Of a stretch of DNA of 64,000 nucleotides, positions 1 to 64,000 are shown one piece after another. The position numbers and the translations under genes were made by a program. This DNA comes from Clostridiaceae bacterium (lineage in GTDB: Bacteria > Bacillota > Clostridia > Peptostreptococcales > T1SED10-28), in NCBI GenBank assembly GCA_003553525.1, contig PWEO01000163.1:1-64000 (forward strand). The letters are read 5' to 3'. The notes below the pieces were generated by a model, which was given only the letters and a program-made list of their open reading frames with translations, searched no databases and was not told where the DNA came from. Position 1 is the stretch's first letter, and every line of letters begins with the position of its first letter.

Positions 1-63
1 ATAATGATAAACTAAAGGAACTGGTATAAAGAAAGACCCCGGTGATGGGCAGGAGGAAAAACT

Positions 64-1407
64 ATGATGACTCATAGCGAATTGTTAGGGAATGAAAAAA
101 TAAAAACATTATTGATAAAAATGTCGGCTCCCGCCATGGTGGGTATGGCGGTACAATCTATGTATAGTTTGGTGGATGCGATCTTTGTCGGAAGAGCCGT
201 GGGTACTGTAGGGATGGCCGGACTTCAGATCGCCTTTCCCATACAGATCCTTGTCATGTCCATTGCCCAAACCGTGGGAGTGGGAGGAGCATCGATCATA
301 TCCCGAAGTCTTGGGAAGGGGGACAAAAGACATGGGGAGAAAACAGTGGGAAATGTTTTTTTTCTGTTAATATTTTTGAGTCTTTTAATTTCCCTGGTAG
401 GGCTATTGTTTACTACTCCGATTTTAAAACTTTTCGGGGCTACGGAAGCTTCTTTGCCCTATGCATTGGAGTATATTCAGGTGATTTTACTGGGGTCTGT
501 GATTTTTGTCTTTGCCATGGGAAGCAACAACATTGTACGGGCAGAGGGAAATGCTAAGGTTGCCATGATTACAATGATCATTTCTGCGGGGCTCAATATT
601 ATTTTAGATCCGATATTTATTTTCGGATTTAATATGGGAATTCGTGGTGCGGCTCTGGCTACGGTATTGGCCCAATCTTTTGCAGCGATTTACCTGTTAT
701 ATTATTTCATTCGGGGAAAGAGCAGCCTGAAGGTAAGAAAAGCTTATTTTAGACCGGACATGAAAATTATACGGGAGATCTTTTTAATCGGGGCTTCCAC
801 ATTTGCCCGAATGGCAGCGGGGACCTTGATGAGTATAATTCTAAACCATTCCCTGGCTCATTATGGAGATGACACCTCCTTGGCGGTGTTTGTGGCCATC
901 AATAAATTATTAACCTTTACTTTAATGCCGTTATTAGGTATAGTACAAGGTATGCAACCGATAGTAGGATACAACTACGGGGCGAAGGAATATCCCCGGG
1001 TACATGAGACCCTAAAGCTTGCAATTATAGGAACAACAGGGATTGCTACCTTGGCCTATATTATTTTAATGACCATACCCGGTTATATGATTGGCTTGTT
1101 TAATGACGATCCGGAATTAATTGCTCAAGGGGTTCGGGCGATTCGTATAAACATTTTTGTACTTCCGGTGATTGGATATCAAATTGTGGGGGCGGGAATG
1201 TTTCAGTCCATCGGGAAAGCACGACCGGCAATTATTCTGTCTCTTGCGAGACAAGTGCTTATTTTGATTCCCCTAGCCTTGATACTCCCTTTATTTATGG
1301 GAACCGACGGGATTTGGTTGGCCTTTCCCATATCGGATTTACTATCCACTCTGATTACCCATTATTTAATGCGAACCCAAATGCGAAGCTTCCGGCTGAT
1401 CCGGTAA
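64..1407 (+). CDS. MATE family multidrug/Na+ efflux transporter
   Basis: 447-aa ORF with about 12 TM segments and MATE-like N-terminus (PAMVGMAVQSMYSLVDAIFVGRAVG). Confidence 0.9.
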   Translation: MMTHSELLGNEKIKTLLIKMSAPAMVGMAVQSMYSLVDAIFVGRAVGTVGMAGLQIAFPIQILVMSIAQTVGVGGASIISRSLGKGDKRHGEKTVGNVFFLLIFLSLLISLVGLLFTTPILKLFGATEASLPYALEYIQVILLGSVIFVFAMGSNNIVRAEGNAKVAMITMIISAGLNIILDPIFIFGFNMGIRGAALATVLAQSFAAIYLLYYFIRGKSSLKVRKAYFRPDMKIIREIFLIGASTFARMAAGTLMSIILNHSLAHYGDDTSLAVFVAINKLLTFTLMPLLGIVQGMQPIVGYNYGAKEYPRVHETLKLAIIGTTGIATLAYIILMTIPGYMIGLFNDDPELIAQGVRAIRINIFVLPVIGYQIVGAGMFQSIGKARPAIILSLARQVLILIPLALILPLFMGTDGIWLAFPISDLLSTLITHYLMRTQMRSFRLIR

Positions 1408-1508
1408 AGAAGTTTTCTATTGAAATTCGTAAAAAACTGAATTTTACCATTTTAATTTCTATTGAAATGGTTTAAAATTATATAGTAGAAAAGAAAAGGA
1501 GGAATATC

Positions 1509-1775
1509 ATGGAACAATATTCTGGAATACTGTTGATGTTGGGTTTTCTTGCGATTTTTTATTTTTTAATTATCAGACCCCAACAAAAGAAAGAAAAGAA
1601 AGTTAAGGAAATGCGGAGCAGTTTAAAGGTTGGAGACGAAGTTTCCACCATCGGTGGGATTCATGGAAAAATTCTAACCGTTAAAGAAGATATTGTTGTG
1701 ATCGAAGTAGGATCCGACAAAGTGAAACTGACCATGGCTAAATGGGCCATCGGTAATGTATTAAACGAAAGATAA
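1509..1775 (+). CDS. yajC: Preprotein translocase subunit YajC
   Basis: 88 aa, single N-terminal TM followed by FLIIRPQQKKEKKVKEMRSSLKVGDEVSTIGGIHGKI, a YajC signature. Confidence 0.93.
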   Translation: MEQYSGILLMLGFLAIFYFLIIRPQQKKEKKVKEMRSSLKVGDEVSTIGGIHGKILTVKEDIVVIEVGSDKVKLTMAKWAIGNVLNER

Positions 1776-1786
1776 AGAACTCAAGA

Positions 1787-1821
1787 AAACCCCCTAATCC
1801 AAGAGATTGGGGGGTTTTTTT
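1787..1821 (+). terminator. Rho-independent terminator after yajC
   Basis: aaaccccctaatcc-aaga-gattggggggttttttt hairpin plus T-run. Confidence 0.85.
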
Positions 1822-1880
1822 ACGATATTCAATACATAAACAATATTCAATTCAATAGATAAAACTTTTTTATTTGGGTT

Positions 1881-2390
1881 CTAAGAGTCTAAAGACTTGA
1901 TGATTTCTAAGGCTTTATCGTAATCGGGATGATTGGAGTTTTCCTCCACATGCTCCACATACTGTACTACATTGTCCTTATCAATGATCACAGTCCCCCG
2001 GTTTAACAGACGCAGTTCTTTGATCAGAAAACCGTAGTTTACTCCGAAGGAAGCGTCTTTATGATCCGATAGGGTTATGGCGGTGTCAATATCTTTGTTG
2101 GCGCAGTAGCGACCCAGAGCAAAGGGAAGATCCATGGTGATTGTAACGGTTACGGTGTTTTTTAATTTTTTAGCCTCGTCATTAAAACGAATTCCCTGTA
2201 GCTCACAAACTCCGGTATCGACGGAGGTCATAATGCTGATCAGTTTATGTTTTCCCTCCATGTCCTTAAGTCCGAAAGGCTTAAGGTCTTTTGTAAGAGC
2301 GGTGAAATCCGGGGCCTTGCTTCCGACTGTTAACTCTTCGCCTACAAGAGACATAGGATTCCCGTTCACCGTGATTTTTCGATTTGACAT
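1881..2390 (-). CDS. tpx: Thiol peroxidase (Tpx-type peroxiredoxin)
   Basis: 169 aa; DTGVCELQ peroxidatic Cys and GRYCANKDI resolving Cys. Confidence 0.9.
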   Translation of the reverse strand: MSNRKITVNGNPMSLVGEELTVGSKAPDFTALTKDLKPFGLKDMEGKHKLISIMTSVDTGVCELQGIRFNDEAKKLKNTVTVTITMDLPFALGRYCANKDIDTAITLSDHKDASFGVNYGFLIKELRLLNRGTVIIDKDNVVQYVEHVEENSNHPDYDKALEIIKSLDS

Positions 2391-2478
2391 AATTCATTCC
2401 TCCTTAGAATTTGATAATCATTTTCATTAATACCCGAAGAAAACTTTTTTAATCAGCTTCGAATCCATGAATTATCAC

Positions 2479-3918
2479 TTATAAGCCGATAGAAATGTAT
2501 TTCGTTTCCAGGAAGGGTTCAATACCGTAGTGGCCGCCCTCTCGATCAATCCCGCTTTCTTTAAAACCTCCGAAGGGAGCCTGGGCCGTCGAGGGGGCTC
2601 CGTCATTAAGGCCGATGATACCGTATTCCAGGGCTTCGGATACTCTTAGGGCTCGGGATAAATCCTGAGTGTAAACGTAGGCCGCCAGACCGTAGTCACT
2701 GTCATTGGCCATGGTCAGAAGCTCCTCTTCCTCTCGGAAGGGGATGATGGGAATTACCGGTCCGAAGGTTTCTTCCCGGTAAATTTTCATATCGGGTCCA
2801 ATGCCGGAAAGTATGGTAGGAGGATAGAAATAGCCGCCTTCACCATTGGGTTTTTTAGCGGGAATATCTCCCCTGTATTCCAGAGCGGCCCCTTTGGAAA
2901 GGGCATCGGTCACATGGTCCGAAACCTTTTCATAGGCTCTTTGATCGATCAAAGGACCCAGGTCCGTATCCGAGGTTAATCCGTTTCCCTGACGGAAACT
3001 CTTCAACTGAATTTTCAGCCCTTCAATAAACTCGGCCTGAATCCCCTGTTGGACATAAAACCGATTGGAAGAAATGCAGGCCTGGCCGCAGTTTCTAAAT
3101 TTGGATGCCAAGGCTCCTTGAATACTATCAAAAAGCTTTCCGTCGTCGAAAAGGATGAAAGGGGCATGGCCTCCCAACTCCAAGGAAATTCGTTTAACGG
3201 TATCCGCTGCTCCCCGATATAGTTCTTTTCCCACTTCAGTGGAACCGGTAAAGGTAATCTTTTTAATCTTTTTGTGGTCTAAAAAGACGTTGCCGATGGA
3301 GGCGGCATCACCGGTTACAAGGGTTACCACTCCTTTGGGAAACCCCGCCTTCTCCACAAGTTCCATGATTTTAATGGCACTGATGGGGGTTTGACTAGCG
3401 GGTTTAATGATTACGGTACAGCCGGCGGCTAGAGCCGGGGCGATTTTTCGTGTAATCATAGCAAAGGGGAAATTCCATGGAGTAATGGCGGCCACCACCC
3501 CCACCGGTTGTTTTAGTACCATAATACGTTTGTTTTTATGGGAGGCGGGGATCATCTCACCGGTTACCCTTTTGGCTTCTTCGCTGTACCACTGAACAAA
3601 ACTTGCTCCGTATCGGACTTCGCCGATCCCTTCTTTTAAAGGCTTTCCCTGTTCTAAGGTAATGGTTCGGCCCAGTTCTTCCACGTTTTCCAAGATAAGA
3701 TCATACAACCGTCGAAGATGGTTGGAACGGGTTTCGGCAGTTTCCTTGGACCAGAACCGAAAAGCAGTTTCCGCATCATCTACTGCGCCTCTTACCTGCT
3801 CCGGGGAAGCCTTCGGGACCATGGCTAGGACCTCCCCCGTTGCAGGATTGTTGACCGAAAAGGATCCTGCGTCTCCCTCGGTCCAATTTCCGTTGATATA
3901 GTTTTTCAGATGTTTCAT
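2479..3918 (-). CDS. NAD(P)-dependent aldehyde dehydrogenase, succinate-semialdehyde dehydrogenase-like
   Basis: 479 aa; TFTGSTEVGKELYRGAADTVKRISLELGGHAPFILFDD and NCGQACISSNRFYVQ typical of the GabD family. Confidence 0.88.
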   Translation of the reverse strand: MKHLKNYINGNWTEGDAGSFSVNNPATGEVLAMVPKASPEQVRGAVDDAETAFRFWSKETAETRSNHLRRLYDLILENVEELGRTITLEQGKPLKEGIGEVRYGASFVQWYSEEAKRVTGEMIPASHKNKRIMVLKQPVGVVAAITPWNFPFAMITRKIAPALAAGCTVIIKPASQTPISAIKIMELVEKAGFPKGVVTLVTGDAASIGNVFLDHKKIKKITFTGSTEVGKELYRGAADTVKRISLELGGHAPFILFDDGKLFDSIQGALASKFRNCGQACISSNRFYVQQGIQAEFIEGLKIQLKSFRQGNGLTSDTDLGPLIDQRAYEKVSDHVTDALSKGAALEYRGDIPAKKPNGEGGYFYPPTILSGIGPDMKIYREETFGPVIPIIPFREEEELLTMANDSDYGLAAYVYTQDLSRALRVSEALEYGIIGLNDGAPSTAQAPFGGFKESGIDREGGHYGIEPFLETKYISIGL

Positions 3919-4060
3919 TATCCATGCACCTCACTTTAAAATTGGTAAAAAAGAATCTACTTTAGTACTTGTTTTGACTATATACCCAAAGTGATGGATG
4001 ACAAAAAGGATTTTCTTTAATATAATGAAAGCAGAATTAGAAAAAAGGAGGAAATGGGTA

Positions 4061-4918
4061 ATGGAACAGGTAAAAAAAGCTTTTGGAATCCTGAGAGGAA
4101 ATTGGGTGCTGGCACTTCCCGTTTATTTAACCCGGTTAATTCCCGCGTTGTTAAGCATCTACATATTTACTGAAATTTCTACGGAATTAATCAGTATACT
4201 CTCCGTTGAAGAAATCGGCGAAACACAACATGTACTGGAGAACTATGAACAGGTGACCCGGGAGTTCTTTCAGGCAAATAGAGAGTATATATTGGCCAGT
4301 ATAATTGTGGCGGCTCTGGGACTTCTGATGAATTTTATTGCGGTGCCCGCCACCTTTGGAATGATTAAAGAAAGTTTGGAAGAGGGAGAGAAACCGGATT
4401 TTTCAAGGGTATTTCCCAATGTGGGGAGATACTTTGGTAAATACTTAATGTATCGTATCGGAAAGCTGGCCCTTTGGATTTTCATATTTTTACTCAGTTT
4501 TATAGTCTTTGCTTTGGTAGCCTTTATAGGTTCGAGGGTGGATGAAGGTATGGCCGTGCTTTTGGTTATGCTTTTAGGGCTGGCCTTTATCCTTATGGCA
4601 GCGGTACTGCACCTGATTTTAAAACTGTGGTTTCCTGCCATGGTATTAGGAGAGTTAGGGGTGTTTGACGGTTTAAGAGAAGCTTTTCGAAAAAGCAAAG
4701 TGTGTTTTTGGCCGCTTTTTGCAGGTTTTTTGGGAATTCGAATGGCAGCGTGGATTGTCAATATGTTTGTGAATATGGTCATCGGAGACCTGGGTTACTT
4801 AAGTCCTTTCCTGGACAATATCATTCCTACATTGGCCACGGTGACCTTGCTCATCTTTTATATGTTAATTTACCGAGAGACTGAAAAGGAACTGGTTAAT
4901 ATAGAGGAAAGCGGGTAA
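4061..4918 (+). CDS. Multi-pass membrane protein of unknown function
   Basis: Hydrophobic ORF; ATG at 4061 preceded by aaaggagg SD. Confidence 0.7.
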   Translation: MEQVKKAFGILRGNWVLALPVYLTRLIPALLSIYIFTEISTELISILSVEEIGETQHVLENYEQVTREFFQANREYILASIIVAALGLLMNFIAVPATFGMIKESLEEGEKPDFSRVFPNVGRYFGKYLMYRIGKLALWIFIFLLSFIVFALVAFIGSRVDEGMAVLLVMLLGLAFILMAAVLHLILKLWFPAMVLGELGVFDGLREAFRKSKVCFWPLFAGFLGIRMAAWIVNMFVNMVIGDLGYLSPFLDNIIPTLATVTLLIFYMLIYRETEKELVNIEESG

Positions 4919-4956
4919 GTAATGTTATATAAGTTTTTACTAAGGAGGAGAGGTCG

Positions 4957-5403
4957 ATGTTAGCCAAGGATATTATGACAAAGGAAGTAATTTCGGTTAA
5001 AAGCCAGGACTTAGTGGAAGATGTAATCAAAATTTTGATGGATAAAAATATCAGCGGGGTTCCCGTTGTGGATGATGAGGAGCATGTAATCGGAATTGTT
5101 ACGGAAGGAGATTTGATATACCGCAGTAAGAAACTTAGAATACCCACGTTTTTCAGCATATTGGACGGCTACGTTTTTTTAGAGAGCACCAAAACCATCG
5201 AGAAGCAGCTTAAAAAGATGGTAGCTTACCGAGTGGAGGATGTAATGACCACAGAGGTCATTACCGTTGAGGAAGATCAAACCGTAGAAGAAGTGGCGAC
5301 CATCATGACAAAAGAAAAAATCAACCGGGTACCTGTAATCAAGGATAATCGATTGGTGGGGATCATCAGTCGAAGAGATATTATCCGATCCTATTCCGCT
5401 TAA
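4957..5403 (+). CDS. Tandem CBS-domain protein
   Basis: Two CBS repeats (ISGVPVVDDEEHVIGIVTEGDL; INRVPVIKDNRLVGIISRRDII). Confidence 0.9.
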   Translation: MLAKDIMTKEVISVKSQDLVEDVIKILMDKNISGVPVVDDEEHVIGIVTEGDLIYRSKKLRIPTFFSILDGYVFLESTKTIEKQLKKMVAYRVEDVMTTEVITVEEDQTVEEVATIMTKEKINRVPVIKDNRLVGIISRRDIIRSYSA

Positions 5404-5424
5404 ATATAGAACTTATAAAACTTT

Positions 5425-5457
5425 TCCCCTTAAGGGTTTATCCTTAAGGGGGTTTTT
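5425..5457 (+). terminator. Rho-independent terminator
   Basis: ccccttaaggg-tttat-ccttaagggggttttt. Confidence 0.8.
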
Positions 5458-5505
5458 ATGGAGTAAAATGGATGAAAATCCTTGTTATTTAATTATCCAA
5501 ATCGA

Positions 5506-5534
5506 TTGACAAACATTTGACGAAGCTTTAGAAT
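5506..5534 (+). promoter_or_regulatory. Putative sigma-A promoter
   Basis: TTGACA-N17-TAGAAT about 50 bp upstream of the 55-aa ORF. Confidence 0.65.
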
Positions 5535-5582
5535 AGAAGGAGTACTTATAAATAATCTATTATGGATGTAGGAGGGCTATAA

Positions 5583-5750
5583 ATGACAAGAAAGATGATA
5601 GGTTTTGTTTTGTTCATTTTAACCGGTACAGCCTTGATTGTTCTTTCGATTATGGAAACATCGGATCCGATTAATATTGGATTGTTGCTGATCATTGGGG
5701 CGTTTTTCGGGGTAGGACTAACGGATCATTACAAAGACTTAAAAAAATAA
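5583..5750 (+). CDS. Small (55 aa) hydrophobic membrane protein
   Basis: ORF below the supplied track cutoff: MTRKMIGFVLFILTGTALIVLSIMETSDPINIGLLLIIGAFFGVGLTDHYKDLKK; gggagggctat SD-like sequence; tightly followed by 5764 ORF. Confidence 0.65.
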   Translation: MTRKMIGFVLFILTGTALIVLSIMETSDPINIGLLLIIGAFFGVGLTDHYKDLKK

Positions 5751-5763
5751 AGGAGGGCTGGAT

Positions 5764-6120
5764 ATGTTTGATAAAAAGAAAGCAACTACATTTATCTGTG
5801 CCTTTCTTGGCACGGTAATTACTTGGTACATTCAACATGAAATGGGCTATTCGGCAATCATCGCCAATGGAATAGTCGGAGTGTTGGCAGGGATTTTATT
5901 GACTGCACCCTTAGCTGGAGCAACTTATACCGCATCCTTCGTAGGGATGTCAGGAATTGCTGTACTCCCAAGCATTGGTGCCGCTGCTCTGGCCGGTGCG
6001 GTGGTGGGAATCGTAATTATCTTAACGGCGGAGATTTATGCGGGAATCGGTGGAAAAGGTGGGACCACCGCAGCATTTTCGGTACAGGTAAGTCGCTTTA
6101 TTATGAGCATTTTCGGATAG
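5764..6120 (+). CDS. Uncharacterised membrane protein with GGKGGTTAA motif
   Basis: 118 aa, hydrophobic, SD aggagg; paralogous by eye to next ORF. Confidence 0.75.
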   Translation: MFDKKKATTFICAFLGTVITWYIQHEMGYSAIIANGIVGVLAGILLTAPLAGATYTASFVGMSGIAVLPSIGAAALAGAVVGIVIILTAEIYAGIGGKGGTTAAFSVQVSRFIMSIFG

Positions 6121-6131
6121 GAGGAACAATA

Positions 6132-6551
6132 ATGGATAATCTGGCAATTATAATTACAGCAATTTTAGCAGGAATAGCAACTTATACAATCAGTGTGAAA
6201 TTAGAGAAAGGTGCGGTTTTCGGTTCCGCTATAGTGGTACTGTTATCGGGACTGTTTTTGCCTCATTTTTTTGAGATGGGGACTACCCTGGCAGTGATGG
6301 CCACAACATCTTCCTACGCCGGAATGGTGGCAGCGAAAAACGTACCAAACCTTAAAGAAATGGCCGCGGTGGGATTTATCGCCGGAGTGCTATTTATCTT
6401 GGTGGAGGTTCCCTTTGCAGGAGTGGGCGGAAAGCTTGGAACCATCGCTGCTATATCCTGTTTAGGCTGGATCGGGTTAAAAAAAGCATTGGTGATGGTA
6501 TTAGCGAAAAAAGAAAAACAACAGGAGTCCACCGTCAGTTATATGAAATAA
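6132..6551 (+). CDS. Uncharacterised membrane protein with GGKLGTIAA motif
   Basis: 139 aa, SD aggaggaac; shares (F/Y)AG(I/V)GGKxGTxAA with the preceding ORF. Confidence 0.75.
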   Translation: MDNLAIIITAILAGIATYTISVKLEKGAVFGSAIVVLLSGLFLPHFFEMGTTLAVMATTSSYAGMVAAKNVPNLKEMAAVGFIAGVLFILVEVPFAGVGGKLGTIAAISCLGWIGLKKALVMVLAKKEKQQESTVSYMK

Positions 6552-6646
6552 GTCTCTTGTGGTAAATAATTAATTGACACAATGATAAATGGTGAAAATC
6601 GAAGTTAACAACAGAGCATAAAGTCTAAGCTATCTGACATAAAAGC

Positions 6647-6702
6647 ACCCCTTTGTAACCACTTTCTTATAGAACAGAAGGTTTGTTATAAAGGGGTTTG
6701 TT
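6647..6702 (+). terminator. Possible terminator hairpin
   Basis: acccctttgtaac ... gttataaaggggtttgttgt imperfect hairpin. Confidence 0.45.
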
Positions 6703-6765
6703 GTATTAAAATACTTCGAAGAAAATGAAGTCTGAAGAATTTTTCTTGATTTCACGGATTTCATG

Positions 6766-6794
6766 TTGAAATCTAAAAGTAATAGGAGTACAAT
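6766..6794 (+). promoter_or_regulatory. Putative sigma-A promoter of the mrp-like operon
   Basis: TTGAAA-N17-TACAAT upstream of the mrpE-like gene. Confidence 0.55.
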
Positions 6795-6882
6795 AGAATA
6801 TGACATGAATCGAAACCCTTGAATTTCTTAAAAGAGAAGGGTTTTATAATAATCTCATAGAACAGACTAAGAGGTGTGTACA

Positions 6883-7374
6883 TTGAAAAATCGTATAAAA
6901 ACTTACAGCTATTATTTTGTTTTGCTTTTTTTATTTTGGATTATTTTATCGCAGCAGTTTACTTTGGAAATTGCACTGATCGGTGCAGGGGCCGTAGGCC
7001 TGATTATGCTGTATTCCAAAAGTTTATTGTTTTCACCCGAGGAGACGACCCTTTTTAGCCCGGGGAAAATAGTGCTTTTTGTAAAATTTATTTTCGTTAT
7101 GCTGATCGAAATATTAAAGTCCAACTGGCAGGTGGCCAAAATTGTCCTTTCTCCTTCCTTACCGATTTCTCCCTCCTTTGTAAAGGTGAAAAAAACCTTT
7201 GAAAAGGATTTTGATAAAGTGATCTTTGGGAATTCCGTAACCTTAACCCCGGGGACCTTGACCGTAGATATCGACGAGGAAGGATTTCTTGTGCACGCAT
7301 TAACCAAGGAAGCGGCGGAGGGGCTGGAAGGCAGTATTATCGAAGAATTTGTACGAAAACTGGAGGCGGAGTAA
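6883..7374 (+). CDS. mrpE: Na+/H+ antiporter subunit E (MnhE/MrpE)
   Basis: MrpE-like protein; TTG start after aagaggtgt; followed by MrpF and MrpG. Confidence 0.82.
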   Translation: MKNRIKTYSYYFVLLFLFWIILSQQFTLEIALIGAGAVGLIMLYSKSLLFSPEETTLFSPGKIVLFVKFIFVMLIEILKSNWQVAKIVLSPSLPISPSFVKVKKTFEKDFDKVIFGNSVTLTPGTLTVDIDEEGFLVHALTKEAAEGLEGSIIEEFVRKLEAE

Positions 7375-7376
7375 AG

Positions 7377-7643
7377 ATGATGGAGACTGTTTTTTTAGGT
7401 TTTATTATATTTTTAGGGGTCACCATGTTTGTCTGTCTGTACCGAGCCTATGCAGGCCCCACAGCGGCGGATCGTGTGGTGGCCATTGACGTGATTTCCA
7501 CTAAAATTGCGGTGCTCATTGCGTTTTTAGCGATACAAACCGGACAGGAAAGCTTTATTGATGTGGCTCTGGTCTATGCCATGATGGGATTTATTGCAAC
7601 CATTGCGGTGTCCAAATACTTAGAAAAAGGAAAGCTTTATTAA
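7377..7643 (+). CDS. mrpF: Na+/H+ antiporter subunit F (MrpF)
   Basis: 88 aa; CLYRAYAGPTAADRVVAIDVIS. Confidence 0.9.
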   Translation: MMETVFLGFIIFLGVTMFVCLYRAYAGPTAADRVVAIDVISTKIAVLIAFLAIQTGQESFIDVALVYAMMGFIATIAVSKYLEKGKLY

Positions 7644-7655
7644 GGAGAGGTAGAA

Positions 7656-7955
7656 ATGATCGTAAACGCCATTATATTAATATTGATAGGAAGCAGCGCC
7701 TTCTTTTTTGGCGTAGGAACCTTAGGACTTATACGAATGCCCGATACCTATACAAGAATGCATGCCAGCACCAAATGTGATACTTTGGGAGCGGGTCTTG
7801 CCCTATTAGCCCTTGCGGTGTACAGTGGGTTTAGTATAATCAGTGTGAAAAGCATCATTGTAATTGCTTTTATCTGGATTACCAATCCTACCGCCGCCCA
7901 TATTATTGCTAAGGCAAAATACCACAGTGAAAAAAAAGAGGAACTTCAAAAGTAA
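7656..7955 (+). CDS. mrpG: Na+/H+ antiporter subunit G (MrpG)
   Basis: 99 aa; GTLGLIRMPDTYTRMHASTKCDTLGAGL. Confidence 0.92.
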   Translation: MIVNAIILILIGSSAFFFGVGTLGLIRMPDTYTRMHASTKCDTLGAGLALLALAVYSGFSIISVKSIIVIAFIWITNPTAAHIIAKAKYHSEKKEELQK

Positions 7956-8037
7956 AATTCAAGAAGAATAATCTAAATGTATCTGTAAGAAAATCCTGAT
8001 GTAAGGATTCTGAAGAGAATCATAAGGAGAGGATCAA

Positions 8038-8277
8038 ATGGAAATCTTAAATGTTATTTTAATACTTTTCCTGATTGTTTGCGCTTTAGCTGTTGAGCGG
8101 ACAAAGGACTTGCTTAGTGCCATTATCATTTTCGCATCATACAGTTTGGTAATGGCTATTTTGTGGCTGATACTCATGGCGCCGGATATTGCCTTGACGG
8201 AAGCCGCCATTGGAGCCGGTGTTACTACTATTCTTCTGATTGCCACGGTTTCCAGAATAAGGAGGGTGGAAAAATGA
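8038..8277 (+). CDS. MrpA C-terminal/MbhD-like subunit (DUF4040)
   Basis: 79 aa; LIVCALAVERTKDLLSAIIIFASYSLVMAILWLILMAPDIALTEAAIGAGVTTILL. Confidence 0.85.
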   Translation: MEILNVILILFLIVCALAVERTKDLLSAIIIFASYSLVMAILWLILMAPDIALTEAAIGAGVTTILLIATVSRIRRVEK

Positions 8278-8570
8278 AAAAATTTTTTATACCTCTAGTG
8301 TTTTTGGGTCTGCTGGGAATTATGTTTATCAGTGTTATGGAGCTTCCCGCTATCGGAGATCCGGAAAATCCCAGTCAAAATGAAGTGGCGGATTATTACA
8401 TCGAGAATGCCATTGATGATACGAAAACCCCCAACACCGTAACCGCAGTTTTAAAATACTACCGAGGGATAGATACCTTGCTTGAAGCCGGAGTTCTATT
8501 TACTTCAATTGTTGCGGTAATATCCGTACTTAGGGGAAATGAAAAAAAAAGAAGTATTAAAGAAGAGTAA
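8274..8570 (+). CDS. MbhE-like antiporter subunit (MrpA C-terminal fragment)
   Basis: Frame 8163..8570 with likely ATG at 8274; ends TPNTVTAVLKYYRGIDTLLEAGVLFTSIVAVISVL. Confidence 0.82.
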   Translation: MKKFFIPLVFLGLLGIMFISVMELPAIGDPENPSQNEVADYYIENAIDDTKTPNTVTAVLKYYRGIDTLLEAGVLFTSIVAVISVLRGNEKKRSIKEE

Positions 8571-8585
8571 AAGGAGCACGCATCT

Positions 8586-9008
8586 ATGGACGATTTAATA
8601 GTAAAAACCATTATACGCATCGTTACCCCCTTTATTTACTTATACGGCACTTATATTATTTTAAACGCCAGCGCATCACCGGGGGGAAGTTTTGCCGGTG
8701 GAGCCATTATGGGTTCCGCAATTGTTCTGTATACCATTGTGTTTGGCCTTGCTAAAGCGGAAAAAAAAGTACCGGATCGCCTTGGGAAATTAAAGCGGGA
8801 GGTACTGCTTTGTTTTATTTTAATGGCCTTTGTGGTCGTTTTTATGGGTTATGATGTGCTGCAGCTTAGAGAAGCGGGAGCCTATCAGATCGCTTATGGA
8901 GAAAAAGTACAAGTTGAGATGCTTTCTTTGGTAAATATGGGGATTGCTTTCAAAGTTGCGGTAACCCTGATCAGTCTTTTTCATGTGTTCATTAAGGAGG
9001 ATCATTAA
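8586..9008 (+). CDS. mrpB: Na+/H+ antiporter subunit B (MnhB domain)
   Basis: 140 aa; IVTPFIYLYGTYIILNASASPGGSFAGGAIMGSAIVLY. Confidence 0.88.
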   Translation: MDDLIVKTIIRIVTPFIYLYGTYIILNASASPGGSFAGGAIMGSAIVLYTIVFGLAKAEKKVPDRLGKLKREVLLCFILMAFVVVFMGYDVLQLREAGAYQIAYGEKVQVEMLSLVNMGIAFKVAVTLISLFHVFIKEDH

Positions 9009-9009
9009 A

Positions 9010-9384
9010 ATGGAGTTTTTGGAAATTATCATGGACCGAATTAATTATTTTGGAGCCGCCACCCTTTTGGTGATAGGGCTTTATACCGTATTAACCCATC
9101 CGAATTTACTCAAAAAAGTTATTGGGCTCAACATTATGGAAACCGCCGTATTTTTGTTTATGGTATCCGTGGGATACGTTGCGGAAGGTAATGCTCCCAT
9201 ACTTGGTACCGTAAAAGAACCGATCACTGCTTCCTATGTGAATCCTTTACCTACGGCGATGATTCTTACGGGAATTGTGGTTGCTGTTAGTATTACGGCC
9301 TACGCCCTCAGTTTGATTATTAAAATTTATGAAGTATACGGCACCGTTGAGCTGGATGAAATCTTAGAAATGAGGGGGGAGTAG
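9010..9384 (+). CDS. mrpC: Na+/H+ antiporter subunit C (NuoK-like)
   Basis: LVIGLYTVLTHPNLLKKVIGLNIMETAVFLFMVSVGY; ATG after aggaggatcatta. Confidence 0.88.
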   Translation: MEFLEIIMDRINYFGAATLLVIGLYTVLTHPNLLKKVIGLNIMETAVFLFMVSVGYVAEGNAPILGTVKEPITASYVNPLPTAMILTGIVVAVSITAYALSLIIKIYEVYGTVELDEILEMRGE

Positions 9385-9387
9385 AGG

Positions 9388-10875
9388 ATGGCTTATTTGC
9401 AGTTTCCGTTATTGATTCTATTTATACTCCTTTTAGGAGCGGTTATGACCCCTTTGCTGATGAAAAGGTTTAACTTGAAGGGAAAATATTTTATTCTGAC
9501 AGTGCTGATAGCAAGTCTATCGCTAAGCGCTTATCTGCTTTTTCAGGTGATGACCCAGGGATCCTACATGTATAATATCGGCAACTGGAGTCCCACCATT
9601 GGGATACAGTTCAGTGTTGATGAGTTTTCCACCATGATGGTCTTTTTCATCCTTATGATGACCACTTTAGTGGTGATTTATTCCTTAAGGGACATTGAAC
9701 ATGAAATTTTGCCAAAGCAAATTCCGGTATATTACAGTTTAATATTTTTACTGCTCGTGGGAATGGTGGGGATTACCTTTACCAATGACCTGTTTAATAC
9801 ATATGTATTTATGGAGATCCTGGCGATGACTTCCTGTGCAATAATTTCCATTAAACGAAAAAAGGAAAACTTTATGGCGGCCTTTAAGTACTTAATGTTA
9901 AACACCTTGGCATCCATCTCTTTTCTTTTCGGTGTGGCTCTTTTATATATGGCCACGGGATACTTAAACATCACGGAGATGTCCAATCAGATGGCTATTG
10001 CCTGGGAAATGTATCCCACCAATATTTTATTGGCCTTGGGTTTTATGGCGGCGGGACTTGGAATTAAAGCTGCGGTTTTCCCCTTGCATACCTGGCTTCC
10101 CGATGCCCATTCCAGCGCACCGACTCCATCCAGCGCATTGCTTTCCGGCCTTGTGGTAAAGGTCTATATTTTTGTGGCGATGAAAGTTCTTTTCCGTTTA
10201 GTAGGTACGGAAATTATCATCGTTAATTTAGGAGTTCACAATTACATTGCTTATTTTGCTGCTGTGGGAATGATCATGGGGTCCATATTTGCCATCGGAC
10301 AAAAAGATATTAAAAGAATGCTCGCCTACTCCAGTGTGGCCCAACTAGGATACATCTTTCTGGGGATCGGTATGGCCACGACCCAAGGGCTTAGCGTGTC
10401 CCTTTTTCATGTAGTCTCCCACGGATTAATGAAATCCGCATTATTCCTAAGTGCGGGAGCCATCATATATAAAACGGAAAAACGAAAAATCAACGACTTG
10501 TCGGGGATTGGGTATGAAATGCCCTTGACCATGATTATTTTCAGTATTGCGGCCCTAGGGATGATCGGTATTCCCGGAATGAGCGGGTTTATGAGTAAGT
10601 GGTATTTAGCCCTGGCGGTTCTCGAGTCCAATCAGCCTTTCTATCTCGTCGTAATTCTATTAAGTAGCTTTCTTAACGCGGTATATTATCTCCCCATTAT
10701 TGTAGCGGCTTTCTTAAAGCCCAGGGAAGATGGCAGTGAAGAAATGACTCGGGACGGTATTCCGAGAACCATGACCATGCCTATGGTTATCATTGCAGGA
10801 TTGATTATTTTAGTAGGAATATTCCCTCAAATTCTTATGAATATTATTGAGCGAGCGGTTCCCACTTTCTTGTAG
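9388..10875 (+). CDS. mrpD: Proton-translocating antiporter subunit D (MrpD-like)
   Basis: 495 aa; PLHTWLPDAHSSAPTPSSALLSGLVVKV and FKYLMLNTLASISFLFGVALLYMATG. Confidence 0.9.
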   Translation: MAYLQFPLLILFILLLGAVMTPLLMKRFNLKGKYFILTVLIASLSLSAYLLFQVMTQGSYMYNIGNWSPTIGIQFSVDEFSTMMVFFILMMTTLVVIYSLRDIEHEILPKQIPVYYSLIFLLLVGMVGITFTNDLFNTYVFMEILAMTSCAIISIKRKKENFMAAFKYLMLNTLASISFLFGVALLYMATGYLNITEMSNQMAIAWEMYPTNILLALGFMAAGLGIKAAVFPLHTWLPDAHSSAPTPSSALLSGLVVKVYIFVAMKVLFRLVGTEIIIVNLGVHNYIAYFAAVGMIMGSIFAIGQKDIKRMLAYSSVAQLGYIFLGIGMATTQGLSVSLFHVVSHGLMKSALFLSAGAIIYKTEKRKINDLSGIGYEMPLTMIIFSIAALGMIGIPGMSGFMSKWYLALAVLESNQPFYLVVILLSSFLNAVYYLPIIVAAFLKPREDGSEEMTRDGIPRTMTMPMVIIAGLIILVGIFPQILMNIIERAVPTFL

Positions 10876-10892
10876 TTTAGAGGAGGAGAAAC

Positions 10893-12944
10893 ATGAAAGA
10901 TTTAAATAGTAAACAAAAAGAAAATATTCTGCAACGAATCATAGGTAATCTGGATTCTTTTTGTGTGAACTGTATACTAGTATTTGTATTGACAATATTT
11001 CTCGTTGGGATTTTTATTATTATTACCATGGGAGCGGGTACGGGAACCCAGGGAGAATTTATCTTTGATACGAAGTTTTCCATCGCCGAGACCTTTGTGA
11101 ATCTGATCAACAATATTCCTTATCTGCCCTTTATTGCCATATTAATCCCCTTAGTGGGAGGCCCTATTGAGGCCTATTTTGGAAGAAAGTCGGAAACCCT
11201 TAGGGATTCCACTGTTGTAAACTCTACGTTTGTTACTTTTTTAATGATTTTAGCAATGTATCCCCAGGTGGTAGAAGGCAGTATTGACTATTTTATCCCT
11301 GGAGTATTTGGTGTGGGACTGCATTTTACTGTGGATATGCTTGGATTTATTATGGCCATGACCGCAGGGGTTTTGTGGTTGATGGTAACCATTTATACCC
11401 GGGACTATATGAGGATTGAACGGCACCGAAATAGATTCTCCCTATGGATGGCAGTAACCTTTGGAGGAATTCTCGGAACCATATTTGCGGGAGATATCTT
11501 AACGATGTTTCTTTTCTTTGAGATGATGACCTTAACCTCCTATATGTTGGTGGCCCACAACCAGTCAAAGGAATCCATGCTGGCAGGGAACAACTACATC
11601 TATATGGGAGTAGCCGGGGGCCTGAGTATTCTTCTTGGAATAATTCTTTTATATGTTTATACCGGGACCTTGGAGTTTGTACCCCTGGCAGCGGAACTGA
11701 ACGAGCTGGGCTGGATAAAATACCTGATCACTCTGTTTTTTGTACTGGGATTTGGCGTAAAGGCCGGGATGCTTCCTCTGCATATTTGGCTGCCTAAGGC
11801 TCATCCTGTAGCCCCTACGCCGGCCAGCGCTTTGCTTTCGGGGATTTTAATTAAGGTAGGGGCCTTTGGACTGCTTCGAATCATTACCAGCTTTTTTATT
11901 CCTGATATCACCGCCTTAGGAGAACTGGATCCCACCTTGTGGTCGGTTTCCGAAAACCTGGGAGCAGTAATTATCTGGGTGGGGATTGCCACCATGACCG
12001 TAGGAGTGTTTATGGCGCTTCAGCAGTCCCATATGAAAAAGATGCTGGCGTATCACTCCATCTCTCAAATGGGGTACATCGTAATGGGGATCGGGGTGGC
12101 AGCCTATCTTGGGGATTACGGCGCCATGGGCTTTACCGGAGCAGTATACCATATTGTAAACCATGCTCTTTTTAAGGGACTATTGTTTATGGTAGCGGGA
12201 TTGGTATATCTACGAACCAGAGAGCAGGACATGTATAAGCTTGGAGGGCTTTGGAAAAAAATGCCCTTTACCGCTTTGGTTTGTTTGATAGCCGCTTTAG
12301 GGATTACAGGAATGCCGGGTTTTAACGGCTTTGCCAGTAAATCCATGCTGCACCATGCCATTATCGAAGCCTATGAATACGGTCATCATTCCTTCCGGTA
12401 TGCGGAAGTGATGTTTACCATCGTCAGTGCCGGTACTGTATGCTCCTTTATTAAACTTTTCGGTTACGTTTTCCTAGGAAAAACTCCGGAAAAATACCAA
12501 AATATCGAAGGAGATAACGGTATGATGGATATGGCCATGGCAGGACTGGCGATTTTAATCGTGGCCATCGGGCAGGCTCCCAATTACTTCTTAAATGCCT
12601 TTTTAATTCCGTCGGCCCGACAGTTTGTATACGACCCTTATTTTATTGAAAGTTATTTGGTGGATATGAATTTTTTTAATTACGCAGATATCTCCATCAT
12701 GTTTTGGATTTATTTATTCGGTTTCGGAATCTTTTTTATCGGAAGCCGGTATCACTTATTCCACCTGACCATGCCGGACTGGATGGATGTAGAGACCACC
12801 CTGTACCGACCGATGTATAATCTGGTTTATAAGAATGCAATTAAAATCACCGATCGTTATGAAATGACAATTATTAAGGAAGATGTTATAATATATACGG
12901 TAATTTTGACGGTTGCTCTGATTATTTTGACCCGAATCATATAA
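10893..12944 (+). CDS. Large ND5/ND4-like antiporter subunit, copy 1
   Basis: 683 aa; PLHIWLPKAHPVAPTPASALLSGILIKVGAFGLLRI. Confidence 0.87.
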   Translation: MKDLNSKQKENILQRIIGNLDSFCVNCILVFVLTIFLVGIFIIITMGAGTGTQGEFIFDTKFSIAETFVNLINNIPYLPFIAILIPLVGGPIEAYFGRKSETLRDSTVVNSTFVTFLMILAMYPQVVEGSIDYFIPGVFGVGLHFTVDMLGFIMAMTAGVLWLMVTIYTRDYMRIERHRNRFSLWMAVTFGGILGTIFAGDILTMFLFFEMMTLTSYMLVAHNQSKESMLAGNNYIYMGVAGGLSILLGIILLYVYTGTLEFVPLAAELNELGWIKYLITLFFVLGFGVKAGMLPLHIWLPKAHPVAPTPASALLSGILIKVGAFGLLRIITSFFIPDITALGELDPTLWSVSENLGAVIIWVGIATMTVGVFMALQQSHMKKMLAYHSISQMGYIVMGIGVAAYLGDYGAMGFTGAVYHIVNHALFKGLLFMVAGLVYLRTREQDMYKLGGLWKKMPFTALVCLIAALGITGMPGFNGFASKSMLHHAIIEAYEYGHHSFRYAEVMFTIVSAGTVCSFIKLFGYVFLGKTPEKYQNIEGDNGMMDMAMAGLAILIVAIGQAPNYFLNAFLIPSARQFVYDPYFIESYLVDMNFFNYADISIMFWIYLFGFGIFFIGSRYHLFHLTMPDWMDVETTLYRPMYNLVYKNAIKITDRYEMTIIKEDVIIYTVILTVALIILTRII

Positions 12945-12948
12945 AATG

Positions 12949-12992
12949 AGAGCTCTTGCTGATCCTTCTGCTTAAGGAAGCAGGAGCTTTTA
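12949..12992 (+). terminator. Hairpin between the two large antiporter subunit genes (possible attenuator)
   Basis: gagctcttgct...agcaggagcttttat hairpin with short T-run. Confidence 0.5.
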
Positions 12993-13014
12993 TCATAGGA
13001 AAGGATGAATAGCA

Positions 13015-14850
13015 TTGGATATTATTTCAAGAGGAATCATTCAAGTATGGATGCCTGCATCGATTGTCCTTTTTATTGTTCTGGAATTACTGATAATTCC
13101 GTCAATAGGAGATAATGAACGAAAAATTCGACGAAATGTGGTAAAAGTTTTTGTACTCCTCACCACGATTTTTATGATTCTGATCTTCAATGAAGTCCAA
13201 CGGGCCCCTGTGGTCTATGAAATCGGAAATGTATTCGGTATGGGAGCCATATTTCGTATTGATATGCTCAACTACGTATTTATTATTTTAACGGGAATTG
13301 TATGGTTGGCCCTGGGGATTTACAGTTTGGAAGACATCAACTATGTTTTCTATACATTAACCTACTTTGCTATTATCGGAACCCTGATGGCTGGCGACCT
13401 TTTGAGCTTTTTCCTATTCTTTGAGGCCATGACCTTTATTTCCTATGCCTTGATGGTTTATCACAGGGGGGAAGACCAGTTAGAGGCGGGAAAAGTTTAT
13501 ATTTACATGGGAATTATCGGAGGGCTATCCATACTAAGCGGAATTTTAATGCTCTCCGCCTATACGGGAAGCTTTGAATGGAGCCCCCTCGCCGTACAGT
13601 TTAGCGAAATGGGACCGATCAAATATATTATTGCAGCTTTCTTAATTGGAGGTTTCGGTATCAAAGCGGGGATGGTACCCTTTCATTTCTGGATGCCTAA
13701 GGTGTACGAAGGTGGACCGATTTCTGTGGTGGCACTATCTTCCGGGATTCTGATCAAGATCGGTGCCTACGGAATTCTTCGGGTGGTCTCCGTGGTATTT
13801 TCCGTTACGGACAGTGCCCGACTCAGCTCAGTGGAACTTTTATGGCAGGTCTCAAGAAACATTGGCGCTGTGGTTATTTGGATCGGAATCATAACTATGG
13901 TGGTAGGCGTTTTTATGGCCCTGCAGCAGGGTAATATGAAACGGATGCTGGCTTATCACAGTGTGAGTCAAATGGGTTATATGATCATGGGAATAGGAGT
14001 TGCAGGATATTTAGGTTATGAAGGAGCTATGGGCTTTGCCGGTGCCGTCTTCCATATGATCAATCACGCCTTCTTTAAGGTGATTCTCTTTATGGTGGCA
14101 GGATTGGTATTCCTTCGTACTCGGGAATGGAACATGTACAAGCTCGGGGGTCTTTGGAAAAAGATGCCTCTTACTGCCCTACTGTGTTTAATAGCGGTCT
14201 TTGGTATTACTGGGATGCCAGGCTTTAATGGTTTTGCCAGCAAGTCCGTGCTTCACCATGCCATTGATGAGGCCTATCTCTACGGTCATGAGGTTTTTCG
14301 TTATGCAGAGCTCCTTTTTGTCATTGTCAGTGCGGGAACCGTATGCTCTTTCCTCAAGTTCTTCGGATACATCTTCCTGGGAGACCTTGCCCCTGAATAT
14401 GAAAAAATTGAGGGAGACCATTATCGTATGAATGGGGCCATGGGAATTCTTGCCTTCTTTGTTATCGCCATCGGTCTAAATCCTTCCTTTTTCTTCGAGG
14501 GTTACTTGATTCCTGCGGCAAGCAGCTTTACCTACAGCCCGGAGTTTATTCAAAGTTATTTAGTGGGGCTGGAGTTTTTCGGGGCTGATGAAATTGTAGA
14601 CTTCCTGGGAGTTTATATTATCGGATTCGGTATGTTTGTAGTGGGTGTGAAATTTCATTTATTCAGTCTGCCGTTGCCGAAATGGATTAATGCGGAACGT
14701 TTCATATATAAACCGGTTACTGTGGTGTGTGAAAAGTTCCCTAATTTTTGCGTGCAACAATTTGAAAAACGGATTATTTTTGGAGATGTGGTCATTTACG
14801 CCGTTTTATTAACGGTGATTTTAGGAATGTTAATTGTTTTTGGAATTTAA
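13015..14850 (+). CDS. Large ND5/ND4-like antiporter subunit, copy 2
   Basis: 611 aa, TTG start; near-identical C-terminal block to copy 1 (WKKMPLTALLCLIAVFGITGMPGFNGFASKSVLHHAI). Confidence 0.85.
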   Translation: MDIISRGIIQVWMPASIVLFIVLELLIIPSIGDNERKIRRNVVKVFVLLTTIFMILIFNEVQRAPVVYEIGNVFGMGAIFRIDMLNYVFIILTGIVWLALGIYSLEDINYVFYTLTYFAIIGTLMAGDLLSFFLFFEAMTFISYALMVYHRGEDQLEAGKVYIYMGIIGGLSILSGILMLSAYTGSFEWSPLAVQFSEMGPIKYIIAAFLIGGFGIKAGMVPFHFWMPKVYEGGPISVVALSSGILIKIGAYGILRVVSVVFSVTDSARLSSVELLWQVSRNIGAVVIWIGIITMVVGVFMALQQGNMKRMLAYHSVSQMGYMIMGIGVAGYLGYEGAMGFAGAVFHMINHAFFKVILFMVAGLVFLRTREWNMYKLGGLWKKMPLTALLCLIAVFGITGMPGFNGFASKSVLHHAIDEAYLYGHEVFRYAELLFVIVSAGTVCSFLKFFGYIFLGDLAPEYEKIEGDHYRMNGAMGILAFFVIAIGLNPSFFFEGYLIPAASSFTYSPEFIQSYLVGLEFFGADEIVDFLGVYIIGFGMFVVGVKFHLFSLPLPKWINAERFIYKPVTVVCEKFPNFCVQQFEKRIIFGDVVIYAVLLTVILGMLIVFGI

Positions 14851-14935
14851 GCAGGATATTTTAAGGAATTGGCGAATAATAAATTAAGACCTTCTAAAAG
14901 AAAAATACAAGGGAGTAGTTATAAGGGGATAAGCC

Positions 14936-15607
14936 ATGATAAATTTTATAAAAAATAAAGCTTTCGAAAAAACCCATAAAATTGAGATTGATGAAAAAAT
15001 TCTGGACCCGAAAAACATCAAACAATTTTTTAATGAATCTAAATGCCATCAAACCATTAAAACCTATGGAAATCAAAGGACGAAAAAACTCCAGGGGGAA
15101 TTGTACAACAAAGAAAAAGAGATTCGGGATATGGAAGGCAAACTGCAAAAGAAATATGAGGATAAAGATCAACTGATTAACCGAATTATTGCCCTTTCTC
15201 ATGAAATCAATTCCGAAGACAGGGGATCCTTGACCAAGGAATTGGAAAAAGCAAAAATAGACATTGAGAATGTGAAAGAAGAAATCGAAAAATTTAAAAG
15301 TGATTTGGAAGAAAAACAGATTTTACTAAAAGACATCCAAAAAAAACTCTATAAAGTGATGGCGGAAATTTCTTACACCCGATTTTTACACGAGCGGCAA
15401 AAACTTTCCAAGGTTCAAAAAAATATCAGGGGCCTACGAAAAAAACTGGACGGTATGCGGACAGAAAAAGAGGGGATTGAAGAAAAGCTGAATGATTTAT
15501 ACCACATGCTTCATGGAGTTATGGGCCATCAACAGATGGAGCAAATGGACCTGACTTTTTTAAAGGACTTCAGTGAAGAAGAAGAAGAGGTGAAGGATAA
15601 TGGTTAG
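14936..15607 (+). CDS. Predicted coiled-coil protein of unknown function
   Basis: 223 aa, highly charged heptad-like sequence; overlaps acpS start by 8 nt. Confidence 0.7.
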   Translation: MINFIKNKAFEKTHKIEIDEKILDPKNIKQFFNESKCHQTIKTYGNQRTKKLQGELYNKEKEIRDMEGKLQKKYEDKDQLINRIIALSHEINSEDRGSLTKELEKAKIDIENVKEEIEKFKSDLEEKQILLKDIQKKLYKVMAEISYTRFLHERQKLSKVQKNIRGLRKKLDGMRTEKEGIEEKLNDLYHMLHGVMGHQQMEQMDLTFLKDFSEEEEEVKDNG

Positions 15608-15986
15608 AGGCATTGGAATTGATATCATTGAAATTCATCGAATTGAAAGAGCCATAAAGAAAAATCCGAAGTTTATACATCGTATCCTGACCGAACAAGA
15701 AGTGGACTACATAACAGAAAACCAAAAGTCTACAATTACGGTAGCCGGCTATTTTGCCGCTAAAGAAGCCGTAAGCAAAGCTTTGGGCACCGGACTACGG
15801 GGTTTTAGCTGGAAGGATGTCGAAATACATAAAGACAGCAATAACCGGCCCTTTGCAGTTCTTCATAACGGAGCAAAGGAACAATTGGAAATCATGGGGG
15901 CCACGGAGATTTGGCTCAGTATTTCCCACAGTAAAAAAGACGCTGTTGCTCAGGCAATAATCAGCAAAGGAGGATCTTATGATTAA
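15600..15986 (+). CDS. acpS: Holo-[acyl-carrier-protein] synthase
   Basis: 128 aa; MVRGIGIDIIEIHRIERAI ... FAAKEAVSKALGTGL. Confidence 0.95.
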   Translation: MVRGIGIDIIEIHRIERAIKKNPKFIHRILTEQEVDYITENQKSTITVAGYFAAKEAVSKALGTGLRGFSWKDVEIHKDSNNRPFAVLHNGAKEQLEIMGATEIWLSISHSKKDAVAQAIISKGGSYD

Positions 15987-17160
15987 TAAAGAGAATCTAC
16001 GGCCCCTATGGGCGGAAATTAATTTGGACCATTTATCTCACAATATGAAAGAGGTTAAACGAAACATTAATAAAGATACCTTAGCCTGTGCGGTAATCAA
16101 AGCGGATGGTTATGGACATGGGGCAGTAGAGATCGCCGAAACACTGGTAAAATCTGGTGCTGACCGGTTCGCCGTGGCCACCCTGACGGAAGCTGTGGAA
16201 CTGCGAAAATCGGGAATAACGCTTCCTATTATGGTGCTGGGATATACTCCGGAAACTCAGTTTGAGACAATTACCAAGTATAACATCACCCAAACCATAT
16301 ATACCTATGAACAAGGAAAGTGCTTCAATGAAAAAGCTTTGGAGCGGGGAGAAAAAATAACAGTGCACATCAAAGTGGATACCGGTATGTCCCGACTGGG
16401 TTTTCAAACCCATGAGCAGGATCAGAAGAAAATGATAAGAATCCTAGGTATGAAAGGGTTGATAGTGGAGGGGATTTATACTCATTTTGCCATAGCCGAT
16501 GATGCTAAAAAAGATTTTACCTATTTACAGTTTGAAAAATTTCAGCTTTTAGTGAAAAAACTGGAAGCCGAAGGGTTCAATATACCGATTAAGCATGTAT
16601 CGAATTCCGCTGCAATTATTGATCTTCCCGAGATGAATCTGGACATGGTCCGCGCGGGACTGATGCTCTACGGTCTTTATCCTTCGAAGGATGTGGACCA
16701 TCGGAGAATCAAGCTAAAAAAGGTACTGGAGTTAAAAGCGGAAATTGCGTTGGTAAAGGACTTGGAAAAGGGTCGCGGAGTCAGTTACGGCCTCATATAT
16801 GAAACCCGGGAAACCCGACGGATTGCCACCCTTCCCGTGGGCTATGCAGACGGTTTTACAAGGCTGCTGACGGAAAAAGCCAAGGTGATGCTAAAAGGGA
16901 AGGCCTATCCCATTGTTGGAAGAATCTGTATGGATCAGTCCATGGTGGATATCACCGGTGAAGAGGCCAATATAGGAGACGTGGTTACTGTCATTAGTAG
17001 CAACGATGAAGATCCCAATACCGCGGATGATTTTGCGGATTTACTGGGCACCATAAATTATGAAATTGTTTGTATGATCAGTCGAAGGGTTCCTAGGGTT
17101 TATTTAATGAAAGGAGAAGTATGGGCAATTACCGATCACTTGTTGACACGACAATCTTAA
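15979..17160 (+). CDS. alr: Alanine racemase
   Basis: 393 aa; AVIKADGYGHGAVEIA PLP-lysine motif and GRICMDQSMVDIT. Confidence 0.96.
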   Translation: MINKENLRPLWAEINLDHLSHNMKEVKRNINKDTLACAVIKADGYGHGAVEIAETLVKSGADRFAVATLTEAVELRKSGITLPIMVLGYTPETQFETITKYNITQTIYTYEQGKCFNEKALERGEKITVHIKVDTGMSRLGFQTHEQDQKKMIRILGMKGLIVEGIYTHFAIADDAKKDFTYLQFEKFQLLVKKLEAEGFNIPIKHVSNSAAIIDLPEMNLDMVRAGLMLYGLYPSKDVDHRRIKLKKVLELKAEIALVKDLEKGRGVSYGLIYETRETRRIATLPVGYADGFTRLLTEKAKVMLKGKAYPIVGRICMDQSMVDITGEEANIGDVVTVISSNDEDPNTADDFADLLGTINYEIVCMISRRVPRVYLMKGEVWAITDHLLTRQS

Positions 17161-17172
17161 GTGATATATAAT
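17143..17172 (+). promoter_or_regulatory. Putative sigma-A promoter overlapping the 3' end of alr
   Basis: TTGACA-N18-TATAAT, both hexamers fully consensus, 38 bp upstream of the mazE-like start. Confidence 0.65.
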
Positions 17173-17209
17173 ATAAGTTAGCCTAATACTTATGACTAGG
17201 AGGTGCAGT

Positions 17210-17485
17210 ATGCCCAATTCAGATAAATTTTTTGTCGAATTACCCTTATCTCTTATTGAAGAGGCGGACCACCTGGCAAAAATCGAAAATTTGAATCGAA
17301 GTGAATTCTTAGCGAAAGTGATTCGTGCCTATATCCAAGAGCAATGCTTTGGAGAAAAACTTTCTAAAATGAAAGAAGGATATGAGGAGATGGCAAATAT
17401 TAATGCTGCATTGGCGGAACTGGGTATGAGCTTAGATTTGTTTTTGTTGGAAGATTATGAAAACAATATATCGGAGAGTGATTAA
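17210..17485 (+). CDS. Ribbon-helix-helix antitoxin (EndoAI/MazE-like)
   Basis: CopG-like RHH N-terminus (FVELPLSLIEEADHLAKIENLNRSEFLAKVIRAYI) directly upstream of mazF-like gene. Confidence 0.88.
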   Translation: MPNSDKFFVELPLSLIEEADHLAKIENLNRSEFLAKVIRAYIQEQCFGEKLSKMKEGYEEMANINAALAELGMSLDLFLLEDYENNISESD

Positions 17486-17488
17486 ATC

Positions 17489-17842
17489 GTGGCAATTAAA
17501 AGAGGAGATATGTTTTACGCAGACCTAAGTCCCGTTGTGGGATCGGAACAAGGCGGGGTAAGACCGGTGTTGATTATTCAAAACAACATCGGCAACAAAT
17601 ACAGCCCTACGGTTATTGTTGCGGCCATAACGTCGAAGATTAACAAAGGGAAGCTGCCCACCCATGTGGAGTTGGACACTACTCATTACAAAATCCCCAA
17701 GAATTCCGTGATCTTACTGGAACAGATTCGAACCATTGATAAAAAGCGATTAGAAGAGAAAATAGGAACCTTGGATGATCGAACCATGACCAAAGTAAAT
17801 CGGGCGCTTTCCATTAGCTTAGGTATTTTATCGGATTATTAA
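17489..17842 (+). CDS. ndoA: MazF/EndoA-family mRNA endoribonuclease toxin
   Basis: 117 aa; [48 protein letters not shown] start. Confidence 0.95.
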
Positions 17843-17945
17843 GAAAAAAAGCATGCAACAAGGAATATATCACTACATAAAAAAATCATCTTTGTACTGG
17901 CACTTTATCAGTACCACATAACCAATAGCACTATTGAATTGTAAA

Positions 17946-17997
17946 TAAGACCTTTCATTCTTTCAAGCAATAATTGGGGAATGAGGTCTTAATTTTT
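17946..17997 (+). terminator. Probable terminator
   Basis: aagacctttcattc ... gaatgaggtcttaattttt hairpin. Confidence 0.6.
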
Positions 17998-18007
17998 GGA
18001 AAGGAGC

Positions 18008-18877
18008 ATGACGATGATTCAAAATAAAAAATATAGAATGCTTGTGGAGTATCTTGCCATAGCCCTCGGCTCGGGTCTACTGGCTTTTTCTTTGGTGTTT
18101 TTCTTAGAGCCTAATACCATAGCCCCGGGAGGAGTGACGGGTTTTGCCATTCTGATACAAAAAATCTTCGGCATTCCTATCGACTTTACCAACTTAGCCG
18201 TAAACATTCCCTTATTTATTGCAGGAATCATGATTCTGGGTAAGGCTTTTGGCGCAAAAACCGCTTATGCAACGATTATGTTGTCGGTGTTCATCCGATT
18301 TTTCTATTTATTTTTTGGAGAAATTGCCGTAACCGAGGATCTGTTACTGGCCGCAATTTACGGGGGTGTGATTTCCGGAGTAGGGCTTGGCATAGTTTTT
18401 CGCTTCGGTGGGACCACGGGAGGGACCGACCTTGGAGGGGCTATATTGAATAAGTTTTTCCCGAATCTCAGTACAGCGAAAATGATGATGTTGTTGGACC
18501 TCATTGTAGTGGCAGCTGCAGGCTTGGTGGAAAGAAGAATTGAGACCTCACTTTACTCCATTATCGCCCTGTATATTTTAGTAAAACTGATCGACTTTAT
18601 TGTAGAAGGCCTCAGTTATGCCAAAGCCTTTTATATCATTTCCAATGATCCCGAAGCTATGGGGATGAAAATCACTCAGGAAATGAATCGGGGGGTTACA
18701 GCCCTTTCAGGAAAAGGGGTATATACCGGTTCTAATCGGGATGTACTATTATGTGTGGTAAACCGTGCCCAGGTGGCAAAATTAAAGCGTATTGTCAATG
18801 AAGTGGATCCGAAGGCCTTTATGATGGTCAGCACCATCCATGAGGTATTAGGAGAAGGCTTTAAAGAACCGAAATAG
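18008..18877 (+). CDS. YitT family membrane protein (YitT/DUF2179)
   Basis: SGLLAFSLVFFLEPNTIAPGGVTGFAIL N-terminus and C-terminal DUF2179-like domain. Confidence 0.9.
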   Translation: MTMIQNKKYRMLVEYLAIALGSGLLAFSLVFFLEPNTIAPGGVTGFAILIQKIFGIPIDFTNLAVNIPLFIAGIMILGKAFGAKTAYATIMLSVFIRFFYLFFGEIAVTEDLLLAAIYGGVISGVGLGIVFRFGGTTGGTDLGGAILNKFFPNLSTAKMMMLLDLIVVAAAGLVERRIETSLYSIIALYILVKLIDFIVEGLSYAKAFYIISNDPEAMGMKITQEMNRGVTALSGKGVYTGSNRDVLLCVVNRAQVAKLKRIVNEVDPKAFMMVSTIHEVLGEGFKEPK

Positions 18878-18999
18878 TAAATTTCAGGGGAAAATATAGG
18901 GTTTATGCTATCAAATGGAGCGAAATCTAAGGACTTCGCCAATGAAAGTGTTGATGATGAAAGAAAACAAATATTGCTTGAACAACTAACTAGGAGGTT

Positions 19000-19833
19000 A
19001 TGAAAATCATGAATCATGAAATGCTAGAACAAAAGGCCGTAATTATGCGTAAGGATATTGTGGAAATGCTTTACAAATCCGGTTCCGGTCATCCCGGGGG
19101 GTCCCTTTCCGCAGTGGAGATCCTCAGTGCTTTGTATTTTAAAGTAATGAACGTGGACGAGAAAAACCCGAGATGGCAGGAACGGGATCGATTTGTGCTG
19201 TCCAAAGGTCATGCTGCGCCGGTACTTTACGCAGCCCTGGCAGAAAAAGGATTTTTTCCAAAAAGCGAACTGTGGAACCTGCGGAAAATCGGATCCTTAT
19301 TGCAGGGACATCCGGAAATGAAAAACATACCCGGAGTGGATATGTCCACAGGATCTCTGGGCCAAGGATTTTCCACCGCCGTGGGAATGGCCTTGGGACT
19401 GAAAACCGACAACAGCAACAGTCGGGTATTTGCCTTGTTGGGAGATGGAGAACTTCAAGAAGGAATTGTTTGGGAAGCAGCCATGGCGGCGTCTCATTAT
19501 AAGCTGGAAAATCTTACGGCCTTTGTAGATTATAACGGTCTGCAAATTGACGGACCGAATGAAGAAGTTATGGGGGTACACCCTGTTACTGATAAATTTA
19601 AAGCCTTCGGCTGGAACGTACTGACTGCTGACGGTCATGATTTCGGTGAGATTTTAGAAGCGATAGAAATTGCAAAAACATATAAAGGCAAACCTACAAT
19701 GATCGTTGCCAGAACCGTAAAAGGGAAAGGTGTGTCCTTTATGGAAGATCAGGCCGGTTGGCATGGAAAAGCACCGAATAAAGAAGAACGGGATCAAGCA
19801 ATGAATGAACTGGGAGGGTTGGATCATGAGTAA
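19000..19833 (+). CDS. Transketolase, N-terminal subunit
   Basis: 277 aa; [50 protein letters not shown]. Confidence 0.95.
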
Positions 19834-20764
19834 AATGATGGCTACAAGAGACGGATACGGAAAAGCTTTAGTGGAACTTGGAGAAGAAAATGAGAATGTG
19901 GTAGTCTTAGATGCGGACTTATCCAAATCCACGAAAACCGCAGGATTTGGAGAGGTCTATTCCGAAAGGTTTTTCAATGCGGGAGTGGCAGAGCAAAACC
20001 TGATCGGTCTTGCGGCGGGGCTCTCCACCACGGGGAAAATCCCCTTTGCCAGTTCCTTTGCCATGTTTGCCACGGGAAGAGCCTTTGAGATTATTCGAAA
20101 CTCCATCGGGTACCCGAGGCTAAACGTAAAAATTTGTGCCACCCATGCGGGAATTACCGTAGGAGAAGACGGCGCATCTCATCAGGCCTTAGAGGATATC
20201 GCCTGCATGCGGACCATTCCAAATATGACCGTTATTGTGCCCTCCGACGGAGTGGAAGCCATGAAGGCGGTAAAAAGAATTGCAGAATTTGAAGGACCTG
20301 TGTACTTACGACTGGGACGTTCCGGCGTACCGGTGATCAATGACCATGAAAATTATAAATTTGAAATCGGAAAAGGTATCACTTTAAAAGAGGGGGGCGA
20401 TATCACCATTATTGCCACGGGACTGATGGTCCACGAAGCCCTAAAGGCCGCTGAAAGACTGGAAGAAAAGGGTGTGGAGGCGAGAGTTTTGAACCTGCAC
20501 ACGATCAAACCCATTGATCGGGAATTGATTATTAAGGCTGCTGAGGAAACCGGAACGGTTATTACCGCAGAGGAACATAATATCATTGGGGGCCTCGGCT
20601 CGGCGGTAGCGGAAGTGCTGTCGGAAAATATGCCGGTGCCTTTAAAGCGTATCGGTGTGGAAGACACCTTCGGCGAGTCGGGAAAGCCCGCAGAGCTTTT
20701 AGAGAAGTACGGTCTTACTCACGCTAAGATCTTTAAGACCGCCATTGAGATGTTGGCACGCTAG
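19826..20764 (+). CDS. Transketolase, C-terminal subunit
   Basis: [65 protein letters not shown]. Confidence 0.95.
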
Positions 20765-20944
20765 GATATCTTCATGCCGTTAAAATATGGGTGTATCTGT
20801 TGAAATCATATTTGCATGTGGAAATAATGCTTCCCTGTGAAAATAAAGACTGTGTACAGCGATAGCTGTTGTAGCTATGAAGTTTGGCTATCAGTTTTGG
20901 TTGTCGGTTAAAAAGCTAGGATGCAATTAAATATTGGAGTTGTT

Positions 20945-22549
20945 ATGATGGATAAAAATTTTATTAATGAAATAAACAAACGAAGGACATTTGCAATTAT
21001 TTCCCACCCCGATGCGGGAAAAACGACGTTGACGGAAAAGTTCCTCCTTTACGGGGGAGCCATTCGTCTGGCCGGATCTGTAAAATCTAGAAAAGCTCAG
21101 AAACATGCGGTTTCTGACTGGATGGAAATTGAAAAACAACGGGGGATCTCGGTAACTTCCAGTGTGATGCAGTTTAACTATGAGGGTGCCTGCATAAATA
21201 TTTTGGATACCCCGGGACACCAGGACTTCTCGGAGGATACCTATAGAACCCTAACTGCAGCAGACAGCGCTGTAATGGTCATTGACTGCGCCAAAGGGGT
21301 GGAGCCTCAAACGAAAAAGCTGTTTCGGGTTTGTAAGGATCGAAACATACCGATTTTCACCTTCATTAATAAGTTGGACCGGGCGGGAAAGGACCCCTTT
21401 GAACTGATGGAAGAGATCGAAAAGGTTCTCGGCATTCAGTCCTACCCTATGAATTGGCCCATTGGCACCGACGGAGACTTTAAAGGGGTTTATAATCGGG
21501 AGAAAAAAAGAATTGAACTTTTTCAGGACGGGGACCACGGCCAAAATATCGCAAAAATTGTCAGCAAGGATCTGTATGATGAAGGTCTGGCAGACATTAT
21601 CGGAACCGATTATTATCAACGCCTACGGGATGAGGTAGAACTGCTGGATATGGCCGGAGACGACTTTGATCATGACCGGATCCAAAGCGGAGAATTAACC
21701 CCGCTGTTCTTTGGAAGTGCTATGACCAACTTTGGCGTGGAACCTTTTTTGGAATCTTTTTTAAAACTGACCTATAAACCGGAAGCGAGAAATAGCAATC
21801 AAGGCATGATCCCTCCGGAAGACCCTAATTTTTCCGGATTTATCTTTAAAATCCAGGCGAATATGAATCCCGCACATCGGGATCGGCTGGCATTTATTCG
21901 AATCTGTTCCGGAAAGTTTGAGAAGGGCATGTCTGTATACAATTCCAGGACGGGAAAGAAAATTCGTCTGGCCCAGCCCCAGCAATTTTTAGCCCAGGAC
22001 CGGGAGATTGTGGATACCGCTTATCCCGGAGATATTATCGGCGTCCATGATCCGGGGCTCTTTAAGATCAGCGATACCCTGTCGGAAGCCGACGCATCCC
22101 TAAAATATGAGCGTATTCCCGTGTTTCCTCCGGAGCATTTTTCAAAAATCATTCCGAAGAATTCCATGAAACGAAAGCAGTTTTTGAAGGGGATTCAGCA
22201 GTTGGCGGAAGAAGGGGCGATCCAGGTCTTTAAGCGACCGAATATCGGTATTGAGGAATATATTGTGGGAGTGGTTGGAGTATTGCAATTTCAAGTATTG
22301 GAATACCGACTGAAAAATGAGTACAGCGTGGACATCATCATGGAAAGTATGCCTCACCGATTTATTCGGTGGATCGAAATGGATAACTACGATCCCTACC
22401 GCTTCAGTATCACCATGGACAGTATGCTGGTAGAGGATCATGATGGAAATCCCGCCATCATACTACAAAACGAATGGTCCATTGGAAAAGTCGAAGATCG
22501 GAATTCCGGTGTGGTGTTAAAGGATATTTATAAAAAAGACTTGGAATAG
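20945..22549 (+). CDS. prfC: Peptide chain release factor 3
   Basis: RTFAIISHPDAGKTTLTEKFLLYGGAIRLAGSVKSRKA; DTPGHQDFSEDTYRTL. Confidence 0.96.
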   Translation: MMDKNFINEINKRRTFAIISHPDAGKTTLTEKFLLYGGAIRLAGSVKSRKAQKHAVSDWMEIEKQRGISVTSSVMQFNYEGACINILDTPGHQDFSEDTYRTLTAADSAVMVIDCAKGVEPQTKKLFRVCKDRNIPIFTFINKLDRAGKDPFELMEEIEKVLGIQSYPMNWPIGTDGDFKGVYNREKKRIELFQDGDHGQNIAKIVSKDLYDEGLADIIGTDYYQRLRDEVELLDMAGDDFDHDRIQSGELTPLFFGSAMTNFGVEPFLESFLKLTYKPEARNSNQGMIPPEDPNFSGFIFKIQANMNPAHRDRLAFIRICSGKFEKGMSVYNSRTGKKIRLAQPQQFLAQDREIVDTAYPGDIIGVHDPGLFKISDTLSEADASLKYERIPVFPPEHFSKIIPKNSMKRKQFLKGIQQLAEEGAIQVFKRPNIGIEEYIVGVVGVLQFQVLEYRLKNEYSVDIIMESMPHRFIRWIEMDNYDPYRFSITMDSMLVEDHDGNPAIILQNEWSIGKVEDRNSGVVLKDIYKKDLE

Positions 22550-22607
22550 AAAAGCATCGGTTTATAAATTTCTAGATTTGAAATAAGTAGGGATTTTACA
22601 AAAACTA

Positions 22608-22641
22608 AAATTAAGGGGTAAAGGTGCCCCTTAATTTTTTT
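22608..22641. terminator. Bidirectional terminator between convergent genes
   Basis: aaattaagggg-taaaggtg-ccccttaattttttt. Confidence 0.8.
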
Positions 22642-23161
22642 CGTCTATTTTTTGCAGGATTGCCAGGTTTTTTACTAAATCCTGTTGGGAATCCTTTATG
22701 GGAAATTCTTCGGCTCGGAAGGGATTGTTCAGCGCCTCTCGATGATGATAACGGGTAAGAAAAATTACTGGAGACTGTGTGCCTATTTTTTCGAGGATTT
22801 TTGCACCTAATTCCGGGTGATGCTTTTTATAATACAGGGCTTCTTTAATAAACTGCGGAAGCATTTTTCCGGGAATATTAAGTTTAATGACAAGTACCAC
22901 AAAGGCTTTATTAATCAAGGTTAAATTGCTTTGTACTTTTCCCACGTCATGGAGAAGGGCGGCTTTGATTAACGTGGGATTATGTTCATTTATTGCCAGA
23001 CAGTCATAGGCAATATTTAGGCAGTGGCGCTGCTCCCCAATCCGAAGACGGCGAAACAGGCAGATTTCCTGCTTCGATAGATGCTTTTTAAGAAATTGTT
23101 GATCTTCTAGGGTCACCTTCGCAAATAAACCCCGGTAAAACTGCTTTATTCGATAAATCAT
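22631..23161 (-). CDS. HD-domain protein (putative phosphohydrolase)
   Basis: RHCLNIAYDCLAINEHNPTLIKAALLHDVGKVQ; likely start MIYRIKQFYRG. Confidence 0.8.
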   Translation of the reverse strand: MIYRIKQFYRGLFAKVTLEDQQFLKKHLSKQEICLFRRLRIGEQRHCLNIAYDCLAINEHNPTLIKAALLHDVGKVQSNLTLINKAFVVLVIKLNIPGKMLPQFIKEALYYKKHHPELGAKILEKIGTQSPVIFLTRYHHREALNNPFRAEEFPIKDSQQDLVKNLAILQKIDEKN

Positions 23162-23375
23162 GGATTCCCTCCTAAGACTGAAGACTCTCTTTGATTTTAG
23201 CACACATCCCCATGGGAAAGAATGAAAAATCCGTAATAATTATGTGAAATCAAAAAAAATAAAAGAACAGATTAGCTTAATTCAATTTAAGAAAGACTAA
23301 TACGGGGTAGAAGGTTTCCCTTTTAGAACAGGGGATCCTGGGTATAAACTGAAGAGAAATGACAGGAGGGATACT

Positions 23376-24317
23376 ATGAAAGCACTGTTTACTTACGATT
23401 ACGGTAAAAAGAAAATGCAAAGTATTAGAAATCTCGGCTACGAAATCATCCTTCGAAAAGAAAAAGATCTGGTATATGATGAAGAGTTACGGGATGTGGA
23501 GGTCCTATTCTGCTACAATCCCTTTACTACCTTAGACATTGGGAAAATGAAGAAGCTGAAATGGATCCAACTGTCCAGTATCGGTATTGACCAGGTACCC
23601 TTAGATAAGGTAAGAGACCAAGAAATCACCCTTACCAACAACAAAGGGGGGTATAGCGTTCCCATGGGAGAGTTTATCGTAATGAAAATACTGGAACTCT
23701 TTAAAAACAGCAAGACTTTTTATCATCAGCAGCAGCAAAAACAGTGGGAAATTGATACGTCTCTAATGGAGTTGTACAATAAACGGATAACTTTTATAGG
23801 GACTGGAAGTATAGCTGTGGAAGGAGCAAAGCGGCTACAGGGATTTGGTGTGGAAGTTACCGGAGTCAATACCCGAGGAAGAGACGTAGAGTATTTTCAT
23901 AAATGCTATCCCGTAAAAGATTTAAAAGAGGTTTTAAAGCATAGTGAGGTCGTGGTCCTGACCATTCCCTATACCGATGAAACCCATCATTTAATCGATG
24001 ATGAAGCCTTAGCGGCCATGAACCCCGAGGCCTATTTGATCAACGTTTCCAGAGGCAGCATTGTGGATGAGCAAGCACTGATTGATCATCTGGAACAAGG
24101 GTCTATACAAGGGGCTGCCTTGGATGTTTTTGAGCAGGAGCCCTTAAAAGAAGACAGTCCCCTGTGGGATTTTGAAAGGGTCATCATTACCCCTCATAAT
24201 TCCTGGGTGTCGGAAATGCGGAATCAACGGCGTTTTGATACTATTTATGAAAATGCGGATAGATTTTCCCGGGGGGAAACCTTAAAGAACGTGGTGAACT
24301 TGAATAAAGGATATTAA
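23376..24317 (+). CDS. D-isomer-specific 2-hydroxyacid dehydrogenase family protein
   Basis: 313 aa; ITFIGTGSIAVEGAKRLQGFGVEVTGVNT; LINVSRGSIVDEQALIDHL. Confidence 0.9.
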   Translation: MKALFTYDYGKKKMQSIRNLGYEIILRKEKDLVYDEELRDVEVLFCYNPFTTLDIGKMKKLKWIQLSSIGIDQVPLDKVRDQEITLTNNKGGYSVPMGEFIVMKILELFKNSKTFYHQQQQKQWEIDTSLMELYNKRITFIGTGSIAVEGAKRLQGFGVEVTGVNTRGRDVEYFHKCYPVKDLKEVLKHSEVVVLTIPYTDETHHLIDDEALAAMNPEAYLINVSRGSIVDEQALIDHLEQGSIQGAALDVFEQEPLKEDSPLWDFERVIITPHNSWVSEMRNQRRFDTIYENADRFSRGETLKNVVNLNKGY

Positions 24318-24399
24318 AAACTAAAACAAACCTCCCGAAAGGCATATTTAGAAGAGCTATGTCCGGAAGATTTGTTCATAATTACTTATAGATATACGT

Positions 24400-25128
24400 T
24401 TAAGACATTTGATATTTTTGTAAGTTTTCCTGAATGGTATTCAGGACCTTCACGGTGTTGTCCGAGGATTTTTCCTGACCCTTTTCCTGAGGAGGAAGAG
24501 GCTTGGAAATGACCACTCGAACCTTTGCGGGTTGAATGCGGCCGTTGTTGGCCTCATAAAGTTTATAGGAGTCGATGACGGTCACGGGGACCACTAATGA
24601 CTCGGCCTTTTCCGCAATTTTCAAACTTCCCGGTTTAAAGGGATTCATTTCCGAGGTTTTGCTTCTGGTACCTTCGGGGAAAATTACCATGGAATGATGA
24701 TCTTTAATTTTTTTCGAAGCCTCATTGATGGCCCGAAGGGATTGACGGATATCCTGTCGGTCGATAAACACACTTTCCGTAAAGTGAATCCATTTCCCGA
24801 TTACCGGAACTTTTCGAAGCTCCTTTTTTGCCACAAAGCCAAGGGGTTGATTTAGAACATAGACTAATAGCGGGATATCCAAATAACTTTGGTGATTGCT
24901 GACATAGAGGGCTGCCTGATTCTTTGGAATGTTTTCCTCACCGATGATTTCCAAATCGCAGCGACTGAAACGCACAATATTTCTTGAAAGACTTCTGTTG
25001 ATCCTATAAACCAGATTTCGTTTTTTATCCTGCGGGCCCTTTTTTTCATAGTAATAATGGATCGGAAAGGTCAAAGCAATAAAAAGCATATAGGATATAA
25101 AGAAAATGACAAAGAAAATATGGGTCAT
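24400..25128 (-). CDS. plsC: 1-acyl-sn-glycerol-3-phosphate acyltransferase
   Basis: NHQSYLD acyltransferase motif and VIFPEGTRSK. Confidence 0.93.
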   Translation of the reverse strand: MTHIFFVIFFISYMLFIALTFPIHYYYEKKGPQDKKRNLVYRINRSLSRNIVRFSRCDLEIIGEENIPKNQAALYVSNHQSYLDIPLLVYVLNQPLGFVAKKELRKVPVIGKWIHFTESVFIDRQDIRQSLRAINEASKKIKDHHSMVIFPEGTRSKTSEMNPFKPGSLKIAEKAESLVVPVTVIDSYKLYEANNGRIQPAKVRVVISKPLPPQEKGQEKSSDNTVKVLNTIQENLQKYQMS

Positions 25129-25350
25129 GGATAATTCCTCCTAAATATTTTATGTATTTACGGATAAAGGCAATTATAATCATACCATAAAGCCCTTCGG
25201 ATTTCTATATAAAAACCCTTAATCTTCGAGGGGGGGTGAAGTAAGAAAAAGTGTTATAGTTTAAATTCGTGGGTCTCTAAAATCAGCTTAAATTGATTGA
25301 AGGAAAATCCATAACAGGAAAATTGCAAAAGATGAAAGGAAGGAAAAAAA

Positions 25351-26184
25351 ATGAAAAACCTAAAAGTGCTGGGATGTCAAATGATGGTTGAGACCGAAAA
25401 GGAGAAGAACTTACAAAAGGCGGAGGAAATGGTCACCCGGGGTATTAAAGAGTATCACCCGGACATCATTATTCTTCCGGAAATGTTTAATACTCCCTAT
25501 GATAACAGCTATTTCCCGGAGTTCAGCGAACCCTACCCTGGAGAGAGTACATTAAGGATTCAGACTTTGGCAAAAGAACACGGAGTTATGATTATTGCAG
25601 GGTCCATACCGGAGAAAGGGAGAGGAAAACAAGAGATATATAACACCACCTATGTATTTGGAGAGGGTGGAGAACTTTTGGGGAAACACCGGAAAATTCA
25701 TTTGTTTGACATTGATATTCCCGGGAAAATCACCTTCAAAGAATCCGACGTATTGTCCCGAGGAAAAAAAATAACGGTACTTGATACAAAATTCGGGAAA
25801 ATCGGAATCGCTATCTGTTATGATGTTCGTTTCCCGGAGATTTTTCAGATTATGGAAAAGCAAGGGGCAAGATTGGTCGTTGTTCCCGGAGCTTTTAATT
25901 TGACCACCGGGCCCGCCCATTGGGAGTTGTTGATGCGCTCCAGAGCCCTGGATAATCAACTGTATGTCGCTGCTGTCTCACCGGCAAGAAACCTGAAGGC
26001 TTCTTATCATGCATATGGGCACAGTATGATTGTGGATCCCTGGGGAAGAGTACTGAAGGAGTTGGAAGAAAAAGAGGACTTTATTTATCAGGAGCTGAAT
26101 TTTGATTACCTAAAGCAAGTACGAAGGGAACTGCCCACCCGGAAAAATCGCCTGAAAGAACTATACGAGACGGTAAAAAAATAA
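25351..26184 (+). CDS. Carbon-nitrogen hydrolase (nitrilase/omega-amidase family)
   Basis: 277 aa; IILPEMFNTPY, GKHRKIHLFD, GIAICYDVRFPE catalytic triad motifs. Confidence 0.92.
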   Translation: MKNLKVLGCQMMVETEKEKNLQKAEEMVTRGIKEYHPDIIILPEMFNTPYDNSYFPEFSEPYPGESTLRIQTLAKEHGVMIIAGSIPEKGRGKQEIYNTTYVFGEGGELLGKHRKIHLFDIDIPGKITFKESDVLSRGKKITVLDTKFGKIGIAICYDVRFPEIFQIMEKQGARLVVVPGAFNLTTGPAHWELLMRSRALDNQLYVAAVSPARNLKASYHAYGHSMIVDPWGRVLKELEEKEDFIYQELNFDYLKQVRRELPTRKNRLKELYETVKK

Positions 26185-26211
26185 TTTTAATAAAGTTTTG
26201 ATAAAAAAATT

Positions 26212-26239
26212 TTGACATTGAAGCAAAATGTGATATACT
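26212..26239 (+). promoter_or_regulatory. Putative sigma-A promoter for the lysine riboswitch operon
   Basis: TTGACA-N16-TATACT just upstream of the riboswitch. Confidence 0.65.
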
Positions 26240-26261
26240 ACTAAACATTATAACTGAATAT

Positions 26262-26430
26262 AAAAATAGAGGTGCACTGAAATCAGTATTCGAAAATAAG
26301 GGGTTAAGCGACTCAGGTTTCGAAGAAAGGCTACGGTGCCGAAGTTTTTAAGGGAGGCTGAACCTTAAGGGCTGGGAGTAAGGTGAATAATCTTATTACT
26401 GTCATGGGATTCCATGGGGGGCTATTATTG
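26262..26430 (+). ncRNA. Lysine riboswitch (L box)
   Basis: aatagaggtgc...agta...gaaaggctacggtgccgaag...gggctgggag...actgtcatggg...ggggctatt; P1 halves aatag/ctatt pair; upstream of asd/dapA. Confidence 0.85.
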
Positions 26431-26490
26431 CTTTTGAAATACTCGCGAGGTTTTTAATGAAACTTTTGCGGATCATTTACGAGCGTATAC

Positions 26491-26519
26491 AAAACTCCCG
26501 GTTTCCGGGAGTTTTTTTA
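26491..26519 (+). terminator. Riboswitch-controlled terminator (putative)
   Basis: aaactcccgg-ttt-ccgggagttttttt between L box and asd. Confidence 0.85.
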
Positions 26520-26614
26520 TTCCTGAAAAAAAGAAATCTCAAAAGATATTAATAATTATTGTACGCAACATGTTTAAATCAGAAAAATTCAGAGAAAAAC
26601 AAGGAGGTTGTAAA

Positions 26615-27616
26615 ATGAGTTTAACAATTGGTATTGTTGGAGGCACAGGAAATGTAGGGCGAAAAATCCTACAGGTTTTAACGGAACAAGCGGTGGATAT
26701 CCGATCCCTTCGTTTATTTGCATCGCAAAAATCCCAGGGAGAGAAAATTCCCTTTCAAGACCAGGAAATCACCGTGGAACTGTTAACAGAAGAGGCCATG
26801 AAAGAGTCTTTTGATTATTTATTCTTTTCCGCCGGAGGAGAAGTGTCCAAACGTTTCGCTCCTATTGCAGAAAAGGCGGGGAATACGGTGATTGACAACT
26901 CCTCCCAGTGGCGAATGACCGAGAGGATTCCCTTGGTGGTCCCGGAAATCAATGGAGATCTTTTAAAAGGATATCAAGGAATTGTGGCAAATCCCAACTG
27001 TTCTACCATACAGATGGTAGCGGCCCTCAGTCCCTTAGACAAGGTCTACGGCATAAAGAAAATTAATGTTTCAACTTACCAGGCAGTTTCGGGAAGTGGT
27101 ATGGCTGGGATTCAGGAACTGCAGGAACAAACAGGGGATCCTAAGCGGGAGCCCAGAACTTATCCAAAGACCATTGCAGGAAACTGCATTCCTCACATCG
27201 ATGTATTCTATGATAATGGCTATACCAAAGAGGAGTTGAAAATGGTATATGAAACTCAGAAAATTCTAAATAAACCGGAACTTCCGGTGCAGGTAACAAC
27301 GGTACGGGTTCCGGTGATAAACGGGCATAGCGAGGCGATTTACGCTGAATTTGAAAAAGCACCGGATCTACAGGAAGTACGGGATATATTTCAGAAAACC
27401 GAGGGACTGGAATTGATGGATAAGCCCCAGGATTTAGTGTATCCCACTGTATTTGATGCTCATGATCGGGATGAAGTCTTTATCGGAAGAATCCGTAAAG
27501 ATCTGTTTGATCCTAAGGGTCTAGCCCTTTGGGTGGTGGCGGATAATCTTCGAAAAGGAGCCGCTACCAACGCTGTTGGAATTTTAAGCCATATGGAGAA
27601 GCTAAAGGGGGTATAG
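26615..27616 (+). CDS. asd: Aspartate-semialdehyde dehydrogenase
   Basis: IGIVGGTGNVGRKILQVL; IVANPNCSTIQMVAAL; aaggagg SD before ATG 26615. Confidence 0.94.
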   Translation: MSLTIGIVGGTGNVGRKILQVLTEQAVDIRSLRLFASQKSQGEKIPFQDQEITVELLTEEAMKESFDYLFFSAGGEVSKRFAPIAEKAGNTVIDNSSQWRMTERIPLVVPEINGDLLKGYQGIVANPNCSTIQMVAALSPLDKVYGIKKINVSTYQAVSGSGMAGIQELQEQTGDPKREPRTYPKTIAGNCIPHIDVFYDNGYTKEELKMVYETQKILNKPELPVQVTTVRVPVINGHSEAIYAEFEKAPDLQEVRDIFQKTEGLELMDKPQDLVYPTVFDAHDRDEVFIGRIRKDLFDPKGLALWVVADNLRKGAATNAVGILSHMEKLKGV

Positions 27617-27731
27617 AAAATTTCCAGTAATGGAGAATCGAACAGGGTAATATATTCGGATAGCATTACAAAATTGCTATGAATAAAAGACAAACTATAA
27701 GAGACCATACAAAATAAGGAGGCTATAAATT

Positions 27732-28634
27732 ATGTTTACAGGATCAGCCGTGGCGATTGTAACCCCATTTAAAGACGGAGAGGTGGATATGGAAAGTTTC
27801 GAAAAATTGTTGGATTTTCAATTGCAATCTAAAACCCAGGGGATTGTGGTACTTGGAACCACCGGAGAAGCCAGCACCTTGTCAGGACAGGAGCGGGAAG
27901 CGATCATTCGAAAAGCTGTGGAAAAAGTCCAGGGAAAAGTTCCGGTAATTGTAGGAGCCGGTTCCAATGATTATGAAAAAGCAGTAAGTTACAGCAAGCA
28001 GGCCAAAGAGCTTGGGGCTGATGGACTGTTACTGGTAACCCCCTATTACAACAAAGCCACCCAGGAAGGGCTTAAGGCTTATTACGGGGGGATTGCAAAT
28101 CAAGTGGATTTGCCGATTATACTCTATAACGTACCTTCCAGAACCAACGTCAACATTGAACCGGAAACCGTGGAAGACTTAAGCAAAATTCCTAATATTA
28201 TAGGGATCAAAGAAGCCGGGGGTGACATGGCCCAGGTTTTGGAAATCAAAAGGCGAGTTTCTCAAGATTTTAAAATCTATTCGGGAAACGATGACCAAAT
28301 TTTACCGATTTTCGCTTCCGGAGGCCATGGTGTGATTTCTGTGGTGGCAAATATTATTCCAAATCCAGTACAGGAACTCTGCAAAGCAGTGGGAAATCAA
28401 GATTTAAAAACTGCGATAAAAATACAAACAGAAATGCTACCCTTGGTTCAACAGGTATTCGCTGAGGTTAATCCGATACCGATTAAAGCTGCAATCTCCC
28501 TACTTGGTATGGGAAAAAATGAACTTCGTCTACCCTTAACCCCTATGAGTGAAGGTGCGAAGGAAAATCTGATTCGAGAGATGAAAAACTACGGGTTAGT
28601 TTTAGAAGAAGACGGGACTAAAGGAAAGGTGTGA
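27732..28634 (+). CDS. dapA: 4-hydroxy-tetrahydrodipicolinate synthase
   Basis: FTGSAVAIVTPFKDGEVDMESFEKL; VVLGTTGEASTLS; YNVPSRTNVNI. Confidence 0.96.
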   Translation: MFTGSAVAIVTPFKDGEVDMESFEKLLDFQLQSKTQGIVVLGTTGEASTLSGQEREAIIRKAVEKVQGKVPVIVGAGSNDYEKAVSYSKQAKELGADGLLLVTPYYNKATQEGLKAYYGGIANQVDLPIILYNVPSRTNVNIEPETVEDLSKIPNIIGIKEAGGDMAQVLEIKRRVSQDFKIYSGNDDQILPIFASGGHGVISVVANIIPNPVQELCKAVGNQDLKTAIKIQTEMLPLVQQVFAEVNPIPIKAAISLLGMGKNELRLPLTPMSEGAKENLIREMKNYGLVLEEDGTKGKV

Positions 28635-28639
28635 AGCCG

Positions 28640-29368
28640 ATGAAATTACTGATTTGGGGTATTAGCGGAACCATGGGAAAAAACATCGAGGCCCTGGCTG
28701 AAAAAGAAAATTTTTGGACAGAAATTCAAGGAGTGGATTCGAAAACCAATGTTGTTGAGTTGAATAAAGGCGTGGATGTGATCATTGACTTTTCCCACCC
28801 TTCAAGCTTGGAAAAGCTTTTAAACTTTGCACTGAAAGCCGGTGCTCCTGTGGTTATCGCCACCACGGGGTTCAGTGAAAATCAGCAACAGGATATTGAT
28901 CGGGCTTCGAAAAAAATTCCGGTGCTCCAGGCCTCGAACACTTCCATTGGAATGAATTTGCTGTTTTCCTTGGTAAAACAAAGCGCCAAGGCCTTGGGAA
29001 GCAACGTGGATATTGAAATTGTAGAGTCCCATCACCGAAGAAAAAAAGACGCCCCCTCGGGCAGTGCCAAATCCCTGGTTGATTCCGTAGAGTCAGGACT
29101 TCAGGAAAAGCGTAAGATTGTTTACGGCCGGGAAGGGGAGAGCCCCCGGGAGACGGGAGAAATCGGGGTCCACGCCATCAGAGGCGGAGACATTAAAGGG
29201 GTGCACCACGTACACTTTATCGATGATATGGAGCAGATTACCCTATCCCATGAAGCCATGGACCGAAAGGTTTTTGCCAGCGGGGCCTTAAAGGCTGGAA
29301 AATTTTTGATAAACCAATCTCCGGGATGTTATACGATGGAAGATGTACTCAATACAAAAGAAGGATAG
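28640..29368 (+). CDS. dapB: 4-hydroxy-tetrahydrodipicolinate reductase
   Basis: ISGTMGKNIEAL; EIVESHHRRKKDAPSGSAKSLVDSV. Confidence 0.95.
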   Translation: MKLLIWGISGTMGKNIEALAEKENFWTEIQGVDSKTNVVELNKGVDVIIDFSHPSSLEKLLNFALKAGAPVVIATTGFSENQQQDIDRASKKIPVLQASNTSIGMNLLFSLVKQSAKALGSNVDIEIVESHHRRKKDAPSGSAKSLVDSVESGLQEKRKIVYGREGESPRETGEIGVHAIRGGDIKGVHHVHFIDDMEQITLSHEAMDRKVFASGALKAGKFLINQSPGCYTMEDVLNTKEG

Positions 29369-29469
29369 GGACTGTCAAGAAAACTTTAAAACAAAAAAAT
29401 CTTAAGAAAAGTAATAGACTATAAAAAATCCGGAAACATAATAAAAAACCGAAAAAAGGAGACTATATA

Positions 29470-30192
29470 ATGGAACCAATGAATGCACAGGAAATAATTG
29501 ACTATATTGCTAATAGCGAGAAAAAAACTCCGGTAAAGGTAACCCTTGCCGGGGATATGGAAAATATATCGACGGAAAGCTACGACATAGAAGCCTACTT
29601 CGAAAAAAACTCCGGGGTGCTGTTCGGAGACTGGAAAGAGGTGCAAATTTTCTTAGAGAAGGAAAAGTCCCGGATAGATAGACACCGGGTGGAAAGTGAC
29701 CGATGCTTTTCCGGGGTGCCTCTATTGGATTATCCCTCTCAGAAAGCAAGAATTGAACCGGGAGCCGTTATTCGGGAGAAAGTGGACATTGGAGAAAATG
29801 CAGTGATTATGATGGGGGCCATGATCAATATCGGAGCGGTAATCGGAAAGCGAACCATGGTGGATATGAATGTGGTGATCGGTGGTCGGGGTACCATCGG
29901 AGCCGATTGTCATATTGGAGCGGGAGCGGTGATCGCTGGGGTCATTGAACCTCCATCAGCGGATCCCGTGGTGATTGAAGATGGTGTGGTTATAGGAGCG
30001 AACGCCGTCATCCTGGAAGGCGTTCGCGTAGGAAGAGGATCTGTGGTTGCGGCAGGGGCCGTGGTTACGAAAGATGTAGCACCGAATACCGTTGTGGCAG
30101 GTATGCCGGCGAAGGCCATTAAAACCTTGGATGATCAAACAAGGGGAAAAACGGAAATCGTAGCCGCCCTTAGATCCTTGTCCGAGGAGTAA
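29470..30192 (+). CDS. dapH: Tetrahydrodipicolinate N-acetyltransferase
   Basis: 240 aa; DapH-type N-terminus plus left-handed beta-helix hexapeptide repeats ([59 protein letters not shown]). Confidence 0.94.
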
Positions 30193-30197
30193 TTCCG

Positions 30198-31430
30198 ATG
30201 AATGTACTGGTTCAAAAATATGGGGGTACCTCCGTGGGAAGTCTGGAGAAAATCAAGGCCATCGGAGATAAAATCAAAAAGAAAACCGAAGAGGGATACA
30301 AAATTCTGGTGGTACTTTCCGCTATGGGATCGGCTACCAGTGATCTGATCAGTTTGGCCCGGGGGATTTCTGAAAAACCTTCGCCAAGAGAAATGGATAT
30401 GTTGTTGGCTACGGGAGAACAAACTTCTATTTCCTTACTGACAATGGCTTTAATAGACCGAGGATGTAGGGCAATATCTTACACCGGATATCAATTGGGA
30501 ATTGAAACCACAGCTCTTCATCAAAATGCAAAAATAAAAAAGATTGATCAACAAAAAATTCTAACAGCCTTCGAAGACCATGAGGTTATCGTGGTGGCAG
30601 GATTTCAGGGAATCAATGAGCAGCGGGATTATACCACATTGGGCAGAGGGGGTTCTGACACTTCCGCAGTGGCCCTTGCTTGTATTCTTCAGGCAAGATG
30701 CGAAATTTATACCGATGTGGAAGGGATTTTCACCGGAGATCCCAGAAAACTGCCCGGGGCAAGAAAAATAAATCGAATAGGCTATCAGGAAATGATGGAA
30801 ATGTCCAGTTTGGGTGCGGGGGTCATTCATCCCAGGGCCGTGGAATTAGCGGGGAAATATGGTATCCCGGTTTATGTGGCCTCCACCTTTTCTGATTGTC
30901 CCGGCACCATGATCGAAGATAAGGAGGAAAAAATGGAAGAAGCAGTCATAACCGGTATCACTTCAAGTCTGGATGATGTTCAAATCACCATTCATCAGCT
31001 GGATCCTACAACGGATCATCTATACAATCTTTTTTCCCATTTGGGACGTGAAGACATCAATGTGGATATGATCTCTCAGATGGCGGTCAAAGGAGATTTA
31101 ATGAATGTCAGTTTTACTCTTCCTAAAGTAGATAAAGACAAAGGGCGAAAGCTCATTGAACAGTGGGAGGGGATAAGTCCTCACACCAAAATAGATTTTA
31201 ATGAAGATATCGCAAAAATCTCTGTGGTGGGACTGGGAATGCGCAGTCATTCCGGCGTAGCCGCCAAGGTTTTTCAGACCATGGCGGAAAATTATATTCC
31301 GATAAAAATGGTCACCACCTCGGAAATCAGTATCAGCTGGGTAGTGGATGCCCGGTATGAAAAAGAGGCGATCCGACGAATCGGAGAAGCCTTTAGTCTG
31401 GAGGAAGACAATGGAGAACTGGATCGATAG
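30198..31430 (+). CDS. lysC: Aspartate kinase with C-terminal ACT domains
   Basis: VQKYGGTSVGSLEKIKAI; FTGDPRKLPGARKI; duplicated ACT region. Confidence 0.94.
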   Translation: MNVLVQKYGGTSVGSLEKIKAIGDKIKKKTEEGYKILVVLSAMGSATSDLISLARGISEKPSPREMDMLLATGEQTSISLLTMALIDRGCRAISYTGYQLGIETTALHQNAKIKKIDQQKILTAFEDHEVIVVAGFQGINEQRDYTTLGRGGSDTSAVALACILQARCEIYTDVEGIFTGDPRKLPGARKINRIGYQEMMEMSSLGAGVIHPRAVELAGKYGIPVYVASTFSDCPGTMIEDKEEKMEEAVITGITSSLDDVQITIHQLDPTTDHLYNLFSHLGREDINVDMISQMAVKGDLMNVSFTLPKVDKDKGRKLIEQWEGISPHTKIDFNEDIAKISVVGLGMRSHSGVAAKVFQTMAENYIPIKMVTTSEISISWVVDARYEKEAIRRIGEAFSLEEDNGELDR

Positions 31431-32598
31431 AGAAGAAAATACCTTGTTGAACACCTACAACCGAATGCCCCTTGTTGTCAGTTACGGAAAGGGCTGCTAC
31501 TTGTATGATGATTCGGGGAAGAAGTATTTGGATATGTTCTCGGGACTTGCAGTCAATGCTCTCGGACATTGTCATCCGGAACTGGTACGGGAAGGAAAAA
31601 AACAGTTGGAGAAATACCTGCATATTTCTAATTTTTTTTACTGTAAACAGGCCATCGCCCTGGGAGAAGATCTGATTTCCAGAAGCTTTCCCGGAAAAGT
31701 TTTCTTTACCAACTCCGGTACGGAAGGGGTGGAAGCAGCGATTAAATATCTGTATAAAATCGGGGAGCAAAAGGGAAGGCAGGGCATCGTTTCCCTAAGC
31801 GGAAGTTTCCACGGAAGGACTTTAGGGGCTCTCGGCCTTACTAAAATTCCTTCCGTATCCCGTGATTTTCCCGTTATCGATTACCCGGTGCACGAAATAT
31901 CAAGAGAGGCGTTAAAGGAACTAGAGACGTTGTTTGAAAATGAGCGACCTGTAGGGATTATTCTAGAGCCGGTCAGTGGAAGCGGCGGCATAGAGGGAGT
32001 TTCCCGGGAAGAGATGACAGGAATTTCTGATCTTTGTAAAAAGTACGACGTAGTGCTTTGCATTGATGAGATCCAAACCGGTATCGGGAGGACCGGGAAG
32101 TTTTTTTCCTACCAGCACTACGATGTGGTCCCGGATATAGTAATCTTTGCCAAGGGTGCAGGGGGAGGTAATCCCTTAGGGGGAATGCTGGTCCATAAAG
32201 ATATGGACGGTTATTTTTTACCGGGAGATCACGGCACTACCTTTGGCCCTGGACCCTTAAGCTCGGCCTTAGGAATAAAAGTCTTGGAAATTATTGATGA
32301 AAAGTTCCTAAAGAGTGTAGAGAAAAAAGGAAGATTATTACAGGAGGGGATTGAAAAATTAAAAGAGAAGTTCCCCGAAAGTCTTGGAGAGACTCGCGGG
32401 AAGGGTCTGATGATAGGAGTGGATCTTAAGATACATCCAGCAAAAATCAAGGAATGTTTTTTCGAAAAACAGGTATTAGTCAACATCACTGCAATAAATG
32501 TGTTGAGACTCCTGCCTCCTTTGATCATCAGTGAGCAGGAAATAAAGGAGTTTTTAAAGGCATTTGAGCATTCATTGATAAAGATGATACCGGAATAA
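31411..32598 (+). CDS. Class-III aminotransferase; candidate N-acetyl-LL-diaminopimelate aminotransferase
   Basis: ArgD-like PLP fold (NSGTEGVEAAIKY; CIDEIQTGIGRTGKFF; FAKGAGGGNPLGGM); ATG at 31411 overlaps lysC by 20 nt. Confidence 0.85.
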   Translation: MENWIDREENTLLNTYNRMPLVVSYGKGCYLYDDSGKKYLDMFSGLAVNALGHCHPELVREGKKQLEKYLHISNFFYCKQAIALGEDLISRSFPGKVFFTNSGTEGVEAAIKYLYKIGEQKGRQGIVSLSGSFHGRTLGALGLTKIPSVSRDFPVIDYPVHEISREALKELETLFENERPVGIILEPVSGSGGIEGVSREEMTGISDLCKKYDVVLCIDEIQTGIGRTGKFFSYQHYDVVPDIVIFAKGAGGGNPLGGMLVHKDMDGYFLPGDHGTTFGPGPLSSALGIKVLEIIDEKFLKSVEKKGRLLQEGIEKLKEKFPESLGETRGKGLMIGVDLKIHPAKIKECFFEKQVLVNITAINVLRLLPPLIISEQEIKEFLKAFEHSLIKMIPE

Positions 32599-32681
32599 GA
32601 CTCCTAATGAATGGGGTATATAAAACAGCTATTCAAAAATAGCGATTGTTAACAACAGGCAGATAAAAAGCTGAAAAATCA

Positions 32682-32718
32682 TAAAAAAAGGTTGCCCTGT
32701 ATTGGGCAACTTTTTTTA
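32682..32718. terminator. Bidirectional terminator between the convergent lysine and nqr operons
   Basis: aaaaaaaggttgccc-tgtatt-gggcaacttttttt. Confidence 0.85.
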
Positions 32719-32743
32719 CATGTAATCAACTTCTCATAGACCA

Positions 32744-33886
32744 TTAATCAAACTTATCATAAAAGACTTTGTCTTCTTTTAATCCTTTTTCCACCAGGGC
32801 TTTTTCGGTAGAGTCGATCATCGGAGCGCTTCCACAGAGATAGGCTTCACATTCTCTTTCCGCCTTATCCTCCAAATACTTCTCCACAAGGTCCGTAACT
32901 CTTCCAGTTTCACCGTCCCAGTCATCATCTTCTCCCACTCGGGAAAGGACGGGGATGAATTTATAATCGTACATTTCTTCTTCCAGTTTTTTCATTTCCT
33001 CCACCATAAACAAATCTTCAGGCTTACGGGCGCCGAAGTAGTATCGAACCCGTCGCTCTATGTTGTTTTCATTCATATAATGCAGGATGCTTCGAAGAGG
33101 GGCCATTCCCGTACCGATGGCTACCATATACATATCGCTGTCGGAGTCTTCGTTTAAGTAAAAGTCTCCGAAAGGACCATTGAAGATGACTTCATCCCCT
33201 TCAGATAAGTGTTCATGAACATAGGTGGTAACCAGCCCTTCTTCTACTAAACCGATAATCAGATCAATTTGATCTTTTTGGCTGGGGGAGGAGGCCACAG
33301 AGTAGGCTCGGAAAACCTCTTCCGCATTACCTGGGTAGGGGGGGGCTAAGAGTTGTACATATTGTCCCGGTTTAAATTCGATCTCCTGTCCGTCAGTAAT
33401 TTTGATTCGAAGATGCTTGATTTTATCGGTTAGATCCTTAGAAAATTCAACCTTACCCTGGAACTGTTTAACGTTAAACAGCTCTTCGGGAATTTCAATT
33501 TTTAAATCCTCTTTTACTTTCACCTGACAGGTAAGACGTACATCGTTCTCTTTATCCTCGTCCGTAAGATAAGAGAGCTCGGTGGCTAAGATCGGACCGC
33601 CGCCTTCGGTGACTTTTGCTTTACAGTAACCGCAGCTTCCCTTTCCTCCACAAGCCGAGGGAATGAAAATTTTATTATCCACCAGGGCCCCTAAAATACT
33701 TTTGCCCCCTTCTACAATAAATTCCTTGTCATTGTTAATGACAATTTTCTTCTCTCCGTAGTCGGCGATAAAAGCATTGGCAAAGGTGATCAATATGGCT
33801 AAAATTGTGGTGATTCCAGTGATAATCAATATTGTGGTAAAAATAGTCGTCATTTGGTCACCTCCGTTATTGTATTGTGACGACAC
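32744..33886 (-). CDS. nqrF: Na+-translocating NADH:quinone oxidoreductase subunit F
   Basis: 380 aa; N-terminal TM, 2Fe-2S motif CGGKGSCGYC...C, FNR-type FAD/NADH domain (RAYSVASSP; GTGMAPLRSIL). Confidence 0.92.
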   Translation of the reverse strand: MSSQYNNGGDQMTTIFTTILIITGITTILAILITFANAFIADYGEKKIVINNDKEFIVEGGKSILGALVDNKIFIPSACGGKGSCGYCKAKVTEGGGPILATELSYLTDEDKENDVRLTCQVKVKEDLKIEIPEELFNVKQFQGKVEFSKDLTDKIKHLRIKITDGQEIEFKPGQYVQLLAPPYPGNAEEVFRAYSVASSPSQKDQIDLIIGLVEEGLVTTYVHEHLSEGDEVIFNGPFGDFYLNEDSDSDMYMVAIGTGMAPLRSILHYMNENNIERRVRYYFGARKPEDLFMVEEMKKLEEEMYDYKFIPVLSRVGEDDDWDGETGRVTDLVEKYLEDKAERECEAYLCGSAPMIDSTEKALVEKGLKEDKVFYDKFD

Positions 33887-34454
33887 CGGAAAGGCCGATA
33901 AAGGCTAAGGCCATCAGTCCCGTTATAATTAAGGTTACACCGGCTCCTTGTAATCCTTTAGGAATCGGGGCATTTTTGATCTTTTGACGAATAGCGGCTA
34001 AGGCCACAATAGCTAAGGTCCAGCCAAGACCGGAACCGATACCGAAGGCTAAGGATTGCAACAGGGTATACTCACGAATAACCATGAATAAAGAAACCCC
34101 GAGGATTGCACAGTTTACTGTGATCAATGGAAGGAAGATCCCAAGTGAGTAATACAATGTGGGAACATACCGCTCGATGATCATTTCCACCAACTGTACA
34201 AAAGCCGCTATGGTGATGATAAATACGATGAACCTTAGGTATTCCAGCCCAAAGGGCTCTAACAAATAAGTATAGATTAAATAATTGATAATAGAGGTCC
34301 CGGTTAATACAAAAGTTACCGCCTGGCCGAGACCCAGCGAGGTTTTAATCTCCTTGGATACCGCAATAAAAGAGCACATTCCCAGGAAGTTAGCTAAAAT
34401 CATATTGTTGGTAAATATTGATGCAATCAGAATCGTCATAGGATTAATATCCAT
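33867..34454 (-). CDS. nqrE: NQR subunit E (RnfA/NqrE family)
   Basis: 195 aa; NNMILANFLGMCSFIAVSKEIKTSLGLGQAVTFVL. Confidence 0.93.
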   Translation of the reverse strand: MDINPMTILIASIFTNNMILANFLGMCSFIAVSKEIKTSLGLGQAVTFVLTGTSIINYLIYTYLLEPFGLEYLRFIVFIITIAAFVQLVEMIIERYVPTLYYSLGIFLPLITVNCAILGVSLFMVIREYTLLQSLAFGIGSGLGWTLAIVALAAIRQKIKNAPIPKGLQGAGVTLIITGLMALAFIGLSGVVTIQ

Positions 34455-35074
34455 TATTGAGCACCTCCCACTTTTTCATCCTTAGCCGGAATATAGGTAT
34501 TGGCAAGCCATAGTATAATTCCGAGCATGAAGAAAGCTCCCGGAGGCATGATCATGAAGATCCAATTGGTCCACCAGTCCCCTACCACAGCGATTCCGAA
34601 AAAGGTTCCGAAACCCAGAAATTCCCGAAAAAGAGCAATGGACATTAAGACAAGCATATATCCGATACCCGAGGCAATCCCGTCCAAGAAAGAAGGCAGA
34701 GGCTTGTTCTTTTGGGCATAGGCCTCACAGCGGCCCATAATAATACAGTTGGTAATGATCAACCCTACATAAGGTCCCAGGGCGGAACTCATGGCGGGAA
34801 AATAGGCTTTTAACACAATATCTACAATAATAACATAAGCGGAAATAATCAGGGTTTGTACCATCATTCTAAGATGCCCCGGAGTATAGTTTCTAAGCAG
34901 GGATACGGTCAAACTCGAAAATGAAGTTACAAAGATTAACCCGAGACTCATGGCGAAGGAGTTGATTAATAGATTGGTTACCGCAAGGGCGGAACAAATG
35001 CCCAGGATTTGACGGTAAACCGGGTTATCCTGAAACACTCCGTCTTTAAAAATATTTTTAACGCCTTTAATCAT
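34454..35074 (-). CDS. nqrD: NQR subunit D (RnfE/NqrD family)
   Basis: 206 aa; GPYVGLIITNCIIMGRCEAYAQKNKPLPSFLDGIASGIGY. Confidence 0.93.
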   Translation of the reverse strand: MIKGVKNIFKDGVFQDNPVYRQILGICSALAVTNLLINSFAMSLGLIFVTSFSSLTVSLLRNYTPGHLRMMVQTLIISAYVIIVDIVLKAYFPAMSSALGPYVGLIITNCIIMGRCEAYAQKNKPLPSFLDGIASGIGYMLVLMSIALFREFLGFGTFFGIAVVGDWWTNWIFMIMPPGAFFMLGIILWLANTYIPAKDEKVGGAQ

Positions 35075-35667
35075 TGTAACTCCTCCTTTACTTCATTGAA
35101 GAATTCATAAAGATGATTATTTATAATATTTCTTACAGCGTTGGAAGTACCGGTGGCTCCGGAGATGGCATCAATCTCTCCTTCATAATCGACGAAGTTA
35201 TCCCCTTCCACATCGGAGATATCAAGTTCCCGAAATTGATCCTTAAATTCATCTTCTTCAATTCGACCTCCAAGGCCGGGAGTTTCATTATGGGACAGAA
35301 ATTCCACACCGAGGAGATATTCAAAGTCCCGATGAATGCCGATGATTCCCCGAAGTTCTCCCCAAACAGCGCTGTCCACCATGGGATACACATAACCTAA
35401 CAAATCGCCGTTAATATGAACTTCAAATAAGTCATGTCCACCGGCGGTGATTTCCGTAAAAGTTTCTTCGTAAAGTTGATTTACTTCTTCCGCAGTAAGA
35501 TTTTCATAATCCAAATCCACTACGTTTAAAAAAGAACGCTGCTCTGCAGCCTGCTCGTTCAGCTCGACCTGTTCTGCGGTTATTTCGTTAATAGTTGCCA
35601 GAACCCCGGTGAAAATTACAGTAATGGCGATCATGAATAAAATAGGTTTCAGTCTCATCTTTTTCAT
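35071..35667 (-). CDS. nqrC: NQR subunit C (FMN-binding)
   Basis: 198 aa; HNETPGLGGRI and covalent-FMN motif SGATGTSNAV. Confidence 0.92.
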   Translation of the reverse strand: MKKMRLKPILFMIAITVIFTGVLATINEITAEQVELNEQAAEQRSFLNVVDLDYENLTAEEVNQLYEETFTEITAGGHDLFEVHINGDLLGYVYPMVDSAVWGELRGIIGIHRDFEYLLGVEFLSHNETPGLGGRIEEDEFKDQFRELDISDVEGDNFVDYEGEIDAISGATGTSNAVRNIINNHLYEFFNEVKEELQ

Positions 35668-36626
35668 GCAGGATCCCCTCCTTTTTCAGTCTTCATAGTT
35701 TTCAATTCCTTGACCGCAACATCGAGAATTGGAGAGAAAGTGTTCATAATTAACAGAGCAAACATTCCTCCGGCGATGAAGATACCAAAGGTACGGATGA
35801 TCATTGCCACAAAACCGATCAAAATTCCGTAGATCCACTTGGCTTCTGTAGTTTTAGGTGCGCTAATGGGCTCGGTAACAAAGAATACGGAAAGAAATAA
35901 CATGCTTCCCGAGGTTAAACCGAATACAGGATCCGGAACGCCATCGAAGCCTACCAGATAAAAAATAGTGTTCAGCCCGATGAACCCTACTAAAGGAGCC
36001 GCCATTAACTTCCAGTCCGCAGTTTTGGTAGCCAGCAAGTAAACCGCCGCCACAAGGATTAAAATCACACTGGTCTCTCCTAAGGATCCCGAAACGTTAC
36101 CGATGATCAGTTCTGATAAACCGGGAGCATCGGCAGTTCCCATGGCAGCTAAGGGCGTGGAACCGGAGACCGTATCAATGGAATCCGTCATGTATCTTGT
36201 AAAACCTCCGGGAAATGATTGGGAGGACAAGTTCCAAGTTGCGGTTAAGTACTCTGGAAAAGATACGTAAATGAATGTCCTGCCGGCGATGGCAGGATTA
36301 AAGACGTTTCGGCCGAAACCGCCGAAAACCTCCTTGGCGAAAACAATTCCGAAAATAATTCCCACCATGGCTACCCAGTAAGGTGTAGCCACAGGTAAGG
36401 CAAGAGTAAAAAGAACGGCGGAGACTATGACTGCCTCACTAACGGGCTTGCCATCTTTTCGTTTAAACATGTATTCTGTAATAATTGCGGTTAAAGTAAC
36501 GACTGCGGTTAAGGTTAGGGTCCTTAATCCGAAAAAATAAGTTGCTCCGATGAGAATTGGTATGGTAGCGTAAAGGACTTTTCTCATCATGGCCTGTTTC
36601 ATAAAAAATGATTTCTGTTTTGCCAT
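35664..36626 (-). CDS. nqrB: NQR subunit B (RnfD/NqrB family)
   Basis: 320 aa; EVFGGFGRNVFNPAIAGRTF and covalent-FMN motif SGSTPLA. Confidence 0.9.
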   Translation of the reverse strand: MAKQKSFFMKQAMMRKVLYATIPILIGATYFFGLRTLTLTAVVTLTAIITEYMFKRKDGKPVSEAVIVSAVLFTLALPVATPYWVAMVGIIFGIVFAKEVFGGFGRNVFNPAIAGRTFIYVSFPEYLTATWNLSSQSFPGGFTRYMTDSIDTVSGSTPLAAMGTADAPGLSELIIGNVSGSLGETSVILILVAAVYLLATKTADWKLMAAPLVGFIGLNTIFYLVGFDGVPDPVFGLTSGSMLFLSVFFVTEPISAPKTTEAKWIYGILIGFVAMIIRTFGIFIAGGMFALLIMNTFSPILDVAVKELKTMKTEKGGDPA

Positions 36627-36699
36627 AAACCTTCCCTCCTAAATGTAAGGGAAATATCAGTAAAATTCCATACTAATGAGTTTTTACCCAAAAGTCTAC

Positions 36700-36740
36700 A
36701 GAAAAAACAGAAAAGACTCCTATATAACAAGTCTTTTCTT
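36700..36740 (-). terminator. Terminator between the Fe-S hydrogenase-like gene and nqrB
   Basis: Minus strand AAAAGACT-tgttatatagg-AGTCTTTT followed by ctgttttttc. Confidence 0.7.
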
Positions 36741-36758
36741 GTCATAGATCCAGTGGGA

Positions 36759-38048
36759 TTATTGTTTTTCCTTTAATAACACAATACAGTCTTTAAATGA
36801 AGCATATCCCAGGACGATGTCCTCGGCTAAAGCTTTACAGGACGGGGAACCGCAAGCACCACAGTCAATATTGGGCAGGGATTCCAAAACTTTGTTGATT
36901 TTTTCCATTTTATTCAAAGCTTCGGAAAGATTCTCGTCCAGAGAGGAAACATCAAAGGGTTTGATTTCCTTTTGAATCATGAATTTATCAAAGTCCCCAT
37001 GGGAAACCTTCGGTTCAAATTCCCGGTGTTTTTCCGATAAAATCCGAATGCGGTTTCTCGCCACAAAGGAGTTTTCAACACAAAAGTTCCCCCCCACACA
37101 GCCATTGGTACAGGCTTGACACTCTAAAAATGACAAATGCTGCAGTTTTTCATCCTCCACCTCAGCTAAAATGCTGATAACATTATCAATACCGTCAACG
37201 GATAAGAACTCCTTAATACCCAGGGCTTGACTTTGGCCTCCCAGTCTTGCCCAACCGATGGCTTTTCCATGGGCAAAGAATTCCGGTGAGAGGAGTTCTT
37301 TATCCTTACCATACTCGGGGTTTTCTTTCATGCCGCTGACCCTTAGAAAAATATCCTTAATAGATAAGGTGCCGTCCACATTGGAGCGGTCCCGACCTAC
37401 CGGTTTTTTAAAGCTGAAGGAACGGGCGGGACAAGTGGAAATATAGAAGGCTCCGATCTCCTCAAATGGAACATTCTTTTTTTCTGCCAATTCTTCTTTA
37501 GCAATTTCCGCCGCTATTTCCGCCGGAGAATCCATAGGCAGGATGTTATCAATCAGATCGGGAAAGCGAATTTGAATCGTGCGAAGAATCGCTGGGCAAG
37601 AAGAGGAAATTACTGGTATAGCCTTGGGGTTCTGCAAATACTTTTTAGTATAATCTGTAATGATCGGTGAGCTTCGAGAAACCTCATAAACCATATCAAA
37701 ACCCAGTTGTTGAACTTTATTCAAAATTTCCTGGGGCTTCAGAACATCCTCATAAAACTGAGCGTAAAATACAGGGTCCACCAAAGCAATTTTATAAGTG
37801 AATTTCTCAATATCATCCAGAGAATCACTGACTCCGTAAAGGGCATTATGAGGGCATACAGAAACACACTGTCCGCAGTTGATACAGCGTTTTTCTATAA
37901 TTTTTGCTTTTTGATTTTTTACACGAAGGGCTTCCGTGGGACATACTCGGATACAGTTGGTGCAACCAATGCATTTGCTTTCGCAAATGGTGATGGCATG
38001 AGCCTTAGAATTTGGCATCGCAATTACCTCCTCGGGTGACATCAACAA
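36759..38048 (-). CDS. [FeFe]-hydrogenase-like Fe-S protein (two 4Fe-4S ferredoxin motifs, hydrogenase large-subunit-like core, C-terminal RnfB-type Fe-S domain)
   Basis: CIGCTNCIRVCP and CINCGQCVSVCP; SSSCPA, STCPAR, LECQACTNGCVGGNFC; C-terminal CGACGSPSCKALAEDIVLG...C. Confidence 0.85.
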   Translation of the reverse strand: MLMSPEEVIAMPNSKAHAITICESKCIGCTNCIRVCPTEALRVKNQKAKIIEKRCINCGQCVSVCPHNALYGVSDSLDDIEKFTYKIALVDPVFYAQFYEDVLKPQEILNKVQQLGFDMVYEVSRSSPIITDYTKKYLQNPKAIPVISSSCPAILRTIQIRFPDLIDNILPMDSPAEIAAEIAKEELAEKKNVPFEEIGAFYISTCPARSFSFKKPVGRDRSNVDGTLSIKDIFLRVSGMKENPEYGKDKELLSPEFFAHGKAIGWARLGGQSQALGIKEFLSVDGIDNVISILAEVEDEKLQHLSFLECQACTNGCVGGNFCVENSFVARNRIRILSEKHREFEPKVSHGDFDKFMIQKEIKPFDVSSLDENLSEALNKMEKINKVLESLPNIDCGACGSPSCKALAEDIVLGYASFKDCIVLLKEKQ

Positions 38049-38051
38049 AGC

Positions 38052-38861
38052 TTATAAAAACTTGTTAATAACTTTATTCCAAAAATTTCCTTTTTCCATA
38101 CGGATCATTTCAATGGTTACGTCCGCAATGCGAATATCAACTTCCGTAATTTTACTGTAACGATGCTCCACTCCGTCACAGACCAGTACGATATTGTCCT
38201 CAAATCGATATTCAGGACTGATTTTAATCCTTGCATCGGGAGGCAGAATCACACTGGAGGTAAAAGACCGATAAGCATTGGTATTAATTGGGGCTAAGGG
38301 GGTTATTTGAAGAACGCTTAACCGGGGATCAACAATGCTGCCGCCGATGGAGTAGTTGTAAGCGGTACTTCCAAGAGCGGAAGAAATTAAAATTCCGTCA
38401 CCGCTAAAGCGCTGAAGCAGCTGATCATCAACGGAAATATCCAAGTGAACAGTTCTTGATTTATCACCTTTGACAACGATTTCATTTACTCCCAGCTTTT
38501 TGATGCAACTGTTTCTTGTACAAATAGAAGCTTCCACGGGATGGGAAATTTCCGTAGTATAATTCCCTTGTTGATAGCTATCGAGGAAATAATCGATTCC
38601 GTCGGGATCCACCTCGGCTAAGAACCCTAAATGTCCGGTATTGATGCCAATGATGGGGATGTTTGGAAAATTGAAATCATGAAGGGCCTTTAGAAAAGAG
38701 CCGTCTCCACCAACACAGATAATCAAATCCGCCTGTTCATCGAAGACCTCCGCAACGTTAAAATCCATATCCCGTAATTTTTTACGTAAATATTTAGCAG
38801 TTTCCTGAGAAAACTGAAGTTCATTATAAACGATATTGACAACTTTTTTGGTACTGATAAT
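38052..38861 (-). CDS. NAD kinase; start likely ATT at 38861
   Basis: GGDGSFLKALHDF and NTGHLGFLAE; in-frame upstream extension IISTKKVVNIVYNELQFSQETAKYLRKKLRD before the ORF-track ATG at 38768. Confidence 0.88.
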   Translation of the reverse strand: MISTKKVVNIVYNELQFSQETAKYLRKKLRDMDFNVAEVFDEQADLIICVGGDGSFLKALHDFNFPNIPIIGINTGHLGFLAEVDPDGIDYFLDSYQQGNYTTEISHPVEASICTRNSCIKKLGVNEIVVKGDKSRTVHLDISVDDQLLQRFSGDGILISSALGSTAYNYSIGGSIVDPRLSVLQITPLAPINTNAYRSFTSSVILPPDARIKISPEYRFEDNIVLVCDGVEHRYSKITEVDIRIADVTIEMIRMEKGNFWNKVINKFL

Positions 38862-39088
38862 GAATCACCCCTTATACTTCATAGAATACTTCATAGATGT
38901 TTATTACCTAAAAGTATACCCTTTTTAATAAATATTAACAATATAAAGTCCCAAGATATAGAAAAAAATAGGGGAGAAGTCATATTTCATAAAGTCTTGG
39001 AAAGGTGAATTCGGTTGTTTATCCAAAGGATTCATATTATAATAAATGAGTAGGATTTTTTGAAAAAAAATTATATTGGAGGATTTAT

Positions 39089-40012
39089 ATGCTGGATCCG
39101 AATAAACAAAGCTCCACAACTATAACCCATATTGTAGAAGTAAATGAAGAAGGCAGTTCCTTGAAGGATTTTTTAAGAGATCATTACGGGATTTCCAGCA
39201 GATTGCTCAGTAAAATGAAAAAAAATCAGCAAATACGAATGAACGGAAAATACGCCCCTTATCATACCCGAGTTTATCGGGGGGATAAAATTGAGATGAA
39301 TTTCGAAGAGGATCCTAACGCCTACCCAAGAGTTCCCATGAATTTGGAAATTGCCTATGAAGATCTGGATCTGTTGATTTTAAACAAACAGCCGGGCATC
39401 GTCACCCACCCCACACGAGGCCATCATGAAGATACTCTAACCAACGGGGTGGTGGATTATTTTCAACGGATCGGACTGAATATGAAGATTCGTTTTGTCA
39501 ACCGATTGGATATGAATACTTCCGGGTTGTTGATTGTTGCAAAAAATCCCTTCGCCCATTTCGATTTAATGAAACAGATGCAGGAGGACCTGGTAACAAA
39601 ATATTATCTAACTTGGGTTCACGGTGAGGTGGATAAAGACAGGGGAAGCATTGAGGGTAGGATTTTTAACCCTGAGGGAAGTGAGGGCCGAAGGGTCATT
39701 GATCCGAAGGGACAGGCCTCGAAAACCGGGTATGAAGTGCTGGAGCGAAAAAAAGATCGAACATTGTTGAGAGTTCGGCTTTACACGGGTAGAACCCATC
39801 AGATTCGGGTGCATCTATGCTCCATGGGCCATCCCATCATGGGTGATACCCTGTACTGCCATAGGAAGAGTCCCAGAGAGGAAGAGAAAAAATTTCCAAG
39901 ACAGGCGCTGCATGCCTATCAACTGGAATTTTACCAGCCCAGATACAGAACAAAACTGCGGGTGAAGGCTTCTATGCCCAAGGACATGGAGAGCTTGTTT
40001 CAAAATCCTTAA
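39089..40012 (+). CDS. RluA-family 23S/tRNA pseudouridine synthase
   Basis: S4-like N-terminus and RFVNRLDMNTSGLLIVAKN; GRTHQIRVHL. Confidence 0.93.
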   Translation: MLDPNKQSSTTITHIVEVNEEGSSLKDFLRDHYGISSRLLSKMKKNQQIRMNGKYAPYHTRVYRGDKIEMNFEEDPNAYPRVPMNLEIAYEDLDLLILNKQPGIVTHPTRGHHEDTLTNGVVDYFQRIGLNMKIRFVNRLDMNTSGLLIVAKNPFAHFDLMKQMQEDLVTKYYLTWVHGEVDKDRGSIEGRIFNPEGSEGRRVIDPKGQASKTGYEVLERKKDRTLLRVRLYTGRTHQIRVHLCSMGHPIMGDTLYCHRKSPREEEKKFPRQALHAYQLEFYQPRYRTKLRVKASMPKDMESLFQNP

Positions 40013-40162
40013 TATAAAACACATAAAAATTGTATAACGTATAAGGACTGAATATCACCTGGGAGTTGAAATGGGAAAGGACATTAATTTTATTGAGACT
40101 AATTCAATATGAGTTATGATCACAACAATAATGATAAAAAAGGGCAACAAAAGGAGGTCCAT

Positions 40163-41392
40163 ATGGAATTACTGAGCACTTATAGCGTAGAACAGGTTCA
40201 AAAAAAAATATTGGAAGTTTTTCAGGATTTCCCAATAAAGACCGAAAGAATTCCTATTACCGAAGCCCGGGGCAGAGTCTTAGCCCAGGAAGTGCTTTCC
40301 TTTGAAAACATACCGGAGTTTCACCGTTCCACCGTGGACGGTTACGGGGTATTGTATCAGGATACTCTTGGTGCCAGTGAAGGTCTTGCGGTCTATCTGC
40401 AAAACAAGTTTACCGTGGAAATGGGAAAGGAAGCTCCGGGAACTATCAAACCGGGAGAATGCGCATACATCCCTACGGGAGGTATGATTCCCCAGGGGGT
40501 GAACGCCGTGGTGATGATCGAACAAACCGAAGTCTTTGATGAAAATACGATAGGCATTGTAAAACCAGTATCGGATTTCGAAAACATCTTGCGAAAAGGG
40601 GAGGATATCCATGCGGGAGAAGAGGTTTTTACGAAGGGAGACCGCCTTCGAACGGAAGACATCGGGCTTTTGGCAGGCCTCGGTGTGGCGGAGGTACGGG
40701 TTTACAAGAAAATCGCTGTAGGATTGATTTCCACCGGGGATGAGATTGTGGATATTAAAAAGCAGCCAAGTCTTGGGGAGATTCGAGATATGAACCGTTA
40801 TAGCCTGGGTGCTGCCTTAGAAAGAGACGGTTTTTCTCTGGAAAAAACCGCCGTGGTGAAGGATCAGCGAAAACTGCTGGAGGAAACTTTGGAAGAATTT
40901 TTGAGAAGCTGTGATCTGGTTCTGATTTCCGGTGGAAGTTCCATGGGTGAAAAGGACTATACCAAAGCGGTAATCAACGTCTTAGGAGTTCCGGGAGTCT
41001 TCATTCACGGCGTAGCCATGAAACCTGGAAAACCGACGATTATCGGAAAAATCGGAAAAAAAGCGGTGTTCGGCCTTCCCGGTCAACCGGTGTCCGCATT
41101 AATGGTCTATGAAGTGCTGGTTAAAACCATAACTAAACTCTATGAAAAACCGAAAACCGAGGATCCCTATCTTTTAGGAGAAATGGATCGAAACTTTCCA
41201 TCGGCGCCGGGAAGGGCCCATTATTTTATGGTCTCTATATATGAGAAAGACGGGAAAAGCTATGTAACCCCCGTGTACGGAAAATCCGGAACCCTATCCA
41301 TGATGAGCAGGGCAATGGGCTATGTTGTTATCGCTTCGGACGAAGAGGGATTGAATAAAGGAGACCGGGTAAAGGTTTACCCGCTCACGTAA
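40163..41392 (+). CDS. moeA: Molybdopterin molybdenumtransferase MoeA, copy 1
   Basis: FHRSTVDGYGV, PTGGMIPQGVNAVVMIEQTE, GLPGQPVSALMVY; aaggaggtccat SD before ATG 40163. Confidence 0.93.
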   Translation: MELLSTYSVEQVQKKILEVFQDFPIKTERIPITEARGRVLAQEVLSFENIPEFHRSTVDGYGVLYQDTLGASEGLAVYLQNKFTVEMGKEAPGTIKPGECAYIPTGGMIPQGVNAVVMIEQTEVFDENTIGIVKPVSDFENILRKGEDIHAGEEVFTKGDRLRTEDIGLLAGLGVAEVRVYKKIAVGLISTGDEIVDIKKQPSLGEIRDMNRYSLGAALERDGFSLEKTAVVKDQRKLLEETLEEFLRSCDLVLISGGSSMGEKDYTKAVINVLGVPGVFIHGVAMKPGKPTIIGKIGKKAVFGLPGQPVSALMVYEVLVKTITKLYEKPKTEDPYLLGEMDRNFPSAPGRAHYFMVSIYEKDGKSYVTPVYGKSGTLSMMSRAMGYVVIASDEEGLNKGDRVKVYPLT

Positions 41393-41481
41393 CAGGAAAA
41401 GCAATTAGATAACCGGAAAAATCAATAACATAAACGAAAAAAAGTTGACTCAGTTACTAATAATACTAAGGGGGATAGGGA

Positions 41482-43452
41482 ATGGACCATAAAAGTCGGA
41501 ACATCTACTTAAAAAGCGTGGAATTCTATGAAGCCCTAAGACTTTACCAGGAGGCTATGGACCAACGGAATATTCGAGAGACGGTGGAAATAATTGATAC
41601 AAAATCTGCTATGAACCGAATTACCGCTGCCCCGGTTTTTGCCCGAGACTCCTCGCCGAATTATAGTGCCGCGGCCATGGACGGTGTTGCCGCGATTTCA
41701 GAAAAAACCAGGGGAGCTTCGGAGACCCGACCGGTAGTTTTGGAAAAAAAACGGGATTTTGTTTATATCAATACGGGAGGCGTGGTGAAAGCTCCTTATG
41801 ATACCGTAATTATGATTGAAGACTTGGTGGAGATGGATGAGAATCATATTGAAATTAGAAGCAGCGCTCCCGCATGGCAGCATATTCGGGAAATCGGCGA
41901 AGATGTGGTCAAGGGAGAGCTGATTTTACCCTCGAATCACAGGCTTCGCCCTATGGATATTGGTGCTCTATTGGCTGGGAAAGTGGAAAGTATGGAAGTT
42001 TATAAGCAGCCTAGGGTAGGAATCCTCCCTACGGGCTCGGAAATTATAGATGTGGCGGATTCGGGAGAAGCGGGAAAAATAATCGATTCCAACTCCTATA
42101 TGTTTGAAGGCATGGTCAGGGAGTCGGGAGGGATTTCGAAGCACTACCCCGTTACCAAGGATGACTATGCTTTACTGAAAGAGAGGATTTTACTGGGGGC
42201 AAGGGAAAATGATCTATTCGTCATCAACGCCGGATCTTCTGCGGGCAGTAAAGATTTTACCGCCGCTGTGATTAAAGAACTAGGAGAAGTGTTAATCCAC
42301 GGTGTGGCCATCAAACCGGGAAAACCCATTATCTTAGGATTTATCGAAAACAAACCGGTCATCGGTATACCCGGTTATCCCGTATCTGCCTATATTGACT
42401 TCAAATATTTTGTTCAGCCCCTGATCGAAAAATTAGGGGGAAAAAAACCAAACCCCCAAAGAACCTTGGAGGCCATCTTGGCACGAAGGGTGGTCTCCTC
42501 CTTGAAGCATGAGGAATTTATTCGCATGAAGGTGGGGAAGGTCGGAAGCAAGTATATGGCCACGGCTTTAAGTCGGGGGGCGGGAGTCAGTAGCTCCCTG
42601 GTAAAGGCTGAAGGGATTCTTCAAGTTCCGAAGGGATTAGAGGGGTACGAAAAGGGAACCGTTGTAGATATTCAACTGATTAAAAATCCTGAAGAAATTG
42701 AAAACACCTTAGTCTCCGCGGGAAGCCATGATGTAGTGATGGATATTTTAAGCGATTGGTTGCAGACCAACCGTCCAGAGGCTGGTCTATCCTCCACTCA
42801 TGTGGGAAGTTTCGGAGGGATTCTGGCCCTGAAAAATCAGGAATGCCATATGGCGCCGATGCATATTTTAGACGAGGCCAAGGGTACCTATAACAGGGAA
42901 ATGATTCAATCCCATTTTCCCCGGGGAGATATGGCCATTATAAAACTGGTAAAACGAAGCCAGGGACTAATGGTTCAAAAGGGGAATCCCAAAGGGATTA
43001 CAGGAATAGAGGACCTTACTGGTACGGGACTGCAGTTCGTGAACCGCCAAAGAGGAGCGGGAACCCGAATACTCTTAGACTTTTATTTGAAAAAACTGGA
43101 GATATCTTCGTCGGAAATATCCGGTTATGACCGAGTGTTAACCACCCACACTGCGGTGGCGGCAGCGATTGCCAATAATACCGCCGATGCTGGTCTCGGG
43201 GTGTACTCGGCGGCCAATGCTCTGGGGGTGGATTTCATTCCCGTGGAATGGGAAGATTATGATCTGGTACTGCCGAAAAAACATCTGGAGGATCCGAGAA
43301 TTCTTGAGATGCTGAAATTAATCAAGCAGGAAGATTTTAAAAAGAAAATTGAGGACTTAGGCGGTTATCAAACCGATGAAATAGGACAGGTTTATACAGT
43401 AGAGAAAGCAGAGGAGGAAACAACATGGCAAAAGTGGTATCCATCAATGTAA
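41482..43452 (+). CDS. MoeA-like protein fused to periplasmic-binding-protein-like domain
   Basis: 656 aa; MoeA core (YSAAAMDGVAAI; GIPGYPVSAYIDF) plus C-terminal LysR-substrate/PBP-like domain (GTGLQFVNRQRGAGTRILLDFYL). Confidence 0.92.
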   Translation: MDHKSRNIYLKSVEFYEALRLYQEAMDQRNIRETVEIIDTKSAMNRITAAPVFARDSSPNYSAAAMDGVAAISEKTRGASETRPVVLEKKRDFVYINTGGVVKAPYDTVIMIEDLVEMDENHIEIRSSAPAWQHIREIGEDVVKGELILPSNHRLRPMDIGALLAGKVESMEVYKQPRVGILPTGSEIIDVADSGEAGKIIDSNSYMFEGMVRESGGISKHYPVTKDDYALLKERILLGARENDLFVINAGSSAGSKDFTAAVIKELGEVLIHGVAIKPGKPIILGFIENKPVIGIPGYPVSAYIDFKYFVQPLIEKLGGKKPNPQRTLEAILARRVVSSLKHEEFIRMKVGKVGSKYMATALSRGAGVSSSLVKAEGILQVPKGLEGYEKGTVVDIQLIKNPEEIENTLVSAGSHDVVMDILSDWLQTNRPEAGLSSTHVGSFGGILALKNQECHMAPMHILDEAKGTYNREMIQSHFPRGDMAIIKLVKRSQGLMVQKGNPKGITGIEDLTGTGLQFVNRQRGAGTRILLDFYLKKLEISSSEISGYDRVLTTHTAVAAAIANNTADAGLGVYSAANALGVDFIPVEWEDYDLVLPKKHLEDPRILEMLKLIKQEDFKKKIEDLGGYQTDEIGQVYTVEKAEEETTWQKWYPSM

Positions 43453-43862
43453 GCGATAAAAAGGGGGTTGTGAAAACCCCTGTGGATGAAAGGGTCTTTA
43501 TTAAGGATCACGGTATCGAAGGGGACGCCCATGGCGGGAAATGGCATCGACAGGTAAGCTTACTGGGCCAGGAAAGTATCGACTATGCGATAAAAAAAGA
43601 CGGACTGGATCTCAGTCCGGGGATGTTTGCGGAAAACCTTACTACGGAAGGGATTACCTTGTATGAACTGCCCATAGGCACAAAAATACATGTAGGGGAG
43701 ACCATTCAAGAGGTTACTCAAATCGGAAAGAAATGCCATAGCAAATGCGAAATATATTTTAAAACCGGGGACTGTGTTATGCCCCGGGAAGGAATTTTTA
43801 CAGCTGTGTTAAAGGGCGGTACCGTAAAGATTGGAGATCCTATTAAAATCATTGAAGAATAG
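43425..43862 (+). CDS. MOSC domain protein
   Basis: 145 aa; GIEGDAHGGKWHRQVSLLGQESI; GKKCHSKCEIYFKTGDCVMPREGIF. Confidence 0.92.
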   Translation: MAKVVSINVSDKKGVVKTPVDERVFIKDHGIEGDAHGGKWHRQVSLLGQESIDYAIKKDGLDLSPGMFAENLTTEGITLYELPIGTKIHVGETIQEVTQIGKKCHSKCEIYFKTGDCVMPREGIFTAVLKGGTVKIGDPIKIIEE

Positions 43863-43873
43863 AGGTGTGACCC

Positions 43874-45598
43874 ATGGATAAAAAAGATGTGGCGAAGATT
43901 TTGGAAGAAATGGCCTTGATGCTGGAGTTAAAAGGGGCAAACACCTTTAAAATCCGGGCCTATCAAAACGGCGCACGAAGCATTGAAACTTTGGAGGGAA
44001 ACCTTCGGGAACTAGTGGATAATAAGGAGTTAAGCAAGGTTCCTGGAATCGGCAAAGGCCTTAGCGAAAATATCTCGGAGTTGGTGCAGACGGGAGAGAT
44101 GGCCGATTATCAGGAACTGAAACGAGCCTTCCCGGAAACTCTGTTTGACCTTTTTAAAGTACCGGGCTTAGGGCCGAAAAAAGTTAAGGTCCTCTATGAA
44201 GAACTGGGGATTGAAACTTTAGGAGAGTTGGAATACGCCTGTCTGGAAAACAGATTAATGGACTTAAAGGGCTTTGGGAAAACCAGCCAGGAAAAAATTC
44301 TCCGGGGTATTGAGAACTTAAAAAAATACCGGGGAAAATATCTGGTTTCCACGGGAATCATGGTTTTGGAAGAACTGCGAGATTACTTCATGGGTGAAAA
44401 TAAAGTCCTTCGCTTCAGCGAAGCAGGAAGTCTTCGTCGGCGAAAAGAAGTGATCAAGGATGTGGATATATTAGTTGCCGTAAAGGATGAGGACCGTGAG
44501 TCCGTGGGAGAATACTTTGCTGCCTTTGAAAGGGTGGAGGAGATCATTGCCAAGGGAGAAACCAAGGTCAGTGTCCGACTGGATATAGGCATCAATGTAG
44601 ACCTTCGATTAGTTACGGAAGAGGAGTTTCCCTATGCTCTTCATCATTTTACCGGCAGTAAGGAGCATAACACCAAAATGCGGCAAATTGCCAAGAAAAA
44701 AGGCTTGAAAATGAATGAATACGGAATTTTTAGGAGAGAGGAACGAATCCCTGCTAAAACCGAAGTCGATGTATTCAAGGTCTTAGAGCTTCCAATGATT
44801 TCCCCGGAACTACGGGAAGATCAAGGGGAAATTGAAGCGGCCATGGAGGGAAAACTTCCTAGTTTAATAAAAAAAGTGGACATAAAAGGCCTGTTTCATA
44901 TCCACAGTCACTACAGTGACGGAGTAAACTCCATGGAAGAGATTGTTCAGGAGGCCCTGGATCGAGGGCTTCAGTACGTCGGGATTTCCGATCACAGTCA
45001 GGCGGCTTACTATGCCAAGGGCTTAAAACCGGAAGCGGTAAAACAACAACATCAAGAAATAGAGGCCCTTCGTGAAAAATACCCGGAAATCAAAATCCTT
45101 AAGGGGATCGAGTCGGATATTTTAAATGACGGCAGCTTGGATTATGGAAATGAGATGTTGGAAACCTTTGACTACATTATCGCATCCCTTCACTCCAACT
45201 TGAAAATGGACAGGGACTTGATGACGAAACGACTTATCGGAGCTATTAAAAATCCATATACTAAAATTCTCGGTCATATGACGGGAAGACTGCTTCTTTC
45301 TAGGGATGGCTGTAGTTTTGATGAAAAAAAAGTATTCAAGGCCTTAAAAGAAAACAATGTAGCCGTGGAAATCAACAGCAATCCCCATCGCCTGGATTTG
45401 GACTGGAGAAAATGCAAAATGGCCAAAAATATGGGGATTTACCTGACCATCGACCCTGACGCCCACAGGCTTTCGGGTTTTGAAGACGTAGATTATGGAG
45501 TCGGTATTGCCCGAAAGGGCTGGATCGAAAGGGAAGATGTGATAAACGGAAAAGATTTCTCAGAATTGAAAGAGCATTGGGGATTGAGTTTGAAATAG
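43874..45598 (+). CDS. polX: Family X DNA polymerase with PHP exonuclease domain
   Basis: 574 aa; HhH motifs, GSLRRRKEVIKDVDILVA, PHP motif HIHSHYSDG. Confidence 0.94.
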   Translation: MDKKDVAKILEEMALMLELKGANTFKIRAYQNGARSIETLEGNLRELVDNKELSKVPGIGKGLSENISELVQTGEMADYQELKRAFPETLFDLFKVPGLGPKKVKVLYEELGIETLGELEYACLENRLMDLKGFGKTSQEKILRGIENLKKYRGKYLVSTGIMVLEELRDYFMGENKVLRFSEAGSLRRRKEVIKDVDILVAVKDEDRESVGEYFAAFERVEEIIAKGETKVSVRLDIGINVDLRLVTEEEFPYALHHFTGSKEHNTKMRQIAKKKGLKMNEYGIFRREERIPAKTEVDVFKVLELPMISPELREDQGEIEAAMEGKLPSLIKKVDIKGLFHIHSHYSDGVNSMEEIVQEALDRGLQYVGISDHSQAAYYAKGLKPEAVKQQHQEIEALREKYPEIKILKGIESDILNDGSLDYGNEMLETFDYIIASLHSNLKMDRDLMTKRLIGAIKNPYTKILGHMTGRLLLSRDGCSFDEKKVFKALKENNVAVEINSNPHRLDLDWRKCKMAKNMGIYLTIDPDAHRLSGFEDVDYGVGIARKGWIEREDVINGKDFSELKEHWGLSLK

Positions 45599-45700
45599 AA
45601 GAGATGGAAGGAAAAAACATCTTCGGGAAATTACTAAACAGCTAAAGTATTAAACAATCAGTGCCCTGAAACAACGTAGGCATAAGGAGGCATAGGGAAG

Positions 45701-46555
45701 ATGAAAGAAACCCTTAGACATGGAAACTATGATGATAAAGAACAGATACTGGAAATTTCAAAAACCGTGTGGGAGGGGAACGACTTCATTCTTCGAACCA
45801 TTGATACATGGCTGGACCCTGAAAGCGGCAGGATTTTGATCGTGGAAAAAGACGGTGAAATTCGTGCCTTTGCTAAGATGAGTTACCTGACCACAAGGGA
45901 TTACTGGCTGGAGGGACTTCGTGTAAAAGAAAAGTATCGGGGTATGGGATACGCCAATTTACTTACCCGGGAATTGATCCGTGAGGCAAAAGAAAACAAA
46001 CCCAGGTCTCTACGTTTTGCCTGCCACAGAAAGGCTGAGGGGAGTATCCATTCGGGAGAGAACCACGGATTTGTTCGAAAAGGGGAGTTTAATTTTATTC
46101 TTTGTGAAAATTTGCCGTTGGAAAAGACTGCGGTAGAGGTTCGAGAACTTCCCGAGGAGCAAGATCCTTATGAAATCCTACAGAGATTTCCGGAATACGA
46201 GAAGAATTACGGTTTTCTATTCGGAAGCAAATGGAAGTTTATCCCCATGGAAAAAGAGATAATTACCACCCTTCACCGGGAAGGAAAAATTATTGTGACT
46301 GCGGATGAGCAGGCTATTTTAATCTATGATCACGACGACGCTGATTTACGTCTGCTTTTTTACGGAGGGCCAGAGGAAATGGTTAAACAACTGATTTTAG
46401 CGCTGGGAGAAAAAGAACCGGGAAAACTGATTAAAACCATGACCCTCCCGAAGTCTAAGTACAATCCTGTATTTGAGGAGTTAGGTTTTCATATGAAGGG
46501 GGAGAGGAAAGTGGAGTTGCCGCCGAATGTCTTCCTGTATGAGTATCCCCTATAG
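45701..46555 (+). CDS. GNAT family N-acetyltransferase
   Basis: LEGLRVKEKYRGMGYANLLTRELIREA. Confidence 0.88.
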   Translation: MKETLRHGNYDDKEQILEISKTVWEGNDFILRTIDTWLDPESGRILIVEKDGEIRAFAKMSYLTTRDYWLEGLRVKEKYRGMGYANLLTRELIREAKENKPRSLRFACHRKAEGSIHSGENHGFVRKGEFNFILCENLPLEKTAVEVRELPEEQDPYEILQRFPEYEKNYGFLFGSKWKFIPMEKEIITTLHREGKIIVTADEQAILIYDHDDADLRLLFYGGPEEMVKQLILALGEKEPGKLIKTMTLPKSKYNPVFEELGFHMKGERKVELPPNVFLYEYPL

Positions 46556-46697
46556 TCTCTTAAATGAAAAGCAGACGGAATACAAGGCAGATACCGAACA
46601 ACAATTACTTACGGATCGAACTTGGAAAGAGGAGCAATGAGGTTTTACAATGATGAGAGGAGGGGCTTTAAGGGAAGAACCTTAAAGCACACCGCTA

Positions 46698-49217
46698 ATG
46701 AAGAATATAATAAACAAAGAAAAAAAAAGCGGGAGTCAACCTCCCGCTTATGAAATTTTAGCCCCGGCGGGAAGTCGGGAGGCCCTGGAGGCGGCGGTGC
46801 AAAATGGAGCCGACGCCGTATATTTATCGGGGAAGGATTTTGGCGCCCGAAAATTTGCCGCCAACTTCTCTAAGGAAGAACTTTTAGAAGCCTTAGACTA
46901 CTGCCATGAACGGGGAGTCGCGGTTTATGTTACCGTAAACACCCTTCTCTTTAATCCGGAGTTTGCGAAGCTAAAGGAAACCATGGATTATTACTACGCC
47001 ATAGGGGTGGACGCCGTAATCGTTCAAGATATGGGGGTGTTACACTTTATCCGTAGCACCTATCCGGACCTGGATGTTCACTGCTCTACCCAGATGTCAG
47101 CTCAAACCCCGGAGGATATTTATTACCTTGAATCCCTAGGAGTTAAGCGGGTGGTCTTGGGTCGAGAAATGTCCTTAGAGGCCATTCGCCGAGCCAAGAG
47201 GGAGACCAATGTTGAACTGGAGGTCTTCATCCACGGAGCCCTTTGTATATCCTTATCGGGACAATGTTTAATGAGCAGTATGATCGGTGGCAGGAGCGGC
47301 AATCGGGGAAGTTGTGCCCAGCCTTGTCGGCAAAAGTACACCTTATATAATGAAGACTTACAAAAAGAAATTCCCTCGAATGTAGGGGATTACCTCCTAA
47401 GTCCGAAGGATCTTGCCACGGCGGAGGGCATTTCCGAAGTGCTTGAAGCGGGAGGTTTCTCCTTAAAAATTGAAGGGCGGATGAAAAAACCCGAGTATGT
47501 AGCCACAGTGGTTAAAGTCTATCGACAACTGGTCGAAGCTTCCTATGGTGGGGAGATAAATAAAAAAGATTTGGGAAAAGCCTTGGAGGATTTGACCATC
47601 TTTAACCGGGGATTTACCAAAGGAAATTTATTCGGTGAGACCGGTAGGGACTTTATGAGCATGAAAAACCCTGGAAATCAGGGGATCCTTATCGGAAAAG
47701 TCATTAAGCAGGATCTTGCGAAGGAAAAGATTACTATTGCCTTGGAAAGGGATCTGTCCCATAATGATGAAATACAGATTCAGCGATTGGAAGGCACGGT
47801 GGGAGCCCGGGTAGAGCGATTGGAAGACCGGGGGGAAACTGTAAAACACTGTTCCGGGGCAAAAACCTGCCAGGTAAACTTTAAACACCGGGTGAGAATC
47901 GGAGAGTCTATTTACAAAACCTTTGATGAAGCCTTGATGAAGGAGGCTCGCCAAACTTACCACAAGGAATTTTTGGGAATTCCGATACAAGGGAAATTTA
48001 TATTTAAGGAAGGAGTCCCTATTCGAGGGCGACTTACCGACGGAAAAGTAAAGGTAATGATGGAGACTGTGGAAGCTCCCCAAAAAGCCAAGGGAAAAAG
48101 TCTTACGATCAACGGACTTCAAAAGCAGTTGTCTAAGTTGGGAGGAACCCCTTACCGGATGGATAACATTGAAATTGATCTACAAGGAGAGTTGTTTATC
48201 CAAGCAAAGGAAATCAATGAACTTCGAAGAAGCCTGGTAAAGGCTCTGGGAGATCAGCGAATCCAGCAGTATCGACGGAATTATTCAACGGCATCCGGTG
48301 CTTACGGGAATGTAATGGATCAGGAGTCTTTACCTCATTTAAAAACTCATGTACCGGAAGGTCACAAGGTGCATAGTTATAATCGCCATAGTTCCTATGG
48401 AATGCAATTTTCCTATAGTGCAAGATCCCTAGCTCAACTTAAAAAGCTATTGGAACTACAGGCTGAAATCATTTATTATAAAGAACTTGAAACCTTGGAA
48501 GATGCATTTAAAATGATAGAAAACCGCGAATTCAGGGGATGTTTTATTCCTGAAATTTACTCCTCCGCAACGGGAGAGACATTAGAAGAGTATAAAAGGA
48601 TCATTTCTGAAGGGAAAGCTTCCACCTTGTTGATTCAAGCCCCGGGTCAGATAATGGAGTTTGAAGGAAAGAAATTGCTAGGAGATGTTTCCTTAAACAT
48701 TGTTAATGATCGATCTTATGGATTTTATCGAGACCAAGGGTTTCAGCGGTTAACCCTTTCACCGGAGCTGAATTTGGAACAAATCAAACAGATGAATCTA
48801 GAGCCCAAAACCACGGAAATTATCGGCTATGGACAATTGCCGGTGATGGGGCTGAAACAGTGCCCCATAACCACGGTGATGGGGTCTGAAAAAAGCTGTG
48901 ACGCTTGCGAAAAAGGGAACTATAGTTTGGTGGATCGTTTTGATCAACATTTTCCACTGATTCCTCGGGGACAATGCAGAATGGAGGTTTATCATTCAAA
49001 AAAACATTTTTTAATAGAGGATATTAAAAGCCTTGAAGAAGCAGGGATAGGATATTTTCGTTTGAATTTTCTTAAAGAGTCGCCGAAGGAAGTAGAAGAG
49101 ATTGTAGCGTTACATCGCAGTTTTTTGGAAGGGAAAACCGGGAAGAAGAAGGACTTTTTTGTAAAAATGAAAAAAGACAGCTTTACAAAGGGACATTTGT
49201 ATCGAGGAGTGGAGTAG
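46698..49217 (+). CDS. Peptidase U32 family protein
   Basis: 839 aa; ILAPAGSREALEAAVQNGADAVYLSG; EVFIHGALCISLSGQCLMSSMIGGRSGNRGSCAQPCRQ. Confidence 0.94.
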   Translation: MKNIINKEKKSGSQPPAYEILAPAGSREALEAAVQNGADAVYLSGKDFGARKFAANFSKEELLEALDYCHERGVAVYVTVNTLLFNPEFAKLKETMDYYYAIGVDAVIVQDMGVLHFIRSTYPDLDVHCSTQMSAQTPEDIYYLESLGVKRVVLGREMSLEAIRRAKRETNVELEVFIHGALCISLSGQCLMSSMIGGRSGNRGSCAQPCRQKYTLYNEDLQKEIPSNVGDYLLSPKDLATAEGISEVLEAGGFSLKIEGRMKKPEYVATVVKVYRQLVEASYGGEINKKDLGKALEDLTIFNRGFTKGNLFGETGRDFMSMKNPGNQGILIGKVIKQDLAKEKITIALERDLSHNDEIQIQRLEGTVGARVERLEDRGETVKHCSGAKTCQVNFKHRVRIGESIYKTFDEALMKEARQTYHKEFLGIPIQGKFIFKEGVPIRGRLTDGKVKVMMETVEAPQKAKGKSLTINGLQKQLSKLGGTPYRMDNIEIDLQGELFIQAKEINELRRSLVKALGDQRIQQYRRNYSTASGAYGNVMDQESLPHLKTHVPEGHKVHSYNRHSSYGMQFSYSARSLAQLKKLLELQAEIIYYKELETLEDAFKMIENREFRGCFIPEIYSSATGETLEEYKRIISEGKASTLLIQAPGQIMEFEGKKLLGDVSLNIVNDRSYGFYRDQGFQRLTLSPELNLEQIKQMNLEPKTTEIIGYGQLPVMGLKQCPITTVMGSEKSCDACEKGNYSLVDRFDQHFPLIPRGQCRMEVYHSKKHFLIEDIKSLEEAGIGYFRLNFLKESPKEVEEIVALHRSFLEGKTGKKKDFFVKMKKDSFTKGHLYRGVE

Positions 49218-49380
49218 GTTTTCCACTTCTCTTTTTTTTTATGAAAAATGAAGCCGAAACAAATATATAATAGTGTATTAGGAAGGCCTGTGATATAATA
49301 GTTAAGCAGACATAAAAAATCTGAAAACTTTCGAGTACCAAAAGAACGTAAATTAATTGAATGAAAAGGCAGGTGTTTAT

Positions 49381-49914
49381 ATGGATCGAACGGAGATATT
49401 AAAAAAACAAAACCGGGTTGTTGTACAGCTGTTATGGATTGCGGGTTTTTTAGCATTTTTAAACAATCTGCTCAGTGTACGGGACCCCATAGCCGGAACC
49501 TTAATTATCGGCGTGGTGGGCGGACTGGCGCTGGTCATGTCTTATCTGGTTTATACCAACAAAATGTTGCATTCTACGAAATATTTGGCCATAGCGGGAA
49601 TATTTATTACCGTATTTATCTTTATCGAATTTACACCGGGACTCTTATCTTATCTTACAATTTATATTGCATTATTTATTTTAGGAATTTATCAGGAACA
49701 GGAAGTCATAACCATTTCAGGAATTTTAAGTATTGCAGTTTCCAGTTATGCTTTTGTTATGCATAAGGAAATGATATTTCACGAACGATACTTCGATACT
49801 CTATCCTTAGTGTCCATTAATTTCTTTATCCTGCTGTCCTGTGTGCTCTTGATTATACAAAGTCAGTTCGGTTTCAGAATGCAGAGGGATATGAAAAGGC
49901 AAGAAAAGAAGTAA
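49381..49914 (+). CDS. Multi-TM membrane protein resembling an MCP/sensor N-terminal module; probably truncated by frameshift
   Basis: 185 aa, about 6 TM; reading continues plausibly in the -1 frame (YEKARKEVKQRLSNKELEAIEDFEKSS...) after the C-terminus. Confidence 0.5.
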   Translation: MDRTEILKKQNRVVVQLLWIAGFLAFLNNLLSVRDPIAGTLIIGVVGGLALVMSYLVYTNKMLHSTKYLAIAGIFITVFIFIEFTPGLLSYLTIYIALFILGIYQEQEVITISGILSIAVSSYAFVMHKEMIFHERYFDTLSLVSINFFILLSCVLLIIQSQFGFRMQRDMKRQEKK

Positions 49915-50225
49915 AACAAAGATTATCCAATAAGGAACTTGAAGCCATCGAGGATTTTGAAAAATCTTCGGTGGTTTTTAAAGTAATAAAATATTATAAG
50001 AAGGGTATATACCATAAAAAGGGTCCAAACACAAAAACATGAAATACAAAAATACGAAAAAACCCTCAGGGTTGGAAAATATAAATGAACGGTTATAAAG
50101 TAAAACTTTGGGTATGATAGAAGAATCATGGAAGATGAAAAATATCAGGAACAAAAAATACAAAAATTGTAACATAGGGTATTGAACATTTAAGAGTAAG
50201 AATTTTAATGATGGGGTGAGAGAAT

Positions 50226-53200
50226 ATGGGTAAAATTCTAAGTATCGGTTTAGATGTGGGGTCTACAACAGTGAAAGCTATCGTTTTGGACGAAAAACGG
50301 GAAACGGTGTTTAAAGATTACCGGCGTCATTATTCCGATGTGAAAAATATGGTGAATGCGCTTTTTAAGGATATGAAAGCCACATTTGATAATAAAGAGC
50401 TGAGGATCACCGTCACCGGGTCTGCGGGTCTCGGACTTGCGGATACGTTGGACATTCCCTTTGTTCAAGAGGTAACCGCTTGTAGTAAAGCCATCGGTCA
50501 ATTGGCACCACAAACCGATGTGGCTATCGAACTGGGTGGGGAAGATGCAAAAATTATGTACTTTACTAATGGGATTGAACAACGGATGAACGGTACTTGT
50601 GCCGGGGGCACCGGAGCTTTTATCGATCAGATGGCTTCCTTGCTGAAGACCGATGCGGGAGGACTCAACGAACTGTCCACTAAGCATCAAACCATTTATC
50701 CCATTGCTTCCCGTTGCGGCGTATTTGCTAAAACCGATATTCAGCCCCTATTAAATGAAGGGGCCAATAAAGCTGATATTGCGGCTTCCGTACTGCAAGC
50801 CGTGGTAAATCAAACCATTGGAGGTCTTGCCTGCGGAAAACCCATCCGGGGGAAGGTGGCCTTTTTAGGAGGGCCATTAACCTTTATGCCGGAACTGAAG
50901 GAACGTTTCCGATCCACTTTAAAACTTCGATCGGAAGATGAGGTCGAGCTCAAAGATACCCAGTACTTTGTGGCCATGGGTGCAGCCTTCGCCGCTGGAA
51001 ACGAAGAAGTTATGGAGCCGAAATTCCTATATGATAAATTACCGAATTTATTTGAGGAAATCAAGGATACTAAGGAAAGCTTAGAACCTCTGTTTACGGA
51101 TGAGACCGATTATGAAGCCTTTAAAGAGCGTCACAGCAAAAACAGGGTTAAAAAACGACCACTGTCGGAAGCTACAGGAGAGTTATATCTTGGAATTGAC
51201 GCCGGGTCCACTACCTTAAAAGTAGCGGCCATTAATGAAGACCGGGAATTGGTATTCTCCCACTACAGTTCCAATCAAGGGAACCCCCTGCAAATTGCAA
51301 GGCAGGCGGTACAAAAATTATATGCCGAAATGCCGAAGACCGCAACCATTGCCCAAAGCGCCGTAACCGGATACGGGGAACATTTATTAAAGGCGGCCCT
51401 GGGTATGGATCATGGGATTATTGAAACCGTGGCCCATACTAAAGCTGCGGACTACTTTATGCCCGGTGTGGATTTCATTTTGGACATCGGCGGTCAGGAC
51501 ATGAAAAGCCTTCGGGTTCATGAAGGGGTTGTGGATTCCATTATGTTAAATGAAGCCTGCTCCTCGGGATGCGGATCCTTTGTGGAGACTTTTGCCAATG
51601 CCCTCAACCATGAGGTGGAGGACTTTGCAAAACTGGGAATTTTTGCGAAAAACCCTGTAGATCTCGGTACCCGGTGTACCGTATTTATGAACTCCCGGGT
51701 AAAACAGGCCCAAAAAGAAGGGGCCAGCGTCGGAGATATCTCCTCAGGGATTGCCATCTCCGTAGTGAAAAATGCATTGTTTAAGGTGATCCGTATGCGT
51801 TCGAAAGAAGATTTGGGAAACAAAATCGTTGTCCAGGGAGGAACTTTTTATAACGACGCCGTTCTTCGGGCTTTTGAGCGAATCGCGGAAAAAGAGGTGG
51901 TTCGGCCGGATATCGCAGGAATTATGGGAGCCTTCGGAGCCGCATTAATTGCTAAGGAAAACCGGGATTCCAAATTCCAAAGTACTTTTTTAAACCGAGA
52001 ACAGTTAGAGGAGTTTAAAGTGCTTTCGGAAAATAAACGGTGTCAGCTTTGTAATAATCACTGTCAGCTGAATGTCAATTACTTCTCCGACGGCCGTCAA
52101 TATATAACGGGGAACCGTTGTGAGCGTGGGGCCAATGTGGTGAGTAATAAAGAACCCATGCCAAATCTATATGCTTACAAACTAAAGGAAGTTTTTAAAA
52201 TCCCGAAAACCGTTACACCCCAAACTCGGGGTACCGTCGGACTACCGAGAGTACTGAATATGTACGAAGACTTTCCATTTTGGGCAAGTTTTTTTACTGG
52301 GATAGGCTATAAAATCAAACTTTCAGGCCATTCCACGAAGAAAGTTTATGAATTGGGAATGGAGACTATTCCCTCAGAAAGCGTATGCTATCCAGCAAAA
52401 CTGGTCCATGGTCATATTGAAGACTTACTGAACAAAAAGGTGGATATGATTTTTTATCCTTCAATCCCCTTTAATATTAAAGAAAATCAGCAAGCGGACA
52501 ACCAGTTTAACTGCCCTGTGGTCACATCTTATCCGGAAACCATTAAAGCCAACGTCGACCGCCTGCAGGACGAGAATGTGGAATATATGCATCCGTTTTT
52601 ACCCCTGGATGATGAAAAGCGCATGATTAAACGAATCCATGAGGTGTTTGCACATAAAAACATCCCTCGAAAAGAACTGACGGAAGCGGTAAAATCCGGA
52701 TATCAAGCCCTGGAAGAATATAAAGAGAAGGTTCGAAGGGAAGGAGAAAGGGTCCTTCAATGGCTGGAAGAAAAAAATAAAAAAGCCGTGGTCCTAGCAG
52801 GACGTCCCTATCATATCGACCCTGAGATCAACCACGGAATACCGGAGCTGATCACCTCTTATGGTTACGGTGTTCTTTCCGAAGATGCAATCAGCCATTT
52901 AGAGCGGGTAGACAGACCCTTAAATGCTGTGGATCAATGGATGTATCATACCCGTCTATATGACGCCGCAGCCTATGTGACGAAACATAAAAATTTGGAA
53001 CTGGTACAGTTGAACTCCTTCGGTTGCGGTTTGGATGCCGTAACTTCCGATCAGGGAGCGGATATTCTAAAACGAAAAAATAAACTCAGTACTTTGCTGA
53101 AAATCGATGAGATAAACAACCTCGGTGCAGCAAGAATTCGAATGCGTTCCCTTTTTGCAGCCGTGGAACAGCGGGATAAAAAAGAGGCACGACCCATGGA

Positions 53201-54488
53201 AGAGAAAGCGGAAATTCCAAAAATTATGTTTACGGAAGAAATGAAAAAGACCCATACCATTTTATTGCCCCAAATGTCACCGATTCATTTTCAGTTTTTA
53301 GAGCCCGCCCTTCAGTCTGAGGGGTATAATGTGGAGGTGCTGCCCTCAATTGATACCAAAGCCATTGATGAAGGGTTGAAATACGTCAATAACGACGCCT
53401 GCTACCCTTCAATTTTGGTAACGGGACAAATGATGAAGGCCTTGAACTCCGGAAAGTATGATTTGGATAAAACCGCTTTGATCATCGCCCAAACCGGTGG
53501 GGGATGCCGGGCAACCAATTATATCGCTTTTATCCGACAGGCCCTGTTTGAAGCGGGCATGAGTCAAGTTCCCGTAATCAGTTTAAGCGCCCAGGGAATT
53601 GAAAAGCATCCCGGATTTAAAATCTCGCCGAAACTGTTAAGGCGCCTGGTGGAAGGCATCCTTTATGGAGATCTGTTTATGCGGGTACTTTATAAAACCA
53701 GACCCTATGAGGCGGTTCCCGGTGCGGCCAATGACCTGTATGATAAATGGGTAAAAATTTGTTCGGATTCCATCGAAAGGAAAACCGGCAGAAGTTTTAC
53801 GGAAAATGTTCAGGGTATCGTTCGGGAGTTTGACGAATTGCCCCTATTGGATATTCAAAAACCCAAGGTTGGTCTTGTGGGAGAGATCCTGGTGAAATTC
53901 CATCCCACAGCTAACAACAATATTGTTGAAATGATCGAAAAAGAAGGAGCGGAAGCAGTAATGCCGGATCTAATGGACTTTTTCGCTTACTCTTCCTACA
54001 ATAGTGTGATTAAAAGGGAATATCTGTCGGGTTCCATGAAAAATGCCCTGTTGGGAAAAACTGCCATCGCCGCCATGGAGTTCATGCGAAAATCTATGAG
54101 TGAGGCCTTAAAAGAAAGCAAGCGCTTTACACCGCCTTCATCCATTGAGCACCTGGCCAAACTGGCAGCCCCTCATCTGTCCCTTTGCCACCAGACGGGA
54201 GAAGGTTGGTTCTTAACTGCGGAAATGCTGGAGCTGATAGAGCACGGTGTAGACAATATCGTCTGCATGCAACCCTTTGCCTGCCTGCCCAACCATATTA
54301 CAGGCAAAGGTATGATCAAGGCCTTAAAGAAAAGCAATCCGAAAACCAACATTGTTGCCATCGATTATGATCCCGGCGCCAGTGAGGTTAATCAACTTAA
54401 CCGGATTAAGCTAATGCTCTCTACTGCTTTTGAAAACCTGGATCAACAAGACTCCAAGGAGAAGGACGGATTTAAAAGCAGTTTGTAA
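50226..54488 (+). CDS. Fused 2-hydroxyacyl-CoA dehydratase activase (two BcrAD/BadFG ATPase domains plus dehydratase-like C-terminus)
   Basis: 1420 aa; two ATPase repeats (SIGLDVGSTTVKAIVLD; LGIDAGSTTLKVAAIN), GGTGAFIDQMA, SSGCGSFVETFA. Confidence 0.93.
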   Translation: MGKILSIGLDVGSTTVKAIVLDEKRETVFKDYRRHYSDVKNMVNALFKDMKATFDNKELRITVTGSAGLGLADTLDIPFVQEVTACSKAIGQLAPQTDVAIELGGEDAKIMYFTNGIEQRMNGTCAGGTGAFIDQMASLLKTDAGGLNELSTKHQTIYPIASRCGVFAKTDIQPLLNEGANKADIAASVLQAVVNQTIGGLACGKPIRGKVAFLGGPLTFMPELKERFRSTLKLRSEDEVELKDTQYFVAMGAAFAAGNEEVMEPKFLYDKLPNLFEEIKDTKESLEPLFTDETDYEAFKERHSKNRVKKRPLSEATGELYLGIDAGSTTLKVAAINEDRELVFSHYSSNQGNPLQIARQAVQKLYAEMPKTATIAQSAVTGYGEHLLKAALGMDHGIIETVAHTKAADYFMPGVDFILDIGGQDMKSLRVHEGVVDSIMLNEACSSGCGSFVETFANALNHEVEDFAKLGIFAKNPVDLGTRCTVFMNSRVKQAQKEGASVGDISSGIAISVVKNALFKVIRMRSKEDLGNKIVVQGGTFYNDAVLRAFERIAEKEVVRPDIAGIMGAFGAALIAKENRDSKFQSTFLNREQLEEFKVLSENKRCQLCNNHCQLNVNYFSDGRQYITGNRCERGANVVSNKEPMPNLYAYKLKEVFKIPKTVTPQTRGTVGLPRVLNMYEDFPFWASFFTGIGYKIKLSGHSTKKVYELGMETIPSESVCYPAKLVHGHIEDLLNKKVDMIFYPSIPFNIKENQQADNQFNCPVVTSYPETIKANVDRLQDENVEYMHPFLPLDDEKRMIKRIHEVFAHKNIPRKELTEAVKSGYQALEEYKEKVRREGERVLQWLEEKNKKAVVLAGRPYHIDPEINHGIPELITSYGYGVLSEDAISHLERVDRPLNAVDQWMYHTRLYDAAAYVTKHKNLELVQLNSFGCGLDAVTSDQGADILKRKNKLSTLLKIDEINNLGAARIRMRSLFAAVEQRDKKEARPMEEKAEIPKIMFTEEMKKTHTILLPQMSPIHFQFLEPALQSEGYNVEVLPSIDTKAIDEGLKYVNNDACYPSILVTGQMMKALNSGKYDLDKTALIIAQTGGGCRATNYIAFIRQALFEAGMSQVPVISLSAQGIEKHPGFKISPKLLRRLVEGILYGDLFMRVLYKTRPYEAVPGAANDLYDKWVKICSDSIERKTGRSFTENVQGIVREFDELPLLDIQKPKVGLVGEILVKFHPTANNNIVEMIEKEGAEAVMPDLMDFFAYSSYNSVIKREYLSGSMKNALLGKTAIAAMEFMRKSMSEALKESKRFTPPSSIEHLAKLAAPHLSLCHQTGEGWFLTAEMLELIEHGVDNIVCMQPFACLPNHITGKGMIKALKKSNPKTNIVAIDYDPGASEVNQLNRIKLMLSTAFENLDQQDSKEKDGFKSSL

Positions 54489-54555
54489 GTAGTTGATCAA
54501 TGACAGTAAACTCTTAGAAAGACCTAAAATATCAAGGCAGATACAGCCTTCTGAT

Positions 54556-54592
54556 AAAACCCTGAAAGCCTGGTGCTTTTAGGGTTTTTTAA
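54556..54592 (+). terminator. Rho-independent terminator
   Basis: aaaaccctgaaagcc-tggt-gcttttagggtttttt. Confidence 0.85.
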
Positions 54593-54670
54593 AAAAGTTT
54601 ATAAATTTAGAGGATTCTTTGATGAAGATATCGAATTAATAAGGGTGTAGTGTAAAAAGTTACAAAGTAT

Positions 54671-54703
54671 GGAATCAAAGAAGGAATCAAAGAAGGAATC
54701 AAA
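54671..54703 (+). repeat. 12-bp tandem repeat, about 2.8 copies
   Basis: ggaatcaaagaa ggaatcaaagaa ggaatcaaa upstream of the SecA-like gene. Confidence 0.8.
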
Positions 54704-54794
54704 TTCTCGAATGACAATGTAAGGATTTAGTTAGAATCATCCGTAGGAATTATAGAACCTATAAAATCAAAAAAAGATGAGATGAGGTGCCCTT

Positions 54795-56654
54795 ATGAAA
54801 AACTTATTAAAGAAACTCTTCAGTAACTCCAAGGATAAAAAGGAAGCGGCCGTCGGGCGATCAACGGAAGAATTTGCTTCTTTTGAGGAGGCTCTAAGGA
54901 ATGTAAAGCATCTAGCCCTAAAGGACCAGGCAGTTCAAACCGCCACTGCATTAACCCGGGGACAGGTGGTCGTAAACCCCGATGAAGAATCGAAGTTTCA
55001 AGGAATTGCCTTAGCCGCCTATCTAAAGGCCTTAAAAGGTGAGAAGGTTCATGTTATCTCGCTGAATGAAGTTGTAGCTAAACGCAGGATGGAAGAGATT
55101 GAAGGGATTATTAACGCTTTGAATTTTACCGCGGCGGTTCTTCAACAAGGCCAAAGCAATGAGGAGCGACGGGAAGCCTATAAAAAAAATGTGATTTTCG
55201 GAACGGCAGGAGCATTTATCCATGACTATTTAAAGGATCAAAAGGTACTGGATATTCAGGAACGGACTCAACCGGAAAGAGCCTTTGCCCTTGTTGAAAA
55301 GGGAGATTTAATTCTGTTGGATCAGGCTACCCGCCCTGTGGGAATTTTCGGGAAGGACGAAAAAATCATTGACAGTATCACCCTACGCAGCTATTTTTCC
55401 AATTACCGGGAGATAAGTGCTTTGGTGGATTTTGACGGTGGAGACCAACCGGAGTTTTTAGATCTTTATGGTATGGAAACTTTCAAAACACATGAAGAAA
55501 AAGGAAATCAATCCAGTGGTGAAACCCCATCAGTTCGAGTATACAAAACCTTAGAAGAAAAGCGAAGAGTGATTTTAAGGGAACTGAAAAATAGAGTAGG
55601 GTCAACAGAGCCTTTACTGGTATCCCTTCGAAATGATGAAAAAGGAGAACTACTGATTGAACATTTACAGGGAACGGGGATTGCCTTTAGCAGTCTGTTA
55701 TTAAAAGACCGTAGGGATGAAGAAACATTTGTAACAGAAGCTGTTGAAAACCAAAAAATAATGTTGGTGGTCAACCCCGTATCCCGTGGGATAGATGAAT
55801 TTTTGCCTGAAAATATTCATATTATAAGCACAGAGCGGTATATGTTAAAGCGAAACGACGAGCACTTGAAGCGGATGGCTCTTAATTCCGGAGAAAAGGG
55901 ATCCATAGAGTATATTCTATCTTTAGGTGACGATCTGTTGGATGTATTCTCCGAAGGAGAATTAGAGCAGTTCAAGGACAGCATTGTAGTAGAAAATGAT
56001 CAACCCATAGAAAATACAAAAGTGGAAGAAATGATGGACTATGTACAGCAGCGGATGAAAGAAAAAAACGCATACCTTCGCAGTTATGTGCAAAACTTTG
56101 AGTCGGTAATCCAAAGACAGCGTGAAGTCATATACTCGGAACGGAAAAAAGTCTTAACGGAAGAGGATATTAAAGAACATATCCTTAATCTTATGGAAGA
56201 CGCAATCGATGAAGAAATTGAAAAGTTCACATCCAACAGTGTATTTCCGGAAGAATGGGATTTAGAGGGCTTGGCCTCAGCACTAAGCAACAGTTTTTTA
56301 CCAAAGGATCAATTAGTGTTTCAGGATGTGGAAAATCTAACGAAAAAAGATCTAAAAGCTAACTTGATTCAAAAAGCTTCCAAGGCCTATCTTGAGCGAA
56401 AAAAAGCCCTTGGAAAAGAGCCCTTTGATTTGATGCAGCGTGTGTTATTGCTGAAAATTATTGATAGTAAGTGGTCGGAGCACTTAGAATCCATGGAAGA
56501 ACTTCGCCAGGATATGAACCTTAGAGCTTTGGGAAGACAGGACCCTATTCGGGCCTTTCAGGTGGAGGGTTTTGAACTCTTTGAAAACATGACAAAAACC
56601 ATTCCTAAGGATTTGATGCAGGCCTTATTTGCCACGGAGGAAGAAGATAAATAA
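54795..56654 (+). CDS. Degenerate SecA-like protein (predicted pseudo-ATPase lacking PPXD)
   Basis: 619 aa; SecA-like YLKALKGEKVHVISLNEVVAKR, NEERREAYKKNVIFGT, QRQREVIYSERKKVL, LLKIIDSKWSEHLESMEELRQDMNLRALGRQDPIRAFQVEGFELFENM; nucleotide-binding motifs degraded. Confidence 0.85.
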   Translation: MKNLLKKLFSNSKDKKEAAVGRSTEEFASFEEALRNVKHLALKDQAVQTATALTRGQVVVNPDEESKFQGIALAAYLKALKGEKVHVISLNEVVAKRRMEEIEGIINALNFTAAVLQQGQSNEERREAYKKNVIFGTAGAFIHDYLKDQKVLDIQERTQPERAFALVEKGDLILLDQATRPVGIFGKDEKIIDSITLRSYFSNYREISALVDFDGGDQPEFLDLYGMETFKTHEEKGNQSSGETPSVRVYKTLEEKRRVILRELKNRVGSTEPLLVSLRNDEKGELLIEHLQGTGIAFSSLLLKDRRDEETFVTEAVENQKIMLVVNPVSRGIDEFLPENIHIISTERYMLKRNDEHLKRMALNSGEKGSIEYILSLGDDLLDVFSEGELEQFKDSIVVENDQPIENTKVEEMMDYVQQRMKEKNAYLRSYVQNFESVIQRQREVIYSERKKVLTEEDIKEHILNLMEDAIDEEIEKFTSNSVFPEEWDLEGLASALSNSFLPKDQLVFQDVENLTKKDLKANLIQKASKAYLERKKALGKEPFDLMQRVLLLKIIDSKWSEHLESMEELRQDMNLRALGRQDPIRAFQVEGFELFENMTKTIPKDLMQALFATEEEDK

Positions 56655-56723
56655 TTTTCTTGTTGCTATTAGGTCAAAACTCCTATAAACTGGATAATAG
56701 AAAATTTTTAGGAGGAGATTCCA

Positions 56724-58690
56724 TTGTTTCAAGTTGTGCTCTTATCCTCAATACCGATACTACAACAAAACCTGACCATGTTGGAGACCTTAGGAATTAT
56801 CAGTCTTCCTTTGTTACTGTTTATTTTGTTAATGGCAAGACAAGTACGAAAAAATAGAGAACTGAAAAAAATCAAAGAAGAATTAGAATTGTTTAAAGAG
56901 CGGTATGAACAGGTATCGGATCAAAGCGGGACCTTTATGTGGGAGGTGGACCGTAACGGGATACATACCTATGTAGACCCTACTGTGGAAAAGGTTTTGG
57001 GTTATAAGCCATCGGAAATGATCGGGAAAAGAACTTTTTATGATGATTTGTTACCCGAGGATAAAGAAGAACTGAAAGCCTTTGGTTTTAAAGTATTGGG
57101 AAAAGGCGATAAAATTAAAAATCTGGAGATTCGACAGCTCCATAAAAATGGGCATACGGTTTATACTCTTACCAGCGGTTTGCCGATTTATGATAAAAAG
57201 GGCCAAGTAATCGGTTATAGGGCTACTGATACGGATATAACCGGTAGAAAAGAAATTGAACTTTCTTTAAAGGAAAGCGAAGAGAAATATAAACTGCTGT
57301 TTGAAAATGCCGTAGAGGGGATTGCAGTTTTACAACAGGGGAAAATCAAAATCAGCAACCCCATGCTTCGAACCATTTTAAACGCCTCTGAGAGGGAGCT
57401 TAGAGAAAAAAACATACTTGAACTGATACACCGTGAAGATCGGGAAATGGTGGCAAATTTACATCGGGAGCGGATAAAGGGCAATAAGGACCAGATAATC
57501 GAAGAGTTTAGGGCCCTTCGAATGGATGGAGCGGTTCGCTGGATTGAATCCAAGGGGATCCGAATTATGTGGAACGGTGCCCCGGCATCCTTGAATTTTC
57601 TTACGGATATTACCGAGCGAAAGGAGACGGAAAAAAATATCCTTCATCTTAGCTACCATGACCAATTAACAGGAATTTACAATCGCCGGTTCTTCGAAGA
57701 GGAACTCAATCGTTTGGACAATCCTAGAAACTTTCCCTTATCCATTGTTATCGTTGACGTCAATGGATTAAAGCTTTTCAACGACGGCTTTGGTCATAAA
57801 GCTGGGGATGAGTTGATCGTTACAGTAGCTCAACTATTGGATGAGGAAAGTCGAGGGAACGATGTTGCCGCCCGTATCGGAGGGGACGAATTTGTGGTCT
57901 TGATGCCCGACACTGATGAAAAACAAGTAAAAGTATTTGAAAAACGGTTCCAAAAAGTCTTAGCAAATAAAAGGGTAGCAGGAATTCCTATTTCCATATC
58001 CTTGGGTTATGCAACGAAAATTGATGAAAGTATGGCTATTCAGGACATCTTTAAACGTGCAGAAGAAGGAATGTATCGTAGTAAGATGGACAGTAGCCCA
58101 AAGTATAAAAGAAAAACTTTAGATCGCATTATGAAAGAGGTATTTAACAGAGTCCATTGGGAAGAAAGCCATGCAGAAAATACCAGAGAGCTGGCCCGGA
58201 TATTTGGGGAAGTCCTGGGTTATAATCAGAAAGATGTTGAAGATTTGGAACAAGCGGGATACTATCATGACATCGGAAAAATTGGTGTGGGGCGTCAAAT
58301 ATTAATGAAAAATACATTGCTGGAGCCTGAGGAATTAAGAGTTGTGGAAAGGCATCCGGAAGTAGGTTATCATCTGTTAAATACCACAAATGAAACCTTT
58401 TCCATCGCGGAAATCGTTTTACACCATGATGAAAAATGGGATGGAAGCGGGTACCCGCAGGGAATAAAAGGAAAAAAATCCCTGAAAAAGCACGGATTAT
58501 ATCCATAGTGGAAGTTTATGAAAATTTAACCCATGATCGGCCTTATCAGAGGACCCTAAGTAGAAATGAAGCGGTGGAGGTGTTGGTATCCGAGAAGGAA
58601 AAATCCTTTGATCCGGAGCTGGTGACTATTTTAATCGAAGAGGTGCTGCCCCGGATGGAAGAGGAAGAAGTCATCAAAAAGTCCAAGTAA
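56724..58690 (+). pseudogene. PAS-PAS-GGDEF-HD-GYP signalling protein, frame disrupted at an A7 tract near 58472
   Basis: ORF 56724..58508 (TTG start after aggaggagatt) contains RIGGDEFVVL, HDIGKIGV, HHDEKWDGSGYPQGIKG then shifts; the -1 frame continues IPEKARIISIVEVYENLTHDRPYQRTLSRNEAVEVL to 58690. Confidence 0.8.
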
Positions 58691-58886
58691 ATTGGGCTTT
58701 TTTGTATTTCAAGTCCATAAGAAATGGATTAATGCCTATATTTAGGGAAATGGTCGGGGGAAACGCAAAAATAGTTAAAGTAAATGAATCTGAGGCATGA
58801 TTATTTTTCAATTTACCTCAAATGAACAAAGATAAGAGGCGGGAGACTTTGTTAAAAAATAGATTATATGAATTGCAAATACAGTG

Positions 58887-58915
58887 TTGACAGTGGAATA
58901 ATTCAATGATATTAT
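58887..58915 (+). promoter_or_regulatory. Putative sigma-A promoter upstream of the lactate operon
   Basis: TTGACA-N17-TATTAT. Confidence 0.6.
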
Positions 58916-59011
58916 TAGTTAAAGAATTCAGAAAATTGCAAGAGTACTAAATGATAGTACTAAGGAGCTGTTCATACATAATATGTTGTGGTTATATTTT
59001 TTTAAGCTTAA

Positions 59012-59035
59012 ATTGGTATGACCATATGACCAAAT
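59012..59035 (+). promoter_or_regulatory. Putative LldR-type (GntR/FCD) operator 1
   Basis: ATTGGT-ATGACCATATG-ACCAAAT imperfect palindrome. Confidence 0.65.
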
Positions 59036-59060
59036 GAAGGGTTCTTTTTTTAGAGGTAAA

Positions 59061-59084
59061 ATTGGTATGACCATACGACCTACA
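59061..59084 (+). promoter_or_regulatory. Putative LldR-type operator 2 (one half degenerate)
   Basis: ATTGGTATGACCATACGACCTACA, 49 bp downstream of operator 1. Confidence 0.55.
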
Positions 59085-59208
59085 AGGGAGGTGATTAATA
59101 AAAAGTTAAAAAGCTCACAGGAATCAAAAAGTTTGATGAAACTTACTTAGTGGAAAGTGAAAGAAAAAAGTAAAAAAGCACACATAAAACTTTAGGAGGA
59201 AAACCTTT

Positions 59209-60894
59209 ATGATCGCATTGTTAGCAATTTTACCGATTTTAACGACAATTATTTTAATGGTGGTTTTCAACTGGCCTGCGAAAAAAGTTATGCCCATCGC
59301 CTGGATCATCGCCGTTATATTAGCTGCAACTTACTGGGAAATGCCCATGGATTGGCTAGTTGGGGCCAGTATTTTCGGGGGACTTAGTGCCTTCAATATA
59401 CTAATCATCGTTTTTGGAGCCATTGTTTTAATGAATACCTTGAAAAACAGTGGAGCCATTAAGACAATAAATAAAACCTTTCATGGAATCAGTCCTGACC
59501 GACGGATTCAAGCCATAATTATAGCTTTTCTTTTTGGAGGATTTATTGAAGGAGCAGCAGGCTTTGGAACTCCCGCAGCCTTGGCAGGGCCTCTGATGGT
59601 GGGACTTGGGTTTCCCCCTTTGGGCGCCGCAATGCTTGCTCTTATCGCCAATAGTACACCGGTAAGTTTTGGGGCCGTAGGAACACCGATAATCGGTGGA
59701 GTATCCTCGGTTCTAGGTTCTGCTGAAATCAGTAGTCAGATTGCCGATGCAGGATTGAGTCAAGCAGAGTTTCTACATCAAGTAGGAATTTGGGCAGCAA
59801 TTCCCCATGCAGTGGTTGGAGTATTCATGCCTTTGGCCATTGCCATGATCCTTACGAAATTTTTCGGCGAAAACCGTAGTTTTAAAGAGGGATTAGAAGT
59901 GGCACCCTTTGCTATCTTCGCAGGATTAGCATACATGGTACCTTACGTTTTTATCGCTGTAGTATTTGGTCCGGAACTGCCTTCCTTAGCCGGCGGACTA
60001 ATCGCCATTGCGATTTGTGTAACTGCTGCTAAAAATGGTTTCTTGCAACCGAAAAATGCTTGGGATTTTGCTAACCGTACGAAATGGGACAGTTCATGGA
60101 TCGGAACTTTAGAAGTACCCGATGTAGATCCGGAAGATGTGCAAGAAGAAAAGCTAAAAATTTCTCCTTTCAATGCATGGCTTCCCTACATTTTAGTATC
60201 TTTGATTTTAGTAATTACTAGAATTCCTGCCTTTGGAATACAGGGATTTTTACGAGGACAGTTTATACGATGGGAAGAAATTCTTGGAACCGGACTAACC
60301 TATACATTGCAGTATCTCTATCTTCCTGGAACCATTCCCTTTATACTAGTGGCAGTACTTACCATATTCCTGCATAAAATGCCGCTGGAAGATGTTAAAA
60401 GAACTTGGAGTGATTCCATCAAACAGGTAATTCCTGCAGCCATCGCTTTGGTTTTCGCCATAGGTATGGTACAGGTAATGTTAAACTCGGGTAACAATCT
60501 CTCGGGATACGACGGAATGATGGTGGCTTTATCTACTGCTGCCGCCAATGCCTTTCAAGGAGTTTGGCCTCTGTTCTCGCCCTTTATCGGAGTACTTGGA
60601 GCTTTTATGTCGGGAAGTAACACCACCTCGAATATATTGTTCTCCGGATTCCAGTATGGAGTTGCGGAACAAATTGAAGCCTCACGAATTATTATTCTTG
60701 GCACACAAGTAGTAGGAGGCGCCGCCGGAAATATGATTAGTGTTCATAATGTGGTTGCTGCCTGTACCACCGTGGGAGTATTGGGAAGCGAAGGAAAAGT
60801 TATTAGAAGGAACGCCGTGCCTGCCTTTATCTATACTATAATTGTAGGTATTGTAGCATATATATCCATTGGGCTTTTCCCGAACATATTCTAA
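59209..60894 (+). CDS. lctP: L-lactate permease (LctP family)
   Basis: 561 aa; [66 protein letters not shown]. Confidence 0.95.
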
Positions 60895-61057
60895 AAAACC
60901 ACAAATAGGTTAAACTAACATCATAAAAAAATGGTATCAACAAGGAGTTCCCATAATATGAAAACGGCTGAGCAGCCACTAACATTTAGTTCCAGGGATG
61001 AAATATGTTATAATATATAGAGTTCATTATTCTGACTAAACAAGTGGAGGGAACAAA

Positions 61058-61801
61058 ATGTTTAAGCCGATAAAAAGCAAAAAAATATATGAAGTGGTAA
61101 TAGAAGAAATTCAACAGCAAATCATTGCCGGCACCTTGAATAGAGGAGATAAACTTCCTACGGAGCGGGAGCTTGCAGAACAGCTGGATGTCAGCAGAAC
61201 CTCGGTAAGAGAGGCTATGAGAACCCTAGAGGTTTTAGGCATTATCCAGGTGAAGCAGGGGGGCGGAAATTTTATTAAAGAGCGATTCGACGATGCTTTA
61301 GTGGAGCCCCTCTCTATGATGTTTGTGCTAAATGAGAGTCACCCTCGAGAAATCGTAGATCTTAGACAAATTATTGAAGTGGAAAGCGCTTATCGTGCGG
61401 CGGAAAGAATTACCGATGAGGATATCGAAGAACTCCGGGGAATTGTGGAGCAGCTAAGAATTCAAACGAATCTTAAAAATGAGAGCATGAGCGTGAGATA
61501 TGACAAAGCTTTTCATTACAGTATTTGCAGAATTGCAAACAATTTTCTATTCTCCAATATTCTTAATATGCTGTCGAATTTAATGGATACCTTAATTGAA
61601 GATGCCCGAGGAATTATTCTTTTAAAAGAGGAAAATCAGCAGGTACTGATCGAACAACACGAAAAAATCTTCCATGCATTGGAAAAGAGAGATTCTAAAG
61701 CCGCAGCCGCTGCCATGCGAGAGCATATCACATTGATTATTGACGAATATCTAAGCAATATTAAAGAAAGCGATAAATTTTCCAACAGAAAAACCTGGTA
61801 G
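61058..61801 (+). CDS. GntR/FCD-family transcriptional regulator (LldR-like)
   Basis: 247 aa; IAGTLNRGDKLPTERELAEQLDVSRTSVREAMRTLEVLGII plus FCD domain. Confidence 0.92.
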   Translation: MFKPIKSKKIYEVVIEEIQQQIIAGTLNRGDKLPTERELAEQLDVSRTSVREAMRTLEVLGIIQVKQGGGNFIKERFDDALVEPLSMMFVLNESHPREIVDLRQIIEVESAYRAAERITDEDIEELRGIVEQLRIQTNLKNESMSVRYDKAFHYSICRIANNFLFSNILNMLSNLMDTLIEDARGIILLKEENQQVLIEQHEKIFHALEKRDSKAAAAAMREHITLIIDEYLSNIKESDKFSNRKTW

Positions 61802-61822
61802 AAAAAACAAAGGAGGATTTAC

Positions 61823-63100
61823 ATGAAACCGATAAGAATTCCTTACGGTAAGGGAGTAATTGAAAAAGATTTCAGTCCCTATAATGTGATCGATGTGTTA
61901 GAATCCAAAGCTCATCACTTTAAGCCCGTTCTTTCGGAAAAAGAGATTGTGGAAAAGGCCTTGGATAATCCAATAGCTTCCCAATCTTTAGAAGAACAGG
62001 TAAAGGGAAAAAACAACATGGTCATCATTACCAGCGATCATACCCGACCGGTACCTAGCCACATAACCCTACCGATTCTTCTTAAACGAATAAGAGCCGT
62101 AAATCCCGATATTGATATAAAAATTCTTATCGCAACGGGATATCACCGTGCCACCACAAAAGAAGAAATGTTGGATAAGTTCGGCAAGGAGATTGTGGAA
62201 AATGAAATTTTGATCAACCATATCTCCAAGGATGAAGAAAGTTTAGACTACGTTGGCGTACTACCTTCCGGCGGGGATTTATGGCTAAACAAAGTAGCCT
62301 TGGAAACGGAACTGCTTATTGCGGAGGGCTTCATAGAACCTCATTTTTTCGCAGGGTTCTCGGGAGGCAGAAAAAGTGTGTTGCCGGGAGTTGCCGGTGC
62401 AAAAACCGTACTGGCAAACCACTGCTCCGAATTTATCGCCAGTGATTATGCTAGAACCGGAATACTTGAGAAAAATCCCATTCATAAGGACATGGTCTTT
62501 GCCGCAGACAAAGCAGGACTTAGTTTTATCCTAAACGTGGTTATAGATAGTGAGAAGAAGATTATCGAAGCCTTTGCAGGCCATAGTGAAAAAGCCCATG
62601 AAAAAGGTTGTGAATTTGTTTTAGAACAGTCCAGTATCGACGAGACACCGAAGTCCGATATTGTCATCACTTCAAACGGAGGATATCCCTTAGATCAAAA
62701 TATCTATCAAGCGGTAAAGGGAATGACGGCTGCAGAGCCCTGTTGTAACCCCAAAGGAATTATCATCATGGTTGCGGCCTGTAACGACGGTCACGGTGGG
62801 GAAGATTTCTACCAATCCATGGCAGACGCATCATCACCAAGAGAGGTTCTGGATAGTGTGATGCAAATTCCTCGAGGAGAGACGAAACCCGATCAATGGG
62901 AATATCAGATACTTGCCCGGATCCTGGACCGTTTTACCATTATTATGGTTACGGACCAATGCGATGCGAAAATGATCAAAGACATGCATATGGAACATGC
63001 CTATACTTTAGATGAAGCCTTGGAAAGAGCTCTTAAAGAAAAAGGGGCGAAGGCATCCATCACTGTAATTCCCGACGGGGTATCCGTAATTGTTAAGTAA
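61823..63100 (+). CDS. larA: Nickel-dependent lactate racemase (LarA)
   Basis: 425 aa; ITSDHTRPVPSHITLPILL; IATGYHRATTKEEM; EPHFFAGFSGGRKSVLPGVAG. Confidence 0.93.
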   Translation: MKPIRIPYGKGVIEKDFSPYNVIDVLESKAHHFKPVLSEKEIVEKALDNPIASQSLEEQVKGKNNMVIITSDHTRPVPSHITLPILLKRIRAVNPDIDIKILIATGYHRATTKEEMLDKFGKEIVENEILINHISKDEESLDYVGVLPSGGDLWLNKVALETELLIAEGFIEPHFFAGFSGGRKSVLPGVAGAKTVLANHCSEFIASDYARTGILEKNPIHKDMVFAADKAGLSFILNVVIDSEKKIIEAFAGHSEKAHEKGCEFVLEQSSIDETPKSDIVITSNGGYPLDQNIYQAVKGMTAAEPCCNPKGIIIMVAACNDGHGGEDFYQSMADASSPREVLDSVMQIPRGETKPDQWEYQILARILDRFTIIMVTDQCDAKMIKDMHMEHAYTLDEALERALKEKGAKASITVIPDGVSVIVK

Positions 63101-63180
63101 CACCCGAAAAAAACTTCTTTATTATCCGTCAACAAGGAAACAGACCATAAATAATACAGAGCAATAAAAAATTTAACCAT

Positions 63181-63204
63181 ATTGGTTGGACCATAATACC
63201 AAAT
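63181..63204 (+). promoter_or_regulatory. Putative LldR-type operator 3
   Basis: ATTGGT-TGGACCATAAT-ACCAAAT, same half-sites and N11 spacing as operator 1. Confidence 0.6.
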
Positions 63205-63229
63205 CGAGAGAAGAGAGGAAGGATCACCG

Positions 63230-64000
63230 ATGAAAACCTTAGTATGTATTAAACAAGTGCCGGGAACAACGGAAGTACAAGTGGATGAAAATGGAAACCT
63301 TATTCGATCGGGAATTGACTCGAAAATGAATCCCTATGATCTTTATGCCATTGAAAGTGCCCTGAAAATAAAAGAAAAAATGGGGGGAGAGATCAATGTC
63401 ATGACCATGGGGCCTCCCCAAGCAAAGGAAGTAATAAGGGAAGCCTATATGATGGGGATTGATAAGGGATTTCTTCTTACGGATCGCCGTTTTGCCGGGG
63501 CCGATGTACTGGCTACTTCTTACACCTTAGCCCAAGGAGCTTATCAAGCCGGGGACTTCGATTTAATTATTTGCGGAAAACAAACAACCGACGGCGATAC
63601 CGCCCAAGTAGGACCGGAAATGGCGGAGTATTTGGGAATTCCCCACGTGGCCAATGTAAAGGGTATTGTGGAGAGTAAAGAAAAGTCCATCATTCTGGAA
63701 GTGGAAATGCCCACAACGATTCAAACCGTAGAGGTAACCTATCCCTGTTTAATTACGGTGGAAAAAGGAATTTTTCAGCCTCGACTGCCTTCCTATCGAT
63801 TGAAGAAAAAAACCAAGTATCAAGAAATCCATGAGCTAACCTTAGATAACTTTAAAGATAAAAATGAAAAACGATACGGATTATCCGGATCTCCCACACA
63901 AGTGGAGGAAATATTCCCACCGGAGCAGAATACTACCAGTGAACGCTGGGAAGGGGAGCATCTGGGGACCAAGTTATATGATCAGTTAATCGACTTAAAA
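63230..64000 (+). CDS. etfB: Electron transfer flavoprotein beta subunit (EtfB/LctB-like), truncated by window end
   Basis: [65 protein letters not shown]; no stop before 64000. Confidence 0.93.

Follow-up and report, generated by a model that had tools for sequence, protein, structure and literature searches.

The window analysed here was a stretch of 64,000 nucleotides from a Clostridiaceae bacterium (genome G000), and it carried a paralogue of secA on the forward strand. The upstream elements, the motif sites, and the downstream membrane gene described below were on the same strand. The open reading frame started with ATG at 54795, its stop codon ended at 56654, and the product had 619 amino acids and a mass of 71 kDa. 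The gene was compared with its counterparts in four sister species of the same genus (G001 to G004). In all five species, it was placed behind a gene of the acyl-CoA-dehydratase-activase type coding for 1420 amino acids. A gene for a membrane PAS-PAS-GGDEF-HD-GYP protein was located 70 bp downstream (56724 to 58508). A lactate-permease-like gene, a gene for a GntR-type regulator, a LarA-like gene, and electron-transfer-flavoprotein genes followed in a row from 59209 to 64000. The order from the lactate-permease-like gene to the electron-transfer-flavoprotein genes was also seen near the paralogue in G001 (L038), and the row was not present in the stretches examined beside the paralogue in G002 and G003.

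Pfam models were used to determine the domain composition of the product. Three SecA domains were found above the cut-off, and together with the top PDB matches by sequence and by predicted fold, which were all SecA, they assigned the protein to the SecA family. A truncated SecA_DEAD domain covered residues 17-187 (E 1.9e-29, 103 bits), a weak P-loop_SecA match covered residues 248-340 (58 bits), and SecA_SW covered residues 404-614 (E 9.5e-47, 160 bits). A sequence-only reading of this DNA had described a SecA-derived protein with an intact frame and a well-kept scaffold and wing, and the HMM search agreed with it. There was no match to SecA_PP_bind or SEC-C; the genus's own canonical SecA carried every one of these five domains. 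The identity between the paralogue and canonical SecA was 34-35% across the aligned length. In the phmmer alignment, the paralogue was matched to residues 62-229 and 350-779 of B. subtilis SecA. This meant that about 120 residues, corresponding to the preprotein cross-linking domain (PPXD), were absent between residues 189 and 190 of the paralogue, and the excision site was located at 55350 to 55355.

Four blocks were absent compared to the genus's canonical SecA. These were residues 23-62, residues 227-347 (the PPXD), residues 500-562, which formed the 63-residue variable insert of NBD2 (site at 55812 to 55817), and residues 842-891, which comprised the linker and the zinc tail. The losses of the PPXD and the zinc tail had both been listed in the sequence-only reading. 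Every entry of its list was confirmed, but the list was incomplete because the blocks 23-62 and 500-562 were also deleted. The N-terminal basic and hydrophobic helix MKNLLKKLFSNS (54795 to 54830) was retained in the alignment, and a helix at residues 2-10 was modelled with low confidence. In SecA, this helix is the membrane and SecY anchor.

The motifs required for ATP hydrolysis were then tabulated in the five orthologues. The Walker A motif MKTGEGKT was replaced by NPDEESKF, NPDQESKF, NPDPQWKF, NSDRESRF, or NGDNSTTL, and the degenerate position in the window (VNPDEESK, 54972 to 54995) varied among orthologues. Walker A had been considered lost, which was correct for the glycines and the threonine. 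However, the lysine was still present in three of the five. The variation of the Walker A position from species to species was as expected of a site that is no longer used. The DEVD box was changed to EKGD, EKAD, or EQGD, with loss of the acidic pair including the catalytic glutamate; EKGD was located at 55296 to 55307. Motif III changed from MTGTA to (L/W)VDFD, and motif V from TNMAGRGTDI to VNPVSRGxxE (VNPVSRG at 55770 to 55790). In motif VI, RGRAGRQGDPG was replaced by KRMALNSGEKG-like residues, so that the arginines, including the arginine finger, were replaced; this region was HLKRMALNSGEKG at 55863 to 55901. The 'TER' residues and the 'RG' residues of motif V were retained. Thus, of the features that define a SecA translocation ATPase, Walker A, the DEVD box, and the motif VI arginine finger were absent from all five orthologues, and the PPXD clamp was absent from the paralogue. 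The proposed loss of Walker A, the DEAD box, and the arginine finger was borne out. From these replacements, we infer that the paralogue has lost ATPase activity. In addition, the new residues at the former motifs II, III, and V (EKGDLILLDQ-like, VDFD, and VNPVSRG) were invariant, which indicated that the interface between NBD1 and NBD2 seems to have been re-engineered and not left to drift.

Structure prediction was performed with AlphaFold2. The model obtained with 36 aligned sequences, which replaced an earlier model with 8 sequences and a pLDDT of 69, had a mean pLDDT of 84 and a pTM of 0.82; canonical homologues in the alignment biased it towards the SecA fold, so the model was a test of compatibility and not of independence. 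Strands 181-185 and 191-196 were directly joined in the model and formed a hairpin at the excision site. The PPXD is borne by a two-strand stalk in SecA (PMC7503281). The predicted fold therefore corresponded to a SecA from which the PPXD had been removed at the two strands of the stalk, consistent with the expected deletion. The best PDB matches in Foldseek were all SecA, including the open form of B. subtilis SecA (1tf2, TMq 0.82) and the SecA chain of the complex with SecY (6itc, TMq 0.81).

The best conserved part of the paralogue was the two-helix finger region at residues 546-604 (56430 to 56606), with helices at 541-577 and 584-611 in the model. The finger showed 54% identity to the genus's canonical SecA, compared to 30-33% for the NBDs. 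Among the orthologues, 78% of the finger positions were invariant, compared to 50-55% in the NBDs, and dN was lowest in the C-terminal scaffold and finger region. The finger tip (residue 579) was Met or Leu in the paralogues and Ile in the genus's own SecA. In the SecA-SecY complex, the finger enters the funnel of the SecY channel, a groove on the helical scaffold domain (HSD) receives the SecY C-tail, and loop 6/7 is surrounded by the finger and the PPXD (PMC6599042). The clamp that holds the chain consists of the PPXD and the scaffold, and its closure requires the PPXD (PMC6599042). Since the finger was kept and the clamp and the PPXD contact were lost, the paralogue may still dock but not hold or push a chain. 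Its affinity for SecY may be low because the PPXD contact with loop 8/9, a strong contact with SecY, was gone. The HSD arginine R553 of B. subtilis SecA touches lipid (PMC6599042), and all five orthologues had Glu at this position. This change suggested that any docking pose of the paralogue is modified, and it argued against an unchanged membrane pose.

Intact orthologues with 69-82% identity were present in each of the five species sampled from the genus. Profile searches covered 395 genomes from the order and 399 from the phylum (about 790) and gave no further copy; members scored 1e-180 or better, and the next best matches, at 3e-27, were canonical SecAs. The activase gene was kept in the sister genus (77% identity) without the paralogue beside it, in a genome (G005) that was 80% complete. 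This genome gave no SecA match of any kind, most likely because of incompleteness. The GTDB species scan returned three metagenome-assembled genomes of the same group and one distant match, L048, which was a second SecA of the ordinary type, its motifs intact. The CSSed isolate labels of the three metagenome-assembled genomes suggest that they came from a Siberian soda-lake sediment project (PMC6146748). A pattern scan of IMG/VR gave no relative of the paralogue, and given this and the lack of copies in the order and phylum genomes, a horizontal or viral origin was rejected. An anti-phage system was also dismissed, as PADLOC gave no match. The paralogue had a dN/dS of 0.06-0.13 at dS values close to or exceeding 1; for canonical SecA, dN/dS was 0.05-0.06. 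In a simulation, a gene free of constraint acquired about 9 in-frame stops by the time 10% of its sequence had changed. The paralogue was therefore not decaying and is a real gene kept intact by selection.

Two other second SecAs were observed in the order. G007 had a divergent second SecA of 752-767 amino acids with intact motifs (L075:1033-3288) beside two radical-SAM genes; this protein may be an export ATPase devoted to a modified peptide. In G026, a second SecA of 1103 amino acids (L072:1383-4691) had a C-terminal extension of about 300 residues, and its gene adjoined that of an exported surface-type protein.

Maximum-likelihood trees were used to examine the origin of the paralogue. The five paralogues formed a group with the canonical SecA of the genus itself, supported at 99/100 for full-length sequences, and the same grouping was obtained at 100/100 for the scaffold and wing only, with long rows left out. 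They did not group with the other second SecAs in the trees, which were few and did not include reference SecA2 from Mycobacterium or Listeria. The stem of the paralogue group was 7.2 changes per site at full length and 2.5 for the scaffold and wing. With the root position and the long branch as caveats, the simplest reading is a lineage-specific duplication of the housekeeping secA, after which the PPXD was probably excised and catalysis lost. By phylogeny, canonical SecA (B. subtilis 1tf5 and 6itc, and the genus's 891-residue protein) would be the direct ancestor. The paralogue shared with it the order and fold of NBD1, NBD2, scaffold, wing, and finger as well as the N-terminal helix, but differed in having no ATPase motifs, PPXD clamp, NBD2 insert, or zinc tail.

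The complete canonical secA of 891 amino acids was located elsewhere in the genome, so the paralogue was not the sole secA. Two of the outcomes that the sequence-only reading had named as refuting it, absent or stop-ridden orthologues and a genome with no other secA, were thus checked and did not occur. secY was present as a single copy. A second secY was absent from the genome and no Sec genes were located near the paralogue, in agreement with the earlier remark on secY2 and accessory Sec genes; this did not correspond to a SecA2-SecY2 accessory system. A third match to the SecA_DEAD model, on contig C161, was by its sequence a RecG-like helicase and not another SecA.

The upstream region was compared among the five species. 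A terminator-like hairpin with a T-run (54557 to 54592), read in the sequence and conserved in all five, ended the upstream activase unit; the consensus terminator scan gave no call there. A single 30-nt block of the form RNAGGAWTC-N12-ATCGAATTA, situated between this terminator and the ATG, was kept in all five species, and the flanking DNA had diverged. In the window, it corresponded to a putative sigma-H-type promoter, AGAGGATTC-N12-ATCGAATTA, at 54609 to 54638, 157 nt before the ATG. Compared to RNAGGAWWW-N11/12-RNNGAATWW, which we take to be the sigma-H consensus, the block was one base off, with C at the third W position in the -35 element. The ribosome-binding site ATGAGGTG was located at 54782 to 54789, and its GAGGTG was conserved in the five species.

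The motif arose in shuffled sequence with a frequency of about 0.0005 per species, and it occurred 75 times genome-wide, compared to 35 for the reversed control. Intergenic sigma-H-type motifs were also found ahead of an ftsE-like gene and of dnaG in the dnaG-sigA operon; in B. subtilis, this operon is among the known targets of sigma-H. The genome contained sigH (over the cut-off) and spo0A, both known sigma-H genes in B. subtilis; no clear copy of the motif was found in the stretches examined upstream of these two, which counted against the sigma-H reading. A further sigma-H-type motif (G000:C58:22-47, L110) was located 149 nt before a gene for a 199-residue membrane protein that precedes canonical secA. 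The two SecAs might therefore be co-regulated in part. The core of the Spo0A box is TGTCGAA (PMC3485338), and the conserved block read TATCGAA, which resembled it without an exact match. A Spo0A box may thus be an alternative reading of the block. With either regulator, sigma-H or Spo0A, expression would fall at the transition to stationary phase or at sporulation.

The sequence-only reading had offered several functions, among them a SecA or SecYEG regulator, a decoy or adaptor, and a scaffold recruited to the membrane. Since the finger was the best-kept part and the sigma-H-type promoter was conserved, these guesses appeared to narrow to a modulator of SecYEG or SecA at the transition to stationary phase. 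The reading that we preferred, with somewhat less than an even chance of being right, is that a genus-specific duplicate of secA, now non-catalytic, docks on SecYEG and attenuates, caps, or idles Sec export under a sigma-H switch. The two RecA-like domains were kept in the paralogue as a scaffold, together with the helical scaffold and wing and the finger. Sigma-H would switch it on at the transition to stationary phase or in early sporulation. The protein would then dock on the cytoplasmic face of SecYEG through the finger, the scaffold groove, and the N-terminal membrane helix, alone or together with canonical SecA. Because it presumably could neither bind and hydrolyse ATP nor hold a preprotein, the translocon would be occupied or re-tuned rather than driven, and the paralogue would serve at that stage as an attenuator, a cap, or an 'idling' factor for Sec export. 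The specific version in which an ATP-dead SecA plugs or caps SecYEG with its finger as a 'translocon idling factor' at the stationary transition or sporulation is rather unlikely; such a factor would be to the Sec system what a hibernation factor is to the ribosome.

It is also possible, but on the unlikely side, that the paralogue is a cytosolic heterodimer partner or decoy. It would bind canonical SecA by its scaffold, wing, and finger surfaces without touching SecYEG and would change the oligomeric state, localisation, or substrate choice of SecA. This was consistent with the well-kept scaffold and wing, and SecA dimerises through several surfaces, with the B. subtilis (2ibm, 1m6n) and T. 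thermophilus (2ipc) dimers among the structural matches. However, the most constrained part was the finger that enters SecY. In addition, the zinc tail was gone, and the dimer contacts of canonical SecA that use the PPXD were lost.

We considered it improbable that the paralogue is an export adaptor or chaperone, which would bind some preproteins or nascent chains and pass them to canonical SecA and SecYEG. The strictly conserved new residues (those at motifs II, III, and V, and TERYML) could be taken as a new binding surface that replaced the ATP site. However, the paralogue had no PPXD, on which both the clamp and the groove for the signal peptide depend, and no client or linked exported gene was apparent.

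A repurposed scaffold outside export, for example one that anchors the PAS-GGDEF-HD-GYP protein at the membrane, was judged slightly less probable again. The two genes were adjacent in G000, G002, G003, and G004. However, the neighbouring gene was frame-broken within its HD-GYP domain in G000, where it continues in another frame at 58436 to 58690, and it was broken differently in G002. It was whole in G003 and cut by the contig end in G004. In G001, it was absent, and the paralogue ended in its own terminator, as read in the sequence. The paralogue was intact everywhere. Since one species had no such neighbour and two had it with a broken frame, both the scaffold idea tied to this c-di-GMP gene and the view of the GGDEF gene as an obligate partner were weakened.

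An active translocase of the SecA2 type with unusual ATP use was very improbable. SecA2 of Firmicutes and Actinobacteria, such as C. difficile SecA2 (6sxh, PMC7503281), resembles the paralogue as a second SecA beside the housekeeping one, with no C-terminal tail and only one secY in the genome. SecA2 proteins hydrolyse ATP and possess a PPXD (PMC7503281), whereas the paralogue had lost the ATP motifs and the PPXD and was placed on another branch, with the genus's own SecA. The matches to SecA2 models were far below threshold, at 184 bits against a cut-off of 930 (TIGR03714), 296 against 1085 (TIGR04397), 188 against 1100 (NF012136), and 179 against 725 (TIGR04221). The catalytic Glu, the Walker A glycines and threonine, and the arginine finger were absent in all five orthologues. 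A decaying pseudogene or an assembly artefact, which the loss of every ATPase motif and the metagenomic assembly of most genomes might suggest, was hardly credible given five independent intact frames in the same place, a dN/dS of about 0.1, and conserved promoter, ribosome-binding site, and synteny.

The paralogue was also compared with other rearranged or inactive proteins. The secondary SecA_DEAD proteins of PVC bacteria are likewise SecA-derived with a rearranged domain set, but they keep the DEAD motor and have no scaffold or wing (PMC4452313). The paralogue appeared to be the reverse, with the scaffold and wing kept and the motor apparently dead. Pseudoenzyme regulators are dead paralogues of essential enzymes that are held by purifying selection. 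The paralogue resembled them as a putatively dead SecA copy under such selection. An ATP-dead SecA without a PPXD had been thought undescribed, and no report of a non-catalytic SecA was found in open-access full texts. Relative to that literature, the putative SecA pseudo-ATPase would be an undescribed kind of SecA.

SecA is usually treated as one essential motor or as two active motors. A SecA that is kept by selection without motor and clamp separates docking, by the finger and scaffold, from driving, by ATP and the clamp. If the paralogue binds SecYEG, cells would tune export with a pseudo-motor, and the protein would be a minimal tool for what the two-helix finger does alone. Both the sigma-H-type promoter and the haloalkaline setting suggest a deliberate re-setting of export once growth ceases.
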